DNA of 37,135 bases from Bacteroidaceae bacterium (GTDB lineage Bacteria; Bacteroidota; Bacteroidia; Bacteroidales; Bacteroidaceae), in assembly GCA_017958545.1 (NCBI GenBank), contig JAGDCM010000025.1, forward strand, positions 1 to 37,135, read 5' to 3'. The notes beneath the pieces are model-generated. The model did no database searches and was not told where the DNA came from. It saw only the letters and a list, made by a program, of their open reading frames with translations. A program made the position numbers and the translations under genes. This document shows, in pieces, positions 1-37,135 of the stretch; position 1 is the stretch's first letter; each line of letters opens with the position of its first letter.

Positions 1-147
1 GCGCATGTGTCAGCCAATGAAATGTCGGAGGTCTTGTCGGTGACGCAGAGGACGATTGAGCGTGACCTAGCCGCAATGCAGAAAAAAATGGTTATTATCC
101 GCGAGGGTAATGTTAAGTCTGGACGCTGGGTTGTTATAAAAGGGTAA
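1..147 (+). CDS. 3' end of a winged-helix (AlbA_2/AAA_4-like) DNA-binding protein gene, partial
   Basis: An open frame runs from the first base to a TAA at 145-147 and gives 48 residues. They read as the end of a helix-turn-helix domain: a turn and recognition helix with VTQRTIERDL, then a wing with a KSGRW-type strand. This arrangement closes many Schlafen/AlbA_2 or RecG-like ATP-binding regulators in Bacteroidota, but the defining upstream domain lies outside the window, so the family is inferred. The gene is directly followed by an array of GCGAACACC repeats, which could be its binding sites; that is a guess from position only. Confidence 0.6.
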   Translation, partial: AHVSANEMSEVLSVTQRTIERDLAAMQKKMVIIREGNVKSGRWVVIKG

Positions 148-417
148 TTGAGTGTTTCATCAGAAAAACTACTCGTATTACTGATATTGCAGAATAATAT
201 GCCTTGCGAACACCATTTGCGAACACCAAAATGGAGTTTACTCTTCAAAAAAGAAAGATGGAACTGAAAAGAAGAGATTGGAGGTCGAAAATAATTCTCA
301 GAAGATGATGATAGGATATTTTGCGAACACCAAAAGCGTGTTCGCAAGATTTCTTTGTGTTCATAGGGTGTTTGAGATTGTGTTCGGTGTTCGCATGGTG
401 TTCGCAAACAAAAGAAA
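148..417. repeat. Symmetrical array of six TTGCGAACACC-type repeats in a non-coding stretch
   Basis: No convincing gene is present. Copies of TTGCGAACACC lie at 204-214, 217-227 and 321-331. Inverted copies (GGTGTTCGCAA, or one base different) lie at 337-347, 386-395 and 397-407, with a partial copy near 379-386. Copies 3 and 4 form a hairpin with 10-bp arms and a 7-base loop. The outer pairs (204-227 and 386-407) mirror each other, so the array has overall dyad symmetry. It is not CRISPR-like: unit spacing is 11-13 bp within the outer pairs and there are no spacers of uniform length. Confidence 0.75.
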
Positions 418-446
418 AAGCACCTACAAAATCTTTGTAAGTGCTT
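411..446 (-). terminator. Rho-independent terminator of the CAT-anticodon tRNA
   Basis: A 13-bp stem (418-430 with 434-446, including one G-T pair) has a 3-base loop. On the minus strand a T-rich run (A-rich on plus at 411-419) follows. It lies 12 bases past the 3' end of the tRNA. Confidence 0.8.
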
Positions 447-457
447 GATTTTCAGTG

Positions 458-531
458 TGGACCAGCCTGGGCTTGAACCAGGGACCTCCAGATTATGAGT
501 CTGTTGCTCTAACCAACTGAGCTACAAGTCC
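458..531 (-). tRNA. tRNA with CAT anticodon (Met, or Ile2 if lysidine-modified)
   Basis: The reverse complement folds as a 74-nt cloverleaf, with GTAGCTCAGTTGGTTAGAGC for the D arm, loop CTCATAA with anticodon CAT, and T arm CCTGG-TTCAAGC-CCAGG. CCA is not encoded. Two stem positions are unpaired: T6-T67 in the acceptor stem and A27-G43 in the anticodon stem. Sequence alone does not tell me whether it is elongator Met or lysidine-modified Ile2; a formyl-Met initiator is unlikely, since the three G-C pairs of its anticodon stem are missing. Confidence 0.9.
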
Positions 532-555
532 GACACCCTTCCTCGTTTTCGTGGG

Positions 556-563
556 CAAAAGTA
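556..563 (-). promoter_or_regulatory. -7 element (TACTTTTG) for the CAT tRNA
   Basis: TACTTTTG on the minus strand matches the Bacteroidota -7 consensus TAnnTTTG and lies 24 bases upstream of the tRNA 5' end. A TTG about 21 bases further upstream (585-587 on plus) could be the -33 element. Confidence 0.6.
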
Positions 564-606
564 CAAAAAAAAGTTGATATAGACCAAGAATCTCCCAAAA
601 TTTTTG

Positions 607-614
607 TACCTTTG
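607..614 (+). promoter_or_regulatory. -7 element (TACCTTTG) directly before the ribF start
   Basis: TACCTTTG ends four bases before the ATG at 619. In Bacteroidota the transcript usually starts a few bases past this motif, so the mRNA would begin at or very near the start codon. I see no clear -33 element. Confidence 0.6.
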
Positions 615-618
615 CTCT

Positions 619-1473
619 ATGTTTGCTGCAACTATAGGCTTCTTTGACGGTGTTCATCGCGGACATCGCTGCTTAATCGAGCAATTGAAGGCTCTTGCCA
701 AGGAGCGTCATAAGGACACACTTATTGTCACTATGAAGCAGCATCCGCGTGCAGTGATACAGAGCGAATACGTGCCCCATCTGCTCACCACTCCGGAGGA
801 GAAAGTGCGGCTGCTGGAAGAGACGGGTGTCACACGCATCGACATCATTCCCTTCGACAAAGAAACAGCCTCCCTCACTGCACTGGAGTTTATGGAGAAG
901 GTGCTGAAACCGAAGGGCGTCAGCATCCTGCTGATGGGTTACGACCATCGTTTCGGGCACGGAGAAGCCGCCTTTGAGGACTATGTGCGTTGGGGACAGC
1001 AGTGCGGCATAGAGGTGGTGCGCGCTCACGAACTGGAAGGGCAGCACGTATCATCCACCGCGATACGCACTCTCCTGTCGCAGGGCAGGGTGGAGGAGGC
1101 TGCCGCTCTTCTGGGGCACGCATATCTCTTGAGCGGCAAGGTGGTGGAGGGCTATCATGTGGGTCATCAACTGGGATTTCCCACGGCGAATATCTTCATC
1201 ACTCCGGAAAAGGTGATGCCGCGCAGAGGAGTATATGCCGTGCGCACGAATCACGGGCCCGGTATGCTCAATATCGGCACGCGCCCCACTGCCGCCAACG
1301 GAGACGATGTGTCGGTGGAGGTGCATCTCATCGATTTCTCGGGAAACCTGTACGGGCAGCAGCTCTCGCTGGAACTGCTCACCTTCATACGCGAGGAGCG
1401 TGCTTTTGACTCGCTGGAGCAGCTCAGGGAGCAACTACAGCGTGACAGGGAGTTCGTCTTGAACCTAAAGTAA
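619..1473 (+). CDS. ribF: Bifunctional riboflavin kinase / FAD synthetase RibF
   Basis: It makes FMN from riboflavin and then FAD, in the cytoplasm. The N-terminal half is the FAD synthetase nucleotidyltransferase: GFFDGVHRGH at residues 7-16, then GYDHRFGHG and SSTAIR. The C-terminal half is the flavokinase domain, with HQLGFPTAN, RRGVYAV and NIGTRPT. I chose ATG 619 (284 residues). The frame is open back to 583, but the only other start is a TTG at 604, before the promoter's -7 element. Many RibF proteins have some 15 residues before the FDGVH motif and this one has six, so its N terminus is short. It stands alone between a tRNA and a terminator. Assignment is secure; only the start is open to doubt. 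Confidence 0.95.
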   Translation: MFAATIGFFDGVHRGHRCLIEQLKALAKERHKDTLIVTMKQHPRAVIQSEYVPHLLTTPEEKVRLLEETGVTRIDIIPFDKETASLTALEFMEKVLKPKGVSILLMGYDHRFGHGEAAFEDYVRWGQQCGIEVVRAHELEGQHVSSTAIRTLLSQGRVEEAAALLGHAYLLSGKVVEGYHVGHQLGFPTANIFITPEKVMPRRGVYAVRTNHGPGMLNIGTRPTAANGDDVSVEVHLIDFSGNLYGQQLSLELLTFIREERAFDSLEQLREQLQRDREFVLNLK

Positions 1474-1506
1474 AAAAGGGATGCCTCACGGCGTCCCTTT
1501 TTTTTA
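1471..1506. terminator. Bidirectional terminator between ribF and the sigma/anti-sigma operon
   Basis: GGGATGCC and GGCGTCCC form an 8-bp stem (one G-T) around a TCAC loop. It is flanked by AAAAAA on the left and eight Ts on the right, so it can end transcripts from both convergent operons. Confidence 0.85.
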
Positions 1507-1546
1507 GACAAAATGTGTCTTTCGGTTTTGTTTAAGATTGATTGGT

Positions 1547-1990
1547 TCAGTATAGAAAAAGTGTATCTTTCTTCTCAGCAACAGCCGAACTCTGCGGTGT
1601 GAGCACCTGCTCCATCTCACCGAATTCGGCATCCGGGTTTTCCACAGCCTCCGCTGTAGGAGCCTTGCTGTTGTCGCCCACTCCCATGCTCATACTGGCC
1701 GCCATGCCGATGCACAGCACTATGGCCACAGAGGCGGCAGCGCGATAGAACGGGCGGAAGTTGATCTTCCTGGCGCGCTCCTTGCAGCAAGCCTCGAAAG
1801 ACTTCTCGGGAGCGTGCTCCTTGCTCATCTGCTTCTGCACTGCGAAGAGAGCCTTGTAGCCGGCCAAATGTGCGGGCACGCTTTCATTCTGGAAGAAAGC
1901 GCGCAGGATTTGCTCCTCCTGCACTGTGGTCTCTGCCTTGAAATAGTTCTCAAGCAGCTCTTCGATGTACTTGTAGTCTTTCATAACCAT
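1547..1990 (-). CDS. Probable single-pass membrane anti-sigma factor (unclassified)
   Basis: This 147-residue protein follows the sigma factor gene by 28 bases. It has a charged, helical N-terminal part (1-80), one hydrophobic segment at about 84-103 (RAAASVAIVLCIGMAASMSMGV) and a short acidic C-terminal tail. A cytoplasmic helical domain, one membrane span and an outer tail is the usual anti-sigma topology, and the gene's place after an ECF sigma factor fits. I recognise no named family and see no zinc-binding HxxxCxxC motif; the two adjacent cysteines at 68-69 do not make one. An upstream in-frame ATG at 2029 would overlap the sigma gene; I prefer the ATG at 1990 (MVMKDYK), though 1984 is also possible. 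The role is inferred from topology and context. Confidence 0.65.
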   Translation of the reverse strand: MVMKDYKYIEELLENYFKAETTVQEEQILRAFFQNESVPAHLAGYKALFAVQKQMSKEHAPEKSFEACCKERARKINFRPFYRAAASVAIVLCIGMAASMSMGVGDNSKAPTAEAVENPDAEFGEMEQVLTPQSSAVAEKKDTLFLY

Positions 1991-2018
1991 AATGTATGAC
2001 GAATGAGAGGGAGAAAAG

Positions 2019-2519
2019 TTACACCCCAATCAAACTTTTTTTCACTTTTTCTCTTCCGCGATGCAGATAGACCTTCACCTGCGACTCGGAAATCTGTAAA
2101 ATCTCTGCTATTTCAGTATATGTCTTTCCTTCAATATCACGCAGTTGCATGATGCTGCGCTGGATTTCGGGAAGACGGTCCATCGCCTCTCTGACGATAC
2201 GCATTTTTTCTTCCATCTCCACCTGCTGGTCGGTGCCTGCAACGGGTGCGGCATCGCGCTCTGCGTCCAAAGCCACGGTGTTGCGTCCGGAGCGTTTCAG
2301 GCGGTCGATAGACAAATTGCGCACGAGACGCAGTGTCCAGGCCTCGATGCTGTTGATGAGTGAGAAGTTGTCGCGTTCGCGCCACAGCCGTTCCATAGTG
2401 TCCTGCACCACATCCTCCGCCTCTTCCTGTGAGAGCGTGATGCGGTGGGCCAGTCGGAACATCTTGTCGCGTAGCGGCCAGATATGTTCTTTAAAGATGT
2501 ATGACTGATCCCTGTTCAT
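2019..2519 (-). CDS. ECF-type RNA polymerase sigma-70 factor
   Basis: This 166-residue two-domain sigma factor directs RNA polymerase to a specific promoter set. Region 2 spans about residues 8-80, with EEAEDVVQDTMERLW and the -10-recognising AWTLRLVRNLSIDRLKR. Region 4 spans about 110-160 (LPEIQRSIMQLRDIEGKTYTEIAEIL, then a SQVKVYLHRGREKVKK recognition helix). The start ATG 2519 (MNRDQSY) lies inside the end of argB, giving a 29-base overlap; an ATG at 2531 is also possible. The downstream gene is a likely anti-sigma factor. Its place at the end of a topA-aroK-speA-argB operon suggests co-transcription with housekeeping genes. Target promoters cannot be told from this sequence. Confidence 0.9.
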   Translation of the reverse strand: MNRDQSYIFKEHIWPLRDKMFRLAHRITLSQEEAEDVVQDTMERLWRERDNFSLINSIEAWTLRLVRNLSIDRLKRSGRNTVALDAERDAAPVAGTDQQVEMEEKMRIVREAMDRLPEIQRSIMQLRDIEGKTYTEIAEILQISESQVKVYLHRGREKVKKSLIGV

Positions 2520-3312
2520 GCTCAAGGTCACTCCAGTGGGTGATGACCACTTCGCTTACTCCGCCCTTGAGGCTTGCGAAGGCATTCTCCAGTTTGGGCA
2601 GCATACCGCCGCTCACGACGCCTTCGCTCTTCAGTGCAGCGAACGATGCTTCGGAGATATCGCGGATGACGCTGCTGTCGTCGTCTGCATCGCGCAGGAC
2701 GCCGGGTTTCTCAAAGCAGTAGGTCAGTGTCACCTTGAAATAGGGTACCAGTGCCTTCGCTGTCTCCGCAGCGATGGTGTCGGCATTGGTGTTGAGCATG
2801 TGTCCCTCGCCGTCGTGGGTGAGGGGAGCGACAACGGGTACCACGAGCGGAGTGCGCCGGATGAGTGCTGCCAGAGCCTCACCGTCCACACCGTCCACAT
2901 CACCTACCCATCCGTAGTCCACCATCTCCTCATGGCCGTCCTCGAAACGCACCTTCTTGAGAGGGCGCTTGTGTGCCCGGATGATATTCATGTCGGCACC
3001 GGTGAGACCGATGGCATTCACGCCGAGTGCCTGCAAGCGTGCCACCAGCGCCTTGTTGACAAGTCCGCCGTAGACCATCTGCACCACACGCAGCATCTCT
3101 TCGTCTGTGACGCGACGACCCTCCACCATGTGTGTCTCAATGCCCAGTTGGGCGGCCATCTTGGTGGCAGAGCGTCCGCCGCCGTGCACCAGCACCTTGG
3201 GACCCTCGATGGCAGCAAACTTCTGCAGCAGTGCTGTGAGCATCTGCTCGTCTTCCACGACGGCACCGCCCACTTTCACGATATTCACTTTATTCAAGAT
3301 AGGTGTATCCAT
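2491..3312 (-). CDS. argB: Acetylglutamate kinase (amino acid kinase family), arginine biosynthesis
   Basis: It phosphorylates the N-acylated glutamate of the arginine pathway. In Bacteroides this pathway is known to use N-succinyl rather than N-acetyl intermediates, so the natural substrate here may be N-succinylglutamate; that is an inference from the group. Amino acid kinase hallmarks are VNIVKVGGAVVEDE at the N terminus, VLVHGGGRSATKMA, NTNADTIAAETA and GVVSGGMLPKLENAF near the end. I chose ATG 3312 (MDTPILNK, 273 residues), because the further upstream frame is just the speA gene read out of frame. The start overlaps the end of speA by 23 bases and the end overlaps the sigma factor start, which suggests translational coupling. 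Confidence 0.93.
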   Translation of the reverse strand: MDTPILNKVNIVKVGGAVVEDEQMLTALLQKFAAIEGPKVLVHGGGRSATKMAAQLGIETHMVEGRRVTDEEMLRVVQMVYGGLVNKALVARLQALGVNAIGLTGADMNIIRAHKRPLKKVRFEDGHEEMVDYGWVGDVDGVDGEALAALIRRTPLVVPVVAPLTHDGEGHMLNTNADTIAAETAKALVPYFKVTLTYCFEKPGVLRDADDDSSVIRDISEASFAALKSEGVVSGGMLPKLENAFASLKGGVSEVVITHWSDLEHEQGSVIHL

Positions 3313-5188
3313 ATAGTCCGGAACGATAATTAGAGATGAATTCCTTGCCCTCGGCCTCAGTAATCTTGCCGTCTTTGATGGCTTTCGAAACCCATATCTC
3401 GAGGCGTCGTACGAGTTTCTTGGGTTCGTATTGCACATATTCCAGCACGTCGGCCACCGTCTCGCCGTCAATCACCTGGTCGATGGTGTAGCCCTTCCCG
3501 TCTTCATCGATGGAAAGATGCACGGCATTGGTGTCGCCGAAGAGGTTGTGCATATTACCGAGAATCTCCTGATAAGCTCCCACGAGGAACACTCCGATGT
3601 AGTAGTGCTCCTCCGCTTTCACCTCGTGCAGCGGCAGATATGATGTCTGCTGCACACCGTTGACGTAGGCTGTTATCTTGCCGTCCGAGTCGCACGTGAT
3701 GTCCTGCAGTTGTGCGGAACGTGTCGGCTGCTCGTCCAGTCGTTCAATCGGCATGATGGGGAACAGCTGGTCGATGCCCCATGAGTCAGGCATACTCTGG
3801 AAGAGGGAGAAGTTGCAGAAGTATTTGTCCGACATCTGCTTGTCGAGCGAACGCAGTTCGTCGGGCACGTGTTTCTGGTGGTGTGCCAGTTCGGCTATTT
3901 CGTGCGAGATGGCCCAGTAGAGGCTCTCTATCTGCGCGCGGGTCTTGAGGTCGATGATGCCGTGAGAGAAGAGTTCCAGGGCTTCTTCGCGTATATCCTG
4001 TGCATCGTGCCAGTCCTCCAACATGCTGCGCGGAGAGAGCTTGTCCCAGATGTCGGTGAGTTCGTGCACCAGTTTGTGGTCGTCCTCTCCGGGTTCGAAG
4101 TCCTCCGGCATACGGGGCGCGGAGACGCTTTCCAGCACGTCGAGTATCAGCACCGAGTGGTGGGCAGCGAGTGAGCGTCCGCCTTCGGATATGATATTGG
4201 GGTGGGGGATGTTGTTCTTGTTGGAAGCCTCCACAAAGGAGTAGAGACAGTCGTTGACATACTCCTGAATACTATAGTTCACGGAGCTCTCCGAATTGCT
4301 CGAACGCGTGCCGTCGTAATCCACTCCCAAGCCGCCGCCGCAGTCAACGAATTCGATTGGGTAGCCCATCTGGCGGAGTTGCACGTAGAACTGTGATGCT
4401 TCGCGCAGGGCGGACGAGATGCGGCGTATCTTCGTTATCTGGCTTCCTATGTGGAAGTGAATCAGTTTCAGGCAGTCGCGCATCCCCATATCGTCCAGTT
4501 GCTGGAGTGCCAGCAGCAGTTCGGAGGAATTCAGGCCGAATTTGGAGGCATCGCCGCCGCTTTCGCTCCATTTCCCGGCACCCGTCGAGGCCAGTTTGAT
4601 ACGTATGCCCATATTGGGTCGTACGCCCAGTTTTTCGGCTGCGCGTGCAATGATGGCCAGTTCGGGCAGTTTCTCCACAACGAGGAACACCCTCTTGCCC
4701 ATCTTCTGTGCCAGGAGTGCCATCTCGATGAAGTTCTGGTCCTTGTGGCCGTTGCAGATGATGAGCGAATCGGAATCCATGTTTGTGGCAAGCACGGCGT
4801 GCAGTTCGGGTTTCGAACCGGCCTCCAGTCCCAGATTATAGCGCTTACCGTGTGAGATGATTTCCTCTACGACGGGTCGCATCTGGTTCACCTTGATGGG
4901 GAAGATGATGAAGTGCTCTCCCCTGTAGTCGTATTCCTTCGTGGCTTTGCGGAAGCACGCATCGGTCTTCTCGATACGGTTGTCCAGGATGTCGGGGAAG
5001 CGCAGCAGCACGGGAGCTGCCACATGGCGTGAAGCCAGTTGGTCCACCACCTCCTTGAGGTCTATCTCCACACCGTTCTTCTTGGGGCACACCGTAGCGT
5101 GTCCCTTCTCGTTGATGCCGAAATAGTTCACACCCCAACCCTTGATGTTGTAGAGTTCCTCGGAATCTTCAATCCTCCACTTCTTCAT
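3290..5188 (-). CDS. speA: Biosynthetic arginine decarboxylase SpeA
   Basis: This PLP enzyme converts arginine to agmatine for polyamine synthesis. The 632-residue length is normal for the family. PLP-barrel signatures are visible: the Schiff-base lysine in FPIKVNQMRP, the glycine-rich VDCGGGLGVDYDG, HFHIGSQ and SEGGRSLAAHH. The C terminus ends in GLYGYTYLE. ATG 5188 (MKKWRIEDSEELYNIKGWG) is the family start, 13 bases after the aroK stop; the longer frame upstream reads through aroK out of frame. It sits directly before argB, so arginine synthesis and use are encoded side by side. Confidence 0.95.
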   Translation of the reverse strand: MKKWRIEDSEELYNIKGWGVNYFGINEKGHATVCPKKNGVEIDLKEVVDQLASRHVAAPVLLRFPDILDNRIEKTDACFRKATKEYDYRGEHFIIFPIKVNQMRPVVEEIISHGKRYNLGLEAGSKPELHAVLATNMDSDSLIICNGHKDQNFIEMALLAQKMGKRVFLVVEKLPELAIIARAAEKLGVRPNMGIRIKLASTGAGKWSESGGDASKFGLNSSELLLALQQLDDMGMRDCLKLIHFHIGSQITKIRRISSALREASQFYVQLRQMGYPIEFVDCGGGLGVDYDGTRSSNSESSVNYSIQEYVNDCLYSFVEASNKNNIPHPNIISEGGRSLAAHHSVLILDVLESVSAPRMPEDFEPGEDDHKLVHELTDIWDKLSPRSMLEDWHDAQDIREEALELFSHGIIDLKTRAQIESLYWAISHEIAELAHHQKHVPDELRSLDKQMSDKYFCNFSLFQSMPDSWGIDQLFPIMPIERLDEQPTRSAQLQDITCDSDGKITAYVNGVQQTSYLPLHEVKAEEHYYIGVFLVGAYQEILGNMHNLFGDTNAVHLSIDEDGKGYTIDQVIDGETVADVLEYVQYEPKKLVRRLEIWVSKAIKDGKITEAEGKEFISNYRSGLYGYTYLE

Positions 5189-5201
5189 TGCTCTGGATGC
5201 T

Positions 5202-5738
5202 TTATTTTGTTTCTTGGGATAACATTTCTGCAATACTGTCCACCAGTTGTGCCACTCTCTCCTTATTGCCCAGATACGGCACCTCGACAATGTGCTTTGC
5301 CTTTTCGTAGAACGGAGAGCGCGCCTCCAGTGATTCGCGTATGTAGACCTCCAGTTCTTCGGGTGTCTTGCCTTGTATGAGAGGTCGTATGCTCTTGCCC
5401 ATGCGCAGGTGGCTGGAAAGCGTTTCGGGCGTGCACTTGAGGTATATTGTCTCGCCCACGGAGTTCATGTAGTCGATGTTGTCGAAGTAGCACGGAGTGC
5501 CTCCTCCGCATGAGAGTACGATATCCTCGAAGGCCGCAGCCTCGTGGAGCATCTCGCGCTCCATCTCGCGGAATCCGCTCTCTCCGCGTTCGCTGAATAT
5601 CTGGTGTATAGGTTTGCGGTAGCGCGTCTCGATATACCAATCCAAATCGTAGAAAGTACGTCCCAGACGCATGGCCAGTGTCCTTCCGACGGTGGTCTTG
5701 CCGGCCCCCATGTAACCTATCAGGATGATGCTATGCAT
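5202..5738 (-). CDS. aroK: Shikimate kinase AroK
   Basis: It phosphorylates shikimate in the pathway to chorismate and aromatic amino acids. This is a 178-residue P-loop kinase with Walker A GYMGAGKTT at residues 8-16, the shikimate-binding DLDWYIE and FRE, and the CGGGTP motif after strand 3. The lid arginine lies in GKSIRPLIQG. Its start codon overlaps the topA stop by 8 bases, so the two are probably translationally coupled. Confidence 0.95.
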   Translation of the reverse strand: MHSIILIGYMGAGKTTVGRTLAMRLGRTFYDLDWYIETRYRKPIHQIFSERGESGFREMEREMLHEAAAFEDIVLSCGGGTPCYFDNIDYMNSVGETIYLKCTPETLSSHLRMGKSIRPLIQGKTPEELEVYIRESLEARSPFYEKAKHIVEVPYLGNKERVAQLVDSIAEMLSQETK

Positions 5739-8001
5739 TAACCACCTTTTTGCATTCCTCCAGCGTGAGTTCCTCTGCGCGGGCAGCCATGGCCTTCGTC
5801 AGTCTGTAGTTCTTGCCCTTGTAGCTGATATACGGGCCGAAGCGTCCGTTCATTATCTCCATTTCGGGTTCTTCCTCGAATTGTTTGATATGTCTTTTCT
5901 CGTCGGACTTCTTCTTCTCCTGGATGAGTGCCACAGCCTCCTCGTATGTCATCGTCAGTGGGTCAGTACCCTTCGGCACGGAGACATACTGCTTCCCGTA
6001 TTGCACGTATGGGCCGTAGCGTCCGCTGCCGAGACTCACGGTTTCACCGTCGTATTCGCCCAGATTGCGCGGCAGGCGGAACAGTTCGAGAGCTTCCTCC
6101 AGTGTGATGGTCTCCATGCTCTGTCCCTTGCCAAGTTGTGCGAAGCGCGGTTTCTTGTCGCTCTCCGCGCTGCCTATCTGCGCCACGGGTCCGAAGCGTC
6201 CTATTTTCACCATCACGGGTTCTCCGGTGGCGGGGTCGGTGCCGAGTACCTTTTCGCCCACTTTGTGTTCCGTGTGGGTGTTCATCGTCTCTTCCACGAG
6301 GGGATTGAATGTTTTGTAGAAGCTCCTGATGAGTCCGTCCCATTTCTTCTTACCGGCAGCCACAGCGTCGAAATCCTTCTCCACCTCTGCGGTGAAGTTG
6401 TAGTCCATTATCTGTGGGAAGTTCTCCATGAGGTAGTCGTTCACCACCACGCCGATGTCCGTCGGTATGAGTTTGTTCTTTTCTGCTCCCACGATTATCT
6501 TCTTCTCCGAGTGGGATATCTTCTCGCCCCTGAGCGTCAGGATGGTGTAGCGCTGCTCGCAGCCTTTCTTGTCGCCGCGCTGCACGTATTCGCGCTGCTG
6601 TATCGTGGTGATGGTGGTGGCGTATGTGGACGGGCGTCCGATGCCCAGTTCCTCCAGTTTCTTCACCAGCGATGCTTCGTTGTAGCGCACGGGACCTGTG
6701 GTGAATTTTTCCGTAGCGGTGATGTTCACCCTCGTGAGTGTCTCGCCTTTGCGCAGCGGCGGCAGAGTGCGTTCCGTCTCAGCCTCCGAGGGGTCTTCCA
6801 CCGTGGCGCGGTACACTTTCATGAAGCCGTCGAACTTCACCACCTCTCCCTGAGCCGTGAATGTTTCGTTGGCTGCCGTCAGTGTCACTGTCGAGCGCTC
6901 CACCTCTGCGTCGGCCATCTGTGATGCTATGGTGCGCTTCCAGATGAGGTCGTAGAGACGCTTCTCAGGAACGCTGCCGTCGATTTCGGTGCGGTCCATA
7001 TATGTCGGGCGGATGGCCTCGTGAGCCTCCTGAGCACCCTTCGACGAGGTGTGATATTGGCGCGTCTTACTGTATTCTGCACCCATCTCCTCCGTGATGT
7101 ATTTCTTGGATGCACCCAGACACAGGGCACTCAGATTCACAGAGTCGGTACGCATGTATGTGATGAGACCGTTCTCATATAGGCGCTGTGCCACGCTCAT
7201 TGTCTGTGACACGGTCATACCCAGTTTGTGGGCGGCCTCCTGCTGCAGCGTGCTCGTGGTGAACGGGGGAGCGGGAACGCGCTTCATGGGTTTCTTCTGC
7301 ACGTCGCTCACCGTGAATGTGGCGCCCTTCAGTTTCTGCAGCAGTGCGTTGGCTTCCTCTTCGCTCTTGATGCGTGCCGCAAGTTCTGCCTGCACATCGC
7401 TGCTCTCCTTGTCCAGCAGTGTTGCCACCACTCTCCAGTATGTCTCGCTCTGGAATGCCTGCACCTCACGCTCCTTCTCCACAATCAGTCTCACGGCTAC
7501 GCTCTGCACGCGTCCTGCCGAGAGGGCGGGTTTCACTTTGCGCCACAGTATGGGGCTCAGCTTGAAACCTACGATGCGGTCGAGCACGCGGCGTGCCTGC
7601 TGGGCAGCCACCAGACTCATGTCTATCGTGCGCGGATGCTGTATGGCTTCCAGAATGGCGGCCTTCGTGATTTCGTGAAACACGATACGCTTAGTCTCAT
7701 CACTCAGTCCCAGCACTTCCTTCAGATGCCACGAGATAGCTTCTCCCTCGCGGTCTTCATCGGATGCCAGCCACACGGTCTGTGCCTCCTTGGCCAATTT
7801 CTTGAGCTCTGCCACTACGCGCTCCTTGTCTTCAGGGATTTCGTATTCAGGTTCGAAACTGTTTTCGTCTATGCTGAATGACTTCTTTTTCAGGTCTCTT
7901 ATGTGTCCGTATGAGGACTTCACTACGTAGTCCGAACCGAGAAATTTCTCAATGGTCTTGGCTTTCGCAGGAGACTCCACTATGACGAGGTTTTTCTTCA
8001 T
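5731..8001 (-). CDS. topA: DNA topoisomerase I (type IA) TopA
   Basis: It relaxes negative supercoils through a transient 5'-phosphotyrosine break. The TOPRIM domain is at the N terminus (NLVIVESPAKAKTIEKFLG; DEDREGEAISWH). The core follows, with the active tyrosine in GLITYMRTDS and the GRPSTYATTI loop. The C terminus has several short Topo_C-type repeats (RFGPVAQ, RYGPYVQY, RFGPYISY) and no zinc-finger cysteines. I chose ATG 8001 (MKKNLVIVESP, 756 residues), 21 bases after the -7 element. It ends in TAG, which is useful evidence that TAG is a normal stop in this genome. It is the first gene of the operon. Confidence 0.96.
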   Translation of the reverse strand: MKKNLVIVESPAKAKTIEKFLGSDYVVKSSYGHIRDLKKKSFSIDENSFEPEYEIPEDKERVVAELKKLAKEAQTVWLASDEDREGEAISWHLKEVLGLSDETKRIVFHEITKAAILEAIQHPRTIDMSLVAAQQARRVLDRIVGFKLSPILWRKVKPALSAGRVQSVAVRLIVEKEREVQAFQSETYWRVVATLLDKESSDVQAELAARIKSEEEANALLQKLKGATFTVSDVQKKPMKRVPAPPFTTSTLQQEAAHKLGMTVSQTMSVAQRLYENGLITYMRTDSVNLSALCLGASKKYITEEMGAEYSKTRQYHTSSKGAQEAHEAIRPTYMDRTEIDGSVPEKRLYDLIWKRTIASQMADAEVERSTVTLTAANETFTAQGEVVKFDGFMKVYRATVEDPSEAETERTLPPLRKGETLTRVNITATEKFTTGPVRYNEASLVKKLEELGIGRPSTYATTITTIQQREYVQRGDKKGCEQRYTILTLRGEKISHSEKKIIVGAEKNKLIPTDIGVVVNDYLMENFPQIMDYNFTAEVEKDFDAVAAGKKKWDGLIRSFYKTFNPLVEETMNTHTEHKVGEKVLGTDPATGEPVMVKIGRFGPVAQIGSAESDKKPRFAQLGKGQSMETITLEEALELFRLPRNLGEYDGETVSLGSGRYGPYVQYGKQYVSVPKGTDPLTMTYEEAVALIQEKKKSDEKRHIKQFEEEPEMEIMNGRFGPYISYKGKNYRLTKAMAARAEELTLEECKKVVNA

Positions 8002-8022
8002 CGTTTTTTTGTTTAGCGGCTG

Positions 8023-8030
8023 CAAAGGTA
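8023..8030 (-). promoter_or_regulatory. -7 element (TACCTTTG) of the topA operon
   Basis: TACCTTTG on the minus strand lies 21 bases before the topA ATG, back-to-back with the promoter of the NfeD/flotillin unit. I see no clear -33 element. Confidence 0.65.
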
Positions 8031-8092
8031 TGACAAAAAAATGAACTACACCTTATATATTAAAGATTTTTTCATTTTTTTTACTAACTTTC

Positions 8093-8124
8093 TTTGGCTC
8101 GTAACATATTTTTTTCTACCTTTG
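8093..8124 (+). promoter_or_regulatory. Promoter of the NfeD/flotillin unit: TTTG-N20-TACCTTTG
   Basis: TTTG at 8093-8096 and TACCTTTG at 8117-8124 are 20 bases apart, the textbook layout of a Bacteroidota primary sigma promoter. The ATG at 8149 leaves a short leader. Confidence 0.75.
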
Positions 8125-8148
8125 TTTCATAAAACAAAAAGAAATTAT

Positions 8149-8745
8149 ATGTCTGAAATCATTTACAGCTGGTATGAGCAGTTAGACCCCGGTTTGCGTG
8201 TTTATTGGATAATAGCAATCATTACTTCTTCGTTGTTCTTCATCCAGATGATGCTCACGTTTCTCGGTTTGGGGCATTCCGATGTCGACATAGACACCTC
8301 TTTCGACTCCACTCCCGACGGCGGGCTGGATGGTGTGGACGGTGCGATGCAGATATTCACGGTGCGCAATTTCATCAACTTCCTCCTAGGTCTTTCCTGG
8401 GGCGGAATCTGCCTGTGGGATATCATCTCCAACAAGTTCATTCTCTCTGTGGCTTCTCTGCTCATCGGCATACTCTTCGTATCCATATTCTGGGCTATCT
8501 ACCGTCTGATGATGCGTCTGCAGAGCAGCGGCAACATACGCATGGAGAGTGCTGTAGGTGCTGTGTGTCAGGTGTATCTCCGCATTCCCTCAGCCCGCAA
8601 GGGTACGGGCAAGGTGCAGATTTCCTTCTCGGGTTCGGTACAGGAGGTGGATGCCCAGACCGACGGCGATGAACTTCCCTCCGGTGCTCGCGTGCGCGTA
8701 CTTTCTCTTATCGACGACCACACGCTCCTCGTCACCCCTCTCTAA
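8149..8745 (+). CDS. NfeD-like/OB-domain membrane protein, flotillin partner
   Basis: A 198-residue integral membrane protein. Hydrophobic segments lie at about 19-40, 70-90 and 97-120. Between the first two is an acidic, aspartate-rich loop (DVDIDTSFDSTPDGGLDGVDG). The C-terminal 65 residues look like the small beta-rich OB fold of NfeD-like proteins. These are commonly encoded next to flotillins and are thought to help organise membrane microdomains. ATG 8149 (MSEIIYSW) follows the promoter; the upstream in-frame ATG at 8041 would lie before it. The stop codon is the first TAA of a heptamer repeat. The flotillin gene starts 35 bases downstream, so they probably form one unit. Confidence 0.8.
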   Translation: MSEIIYSWYEQLDPGLRVYWIIAIITSSLFFIQMMLTFLGLGHSDVDIDTSFDSTPDGGLDGVDGAMQIFTVRNFINFLLGLSWGGICLWDIISNKFILSVASLLIGILFVSIFWAIYRLMMRLQSSGNIRMESAVGAVCQVYLRIPSARKGTGKVQISFSGSVQEVDAQTDGDELPSGARVRVLSLIDDHTLLVTPL

Positions 8746-8775
8746 ACTGTAAACTGTAAACCGTAAACTGTAAAC
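8743..8775 (+). repeat. Heptamer tandem repeat, TAAACTG x4 plus TAAAC
   Basis: Four 7-bp units (TAAACTG, TAAACTG, TAAACCG, TAAACTG) and a partial TAAAC fill the gap between the NfeD-like and flotillin genes. The first unit contains the stop codon of the upstream gene. Confidence 0.9.
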
Positions 8776-8780
8776 AAAAT

Positions 8781-10307
8781 ATGGATCCATTCTTTTTAAT
8801 CGTTGTTGTCGTCGTCGTGGGCGTGTTGCTCATCATGGCGCTGCTCAATCGCTATCGCCGTTGTCCTTCCGACAAGATTTTGGTCATCTACGGTAGCAAG
8901 TCATCCAACAAGAGTGCCAAGTGCGTGCATGGCGGCGGTGCTTTCGTATGGCCAGTCATCGAGGACTATGCCTATCTCTCGCTGACTCCCATCGGTATCG
9001 ATGCCAACCTCACCAATGCCCTCTCGCGTCAGAACATCCGCGTGGATGTGCCCTGCCGCTTCACTGTGGGTATCTCCACCGAACCGGAGAGCATGCTGGC
9101 TGCCGCCGAGCGTCTGCTGGGTCTGCAGTCGAGCCAGATTCAGGAGATGGCGCGCGATATCCTCTTCGGTCAGTTGCGTCTGGTCATCGCCACGATGTCT
9201 ATTGAGGAACTCAATTCCGACCGCGACAAGTTCCTGGAGGCCATCACCGCCAATGTCGAGGTGGAACTCAAGAAGATAGGTCTTCGTCTCATCAACGTGA
9301 ACGTCACCGACATCAAGGATGAGAGCGGCTATATCGAAGCTCTCGGTCAGGAGGCTGCCGCCAAGGCCATCAACGAGGCCAAGGTGCGCGTTGCAGAGCA
9401 GGAGCGAAACGGTGAGATTGGTAAGGCTGAGGCCGTGCGTGAGACGCGTATCCGTACCGCTGAGGCCAACGCCGAGGCTGTGAAGGGTGAGAACGAGGCC
9501 AAGATAGCCATCGCCAATTCCGATGCAGACCGTCGTGAGCGCGAGGCAGAGGCACAGCGCCGTGCTACGGCTGCCGAGAAGATTGCTGCCGCCAAGGCTC
9601 TCGAGGAATCCTATGCTGCCGAACAGAAAGCTGAGTTGTCGCGTGCCGAGCGTGAGCAGGCCACTCAGAAAGCCAACGTCATCGTGGCTCAGGAAATCGA
9701 AAAGCAGCGTATGATTGTGGCTGCCGAAGCCGAAGCAGAGCGCAAGCGTGTCAATGCGAAAGGTGAAGCCGATTCTGTTGCCTTCCATGCCAAGGGTGAG
9801 GCCGATGCTCTTGCCATCAAGGCCAAGGGTGAAGCCGATGCCATCAAGACAAAGGCTGAAGGTGAAGGTATTGCTGCCGCCACCCGTGCCCGTGGTGAAG
9901 CCGAGGCTATTTATGCCAAGATGGATGCCGAGGCCAAGGGCCTCTACGAGGTAATTACCAAACAGGCTCAGGGCTACGACAAGATGATACAGGCTGCCGG
10001 CGGTGATGCCACCAAGGCCTACACTCTGCTGCTCCTCGAGAAACTGCCCGAACTTGTCCGCACTCAGGTGGATGCCATCAAGGGTATCAAGATCGACAAG
10101 GTTACCGTTTGGGACGGCGGTCAGGGTGTCGGCAAGGACGGTCAGACCTCCACTGCGGGTTTCCTCTCCGGACTGATGAAGTCAGTGCCTCCTTTGGGTG
10201 AACTCTTCGACCAGGCCGGTATGTCGCTTCCCGAGTATTTGGGTAAGAATAAAGCTGCAGCAGAGGCTGCAAGCGGTAAAAATGAAGAAAAAAAGCCCTC
10301 TAAGTAA
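8781..10307 (+). CDS. Flotillin-family (SPFH/Band 7) membrane scaffold protein
   Basis: A 508-residue scaffold of functional membrane microdomains. It has a hydrophobic N-terminal anchor (about 4-22), an SPFH/Band 7 domain (about 28-200, ending with INVNVTDIKDESGYIEALGQEAAAKA), and a long alanine/glutamate-rich coiled coil (about 200-410). Within the coiled coil an 11-residue unit (AKGEADA-like) is repeated three times near 9760-9850. The C-terminal part (LLLLEKLPELVRTQVDAIKGIKIDKVTVWD) matches flotillin C termini, which distinguishes it from prohibitin or HflK/C. Paired with the NfeD-like gene upstream, as in other bacteria such as yqiJ/yqiK of E. coli. Confidence 0.92.
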   Translation: MDPFFLIVVVVVVGVLLIMALLNRYRRCPSDKILVIYGSKSSNKSAKCVHGGGAFVWPVIEDYAYLSLTPIGIDANLTNALSRQNIRVDVPCRFTVGISTEPESMLAAAERLLGLQSSQIQEMARDILFGQLRLVIATMSIEELNSDRDKFLEAITANVEVELKKIGLRLINVNVTDIKDESGYIEALGQEAAAKAINEAKVRVAEQERNGEIGKAEAVRETRIRTAEANAEAVKGENEAKIAIANSDADRREREAEAQRRATAAEKIAAAKALEESYAAEQKAELSRAEREQATQKANVIVAQEIEKQRMIVAAEAEAERKRVNAKGEADSVAFHAKGEADALAIKAKGEADAIKTKAEGEGIAAATRARGEAEAIYAKMDAEAKGLYEVITKQAQGYDKMIQAAGGDATKAYTLLLLEKLPELVRTQVDAIKGIKIDKVTVWDGGQGVGKDGQTSTAGFLSGLMKSVPPLGELFDQAGMSLPEYLGKNKAAAEAASGKNEEKKPSK

Positions 10308-10349
10308 AAATAATTAGTTCGGGAGCTGGCGCGTTTCGGAAATTTTCCA

Positions 10350-10357
10350 TACCTTTG
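10350..10357 (+). promoter_or_regulatory. -7 element (TACCTTTG) for tRNA-Leu
   Basis: TACCTTTG ends 14 bases before the tRNA-Leu 5' end. No clear -33 match was found. Confidence 0.6.
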
Positions 10358-10371
10358 CCGTCGCTTTTGAA

Positions 10372-10453
10372 GCCCAGATGGCGGAATCGGTAGACGCGCT
10401 GGTCTCAAACACCAGTGGGGCACCCCGTGCCGGTTCGACCCCGGCTCTGGGTA
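10372..10453 (+). tRNA. tRNA-Leu(CAA)
   Basis: GCCCAGA and TCTGGGT form the acceptor stem. The anticodon stem CTGGT/ACCAG closes the loop CTCAAAC (anticodon CAA). A GGGGCACCCC variable arm and a GCCGG-TTCGACC-CCGGC T arm make this a class II leucine tRNA. CCA is not encoded. Confidence 0.95.
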
Positions 10454-10466
10454 CAAGGCTCAAAAG

Positions 10467-10498
10467 AAAAGTGTGTTCAGCGATGAACACACTTTTTT
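10467..10498 (+). terminator. Terminator of tRNA-Leu
   Basis: GTGTGTTCA and TGAACACAC form a perfect stem around GCGA, extended by A-T pairs and followed by six Ts. Confidence 0.85.
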
Positions 10499-10568
10499 GG
10501 TTTAAAGGGTATGAGGGAGGCAAAGTTTCTATGATATTATTTTTAAAAGCGTAAAACATTTCTTTTTT

Positions 10569-10720
10569 TATATTTGCGACATTGATAGGCGTTTTGTTGG
10601 CGAGACGTTTGTCAAACAGTTTGATAAACTTGTCATATTCTTGGATTTTGTGGTTCGCGTGGCTGTTCTTTCCAAAATAAATACTACATTTGCAGCAGAT
10701 ATGGCGTAACGGCGACTGAA
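10569..10720 (+). promoter_or_regulatory. Upstream region of the AraC-type gene: two -7-like motifs and a double palindrome
   Basis: TATATTTG (10569-10576) and TACATTTG (10685-10692) both fit TAnnTTTG. Between them are two 11-bp palindromes, GTTTGTCAAAC (10607-10617) and GTTTGATAAAC (10619-10629), 12 bp apart centre to centre. The second -7 motif is the more likely promoter because it is 28 bases before the start codon. The palindromes look like an operator; what binds them is unknown. Otherwise I see nothing between the tRNA-Leu terminator and this gene. Confidence 0.4.
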
Positions 10721-11575
10721 ATGGAACAAAAGGAAAGGGGTGATATCACGTTCAACGGTGCCAGACTCAGATACAAAGAGGAGAGGCACGGTGATCACAT
10801 GATAATCAACGAGCATTTTGCCATGTTGATAAGTGGCAAGACGCACAGGGATTTCTTGTCCGACGGAACAGTGTACCAGTATCACAATCATGTTGTAGTT
10901 TTTGTGACAGCCGGCAGTGCCGATGTCATAGTCAACATGGAGGAAACTACATGGCATCAGGGAGACATAGTGATGATGTCATCATACACAATGTTGGAAC
11001 CAAAGGGTGTCAGCGATGATTTCGACATGATTGCCATCTGTGTGGAAGAGGATGTGCCCGTAAATGAAAACTTCGTGCTGCACACAACGAAAACGGAATG
11101 GCAGGAGATGGTACAGATGTCGGAAATGCTTTGGACGATTGCCGGACACAAACCGTTTCGCAAGGAGGTGGTGTCGGCATTTGCCGCAGCCATAATCAAT
11201 AACATACACCACATTGCCAGCGAAAGGGTGTCGAGCGAGGCGGAAAAACCGTCGAACGACGAGCGTATCTTCAGACGTTTCAGGGAACAGGTGGAAAAGA
11301 ATGCCGACCACGAACGCAGTGTGTCGTTCTATGCAAAACAGTTGTGTCTTTCTCCCAACTATCTTACTACGGTGGTGAGCAAATACAGCGGTGACACCGT
11401 GACAAAATGGATAAACCGTACGGTCATCCTGCGCGCCAAGGTGCTTCTGAAAACCACAGGGCTGATGACATCCGAGATTGCCCGCCAGCTGAAATTCTCC
11501 GACCATGCCACTTTCTCCAAGTTCTTCAAGAGAGAAACGGGATTCACGCCGCGTGAGTTCAGAAGTATGGATTAA
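10721..11575 (+). CDS. AraC-family transcriptional regulator
   Basis: A 284-residue regulator. The N-terminal half (about 1-120) looks like a cupin-type sensor: beta-rich, with FLSDGTVYQYHNHVVVFVTAGSADVIVN and WHQGDIVMMSS. The C-terminal 100 residues hold two helix-turn-helix motifs (SVSFYAKQLCLSPNYLTTVVSKYSG and MTSEIARQLKFSDHATFSKFFKRETGFTPREFR), the classic AraC signature. It stands alone between two tRNA genes, so no target operon is suggested. Autoregulation through the double palindrome upstream is possible. The effector is unknown. Confidence 0.92.
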   Translation: MEQKERGDITFNGARLRYKEERHGDHMIINEHFAMLISGKTHRDFLSDGTVYQYHNHVVVFVTAGSADVIVNMEETTWHQGDIVMMSSYTMLEPKGVSDDFDMIAICVEEDVPVNENFVLHTTKTEWQEMVQMSEMLWTIAGHKPFRKEVVSAFAAAIINNIHHIASERVSSEAEKPSNDERIFRRFREQVEKNADHERSVSFYAKQLCLSPNYLTTVVSKYSGDTVTKWINRTVILRAKVLLKTTGLMTSEIARQLKFSDHATFSKFFKRETGFTPREFRSMD

Positions 11576-11607
11576 AAAAGAAAGCCCCGAGCTTGTGAAC
11601 TCGAGAC
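11574..11607 (-). terminator. Terminator downstream of tRNA-Asn
   Basis: On the minus strand a 10-bp stem with one bulged G (arms in 584-594 and 598-607 of 11 kb) and a CAC loop precedes TTTCTTTTTT. It ends the tRNA-Asn transcript 64 bases past the tRNA. It may also act weakly for the convergent AraC-type gene. Confidence 0.6.
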
Positions 11608-11617
11608 TTCTGTAAGT

Positions 11618-11663
11618 GGTAGAGGTCCCCTGGGGAGGGAGGGCTGGAGTGGAGACCCCCACC
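11618..11663 (-). other. Long hairpin in the tRNA-Asn 3' trailer
   Basis: A 13-bp stem with no mismatches if G-T pairs are allowed (11618-11630 with 11651-11663) and a 20-base loop lie 7 bases past the tRNA-Asn 3' end. With the terminator it makes a roughly 95-nt structured trailer. It could be a processing signal or a small RNA; neither is shown by the sequence. Confidence 0.5.
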
Positions 11664-11670
11664 GAAAAAG

Positions 11671-11744
11671 CGCTTCAGGATGGGCTTGAACCAACGACCC
11701 CATGATTAACAGTCATGTGCTCTAACCAACTGAGCTACTGAAGC
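11671..11744 (-). tRNA. tRNA-Asn(GTT)
   Basis: The reverse complement folds as a 74-nt tRNA: acceptor GCTTCAG/CTGAAGC, D arm TAGCTCAGTTGGTTAGAGC, anticodon stem CATGA/TCATG with loop CTGTTAA (anticodon GTT), and discriminator G73 as expected for Asn. CCA is not encoded. Confidence 0.95.
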
Positions 11745-11790
11745 AGGTCAAAAAAAGTTAATTTTTGAGCGTTTTCTCTCAAACGCGGTG

Positions 11791-11798
11791 CAAAGATA
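11791..11798 (-). promoter_or_regulatory. -7 element (TATCTTTG) for tRNA-Asn
   Basis: TATCTTTG on the minus strand lies 46 bases before the tRNA-Asn 5' end, back-to-back with the S41 protease promoter. Confidence 0.5.
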
Positions 11799-11821
11799 GA
11801 GCAAAATTCCGAAATAAACAC

Positions 11822-11829
11822 TATCTTTG
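11822..11829 (+). promoter_or_regulatory. -7 element (TATCTTTG) of the S41 protease gene
   Basis: TATCTTTG ends 18 bases before the ATG at 11848, leaving a very short leader. No clear -33 element. Confidence 0.55.
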
Positions 11830-11847
11830 CGGAAAATTTTGCAGGAA

Positions 11848-13425
11848 ATGCACAAAAAAAATACATTTTGGAGTAAAAAAGGCTGTTTTATAGCTCTTAT
11901 TGCGCTCCTTACACTGCTCTCAGAGCCTCTGAACGCACAGCAGCGCTCCACACACAATGCATCCGTAGCCAAGAACCTCGAACTCTTCAACGAGATATAC
12001 CGGATGCTCGATCTCTTTTATGTCGACACACTGTCGGCAGACACAGTGATGCAGTGGGCCATAGAGGGTATGCTGCGACGCATAGACCCCTTCACGGAAT
12101 ACTACCCCGAGGAGAGCGACGACCTCCGGCAGATGGCAACGGGAAAATATGCCGGAATAGGTGCCATAATACGCTACGTGAAGTCGCTCGACCGCACGGT
12201 GATAGCCGAGCCCTACAGGGACACGCCATCTTCACGAGCCGGACTCAAGGCAGGTGATATCATTATCAGCGTTGACGGCAAAGACACCAAGGGAATGGAC
12301 ACACAGACCGTGTCGCAGATGCTGCGAGGCGAAGCGGGTACGACATTCACCCTCGTATATAAGAGACCCGACGAGGATGCGGAGCACGAAGTGCTGGTGA
12401 CACGCGAGACGATACAACTGCCTGCAATACCGTACTACGGCGTGCTGGGCGACGGAGTGGGCTATCTGTACCTTTCTTCATTCACGGAGGGGTGCGCGCG
12501 TGCGATGCGCATGGCGCTGCTCGAGATGAAGAACCAGGGAGCCACGCGACTGTTGCTCGACCTGCGCGGCAATCCGGGCGGAGCGCTGACCGAGGCGGTG
12601 GATGTGGTGAACATCTTCGTAGGCAAGGGAGAGAAGGTGGTGTATACCAAGGGTAAGATATCGCCTGCCAACCAGGAATACCTCACCACGAGCGACCCCG
12701 TGGACACGGAGATGCCGGTGGTGGTGATGGTCAACGGCGGTACAGCATCCTCGGCAGAGATAGTGTCGGGCAGTTTGCAGGACCTCGACCGCGCAGTCAT
12801 AGTGGGAACACGCACATACGGCAAGGGACTGGTGCAGATGGTGCGCTCACTCAACAGCGGAGGCACTGTGAAAGTGACCACATCGAGATATTACATCCCC
12901 TCTGGGCGCTGCATACAGGCACACGACTACAAGCACGACGGTACGGAGAGTATCGTGCCCGACTCGCTGCAGAAGACGTTCCACACGCGCGACGGCAGGG
13001 AGGTGAAGGACGGAGGCGGCATACTGCCCGATATTCTCGTGAAGAAGGACAGCGTTGGCAGGAGTTACTGGCAGGTGGAGGCATCGGATGCCTTCTTCAA
13101 CTGGTGTACTCGCTACGTGAAGACGCATCCGGAGGCGGTGCCCGTGGAACAGTTTGCCCTCACGGAAGCGGATTTCAGCGACTTTACGGCATACGCTACG
13201 GAGGCCGACTCGACACTTAATGCCGACACCCTGATGAAATACAGGGAGAGACTCACCTTCGACCTGGAGCAGGAGCTCGCCACGCGCTACTACTGGAATG
13301 ACGGTGCCGTGCACTACGGAGCGCTCCACGACCCCCATCTGCAGGATGCCAGACGGCTGTTGCTGGACGACGAGAGAATGAAGAAGATACTTAAACCGGA
13401 ACCCATAAAAGAGAACAGGAAATGA
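11848..13425 (+). CDS. Carboxyl-terminal processing protease, S41 family, exported
   Basis: A 525-residue periplasmic serine protease of the CtpA/Tsp type. The N terminus is a signal peptide: KK, then a hydrophobic CFIALIALLTLLSEPLNA with a likely cut after NAQ. A PDZ domain (about 90-185; AGLKAGDIIISVDGKDTKG) precedes the protease core. By alignment from memory with E. coli Tsp, the catalytic dyad is Ser301 in GGTASSAEI and Lys326 in TYGKGLVQ. ATG 11848 is chosen because the longer frame begins with a TTG inside the -7 element. It overlaps a 37-residue membrane peptide gene at its stop (ATGA). Substrates are unknown. Confidence 0.93.
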   Translation: MHKKNTFWSKKGCFIALIALLTLLSEPLNAQQRSTHNASVAKNLELFNEIYRMLDLFYVDTLSADTVMQWAIEGMLRRIDPFTEYYPEESDDLRQMATGKYAGIGAIIRYVKSLDRTVIAEPYRDTPSSRAGLKAGDIIISVDGKDTKGMDTQTVSQMLRGEAGTTFTLVYKRPDEDAEHEVLVTRETIQLPAIPYYGVLGDGVGYLYLSSFTEGCARAMRMALLEMKNQGATRLLLDLRGNPGGALTEAVDVVNIFVGKGEKVVYTKGKISPANQEYLTTSDPVDTEMPVVVMVNGGTASSAEIVSGSLQDLDRAVIVGTRTYGKGLVQMVRSLNSGGTVKVTTSRYYIPSGRCIQAHDYKHDGTESIVPDSLQKTFHTRDGREVKDGGGILPDILVKKDSVGRSYWQVEASDAFFNWCTRYVKTHPEAVPVEQFALTEADFSDFTAYATEADSTLNADTLMKYRERLTFDLEQELATRYYWNDGAVHYGALHDPHLQDARRLLLDDERMKKILKPEPIKENRK

Positions 13426-13535
13426 GACACAACGTGCGAAAGGCAAATCAGAGATTCATGTACGGAGTGATGGCAATGGCACTGCTCGTTTTGCTCGTTG
13501 CAGCACTATTTTTGTACATGTGCATACAGAAGTGA
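13422..13535 (+). CDS. Small single-pass membrane protein, 37 residues
   Basis: The ATG shares ATGA with the S41 protease stop, and the frame runs to TGA at 533-535. The peptide has a basic head (MRHNVRKANQRF) and one hydrophobic helix at about 14-34 (GVMAMALLVLLVAALFLYMCI) with a QK end, a clean positive-inside topology. I know no family. The stop-start overlap and the basic-head/helix design argue that it is translated and may act with the protease, but a peptide this short could be chance. Confidence 0.5.
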   Translation: MRHNVRKANQRFMYGVMAMALLVLLVAALFLYMCIQK

Positions 13536-13577
13536 CACTTTTTTTGCAAAAAAATACGCAATTAAGGAAAAAAGTTG

Positions 13578-13585
13578 TACTTTTG
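13578..13585 (+). promoter_or_regulatory. -7 element (TACTTTTG) of the rimP-nusA-infB-suf operon
   Basis: TACTTTTG lies 62 bases before the rimP start. The leader contains a 7-bp stem (GTGAGAA, near 13604, with TTTCTCGC, near 13624) that could be a regulatory hairpin. Confidence 0.55.
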
Positions 13586-13647
13586 CGCCCGTAAACGTGT
13601 AGGTGAGAAGCTCTTGAGTGGGTTTCTCGCTTTGTTTTATAGAGATT

Positions 13648-14115
13648 ATGATAGATAAGAAACAAGTGGAGGAAGCCGTCAATGAATGGCTGAAAGAGAA
13701 AGAGTACTTTCTCGTGGAGTTGAGTGTGGAGGCGGACGATCGCATCGTGGTGGTGATAGACCACAAGGACGGTGTGTGGATTGACGACTGTGCGGACCTG
13801 TCGCGCTATATCGAGTCGAAGCTCGACCGCGACGACGAGGACTACGAACTGGAAGTGGGCAGCGCCGGTCTGGGGCAGCCGTTCAAGGTGGCTCAGCAAT
13901 GGGAGAACCATGTGGGCAAGACGGTGGAGACCTTTGCCCGCGACGGACATAAGTATCAAGGCACGCTGACGGAGGTGACTCCCGAGGGATTCACGCTGCT
14001 CTGTCAAGAGAAAGTGAAGGAAGAGGGCAGGAAGCGCCCCGTGCAGAAGGAGGTGGAGCACAAGTTCGGATACGACGATGTGACCATCACCCGCTACGTT
14101 CTGAAAATAAAATAA
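13648..14115 (+). CDS. rimP: Ribosome maturation factor RimP
   Basis: It assists late assembly of the 30S subunit. The 155-residue protein matches the family: an N-terminal alpha/beta domain with VEEAVNEWLKEKEYFLVELSV, the DDCADLSRYIESKLD and YELEVGSAGLGQPFK motif of RimP, and a C-terminal SH3-like domain. I chose ATG 13648 (MIDKKQ) rather than the longer frame from 13618, which runs through the leader hairpin. It comes directly before nusA and infB, the widespread rimP-nusA-infB order. Confidence 0.93.
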   Translation: MIDKKQVEEAVNEWLKEKEYFLVELSVEADDRIVVVIDHKDGVWIDDCADLSRYIESKLDRDDEDYELEVGSAGLGQPFKVAQQWENHVGKTVETFARDGHKYQGTLTEVTPEGFTLLCQEKVKEEGRKRPVQKEVEHKFGYDDVTITRYVLKIK

Positions 14116-14127
14116 AACAAAATATCT

Positions 14128-15420
14128 ATGGCAACCAAGACAGCTAAGAAAGACGAAAAGACGGTGAACCTCATTGAGTCGTTCGCTGAGTTCAAGGAGA
14201 TGAAAAACATCGACCGCACCACACTGGTGGGTGTGCTCGAGGAGTGCTTCCGCAGCGTCATCGTGAAGATGTACGGCAGCGACGAGAATTACGACATCAT
14301 CGTAAACCCCGACAAGGGAGACTTCGAAATCTATCGCAACCGCACCGTGGTGGAAGACGGTAAGGTGAAGGACGACAACATGGAGATTTCCCTCTCGTAG
14401 GCTCAGAAAATCGACCCCGATTACGAAGTGGGCGAGGAGGTGAGCCAGAAGGTGGAGTTCAGTGATTTCGGTCGCCGCGCCATCCTGACATTGCGTCAGA
14501 CGCTGGCTTCGCGCATCCTCGACCTGGAGCATGACACGCTCTACAATGCCTATAAGGACCGTGTGGGCGAGGTGATTTCCGGTGAGGTGTACCAGAGCTG
14601 GAAGCGCGAGACGCTGGTGATTGACGACGACAACACGGAGCTCATCCTGCCCAAGACGGAGCAGGTGCCCGGTGACTTCTTCCGCAAGGGAGAGACCTTG
14701 CGCGCAGTGATACAGCGTGTGGACAACGCCAACGGAAATCCCAAGATTTACATCTCGCGCACCGACCCAATGTTCCTGCAGAAGATGATGGAGAACGAGG
14801 TACCCGAGATTCAGGACGGACTCATCACCATCCACAAGGTGGCACGCATCCCCGGCGAGCGCGCCAAGGTGGCTGTGGAGAGCTACGACGAGCGTATCGA
14901 TCCGGTGGGAGCCTGCGTAGGTGTGAAGGGTAGTCGTGTGCACGGTATTGTGCGCGAACTGCACGGTGAGAATATCGATGTGCTGCCCTGGAGTGCCAAC
15001 GATCAGATAATGATTGCACGTGCCCTGTCGCCCGCCCGTGTCAACACGGTGAACCTCGACACAGAGTCGAAGACGGCAGAGGTGTATCTCGACCCCGATC
15101 AGGTGTCGCTGGCAATCGGTAAGGGCGGTGCCAACATCAAACTGGCATCAATGCTCTGCGGCTATACCATAGACGTATACCGCGATGTGCAGGAAGGCGA
15201 GACGATGGAGGAGGACGATGTGGCTCTGGATGAATTCGCAGACGCCATCGACCCCTGGATTATCGAGGAACTCAAGAAGAACGGACTCACAACAGCGCGT
15301 CAGGTGCTCGGCACATCACGCGACTTCCTCGTAAAGACTATCGATCTGGAGGAAGAGACGGTGGACGACATAATGAAAGTGCTGGCATCAGAATTTGAAG
15401 AGGAGGAGAGTGCAGAATGA
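14128..15420 (+). pseudogene. nusA: Transcription factor NusA, interrupted by an in-frame TAG at codon 91
   Basis: NusA binds RNA polymerase and nascent RNA and controls pausing, termination and antitermination. The reading frame is intact from ATG 14128 to TGA 15418-15420 except for TAG at 14398-14400. Residues 1-90 are most of the N-terminal polymerase-binding domain (NIDRTTLVGVLEECFRSVIVKMYGSDENYDIIVNPDKGDFEIYRNR). After the stop the same frame continues with AQKIDPDYEVGEEV, then the S1, KH1 and KH2 domains (DPVGACVGVKGSRVHGIVREL; EVYLDPDQVSLAIGKGGANIKLA) and an acidic C terminus. Relatives have glutamate here (SLSEAQKID-like), so GAG to TAG explains it. A GTG at 14428 could restart the second part. 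The stop overlaps the infB start. The gene is normally essential, so error, suppression or split function must be considered. Confidence 0.9.
14398..14400 (+). other. nusA: In-frame amber codon in nusA
   Basis: TCG-TAG-GCT lies where the NusA family has Ser/Thr-Glu-Ala. One base (G to T at 14398) restores a full-length protein. No frameshift is needed. Confidence 0.9.
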
Positions 15421-18245
15421 GTATAAGACTGAATAAAGCCATCAAGGAATGCAACGTAGGGTTGCAGACCGCTGTGGAGTTTCTTCGCAAGAAAGGCTAC
15501 ACGGACGTTGAGGAGAGTCTCAACGCCAAAATAAGCGATGAGCAGTTTGACGAACTGCAGAAGGAATTCAAACCGGACAGCGTGCTGAAGAATCAGGCAA
15601 ATATGATGCTTCAGCAACAGAAGGAGGCACGTGCCGCCAAGGAGCAGGCTCGTGAAGAGGCCCGTGCTGCCAAGGCCGCAGAGAAAGAGGCCGCTGCCGC
15701 AGAAGCTGCAGCAAAAGCCGCTGCGGAGAGGGAGGCCAAGAAACCTGTATTCAAGGTGTTGGGCAAAATCGACTTGGATAAAAAGCCGAAGCCCGCTCCT
15801 GTTCCCGAACCGGAACCCGCTCCGACGCCAGAACCGGAACCTGTTTCTGTTCCGGAACCAACTCCAGTTCCTGAACCCGAACCGGAGCCCGCTCCCGTGA
15901 AGGAGGAAGTTCCCGTTGTGGAGGAGAAGGAAGAAGAGGCAGAGCCGGTGAAGAAGCCCCATACGGTGAGCAACAAGGAGGTGACACTGACGGAGGAGAA
16001 CGGTATCTTCAAGGTGCAGACTTCTGCTCAACAGCCTCAAGGACTCACAGTTATGGGTCATATCGACCTCTCTGCCATCAACCAGAGCACACGTCCCAAG
16101 AAGAAGACCAAGGAGGAGAAGAACAGGGAACGCAAAGCCGCAGCAGAGGCTCAGGCTCAGCAGAGGAAGCGCGCCCGTATCGGCAAGGGCCCTGTGGATG
16201 TTGACGCTTTGGCTAAGGACATACGTACCCAGCCGGGCAAGAAGAACAACAATAACGGTCAGCAGAACCAGCAGAACCAGCAGGGCGGCAAGAACAACAA
16301 GAAAGGCAAGAAACACCAGCCCCAGATCGCAGAGGTTTCCGAAGAGGAGGTAGCAAAGCAGGTGCGCGAGACGCTGGCACGCCTCACCACCGGTAAGAAC
16401 CAGCAGTTCGGTTCCGGCGCAAAGCACCGCCGCGAGAAGCGCGAAGCTGTGCGTCAGGGTCTCGAGGAGGAGATGGAACAGCAGCAGGCAGAGAGCAAGG
16501 TGCTCAAGCTCACCGAGTTTGTGACCGCCAACGAGCTCGCTACCATGATGAATGTGCCCGTCACCAAGATTATCGCCACATGTATGCAGATTGGTGTGAT
16601 GGTGAGCATCAACCAGCGCATGGATGCTGAGACAATCAACCTCGTGGCTGAGGAATTCGGATATGAGACACAATACGTTTCTGCAGAAGTGTCGGAGGCT
16701 ATCGTGGAGGCCGAGGATGACGAGGCAGATTTGCTGCCGCGCGCTCCGATTGTCACCGTGATGGGTCATGTCGACCACGGTAAGACATCGCTGCTCGACT
16801 ACATACGTCAGACGAACGTCATCGCCGGTGAGGCAGGCGGTATCACGCAGCACATCGGTGCCTACAACGTGGCTCTCGAGGACGGACGTCATGTCACATT
16901 CCTCGACACTCCCGGTCATGAGGCGTTCACCGCCATGCGTGCCCGTGGTGCTCAGGTGACGGATATTGCCATCATCATTGTGGCTGCCGACGACGACATC
17001 ATGCCGCAGACCAAGGAGGCTCTCGCACATGCAACGGCAGCCGGCGTCCCCATTGTATTCGCCATCAACAAGATAGATAAACCCACAGCAAATCCCGACA
17101 AGATAAAGGAGGGACTCGCCGCTATGAACTTCCTCGTGGAGGATTGGGGCGGCAAGTACCAAAGTCAGGATATCAGTGCCAAGAAGGGTACTGGTGTGAA
17201 GGAACTCCTGGAGAAGGTGCTCCTCGAGGCCGAGATGCTCGACCTCAAGGCAAATCCCAACCGCAAGGCGACGGGTTCCATCATCGAGTCGTCGCTGGAC
17301 AAAGGCCGCGGCTATGTTGCCACGGTGCTCGTGTCGAACGGCACGCTGCACGTCGGTGATATGATGCTTGCTGGCACCAGCTACGGACGCGTGAAGGCCA
17401 TGCTCGACGAGCGCGGTAAGCGTATCCAAGCCATCGGCCCCGCACAGGCAGCCACGATACTCGGTTTGAACGGCGCTCCCACGGCAGGTGACACCTTCCA
17501 CGTGATGGACACCGACCAAGAGGCCCGCGAGATAGCCACGAAGCGTGAGCAGCTGGCCCGCGAACAGGGTCTGCGCACAATGAAGCGCAAGGGTCTGGAG
17601 GAACTGGCACACAATATCGCGCTGGGCGACTATCATGAACTGAACCTCATCGTCAAGGGCGATGTGGACGGTTCCATCGAGGCTTTGTCCGATTCGCTGC
17701 TCAAACTCTCTACGGAGAAGATTCAGGTCAACGTCATCCACAAGGCCGTGGGTCAGATATCGGAGAGCGATGTCACTCTAGCCGCTGCTTCCGATGCCAT
17801 CATCGTTGCGTTCCAGGTGCGTCCCTCGTCGCAGGCGCGCAAACTGGCCGAGCAGGAGGGTGTGGACATCCGCACATACTCCGTCATCTACGATGCCATC
17901 GAGGAGGTGAGAGAGGCCATGGAGGGTATGCTTTCGCCCGAGATACGCGAGGAGGTTACGGCACAGGTGGAAGTGCGCCAGGTGTACCATATCTCCAAGG
18001 TGGGCACTGTGGCCGGTGCATATGTTGTCGAGGGTAAGGTGAGCCGCACCAACAAGGCCCGCGTCATTCGCGACGGTATTGTGGTATTCACCGGTGAAAT
18101 CAATGCTCTCAAGCGTTTCAAGGATGATGTGAAGGAGGTTTCCACCAACTTCGAGTGCGGTCTGTCGCTGGTGAACTACAACGACCTGCGCGAGGGCGAC
18201 ATGATAGAGACGTTCGCAGAGGTAGAGGTGAAGGCAAAACTGTAA
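15417..18245 (+). CDS. infB: Translation initiation factor IF-2
   Basis: This GTPase places initiator tRNA on the ribosome. The 942-residue protein has an N-terminal IF2_N-like helix ([27 protein letters not shown]), a long alanine/lysine/glutamate-rich and proline-glutamate-rich linker (PEPEPAP-type repeats near 15800-15900), a second IF2_N-like segment ([18 protein letters not shown]), and then the G domain. P-loop GHVDHGKT starts at residue 450, followed by DTPGHEAF and NKIDK. The two C-terminal domains are present. It starts within the nusA stop (ATGA overlap), so it is coupled to nusA. A codon-bias artefact gives a long open frame on the opposite strand. Confidence 0.97.
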
Positions 18246-18257
18246 CAGAGAAACTGT

Positions 18258-18443
18258 ATGGAAGCGCTCTTGGATGCAAATACTCTTAAGATAGCTGCCG
18301 TTGTCATCATAGGGATAGTGCTGCTGAAGATGCTCACAAGCGGACTCCTGAAGTTCCTGTGTCTTGCAGCAGGTTTCCTGTTGGGACTGTATGTTGCTCT
18401 GAAATATACTGAAGTGCTGGAATGGCTGAAAACGCTTTTCTGA
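18258..18443 (+). CDS. Small two-helix membrane protein, 61 residues
   Basis: It has two hydrophobic segments, about 11-27 ([19 protein letters not shown]) and 32-47 ([17 protein letters not shown]), joined by a short loop; both ends are mildly charged. I do not recognise a named family. The gene starts 12 bases after infB and its end overlaps sufB by 22 bases, which makes it a likely translated member of the operon. From memory, some Bacteroidales have a CvpA-family membrane protein gene here; this could be a reduced or unrelated replacement. Function unknown. Confidence 0.75.
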
Positions 18444-19867
18444 AAGAAGTCGCCGAGAAGAAATATGCCTACGGCTTTGAGACTCAGGTAGAGACGGAAA
18501 TTCTCGATAAGGGTCTTTCGGAGGATGTGGTGCGTATGATATCCGGGAAGAAAGGGGAGCCGGAGTGGCTCCTCAACTTCCGTCTGGAGGCGTATCGCTA
18601 CTGGCAGACGCAGGAGCAGCCCTCGTGGGGGCATCTTACGTTGCCGGACATCGACTATCAGGCCATCTCCTATTACGCAGACCCAACGAAGAAGGCTGCT
18701 GACGACGGCAAACCGAAGGAGATAGACCCGGAACTCATGAAGGCCTTCGACAAACTGGGCATTCCCCTGGAGGAGCGCATGGCATTGTCGGGAACGGCGG
18801 TGGATGCCGTGATGGATTCCGTGAGTGTGAAGACCACCTTCCGCGACAAACTGGCTGAGCAGGGTATCATCTTCTGCTCCATTTCCGAGGCGGTGAAGCA
18901 GCATCCCGACCTGGTGCGCGAGTATCTGGGTTCGGTGGTGCCTTATCGCGACAACTACTTCGCGGCACTCAATTCGGCTGTGTTCTCCGACGGCAGTTTC
19001 GTGTATATCCCCAAAGGGGTGCGCTGTCCGATGGAGCTCTCTACATATTTCCGTATCAATGCACGCGGCACGGGACAGTTCGAGCGCACGCTCATCGTGT
19101 GCGACGACGATGCTTATGTTTCCTATCTTGAGGGATGCACTGCTCCGATGCGCGACGAGAACCAACTCCACGCAGCCATTGTGGAAATCGTGGTGGGAAC
19201 GCGTGCGGAGGTGAAGTATTCCACCGTGCAAAACTGGTATCCGGGCGATGCTGAGGGCAAGGGCGGAGTGCTCAATCTGGTCACCAAGCGCGGACTGCTC
19301 AAAGGCGACGACAGCCGTCTCTCGTGGACGCAGGTGGAGACCGGCAGTGCCGTCACGTGGAAGTATCCTTCATGTGTGCTGCAGGGCAACAGGAGTCAGG
19401 CGGAGTTCTATTCCGTGGCTGTCACCAACAACTTCCAACAGGCCGACACGGGTACCAAGATGATACATCTGGGGCGCGACACCAGAAGCACGATTATATC
19501 GAAGGGTATATCGGCAGGCCGTTCGCAGAACTCATACCGCGGACTGGTGAAGGTGGGAAAGAATGCGGACAGAGCGCGCAACTACTCTTCGTGCGACAGT
19601 CTCCTGCTGGGTTCCAAGTGCGGTGCCCACACATTCCCCTATATGGATGTACAGAACGACAGCGCGGTGGTGGAGCACGAAGCCACAACGTCGAAGATAT
19701 CGGAAGACCAGCTCTTCTACTGCAACCAGAGAGGCATATCCACGGAGGATGCCGTGGGTCTCATTGTCAACGGTTATGCCAAGGACGTCTTGAACAAACT
19801 GCCGATGGAATTTGCCGTGGAGGCGCAGAAACTGCTGAACGTGTCGCTGGAAGGGGCTGTCGGCTGA
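18422..19867 (+). CDS. sufB: Fe-S cluster assembly protein SufB
   Basis: SufB is the scaffold core of the SufBCD complex that builds Fe-S clusters in the cytoplasm. The 481-residue length is standard. Family motifs visible include [58 protein letters not shown] and the C-terminal [26 protein letters not shown]. The start codon is within the preceding small membrane gene; sufC begins 25 bases after the stop. Confidence 0.97.
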
Positions 19868-19892
19868 TGAATAAAAAGAATATTGAACAATT

Positions 19893-20645
19893 ATGCTGGA
19901 AATAAATAATCTGCACGCAAGCATCGGAGGCAAGGAGATATTGAAGGGTATCAACCTCACCATCGCCGACGGCGAGATACATGCGGTGATGGGTACTAAC
20001 GGTGCCGGAAAATCCACCTTGTCCAACGTCATTGTGGGGCATCCCGCCTACGAGGTGACGGAGGGCAGCATCACCTTCAACGGACAGGACCTGCTCGCCA
20101 TGTCAACGGAGCAGAGAGCCAACGCAGGCATCTTCCTCTCGTTTCAGGCACCTACGGAGATACCAGGTGTGTCGATGACGAATTTTATGCGCGCTGCCGT
20201 GAATGCTCGTCGTGCTGCATTGGGTGCGGAGGCGCTGTCTGCGGGCGAGTTCCTGAAACTCATGCGCGAAAAGCGCAAGATAGTGGAACTGGATGCCAAA
20301 CTCACATCGCGCTCCGTCAACGAGGGTTTCTCCGGAGGCGAGAAGAAGCGCAACGAGATATTCCAGATGGCAATGCTGGAACCCACGTTCTGCATCCTCG
20401 ACGAGACGGATTCCGGACTTGATGTGGACGCTCTGCGCATCGTTGCGGAAGGGTTCAACAAACTGCGCAAGCCGGAGACTTCCGCCATCGTCATCACCCA
20501 CTATCAGCGTCTGCTGGACTATCTGCATCCCAATGTGGTGCACGTGCTGATAGACGGACGCATAGTGAAGACGGCCGGTCCGGAACTGGCAGCCGAGATA
20601 GAGCAGAAGGGATTCGACTGGATTAAGGAAGAAGTGGGACTCTGA
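19893..20645 (+). CDS. sufC: Fe-S cluster assembly ATPase SufC
   Basis: This ABC-type ATPase energises SufBD. It has 250 residues with Walker A GTNGAGKST, the SufC signature VNEGFSGGEKKRNEIFQM, Walker B CILDETDSGLDVDAL and the H-motif ITHYQR. Its TGA shares a base with the sufD start codon, so the two are coupled. Confidence 0.97.
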   Translation: MLEINNLHASIGGKEILKGINLTIADGEIHAVMGTNGAGKSTLSNVIVGHPAYEVTEGSITFNGQDLLAMSTEQRANAGIFLSFQAPTEIPGVSMTNFMRAAVNARRAALGAEALSAGEFLKLMREKRKIVELDAKLTSRSVNEGFSGGEKKRNEIFQMAMLEPTFCILDETDSGLDVDALRIVAEGFNKLRKPETSAIVITHYQRLLDYLHPNVVHVLIDGRIVKTAGPELAAEIEQKGFDWIKEEVGL

Positions 20646-21826
20646 TGATGTCTGAAAAGCAGTACATAGAATTCTATCAGGAGGAGCGCGCGGAAATCTT
20701 TGCGCATTCTCCCCAATGGATGAACGCCCACCGCGATGAGGCTTTCCGCACTTTCTCCGCTGCGGGTTTTCCTTCGCGCAAGGTGGAGCGCTATCGCTAT
20801 ACGGATGTCGCCAAGGACTTTGCCCCCAACTACGGCATCAACACCGCTCTGCGACCCACGGATGCCCCCGAGCAGGCGCTCTATAACACCATTGCGGACG
20901 GCAGCGATGCTCTCGTGGCGCTCAATACGATGTTTGCCATGGAGTGCCAGACGGTGCATATCGGTCGGGGAGAGCGTCCGCAGCATCCTATACAGATTGT
21001 CAACACCCTTCGCGGAGAGCATCCCGAGATGGTGTGTCGCCGCATACTTATTGTTCTGGAGGAAAATGCCGAGGCGGATGTCATCATCATTGACCGTGCG
21101 GCTTCCAAGCAGCGCTTTCTCACCAATCAGGTGGTGGAGGTGCAGTGTGGGGACGGTTCGCATCTGAATCTGTACGAGATAGAGGAAACGCATCTCCTGT
21201 GCACGCGCTATTCTAGTATGTTCATGCGCGTGGGCGCGAACTGCAGCGTGCATCACACGTCGCTCACGCTCTTCAACGGTCACACGCGCAATCGCTGCGA
21301 CGTGCAGCTCACGGGCGAGCATTCCGAGGTGGTGCTCAACGGTTGTGTCATAGCCGATAAGATGCAGCATGTGGACAACAACACGGTGATAGACCATCAA
21401 GTGGCTCATTGCGACAGCCGCCAGCTTTATAAATACGTGCTCGACGACTCAGCTGTCGGAGCTTTTGCGGGTCGCATCCTTGTGCGTCCGGGTGCCCAGC
21501 ACACCACCTCGCAGGAGACGAATGCCAACCTGTGTGCCACGCGCACGGCGCGCATGTATACGCAGCCGATGCTTGAGATATATGCCGACGATGTGAAGTG
21601 CAGCCACGGCAGCACGGTGGGTCAGATGAACGAGGACGCCCTATTCTATATGCGCCAGCGCGGCATTTCCGAGAGGGAAGCGCGTCTGCTGCTCAAGTCG
21701 GCCTTCATCACGGAGGTGATAGAGCACATCCCGCTATCTTCCCTGCGCGACCGCCTGCTTATCCTTGTGGACCGACGCCTGAAGGGCGAGCTCTCCAAGT
21801 GCGAGGGCTGCAAGATGTGTGAGTAG
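20645..21826 (+). CDS. sufD: Fe-S cluster assembly protein SufD
   Basis: Partner of SufB in the SufBC2D complex. The 393-residue protein has a helical N-terminal domain (WMNAHRDEAFRTFSAAGFPSRKVERYRYTDVAKDF) and the beta-helix core, ending with the SufBD motif CSHGSTVGQMNEDALFYMRQRGISEREARLLL and a short cysteine tail (KCEGCKMCE). The first of two adjacent ATGs overlaps the sufC stop; the second, at 20648, is also possible. It ends in TAG. A sufS cysteine desulfurase would be expected next in many relatives but is not there. Confidence 0.96.
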   Translation: MMSEKQYIEFYQEERAEIFAHSPQWMNAHRDEAFRTFSAAGFPSRKVERYRYTDVAKDFAPNYGINTALRPTDAPEQALYNTIADGSDALVALNTMFAMECQTVHIGRGERPQHPIQIVNTLRGEHPEMVCRRILIVLEENAEADVIIIDRAASKQRFLTNQVVEVQCGDGSHLNLYEIEETHLLCTRYSSMFMRVGANCSVHHTSLTLFNGHTRNRCDVQLTGEHSEVVLNGCVIADKMQHVDNNTVIDHQVAHCDSRQLYKYVLDDSAVGAFAGRILVRPGAQHTTSQETNANLCATRTARMYTQPMLEIYADDVKCSHGSTVGQMNEDALFYMRQRGISEREARLLLKSAFITEVIEHIPLSSLRDRLLILVDRRLKGELSKCEGCKMCE

Positions 21827-21845
21827 GGGATATAATGAAAGAGCT

Positions 21846-23066
21846 ATGGAGGGAATCCTTCATTATATCTGGCATCACAGGATTTTTCCGCCGGAGGAGT
21901 TGCACACCACGGACGGACGCCGTCTGGAGGTGATAGATGTTGGTACGCATAATCTTGCTTCGGGTCCCGATTTCTTCAATGCCAAGGTGAAAATCGACGG
22001 TGTCATGTGGGCAGGCAATGTGGAAATGCACATGCAGGCAAGCGACTGGTTCCGTCACGGGCATGATAAGGACGAGGCCTATGACAACACCATCCTTCAT
22101 GTTGTGGCGGAGGACGACACTTCTGTGCTTACCCGTGCGGGCAATCGCCCAGCCCAGTTTGTGCTTACGGTGCCTGACAGCATACGTGAGCGCTATGATG
22201 AACTGAGCCGGACGATGGACTATCCCCGTTGTCACCGTCTGGTGTGCGGGATGTTGCCGATGAAGATTCATGCCTGGATGGATGCTCTTCTCGTGGAGCG
22301 GTTGATGCAGCGCAGCGAGGCGGTGATCGGCAGGGTGGAGCGTTTTCAGGGCGACTGGGAGAGGGCGACATTTGTCACGACGGCCCGCACATTCGGCTTC
22401 GGTCTCAACGGCGATGCCTTCGAGCGTTGGGCGGAGCATGTGCCTCTGCAGGCGGTTGGCAAGCATCGCGATCATCTGGAGCAGGTGGCGGCAATATTCC
22501 TCGGTGTGTCCGGTTTGCTGGAGCGTTGCCCCTCAGATTCCGGAATGCCGGAACTGTCGCCGGATGTGCTACAGAGGGAATGGAGGTTTCTGAGTGTGAA
22601 GTTCCAGCTGTCAGAGAGGGTGCCGCCGTCGCTTTGGCGTCATATGCGCATCCGTCCGCAGAATTTCCCGGAGGTGCGTATCCTGCACCTTGCGCGTCTG
22701 TTTCATGAGGACAAATGTTCGTTGCATCGTTTTCTGGAACTGGCCGATGTATCCTCTCTCTCCCGTAATCTCCGGCCGTGCGGCATCACTGAGGCCGTCA
22801 GCCGTCTGCTTGTCATAAACGCTGTTGTTCCCGTGCTGTATGCCTACGGAATCCAGCACCGTGATGAGGCATTGAAGGAGAAGGCAATAGGTTTTCTGGA
22901 GGGTTTGCCGGCGGAGGAGAATTATATCATGCGCCAGTGGCGCTCTTGCGGCCTTGAGGTGTCGTCTGCCGCTGACTCTCAGGCGCTGATACAGCTCAAG
23001 CGAGAGTACTGCGACCGACAGGGCTGCCTTCGCTGCCGTTTCGGGCAGGAATTCCTTTCTGTGTAG
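21846..23066 (+). CDS. DUF2851 family protein
   Basis: A 406-residue cytoplasmic protein of unknown function, matching the Bacteroidota-restricted DUF2851 family: MEGILHYIWHHRIFP at the start, SGPDFFNAKVKIDGVMWAGNVEMHMQASDWFRHGHDKDEAYDNTILHVV, and a C-terminal cysteine cluster CDRQGCLRC. The early GPDF/GNVEMH/DWxxHxHxxD residues look like a metal-dependent nuclease-type active site, but that is only a resemblance. The longer frame from 21819 begins before the sufD stop, so I chose ATG 21846, 19 bases after sufD. It ends in TAG. It is the last gene of the operon, in the place where sufS often lies. Confidence 0.85.
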   Translation: MEGILHYIWHHRIFPPEELHTTDGRRLEVIDVGTHNLASGPDFFNAKVKIDGVMWAGNVEMHMQASDWFRHGHDKDEAYDNTILHVVAEDDTSVLTRAGNRPAQFVLTVPDSIRERYDELSRTMDYPRCHRLVCGMLPMKIHAWMDALLVERLMQRSEAVIGRVERFQGDWERATFVTTARTFGFGLNGDAFERWAEHVPLQAVGKHRDHLEQVAAIFLGVSGLLERCPSDSGMPELSPDVLQREWRFLSVKFQLSERVPPSLWRHMRIRPQNFPEVRILHLARLFHEDKCSLHRFLELADVSSLSRNLRPCGITEAVSRLLVINAVVPVLYAYGIQHRDEALKEKAIGFLEGLPAEENYIMRQWRSCGLEVSSAADSQALIQLKREYCDRQGCLRCRFGQEFLSV

Positions 23067-23197
23067 TTGTTTTGTAGCAATAAGTCAAAGAACGCTTTTC
23101 GTATATATTGACATCGCGTCACCGTTTTGCGGGTGAAGCGTGGGGGAAGTGAAGTCGCAGGCGCACTACAGACGCACTGCAGCCCCTGCGCAGGGGA

Positions 23198-23271
23198 ATT
23201 CTCAATTGTCTACTTTGGCTTTGCCAATGAGCGCGAGCGTAGCCGAAGCGAATTATCAATTATCAATTGAT
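23198..23271 (+). repeat. Two blocks of 7-bp repeats (AATTNTC) around a stem-loop
   Basis: AATTCTC-AATTGTC at 23198-23211 and AATTATC-AATTATC-AATTGAT at 23251-23271 flank a 39-base GC-richer segment whose ends (CTTTGGC and GCCGAAG) can pair. The layout suggests a small mobile or repeat element with related short ends. Confidence 0.6.
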
Positions 23272-23355
23272 GAAGCAAAGATACAACATCGGAATTGCGG
23301 TTCACGAATGTTTCGGAAACTTTATTTGCAGTTTCTCGGCGCGATACACTATTGC

Positions 23356-23494
23356 GGTCATTTGGTCATTTGTCAAAATCGAAAACAGACAGTCAAGAAT
23401 CCGCCACTATAATAAATATTTTATATTTATATATAGTGAGCAAATAACCGCATCCCGAAATCGAAAATGACCAAATGACCTTGACCAAATGACC
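23356..23494. repeat. Inverted GGTCATTTGGTCATT arms around an AT-rich palindrome
   Basis: The left arm (23356-23372) is GGTCATTT twice over; the right arm (23466-23480) is its exact reverse complement over 15 bases, followed by a second AAATGACC copy (to 23494). Between them is a near-perfect AT palindrome (23405-23438, CACTATA...TATAGTG, one-base bulge). TCGAAAA appears next to both arms. Iteron-like sites around an AT-rich core resemble replication or recombination sites. Confidence 0.7.
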
Positions 23495-23652
23495 ACGTGT
23501 GATCTACCCGAATTATGGAGGAGGCCCCGATTTAGGGCTCCCTCGCAAATCGCCCCGGTATGATAGCGAAGATAAAGGGAGTCGCGAAATGTGCCCCCCT
23601 CCTTTGTCGATGAAATCGGCTTATTCTAAGACATTGTCAAGGCGCTCTGACT

Positions 23653-24237
23653 TCAGAAAGAGCGGTCGTTTACTGTCTCCCGCACCTCTTCATTATCGCG
23701 ATTGCGCGCGCTAGGCTCCTCTCCCTGCTCGGTGTAGTAGCCCTTCTGAGTGCTGTGACTGTCGATATAGTCGCGCATGGTGACACCGACCTTGTGCTGA
23801 CGATGCCACAGTTCCTCGTAGTCGTGGTTGTAGTCTGCACTGGGCACTACGTTGGTGTCGAACTGCATCTCAATGTAGGAAGAGTCGGCGAAGTTGCCGT
23901 AGCAGTAGATGTAGTGGTGGGCATAACCCGTATTCTTGATGGTATTGAACTGCAGTTTGATGAAACCGCTCTTGTGGGGGAGCACTACAATGGGCAAATC
24001 GTTGCGCGGCACCAGACAGCCGCACGAAGTCTGCACTTCCTGAATGAAAAGCGGATGTTCAGAGATGTTTTCCACCTCATAGGTGACCCCCATCATCTCG
24101 CCCTGAACAACGGGATAGTAGTGACGCACGGGGTCCACAATGACGACACTGACAGGCTCGAGTTTCTTCTTGCATGCTGTGAGCATTACAGCAAACAGCA
24201 GGAGAACAATACCTTTTATAATTATACGATAAAACAT
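23653..24237 (-). CDS. DUF1573-type lipoprotein
   Basis: A 194-residue exported lipoprotein: hydrophobic signal KGIVLLLFAVMLTAC with a perfect lipobox (LTAC, Cys22). The middle resembles DUF1573 (Ig-like beta sandwich): VTYEVENISEHPLFIQEVQTSCGCLVPR, with the typical SCGC, then LPHKSGFIKLQFNT. The last 60 residues are hydrophilic. It is the last gene of the putative polysaccharide operon, 24 bases after the DUF4838 gene. Its role is unknown; the position suggests an envelope-anchored accessory protein. Confidence 0.75.
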   Translation of the reverse strand: MFYRIIIKGIVLLLFAVMLTACKKKLEPVSVVIVDPVRHYYPVVQGEMMGVTYEVENISEHPLFIQEVQTSCGCLVPRNDLPIVVLPHKSGFIKLQFNTIKNTGYAHHYIYCYGNFADSSYIEMQFDTNVVPSADYNHDYEELWHRQHKVGVTMRDYIDSHSTQKGYYTEQGEEPSARNRDNEEVRETVNDRSF

Positions 24238-24261
24238 CTTACATCATACATCTTACATCTT

Positions 24262-26025
24262 CTAATACGCCTGAATTTCATCGAGAGCCATCGTGCGTAC
24301 TTCGGGATTGCGATAGACGTGCAGCACCAGCGTGCCGCCAGTGGCCCACGCGGGCACATTGAACTCCACGGAGGTGCGCCCCGAAGGAGCCACAACGGGT
24401 GTGGGCACGACGCTGCCAATCTCGCGTCCGCCGCAGGTCAGAGTGACGCGCATAGGCAGGGCGATGCGGAACTGCACGTTGGTGGTCAGTCCCACCCGCA
24501 CGCGACGGTAGCGATGGCCCGCAGGCAGGGCGATATTGAGCGAGGGACTTGCAGAGGAGAGCAGATGGCCGCAGTGGTAGTTGCTTGGCAGGCCGGCCAT
24601 GCCGTCGGTGAGAATGTTGAGGTCGCTATAGTCCTCATCCAAGCGTGTGAGCGCTGTAAGCGGCTGGTGGAGCAAGAGGTTGCCCTTCTGCTCCTTGCAG
24701 AGGTCGAGCATCCTCCGGTAGTCCTCGATATAGCTGTCCACCGTCCAGTACGACTCGCTGTAGATGCGCGTCTTCCACGTCTTGTCGCCCATCTTGACGG
24801 TGGAGATGTCGTCGAGGCTGTCGAGGCGTGCCAGCAGTGCGTGTGCTTTGTCCACCAACTCCGGCGTGATGCCGTCGAGGCGCATCAGTTCGAGGCGCGT
24901 CAGCGTGATGGCGCGCAGTACGCGGGTGACATCCCTGCGTTCGTTGCCCGTAGTCAGAGTGGATAGGCGCTCCATCTTGCTATAGAAATTCAGGAAACTC
25001 TCCTTGGGCAGATAGGTCTTCAAAGCGGCGGCCACACCGTCGTAGAGGGGCAATATGCGGCCAACGGAATCCACGTAGTCCTCCTGATCTATACGGAAGA
25101 GTGCCAGCGTCTCTCCCGCAACGGGGAACAGGCGGCGGCAGGTCTCCATGAGCACTTCGCGCCAGTTGGCATCGGGCGACTTAAGGAGTTCGGCCAGCAC
25201 GTAGGTGTTGATGCGGTTGTAGGTGCTGTAGTCGTGTCCGCTGCCGTTGAGGAAAACCCCGTTCACGCCCGAACGGGCGTAGAGCTGCAGGCGGCGTTGC
25301 ATCACGGTGTAGACGGGGAACGGCGTGTAGTAATCGTCGAAGTTGTTGATATAGTCCCACACATAGACGTGGCTGCACATCTCGTGCCAGTCGCTAAGCA
25401 GCTTCGCGAACGCCTGTTCCTCGGGTGTCTCTACGGGAGAGAGCCTGTAGTCCATCGCACTGACTAGCACGCCCACATTGTCGGGCAGGGGTGTCTTCGG
25501 CAGCTGCTTCGTGGTAAGATAGTAGGAGGTGAAGAACGTGTGCTTGGGATACAGCTTGGCTAGTTTCTCCATGAGGGCGAACACGGCGGGCGAGGCATCC
25601 TTCGGGGTGCATCCCGCCTCGCGGCAGCGGACGCACTGGCACACGAGGTCGTTGTCGTTGGGCAGGATGGCGAAGCGCTGGGGCTTCTTGTTGCCGAAGT
25701 TCTCGTCGATGTATTTGGAGATGTAGAGCAGCATCTGCGGCGACGAGAAGCAGAACTGCTTCTTGTATACGGTGCCGCCGACGGAGGCATAGACGCTGTT
25801 GACATGGCGCTCCGGAATCACGTCATCCAGGTTGTGGCCCCATATGCCCCAGTCCCGCTCTACGTTGTTGAGGTTGAATTCCTTTTCATCGCACATGAAA
25901 CTGAAAGGCAGATAGATTTCGCGGTAGTCGAACGTCTCGTCACTGGCCGTTGCGGGCATACGGTTGCACGCGCAGAGGGCGGACATGGCCATGAGGTATA
26001 GAATGCTGCGACAGAAGCGTTTCAT
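24262..26025 (-). CDS. DUF4838 lipoprotein, glycoside-hydrolase-like
   Basis: A 587-residue probable lipoprotein; the signal MKRFCRSILYLMAMSALCAC ends in a slightly unusual lipobox (LCAC, Cys20). The first 300 residues resemble DUF4838, a domain with a TIM-barrel-like look found near or in carbohydrate-active enzymes: NDNDLVCQCVRCREAG, TFFTSYYLTTKQLP, VYVWDYINNFDDYYTPFP and GVNGVFLNGSGHDYSTYN. The C-terminal 100 residues look like a beta-sandwich module. It may bind or cut the polysaccharide made by the operon's glycosyltransferase, a role comparable to the hydrolase domain of PgaB; this is inference. It ends in TAG. The TPR/barrel gene ends 37 bases upstream. Confidence 0.75.
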   Translation of the reverse strand: MKRFCRSILYLMAMSALCACNRMPATASDETFDYREIYLPFSFMCDEKEFNLNNVERDWGIWGHNLDDVIPERHVNSVYASVGGTVYKKQFCFSSPQMLLYISKYIDENFGNKKPQRFAILPNDNDLVCQCVRCREAGCTPKDASPAVFALMEKLAKLYPKHTFFTSYYLTTKQLPKTPLPDNVGVLVSAMDYRLSPVETPEEQAFAKLLSDWHEMCSHVYVWDYINNFDDYYTPFPVYTVMQRRLQLYARSGVNGVFLNGSGHDYSTYNRINTYVLAELLKSPDANWREVLMETCRRLFPVAGETLALFRIDQEDYVDSVGRILPLYDGVAAALKTYLPKESFLNFYSKMERLSTLTTGNERRDVTRVLRAITLTRLELMRLDGITPELVDKAHALLARLDSLDDISTVKMGDKTWKTRIYSESYWTVDSYIEDYRRMLDLCKEQKGNLLLHQPLTALTRLDEDYSDLNILTDGMAGLPSNYHCGHLLSSASPSLNIALPAGHRYRRVRVGLTTNVQFRIALPMRVTLTCGGREIGSVVPTPVVAPSGRTSVEFNVPAWATGGTLVLHVYRNPEVRTMALDEIQAY

Positions 26026-26062
26026 AATAGGTATGATTTAAGTTTGTTATCTTTTTATCGGG

Positions 26063-28843
26063 TCAAAATGCTGTGTGAACTTGGAAGGTGACACTGAATA
26101 TATTGCGATACGAGTCCTTCAGCGTGCCGTCGGCGGTGCGGTAGGGATCGAAGCAGGTGTTCCAGTTGGCCGAGAGGCCGAGGTAGAGGTGACGCGTGCA
26201 CAGGTACTGGAAGTCGACTCCCACCATGGCATTCGTGTGGGAGAGGTTGCGCAGCGACGTCTGGTCGAAGAACGAGAGTTCGGGGAAAGAGCCGAAGCCC
26301 GTCAGTAGCGCCACCGACGAGATGTTGTCATCGTTGAAGAATAGTTTGCCCTTGAGCGACACGTTGTAGTAGAGACTCGACTCCATCACCACCAGGTCGG
26401 CACCGCCCGTCACCTTGATGTGTCCCCACGACTTCTCCACCGAGGGGGTGATGAGCACGAGGTTGTACTCATCCATGTTGGCCCTCACGGCATCCCCCTC
26501 GCTCAGGAAGAGATACGTCTGCGGCGTGCGGCGGTAGCCCAGGCGCAGTGTCGGGGTCCATCCCCGGTTGGCAGCATAACTGGCGGAGATATTGGCGCCG
26601 AAGCGGTTGAAATAGCGCGTCGATGCGGCGAAGTTGACCATGCCGCTCCAGCGGCTGTTGAACTGGTGTTCCCACTGTGCCATGAACTCCAGTCCCACGC
26701 CGCCCGACTCTTCCTCCTCCTCATCGCGATAGCCGTCGATGCCTTTGTAGCTGATCTGCCCAGTGTAGGTGTTGCGCTTGCACAGGCGGCTGTAGGCCAC
26801 CGAGGCGATTGAGTAGAGGTGTGCGACGGACGACAGATTGCCGGCCTTCGTGTCGTAGAAAGCAGCGGTGTAGTTCAGGTCCACGCGGTTCTTGAAGCTG
26901 CGGAATCCGAGGTAGCGCATGTGCTCGTACCACTCCTGCTGCTCGGCATTGCTGGGATTGTAGTTGCGTCGTTGCAGTTCGTAGGCCGGTCGCCACTCCT
27001 TGAGATACTCGTGGGCCACCCCCTTGGTGTAGAGCAGTTCCTTGTTGAATCCGTCGTAGACCAGTGCTGTGTCGACCACCTGCAGCGCGATGTCTGGCAT
27101 GCGGTCTTTGATGAGCTGCTGCGCCCATTCGGTGGAGAGGCCGGAGAAGGCCGCCCGGTATTGCGGAGAGGTCCATTCGTCGCGGCCGCGACTCGGGTGC
27201 ACCAGTTCCAGAGCCTCCGCATGGCGTCCCTGCTGCTGCAGCGCCACAGCCTCCTTGATGACGAAGTAGGGCGTTTCAGGGTAAATGTTATAGCCTATCA
27301 GGGCGTAGCGCTGGAAGAGCTCGTCGCGCTTGAGTGTCTGACTCATGTTAATGCAGCAGCGCAGTGCCGCTTCGCTGTAGGGCACCACTTCGAGCAGAGC
27401 CTGTGCCTCGTCAAGAGCTTCCTCGTAGCGCTCCTCCTCCACGAGCAGGCGCAGACGGTTGGCGGCCATATCCTCATAGGCGGAGGCAAAGCGCTTGGCG
27501 TCCTCGGGACTTGCCACGGCGGCACTGCGGCGGTAGAGGTCGCGGGCTGTGGTCAGTTGTCCCAGATGTCCCAGTACGGTGATTTCCCGCGACACGGTGG
27601 AGGCCCATTGCTCATGCTCGGGCGTCATCAGGTCGAGGGCCCGCTGCAGATACATATTGGCTTCCGACCACTGCTGCGTCTCCATCTCGTGCGTCCCCAT
27701 CCGGAGCATCAGCGTGGCGTATTCCTCCTGAATGTCACTGTCGGAGGGGTTCAGCGTGTAAAGTTCTTCGAGGACACGGTAGGCCGCCTGCTGATTGCCC
27801 GTCTTCATGTGGAGTCCGTATAGCTTCAGCAGGAGCGGTGCCGTGCGTCCGTCCAGCCGCATGGCTTCCGCCAGATAGGTGTAGGCATCGTCGTTGTAGC
27901 CCCGTGTGAGGGCGGTGTTGATGAGGTAGTTCAGCGCATCGCGGTTGCCGGTGGCGATGTAGAGGCGTCCGTTGGTCTCATAGGGGTCGTTCATGCGCGC
28001 CTCCTGGGCCACATCCTCCATCAGACCGTCGGCAATGTACTTCGCCCCGTGACTGCGGGCGAATCTCACGGCTTGCGTGTAGAGTCCCTGTTCGCAGAGG
28101 ATGCCGGCGCCCTTGCCTATCAGCACCGTATTGTGGGGGAAGTGCGTCAGTGCCCGGTTCACGGCTCCCAGGGCGTGGTCGTATTCGCCGCTGCGCTCGT
28201 AGAGGTTGATGAGTTCGAGATAATATTCCAGGTTGTCCGGATCTGTATCGAGCCACTGCTCCAGATTACGGATGGCCTCGGCCGTGTTGCTGCGCTTGAG
28301 CACCTCGTTCCAGGTGGCGCGGTTGCGCTTGCGAAGTTCGGCTGTGATGCTGCTGTCGTTGGGGTATATCTGCGCCAGTCGTTTGAGCGAGGCATCGGCT
28401 TCCACTGTATTACCCATCTTGCGGTAGAGGTTGATTTTGCGTCGCCACATATCGCGGTCGTAGGGCTGGAACTCCAGCAGTTCGTTTATGTAGCAGATGG
28501 CGCTGGAGGTGTGGTGCAGCGTGTCCTCCACGTCCACCAGAAGACGTTTGGCGCGGTAGTGCATCTCGTCTGTCTGTGCGGCCCTTACGAGGTTGTAGCG
28601 AGCGCGTTCAATGTCGCCCACGACGTAGTAATAGCGACCGTTGTAGTAGCGCAGGTCTGGCTCGTCGGGATAGAGCTTGAGCGCCTCGTCCAGTTCGTGC
28701 CTCACCTCATTCCAGGCGTTGATGCGGGACAGTTCGCGCACGCGGTCAATATAGTAGCCCGCGGTGTGGAGCTCTTCCTTTGCCATAGTGGAAAAGACTA
28801 CGGTAACAACCGTCATCACCGTCAGGCAGCAACGTAGCAGCAT
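26063..28843 (-). CDS. TPR protein with C-terminal YaiO-like outer-membrane beta-barrel
   Basis: A 926-residue exported protein. After a signal peptide (MLLRCCLTVMTVVTVVFSTMA) come about 600 residues of TPR-like helical repeats. From about residue 640 the sequence becomes alternating and aromatic-rich, begins LGFRSFKNRVDLNYTAAFYDTKAG, and ends in a phenylalanine, as outer-membrane barrels do. This matches the YaiO-type barrel, and the TPR-plus-porin plan is that of PgaA/BcsC polysaccharide exporters. An upstream in-frame ATG at 28882 would overlap the glycosyltransferase gene; I chose 28843 because the signal peptide starts there. Likely role: guiding the polymer through the periplasm and outer membrane. 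Confidence 0.85.
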   Translation of the reverse strand: MLLRCCLTVMTVVTVVFSTMAKEELHTAGYYIDRVRELSRINAWNEVRHELDEALKLYPDEPDLRYYNGRYYYVVGDIERARYNLVRAAQTDEMHYRAKRLLVDVEDTLHHTSSAICYINELLEFQPYDRDMWRRKINLYRKMGNTVEADASLKRLAQIYPNDSSITAELRKRNRATWNEVLKRSNTAEAIRNLEQWLDTDPDNLEYYLELINLYERSGEYDHALGAVNRALTHFPHNTVLIGKGAGILCEQGLYTQAVRFARSHGAKYIADGLMEDVAQEARMNDPYETNGRLYIATGNRDALNYLINTALTRGYNDDAYTYLAEAMRLDGRTAPLLLKLYGLHMKTGNQQAAYRVLEELYTLNPSDSDIQEEYATLMLRMGTHEMETQQWSEANMYLQRALDLMTPEHEQWASTVSREITVLGHLGQLTTARDLYRRSAAVASPEDAKRFASAYEDMAANRLRLLVEEERYEEALDEAQALLEVVPYSEAALRCCINMSQTLKRDELFQRYALIGYNIYPETPYFVIKEAVALQQQGRHAEALELVHPSRGRDEWTSPQYRAAFSGLSTEWAQQLIKDRMPDIALQVVDTALVYDGFNKELLYTKGVAHEYLKEWRPAYELQRRNYNPSNAEQQEWYEHMRYLGFRSFKNRVDLNYTAAFYDTKAGNLSSVAHLYSIASVAYSRLCKRNTYTGQISYKGIDGYRDEEEEESGGVGLEFMAQWEHQFNSRWSGMVNFAASTRYFNRFGANISASYAANRGWTPTLRLGYRRTPQTYLFLSEGDAVRANMDEYNLVLITPSVEKSWGHIKVTGGADLVVMESSLYYNVSLKGKLFFNDDNISSVALLTGFGSFPELSFFDQTSLRNLSHTNAMVGVDFQYLCTRHLYLGLSANWNTCFDPYRTADGTLKDSYRNIFSVTFQVHTAF

Positions 28844-28859
28844 TGTGCCGGAAGATATC

Positions 28860-30335
28860 TTATTTTGTAGGTGTTGGGGCATTGTTGGCAGGTTTTTCTT
28901 TCTCTCTCTTCTTCACACCGGTGCGCTGGATAGGCTTCCACACGGCGGTCTGTCCGCTGATAAACTGGAAATAACCTACATTCGAGCAATATGTGATGAG
29001 CGGGTGGTATATGATGGGTTCGATCATCGCGGCGAGTGCAAGATGCCAATAGCTTCGGCGTCGGTTGTACCAGGGCACAGCTTCCGTGTTGTAGTCGAAC
29101 AGCAGTAGGAAGAGGCACATGAGCACGGAGAACAAATATATCATGCCGAACACGATGGCTGCCGTACCCCAGTTGATGCCTCCGATGAACAGCAGCCACA
29201 CCATGAAGAAGAAGCCGCTTATCTCCAGCATCGGAGCAATGAATTCGAAGATGAAGATGAAGGGAAGAGTGAAGATACCGACGACACCGTAGTACGGGTT
29301 GAAGAATAGTTTCCAATGGTGGGAAACGATTTCGAAGAGACCGCGTGCCCATCTCACGCGCTGTCGGTAGATGGCTTGCAGGGAAGAAGGTCCCTCCGTC
29401 CAGCAGCACACCTTTGCCACCTGTGCCACGCGGTATGGCTTGCCGCTGTTGCGCATATATGTTATCATACGCAGCAACATATCCACATCCTCAGCCATTG
29501 AGGTGTTGTCGTAGCCGCCGGATTTCACCACGACATCAAGGTCGAACAGTCCGAAGCCGCCCGAGATATTCGGTAGTGAGTTGATGAAACTCCATCCCAG
29601 TTTGCTGATGAGGAACGAACGCATGTATTCCAACTGCTGGAACATAGGCAGTATGCTTCTCGGGACGCGGGCTTCCACCACGCGGCCGTCTTCCACCACG
29701 CAACCGTTGCTCATGAGCATTGTGGCCGACACACCTATCATTGGCACGTGGCTTGTCACCACCAGCCACATCATACGGTAGAGCGCCATCGGTTCGATGA
29801 CACAGTCTACGTCAGTGCAGACGAAATACTTGTTAGAGCACACGTTGATGCCGGCGTTGGAACCGTCGCTCTTACGTCCGCCACGCTCCTTGTCCACCAC
29901 CACGAGTTTAGAGAAATTCGGATTGGTACTCTTCAGCACGCGCTTGATAGGTTTCGAGGGCACTCGCATCGCCACATCGTAGGGCACTTCCACCATCTCG
30001 AAATTCTCGATGAGCAGTTCCAGAGTGTGGTCGCTTGACGCATCGTTGACGATGATGATTTCATAGTCGGGATAGTCTATCTGCATTAGCGAATTGACGT
30101 TGTCGATGATGGTCTTCTCCTCGTTGTATGCCGGTGCTATAATGGAAACGGCAGGCGTCAGCGGCGAACCCTTCAGTTGATAGCGTATAGTGTCGTCATC
30201 GGGCATGTCCACCCTCTGTCCCGCCTGCGCACTGCGACTGAACAGGATGAAGAGCAGGTAGCTCGCCATGATTGCCAGTGAGTAACCGAAAATCAGGTAG
30301 CAGAAGAGGTAGTATATGGTAATCCAGGTAGACAT
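28860..30335 (-). CDS. Membrane glycosyltransferase family 2 (processive polysaccharide synthase-like)
   Basis: A 491-residue inner-membrane enzyme. It has an N-terminal membrane segment (5-32), a GT-A domain (about 60-335) and further membrane segments (about 350-415 and 435-455). The motifs of processive GT2 synthases are all present: D98 in VNDASSD, TDVDC (D175, D177), AEDVD (E282, D283) and QRVRW (Q325, R328, W329). These define cellulose, PNAG and hyaluronan synthase-type enzymes that extend and extrude a polymer. The sugar donor cannot be told from sequence. The C-terminal tail is basic. It starts 7 bases after the HEAT-like gene, and the exporter gene follows 16 bases later. Confidence 0.9.
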   Translation of the reverse strand: MSTWITIYYLFCYLIFGYSLAIMASYLLFILFSRSAQAGQRVDMPDDDTIRYQLKGSPLTPAVSIIAPAYNEEKTIIDNVNSLMQIDYPDYEIIIVNDASSDHTLELLIENFEMVEVPYDVAMRVPSKPIKRVLKSTNPNFSKLVVVDKERGGRKSDGSNAGINVCSNKYFVCTDVDCVIEPMALYRMMWLVVTSHVPMIGVSATMLMSNGCVVEDGRVVEARVPRSILPMFQQLEYMRSFLISKLGWSFINSLPNISGGFGLFDLDVVVKSGGYDNTSMAEDVDMLLRMITYMRNSGKPYRVAQVAKVCCWTEGPSSLQAIYRQRVRWARGLFEIVSHHWKLFFNPYYGVVGIFTLPFIFIFEFIAPMLEISGFFFMVWLLFIGGINWGTAAIVFGMIYLFSVLMCLFLLLFDYNTEAVPWYNRRRSYWHLALAAMIEPIIYHPLITYCSNVGYFQFISGQTAVWKPIQRTGVKKREKEKPANNAPTPTK

Positions 30336-30342
30336 TACGTGT

Positions 30343-31632
30343 TTAGTTGGCGATATTGTATACGGTTTCTACTGACGGGTGGTATGCCTGTTCCTTGTTG
30401 AGCGGCATGCGCGACAGTGTCAACGGATTGCGGAAAAAGGCGAAGAGTTTTTTGTCTTCCGGGTGTGCTCTTTGTTCAAGCACTTCTATCATTTCCTTTC
30501 CGTCGTCGCTGTAGTTCCAAAGGCATCGCAGCGCTTCGTAGCGCACATGCGGATTGCGGTTGTAACGGTAGGTGTCCACGATGACGCGCTGGTTTTTGCC
30601 GGTATCCATGCGTGTTATGGCGTGCAGGATTGCTACCTTCGTGTCGTCGGGCTGTGTGAGCAGGGCTTCCACCAGCAGTTGCTCTCCCTCTGTGTAGCTG
30701 AGATAGCCCCATGTGCGTGCTATCTCCTCAATGAGTTTCTTGTGTTTGCTCTCGCGAAACATCGGTTCCAGCTGCGCACAGTATTCACGCTGGTCGAAGC
30801 GTCGCATCAGTCTCACGAACATGCATTTTGTGTAGTCCTTCTTCTGCAGTTCCGCCCAGTGGGCCAGATTGGGCAGTTTCATTCCCGCATTGCGTCGGCG
30901 GTTGAGGATGTAGCCCAGTTCGATTTCATCATAGATGCACGAGTTCTTGTCGAAGAAGTCAGTCTCGAAGTATGCAAGTTCGCTGTCCGAACTCGACATC
31001 ACCGACATATACATTGCCACGCGGCGCAGACGTACTTTGGGAGAAGTCATCAGTCGGTTCAGCAGCCAGGGGTTCATATACAGCTTGAAGGCTCTTGCCT
31101 GGGTCATTGCTTTCATTTTGCGCCAAGTGCTGCCTCGGGTGATTTCCTTCTCCAAAAAGTTTTGCAGGCCGAGCACGTTGAGGAAAAGTTGCAAGTTTTT
31201 CGTACGGCTGGGTCCGGCCACCTCGTCTCGCATTAGTCGTTCGTAGGCCATGCGGCACACCATACGGCGCTGTTCGTCGTTGCGCAGATAGCCGTATTTT
31301 GCCAACCTTTCCGGGTCGATGTCTATGGCATTCTTGATATCCTCGCGGGACATTGGGTTGTAGACATCGCATGCAAAAATGCTGTCAAGCAGTCTGCCGA
31401 AACGCCCCTCCAGTTTCTTCCTCAGTTCGTCGCGCTTGGTACGCTTATATCCGATGTGCTCCAAACGGACAAAGATGACGATGATTAGAAAAAGCGACCA
31501 AAGGATTACCCATATCGCGGTTTTTACCTCGTAAGGGTAGTCTCGGAAAAGATCCCTGTAGTACGTCCAGAAATATGTGACGTACGTTGTTATCAGGTTG
31601 TAGTAATATGACAATGCCGAGACGCTATCCAC
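30343..31632 (-). CDS. Membrane-anchored HEAT-like repeat protein
   Basis: A 429-residue protein with one membrane helix at about 38-56 (KTAIWVILWSLFLIIVIFV), followed by a basic stretch and an all-helical cytoplasmic region. Helical pairs in the second half look like HEAT or PBS-lyase-type repeats (LIEEIARTWGYLSYTEGEQLLVEALLTQPDDTKVAILHAITRMDTGKNQRVIVDTYRYNRNPHVRYEALRCLWNYS). I recognise no enzymatic motif. It is the first gene of the operon and just precedes the synthase, where it may be a scaffold or regulator of polymer synthesis; that is inference. The start ATG follows the putative promoter. Confidence 0.75.
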   Translation of the reverse strand: MDSVSALSYYYNLITTYVTYFWTYYRDLFRDYPYEVKTAIWVILWSLFLIIVIFVRLEHIGYKRTKRDELRKKLEGRFGRLLDSIFACDVYNPMSREDIKNAIDIDPERLAKYGYLRNDEQRRMVCRMAYERLMRDEVAGPSRTKNLQLFLNVLGLQNFLEKEITRGSTWRKMKAMTQARAFKLYMNPWLLNRLMTSPKVRLRRVAMYMSVMSSSDSELAYFETDFFDKNSCIYDEIELGYILNRRRNAGMKLPNLAHWAELQKKDYTKCMFVRLMRRFDQREYCAQLEPMFRESKHKKLIEEIARTWGYLSYTEGEQLLVEALLTQPDDTKVAILHAITRMDTGKNQRVIVDTYRYNRNPHVRYEALRCLWNYSDDGKEMIEVLEQRAHPEDKKLFAFFRNPLTLSRMPLNKEQAYHPSVETVYNIAN

Positions 31633-31688
31633 AGGTGTTTCTCGTAAGTGATATTAGATTTAACGTAAATTTTTAACACACTTGAGGG

Positions 31689-31720
31689 CAAAGATACAGA
31701 AATTATTGCAAATAATGCAA
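31689..31720 (-). promoter_or_regulatory. Putative promoter of the polysaccharide operon
   Basis: TATCTTTG on the minus strand (31689-31696), 56 bases before the HEAT-like gene, with a TTG 21 bases upstream (718-720) as a possible -33 element. Confidence 0.5.
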
Positions 31721-31722
31721 TA

Positions 31723-31740
31723 TCTCTCGCTGACGAGAGA
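31723..31740 (-). terminator. Hairpin after the transporter gene, weak terminator candidate
   Basis: TCTCTCG and CGAGAGA form a 7-bp stem with a 4-base loop. It is preceded, not followed, by a T-rich run on the minus strand, so terminator activity is uncertain. It separates the transporter gene from the polysaccharide operon. Confidence 0.35.
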
Positions 31741-31771
31741 GAAAAATGGTCAAAAAGTCAAAAAAAAGTAC

Positions 31772-33304
31772 TTAAACGCCCATAACAGCCCTTACTAAGA
31801 GCATTACGATGGGTATTGTGACAAGCAGAATGCCGATGGCATCGATGATGACTCCGGACTTTATCATCTTCGTGATGGGTACATAGCCCGAAGCATAGAC
31901 AATGGCATTGGGCGGCGTAGATACCGGCATCATGAATCCGAGCGATGACGACAGAGCAATGCCGATAGCCACCGGAATAGGGCTGAAGCCTACAGAAATT
32001 GCCGTACTGATAGCGATGGGAGCTATGAGATTTGTGGATGCCGTGTGCGATGTCAGTTCAGAGAGTAGCAGGGCAACGGTGCAGAACACTCCCACGAAGA
32101 CCCATTCCGACGGGTTGCTGCCCATCACGTCCCGGATACCGTTGCCTACCCAGTTGGTGAGTCCCGTGGTATACATCATTGCACCCATCGACAAACCGCC
32201 TCCGAAAAGCAGAAGAGTACCCCAGTCCACACCGGCCACACCGTCCTTCCAGTTCATTGTCGGCTTCCATGTCTTGGTGTCGGCAGGCAGAAGGAACAGC
32301 AGCAAAGCACCTATCATACCACCGATGGCTTCGGGGAAATGGCTGTCGTAGAACTTCATCACGTCGGAGTCCTGACGGTATATGAGCATAATCACACTTG
32401 GAGCCACCCACAACGCTACAGCTACACAGAAGGCTATGACGGTGTTCTTCTGCGCCCTCGTCCATTTTCCCAGTGAATTGCGGCATTCGCGGATGAAGTT
32501 TTGTGCCCCTTCAATGTGGTTGACATCGGCGGGGAACATCCACCAAAGAACAACGCTGGCGAGTATGAAGTAAATTATCATTGCCACAATGCCCCATGTC
32601 ATCCATTGGAAGAAGGAAACGACGGGAGCATTGGGAGCAAGTTGAGTGAGGAATCCCAGCATGATGATGTTGGGAGGTGTACCGATGGGTGTCATCACGC
32701 CGCCGATAGAGCAGGCGTATGCCGTCATAAGCATCAGTCCTGTTGCGTATTTGTAGTTCGACAGGTCGATGATTTTACCGTTGGCGGCCATCATGTCCCG
32801 TATGGTTTGCAGCAGTCCCAGCGAGATGGGAAACATCATTGCAGCAGTCGCCGTGTTGCTAATCCATCCGGAGCACAGCATACAGGCAATACCGATGGCA
32901 AGAAATATGTGTCTGGGTGAGTCTCCCACCCATTTCATAGACATAATTCCGTATGCGATGCGTTTGTCCAGACCGTTCACCATCATACCTTTTGCCAACA
33001 TGAAGCCACCCAGGAAAAGGAATATCATGGGGTTGGCGAAGTCCTTGAATGCATCTTCCACCGGAGCGATACCTGTTGCAACGCACAACGTTGGACCCAT
33101 CAGCGAAGTGACGGGAATGGGCACGGGTTCTGTCACCCACCATATTGCCACCAGCGTCATCACCGCCAGCAGGTGGTGTGCGGCATCCGACAGGGATTCA
33201 ATGGGGGTGAACCAGATTATGATGGCGGCGAGAGGACCGATAACGGTTCCTATTGTTTTACGGAGTTCTCTGGTTGGGCGTTCTGCGATAATTGTGTTTT
33301 CCAT
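31772..33304 (-). CDS. DASS-family (SLC13-type) anion/sodium symporter
   Basis: A 510-residue integral membrane transporter with about 11-12 hydrophobic segments. It carries the two family signatures around the paired binding loops: GWISNTATAAMM with GTPPN, and ELTSHTASTNL with STPPNAIVYASGYV. Members move dicarboxylates such as succinate, malate or fumarate, or sulfate, with sodium; the substrate here is not settled, but a dicarboxylate is plausible for a fermenting Bacteroidota. It starts 17 bases after the YifB stop, as the last gene of the rpsO-typA-yifB run. Confidence 0.92.
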   Translation of the reverse strand: MENTIIAERPTRELRKTIGTVIGPLAAIIIWFTPIESLSDAAHHLLAVMTLVAIWWVTEPVPIPVTSLMGPTLCVATGIAPVEDAFKDFANPMIFLFLGGFMLAKGMMVNGLDKRIAYGIMSMKWVGDSPRHIFLAIGIACMLCSGWISNTATAAMMFPISLGLLQTIRDMMAANGKIIDLSNYKYATGLMLMTAYACSIGGVMTPIGTPPNIIMLGFLTQLAPNAPVVSFFQWMTWGIVAMIIYFILASVVLWWMFPADVNHIEGAQNFIRECRNSLGKWTRAQKNTVIAFCVAVALWVAPSVIMLIYRQDSDVMKFYDSHFPEAIGGMIGALLLFLLPADTKTWKPTMNWKDGVAGVDWGTLLLFGGGLSMGAMMYTTGLTNWVGNGIRDVMGSNPSEWVFVGVFCTVALLLSELTSHTASTNLIAPIAISTAISVGFSPIPVAIGIALSSSLGFMMPVSTPPNAIVYASGYVPITKMIKSGVIIDAIGILLVTIPIVMLLVRAVMGV

Positions 33305-33321
33305 ATTGTTTTCTGTTATTT

Positions 33322-34869
33322 TTAGATTCCTCTCTCTGCCCAGTCGCCTCGGTCTAGATTGCGGTAGCCGATGGCTTCGGCAATATGCTGTGACAGCACC
33401 TTCTCAGAGCCTTCAAGGTCGGCAATGGTGCGGGCCACTTTAAGAATGCGCGTGTAGGCGCGGGCTGAGAGTTTGAGACGTTCCATCGCCATTCGGAGCA
33501 TTTCGAGCGACTGGGCATCGGGTTCTGCAAAGATGTGGAGCATCTTCTCCGTCATCTGAGCATTGCAATGTATCCCCTTGCAGTCCTTGAAACGCTCTGC
33601 CTGAATCTGGCGGGCAGCGATAACACGCTGACGAATCACACTACTGGGTTCGCCCGGCTCCATCTGTGAGAGTTGTGCGAAGGGTACAGCTTGAATCTCG
33701 CAATGAATATCAATGCGGTCGAGCAGCGGACCGCTGATTTTGGACAGATAGCGGCTGATCTGGCCTGGTGTGCAGGTGCAACGGTGGTGCGGGTCGCCGA
33801 AATAACCGCAAGGACACGGATTCATTGAGGCAACGAACATGAAGTTGCAGGGATATTCAACAGAATACTTCGCACGGGACACATTGATGGTGCGATCTTC
33901 CAGAGGCTGACGGAGCACTTCAAGTGTCTGGCGCTGGAATTCAGGTAATTCATCGCAAAAAAGAACCCCGTTGTGTGCCAGAGAAATCTCTCCCGGTGTG
34001 GCATTGGTGCCACCGCCAACAAGAGCCACTTGAGATATTGTGTGATGCGGTGAACGGAATGGACGCGAAGCAATAAGTGCGGAGTCCTTGTTCAGTTTGC
34101 CGGCGACGGAATGTATCTGTGTGGTCTCAAGACTTTCGGATAGGGTGAGAGGCGGCAGAATGGACGGCAGTCGCTTTGCCATCATACTTTTTCCGCTGCC
34201 GGGAGGTCCCACCATGATGAGATTGTGTCCGCCAGCTGCCGCAACTTCCAAGGCGCGCTTCACGAGTGCTTGCCCCTTGACATCCGCCATGTCGTATTCC
34301 ACATCCGACTGATGGTCGAAGAACTCTTTGCGGGTGTCCATCTCATAGGGCGTGAGAGGCTCTTTGCCGTTGAGGAAGTTCACCACCTGCGAGATATGGC
34401 TTACACCATACACCTTGATGCGATTGACGACAGCTGCCTCGCGTACGTTTTGAATAGGTACGAAAAGATTCTCGTAACCGAGTTCGCGTGCCTTAATAGC
34501 TATGGGTAGTACACCTTTAACCGGTTGAATACCTCCGTCCAGAGAAAGCTCACCCACCATCATTGTCTGTTCGAGGAGAGTGGTCTCCACCTGTTTCTCC
34601 GCAGCCATAATGCCGATGGCTATGGGGAGGTCGTACCCACTGCCTTCTTTGCGGATATCGGCGGGAGCGAGGTTGATGGTAATCTGCTTTGCTGGGAACT
34701 TATATCCGCTGTTCTCTACGGCAGCGACAATGCGCTCGTGACTTTCCTTGACGGCGTTGTCGGGCAGTCCGACCATGCAGAAACGTATGCCGCGAGCAAG
34801 GTTCACCTCGATGGTGACCTGTTGGGCATTGAGTCCCTGAACGCTGGCAGAGAAGGTCTTGACGAGCAT
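33322..34869 (-). CDS. YifB/ComM family Mg-chelatase-like AAA ATPase
   Basis: A 515-residue AAA+ protein. The N-terminal ChlI-like domain starts MLVKTFSASVQGLNAQQVTIEVNLARGIRFCMVGLPDNAVKES. The ATPase core has Walker A GPPGSGKSMMAKR, Walker B GVLFCDELPEF and the family NPCPCGYFGDP. Its C terminus is the Mg-chelatase-like lid. In naturally competent bacteria ComM is a helicase that helps integrate incoming DNA by branch migration; the Bacteroidota version has no tested role that I know of. It starts 3 bases after typA, so the two are probably co-transcribed. Confidence 0.93.
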   Translation of the reverse strand: MLVKTFSASVQGLNAQQVTIEVNLARGIRFCMVGLPDNAVKESHERIVAAVENSGYKFPAKQITINLAPADIRKEGSGYDLPIAIGIMAAEKQVETTLLEQTMMVGELSLDGGIQPVKGVLPIAIKARELGYENLFVPIQNVREAAVVNRIKVYGVSHISQVVNFLNGKEPLTPYEMDTRKEFFDHQSDVEYDMADVKGQALVKRALEVAAAGGHNLIMVGPPGSGKSMMAKRLPSILPPLTLSESLETTQIHSVAGKLNKDSALIASRPFRSPHHTISQVALVGGGTNATPGEISLAHNGVLFCDELPEFQRQTLEVLRQPLEDRTINVSRAKYSVEYPCNFMFVASMNPCPCGYFGDPHHRCTCTPGQISRYLSKISGPLLDRIDIHCEIQAVPFAQLSQMEPGEPSSVIRQRVIAARQIQAERFKDCKGIHCNAQMTEKMLHIFAEPDAQSLEMLRMAMERLKLSARAYTRILKVARTIADLEGSEKVLSQHIAEAIGYRNLDRGDWAERGI

Positions 34870-34872
34870 CTG

Positions 34873-36681
34873 TTATTCTTCCTTAGAGCGACCGGAACGT
34901 TTGCGCTCCAAGTGATCGAGAATGATTTTGCGCATGCGCATCGACTTGGGAGTGACCTCCACGTACTCGTCCTCCTTGATGTATTCCAAAGCCTCTTCCA
35001 GAGAGAATATGGTGGCGGGGATGATGCGAGCCTTCTCGTCGGAACCGGAAGCACGCATATTAGTGAGCTGCTTGGCCTTGGTGACATTTACCACGAGGTC
35101 GTTGTCGTGAACATGCTCTCCGACCACTTGACCGGCATATACCTGCTCCTGTGGTTCAATAAAGAAACGACCGCGGTCCTGCAGATTGTTGATGGAATAT
35201 GCGTAGGCGGTACCAGTCTCAAGAGCTATCATGGAACCGTTGGTGCGACGGAGTATGTCACCCTTGTAGGGTTGGTACTCCTTGAAGCGATGAGCCATGA
35301 TGGCTTCACCCTGTGAGGCAGTGAGTATGTTCGTGCGCAAACCGATGATCCCGCGGGATGGGATGAGGAATTCGATGTTCACACGGTCTCCCTGACTCTC
35401 CATGGATGTCATTTCACCCTTGCGGCGGGTGACCATGTCAATCATCTTGGAAGAGAACTCCTCTGGAACGTTGATGGTGAGTTCCTCAATGGGTTCGCAG
35501 CGTTCGCCGTCTATTTCCTTATATATAACTTGCGGCTGACCTACCTGCAATTCGTAGCCCTCGCGACGCATTGTCTCGATGAGTACGGAAAGATGCAGGA
35601 CACCGCGACCGGCCACCAACCAGCGGTCGGTGTAGCCTTCTACGAGAGAGACGCGCAGAGCGAGGTTCTTCTCCAACTCCTTGTCGAGTCGCTCATTGAT
35701 ATGGCGTGAGGTGCAGTATTTGCCCTCTTTGCCGAAGAAAGGAGAGTCGTTGATGGTGAAGAGCATCGACATGGTGGGTTCGTCGATGGAGATGGGAGGC
35801 AGAGCCTCTGGATTCTCGTAGTCGCACAGTGTGTCGCCTATCTCGAAATGCTCCAATCCCACGATGGCACATATGTCACCGGATGATACGGCATCTGTTT
35901 TCTGGCGACCCATACCGGTGAAGGTGTGCAGTTCCTTTATCTTGGTCTTCTCCATGGAACCGTCGCGATGGGCCACTGTGATGTTCATTCCCTCGCGCAG
36001 CGTGCCGCGATGCACACGACCCACGGCGATGCGACCGGTGTAGTTGCTGTAGTCGAGCGAGGTGATGAGCATCTGGGGCGTACCTTCCAGTACGGTGGGT
36101 GCGGGGATGTGCTCGAGGATGGTGTCGAGGAGATAGGTAATGTCGTTGGTAGGAGTTGACCAGTCGGCACCCATCCAGCCGTTCTTCGCGCTGCCGTAGA
36201 TGACAGGGAAGTCCAGCTGCTCCTCTGTGGCATCAAGGTCGCACATGAGGTCGAAAACCATCTCGTAGACCTCTTCGGGGCGGCAGTTGGGCTTGTCCAC
36301 CTTGTTGACAACTACAACAGGTTTCAAACCTATCTCAAGAGCCTTTTGCAGTACAAAACGTGTTTGGGGCATGGGGCCTTCGAAAGCATCTACCAGAAGC
36401 AGGCAACCGTCTGCCATATTCAGTACACGCTCCACCTCACCGCCGAAATCGGAGTGTCCCGGGGTGTCGATGATGTTAATCTTGGTGTCCTTGTACTGGA
36501 TGGAGACATTCTTCGAGAGAATGGTGATGCCGCGCTCGCGTTCCAGCTCGTTGTTGTCGAGCATGAGTTCGCCTGTCTGCTGATTGTCGCGGAAAAGGTT
36601 GCCGGCCATCAGCATCTTGTCCACAAGAGTGGTCTTGCCGTGGTCGACATGGGCAATGATAGCAATATTTCTTATATCCAT
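34873..36681 (-). CDS. typA: Ribosome-associated GTPase TypA/BipA
   Basis: A 602-residue translational GTPase that acts in ribosome assembly and stress adaptation. The G domain has HVDHGKTTL (P loop), a GITI switch, [11 protein letters not shown] and NKVDK. The EF-G-like domains follow, and the BipA-specific C terminus is present ([23 protein letters not shown]). Length is normal. A strong terminator lies between it and rpsO. Confidence 0.97.
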
Positions 36682-36693
36682 AGACTAACGGGA

Positions 36694-36731
36694 TGAAAAA
36701 GAAAACCCCCGTCTGAGAGGCGGGGGCTTTC
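36694..36731 (-). terminator. Terminator of rpsO
   Basis: On the minus strand a GC-rich stem (CCCCCG with CGGGGG) around a 9-base loop is followed by TTTTCTTTTT. It fills most of the 60 bases between rpsO and typA. Confidence 0.85.
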
Positions 36732-36741
36732 GGATGCTTCT

Positions 36742-37011
36742 TTACTTTCTCAGACCGAGGGCCTTGACAATGGCACGATAGCGGTTGATGTCGCGCTTCT
36801 TCAAATAGTTGAGGAGCGAACGACGCTTACCTACGAGACCGGTCAGAGCGCGCTCTGTGCTGTGGTCCTTACGGTTTTGCTTCATGTGCTCGGTGAGGTG
36901 GGAGATGCGATAGGTGAAAAGAGCAATCTGGCTCTCTGCGCTACCTGTGTCCTTAACTCCCTGACCGAATTTGCCAAAGATCTCTTCTTTTTTTGCTGAA
37001 TCCAAATACAT
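36742..37011 (-). CDS. rpsO: 30S ribosomal protein S15
   Basis: An 89-residue S15 that binds 16S rRNA and the S6/S18 site on the 30S platform. Diagnostic segments are DTGSAESQIALFTYRISHLTEHMK, KDHSTERALTGLVGKRRSLLNYLKK and RYRAIVKALGLRK. The 80-base leader could house S15 self-regulation, which is known in several bacteria, but I see no established motif. Its own terminator follows. Confidence 0.97.
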   Translation of the reverse strand: MYLDSAKKEEIFGKFGQGVKDTGSAESQIALFTYRISHLTEHMKQNRKDHSTERALTGLVGKRRSLLNYLKKRDINRYRAIVKALGLRK

Positions 37012-37092
37012 TGTTGTAATGGTTTAAAGTAAACTTGTTTGTTGAGCAGCTCCTCCGCACGCTTCACGGCACTGTACTCACAAATGCGGGTG

Positions 37093-37100
37093 CAAAGGTA
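37093..37100 (-). promoter_or_regulatory. -7 element (TACCTTTG) of rpsO
   Basis: TACCTTTG on the minus strand leaves an 80-nt leader before the rpsO ATG. The -33 side lies in a heptamer-like repeat at the window edge. Confidence 0.6.
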
Positions 37101-37110
37101 CGAAAAATAG

Positions 37111-37135
37111 TTGAGAGTTGGGAGTTTAGAGTTTA
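37111..37135. repeat. Heptamer-like tandem repeat at the window end
   Basis: Reading the minus strand: TAAACTC, TAAACTC, CCAACTC and TCAAC, all in a 7-bp period. It resembles the TAAACTG repeat at 8743-8775. It is cut by the window edge, so its extent is unknown. Confidence 0.6.

Follow-up and report, generated by a model that had tools for sequence, protein, structure and literature searches.

The nusA gene of the window (here the whole stretch of DNA analysed, 37,135 nucleotides) is broken at codon 91 by a single in-frame TAG. The explanation we consider most probable, at roughly three chances in four, is a wrong base in the draft-assembly consensus at position 14398, the organism itself carrying an ordinary and intact nusA. 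One miscalled base at this position would turn a conserved glutamate codon from GAG to TAG, and the actual gene in the organism would be intact between rimP and infB. Among the relatives compared, the stop was private to this genome and the gene downstream of it was under normal constraint, from which we infer that the base is wrong. On these comparisons, an assembly error or a very recent mutation would be the likeliest origin of the stop, ahead of a new biological mechanism, and a single wrong base is the cheapest reading.

Genome and related loci

The window is the entire contig C7 of the source genome (G000), an assembly of 1,903,888 bases (1.90 Mb) in 127 contigs that is 78.14% complete with 0.13% contamination. 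The closest genome searched was G030, with a nucleotide identity of 93% in nusA. When the window was compared with contig 55 of G030, positions 31558-33262 were 79% similar, below the 89-95% of the remaining aligned stretches. G030 also carried about 8 kb extra between the counterparts of 31558-33262 and 33321-37135. The nearest named relative was the Bacteroidaceae MAG Tb.RUG.95, in a search that may omit records very near the window, and MAGs of the RUG series, which we take to be rumen genomes, also supplied the next closest named loci.

Two sets of nusA loci, overlapping in their genomes, were used. The genus search covered 61 genomes, 53 of them with a match, and gave the window's own locus and 29 others, 28 of which were counted at codon 91 (in L032 the site was uncovered). 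The second set consisted of 77 loci from named genomes, the four closest being L033, L034, L096 and L035.

The nusA reading frame

The features of the region are as follows.

13618 to 14115, + strand: rimP ORF, upstream neighbour of nusA, without internal stop; putative start codon
14128 to 15420, + strand: nusA, the only copy found; a single frame broken at codon 91 alone
14128 to 14397, + strand: nusA codons 1-90, encoding the beginning of the N-terminal domain of NusA (positions 1-75 of the 119 in the profile)
14398 to 14400, + strand: in-frame TAG, GAG in the four closest relatives
14428 to 15420, + strand: ORF from the GTG at codon 101 to the end of nusA, with the remaining N-terminal domain, the middle part and the KH domains
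15417 to 18245, + strand: infB (IF-2), downstream neighbour, without internal stop; its first four bases overlap the end of nusA

The initial annotation had described the frame as intact apart from this TAG, and this is what was found: the frame starts at ATG 14128, ends at TGA 15418-15420 and is otherwise open. In a search that reads through one TAG, the gene gave a full-length match to TIGR01953 of 394.3 bits against a curated cut-off of 253.4. The ORF list splits it into one ORF of 90 codons and another of 330, and NusA models match both pieces. The second piece had been said to encode S1, KH1 and KH2. Among KH-type Pfam models, KH_5 alone was above its curated cut-off; KH_NusA_C fell slightly below (32.7 versus 34.2 bits), and the Pfam search gave no separate S1 match.

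A profile search of the genome found no second copy of nusA. One candidate (28 bits) was rejected because its best match was to ribosomal protein S1 models at 110 bits, a score far below the whole-protein cut-off for a query that was an 89-residue piece only.

Codon 91 in related genomes

The residue at codon 91 is normally glutamate, as had been proposed. Among the named-genome loci it was Glu in 55 of 77 (32 GAG and 23 GAA), Asp in 18, Lys in 2, Ala in 1 and Gln in 1, and among the 28 genus loci covering the site it was Glu in 18 and Asp in 10. The comparison with close relatives that had been recommended gave GAG in all four of the closest named loci. A stop common to the relatives was therefore rejected, as none was present at this codon in either set (0/77 and 0/28), and this privacy of the stop favours a wrong base. 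No match to the site, with either G or T, was found in the viral contigs scanned.

Stops were seen elsewhere in the alignment in three of the 77 loci (L043, L088 and L103). Two lie two columns before the alignment end, where the protein naturally terminates. A contig-end artefact probably explains the third, which is three columns from the alignment end at a contig end and follows a short stretch unlike the query.

The codons after the stop showed strong constraint. Compared with its nearest relative, L033, the window had 68 synonymous and 2 nonsynonymous differences in the 339 codons after the stop, and 10 synonymous and 4 nonsynonymous in the 90 codons before it. The corresponding counts after the stop were 82 and 5 for L034 (337 codons), 117 and 22 for L096 (339 codons) and 112 and 23 for L035 (339 codons). 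These patterns indicate that this part of nusA was kept under selection until very recently and do not support a long-standing loss; any inactivation of nusA would therefore be very recent. This absence of decay downstream also favours a wrong base at 14398.

Position of the stop and possible restart

The N-terminal domain of NusA binds RNA polymerase. In an intact relative (L004), the NusA_N model spans residues 14-135, and the PDB chain 2mt4 (124 residues), which we take to be the solved NusA N-terminal domain, aligns to residues 14-134. The stop at codon 91 therefore falls within this domain. The initial annotation had suggested, as one option, a NusA split into two parts, that is, two separately translated pieces working together. 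Both ORFs do match NusA models, but a break inside a domain makes such a division unlikely, and with no compared relative carrying a stop at codon 91 we regard it as scarcely tenable.

The second explanation in our ranking, after a wrong consensus base, is a real and very recent nonsense mutation which would cut NusA to 90 residues and be tolerated, or be carried by a short-lived lineage, perhaps with translation restarting at a GTG at codon 101, 105 or 109. We consider it unlikely, although the sequence as given does read TAG and, ten codons downstream, has GTG 14428-14430 (+) at codon 101 (Val), with no earlier in-frame ATG, GTG or TTG between the two. In the four closest relatives codon 101 is GAG or GAA, so that the GTG is private to G000 among them, and by our arithmetic there is a chance of about 7% that one of the three other private changes in nusA would lie in the ten codons following the stop. 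As a compensating start this private GTG is suggestive at most. Further in-frame GTG codons follow at 105, shared by all four closest relatives, and at 109, shared by three of them (L035 has GTC); farther off, Val at codon 101 is frequent (35/77 loci, with GTG in 16/77). The private GTG is therefore not clearly compensatory, and there is little behind the restart at 14428 that had been put forward. We regard this GTG as a small oddity that would be compatible with a second wrong base, an ordinary substitution or, least likely, a compensating start. The lack of decay in nusA and the location of the stop within the N-terminal domain also weigh against a recent nonsense allele.

The initial annotation had regarded loss of NusA as normally very harmful, which is fair as a general statement. 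It is not absolute, since a review (PMC3382729) states that NusA can be dispensed with in the reduced Escherichia coli strain MDS42, and this dispensability would be in favour of a real nonsense allele. A literature search for NusA together with nonsense and an internal stop codon found no paper. A natural lineage without full-length NusA, living on a C-terminal piece restarted at codon 101, would be highly improbable. A true case would show a lineage in nature doing without intact NusA, and could tell how far the N-terminal domain is required outside E. coli.

Stop codon usage and readthrough

Another explanation is readthrough, in which the TAG would be read as an amino acid by a suppressor tRNA or through natural leakiness. 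In its favour, the frame past the stop is conserved, and a suppressor tRNA may be missing from the assembly because the genome is incomplete and some tRNAs are absent: tRNA models gave 31 matches in G000, compared with 42 in G030 and 39 in G033. However, the suppressor tRNA with a CTA anticodon that had been suggested as a check was not among the 31 tRNAs identified by ARAGORN in the window and 21 other stretches of this 78% complete genome. Release factor 1 (prfA) is intact and scores 453.2 bits, above the cut-off of 423.25, and the 161 long ORFs of G000 end in TAA (78), TGA (54) or TAG (23), with 6 running off an end. TAG is thus a normal stop here, which agrees with the general point of the initial annotation. 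As the stop is also present in no compared relative, readthrough appears very improbable.

The same evidence leaves recoding of TAG unsupported: G000 neither avoids TAG nor has lost release factor 1. The earlier view that a recoded amber is unlikely is therefore upheld by prfA, stop usage and the tRNAs, though in a genome that is 78% complete. In G030 and G033 the release factor 1 search also gave another, weaker match, presumably release factor 2, that had no counterpart in G000; its absence is most likely due to genome incompleteness.

Chance, decay and assembly quality

A codon-usage scan of 370,062 bases of G000, made up of the window and 21 other stretches, considered every stop flanked on either side by 60 open codons. 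There were 619 stops of this kind; in 11 of them the codon usage of both flanks was coding-like, with the nusA TAG at the top of the ranking. The interrupted frame of nusA is more than chance. The remaining 10 candidates we interpret as junctions where adjoining genes meet in one frame, from translations in eight cases and, for the two in the window, from ORF coordinates: the rimP stop, which begins 15 bases before nusA, and position 34873, where two minus-strand ORFs meet. The nusA TAG is therefore the only clear internal-stop case by codon usage in the bases scanned, at a sensitivity of about half (when 6,390 interior codons of the 161 long ORFs were probed, 3,107 were flagged and about half were missed). 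Because the scan may miss other cases, the error rate is poorly bounded. At the same sensitivity, genome-wide decay was not seen in these 370,062 bases.

When the mechanical ORF list of the window was compared by eye with contig 55 of G030, no other interrupted gene was seen, the stops listed lying either in shadow frames or close to the ends of genes. The lack of another interrupted gene in this comparison, together with the lack of a second nusA, favours a wrong base.

Amino-acid changes private to G000, judged against at least three close relatives, could be counted in eight of nine window genes (one had two relatives). They affected 4 of 429 codons in nusA (9, 76, 91 and 101) and 18 of 3,147 codons in seven other genes, and private base changes in the window genes were mostly third-position transitions. 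Because private changes are not raised in the seven neighbouring genes, there is no sign in the sequence that the contig is generally bad. This counts against a wrong base and is in line with a real nonsense allele; as a control, the private changes do not favour a wrong base over a real substitution. The private GTG at codon 101 would be either a second wrong base or a real change.

As a rule of thumb, roughly one random substitution in 20 creates a stop. By our arithmetic, one or two stops in 370 kb need only some 1 error per 10,000 to 20,000 bases, and a low error rate would be enough to produce one wrong base such as that proposed at 14398.

A second interrupted nusA

An order-wide search for nusA covered 393 genomes, 378 of them with a match. 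Among the 150 matches listed (counted by hand), two had a stop inside nusA, those of G000 and G336. The TAG of G336 (L167, G336:C205:600-3800, locus position 2114) is at a different codon, in the stretch aligning to the C-terminal KH model, where the relative G255 reads GAG; by eye, the NusA of G336 and G255 otherwise look identical over the aligned part. The G336 genome has 830 contigs and 8% contamination. G000 and G336 belong to two families of the order and both are many-contig drafts. Isolated stops of this kind, each at its own codon, are better accounted for by errors or rare alleles than by a shared mechanism.

Comparison with known systems

Three explanations had been offered initially: a sequencing or assembly error, a real nonsense mutation rescued by suppression or restart, and a split NusA. 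The first is the best supported of them. Recoding is not supported in this 78% complete genome, a split is disfavoured and little speaks for the restart. What the case chiefly illustrates is that a single base of a draft genome may mimic the loss of a core gene.

The gene resembles bacterial NusA (TIGR01953) in its full-length match over the cut-off, in being the single such match in the genome and in having rimP and infB adjoining. It differs in that its frame does not run uninterrupted, with one in-frame TAG at codon 91.

Cooley and Wright (2024; PMC11017572) describe many internal-stop pseudogenes as assembly errors. The nusA case is similar to such spurious draft-assembly pseudogenes in having one internal stop, absent from relatives, in a gene that is otherwise constrained, within a fragmented draft genome. 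By codon usage, one clear internal stop was present in the 370,062 bases scanned at about half sensitivity. A difference from them is that private changes are not generally in excess in its contig, their number not being raised in the seven neighbouring genes.
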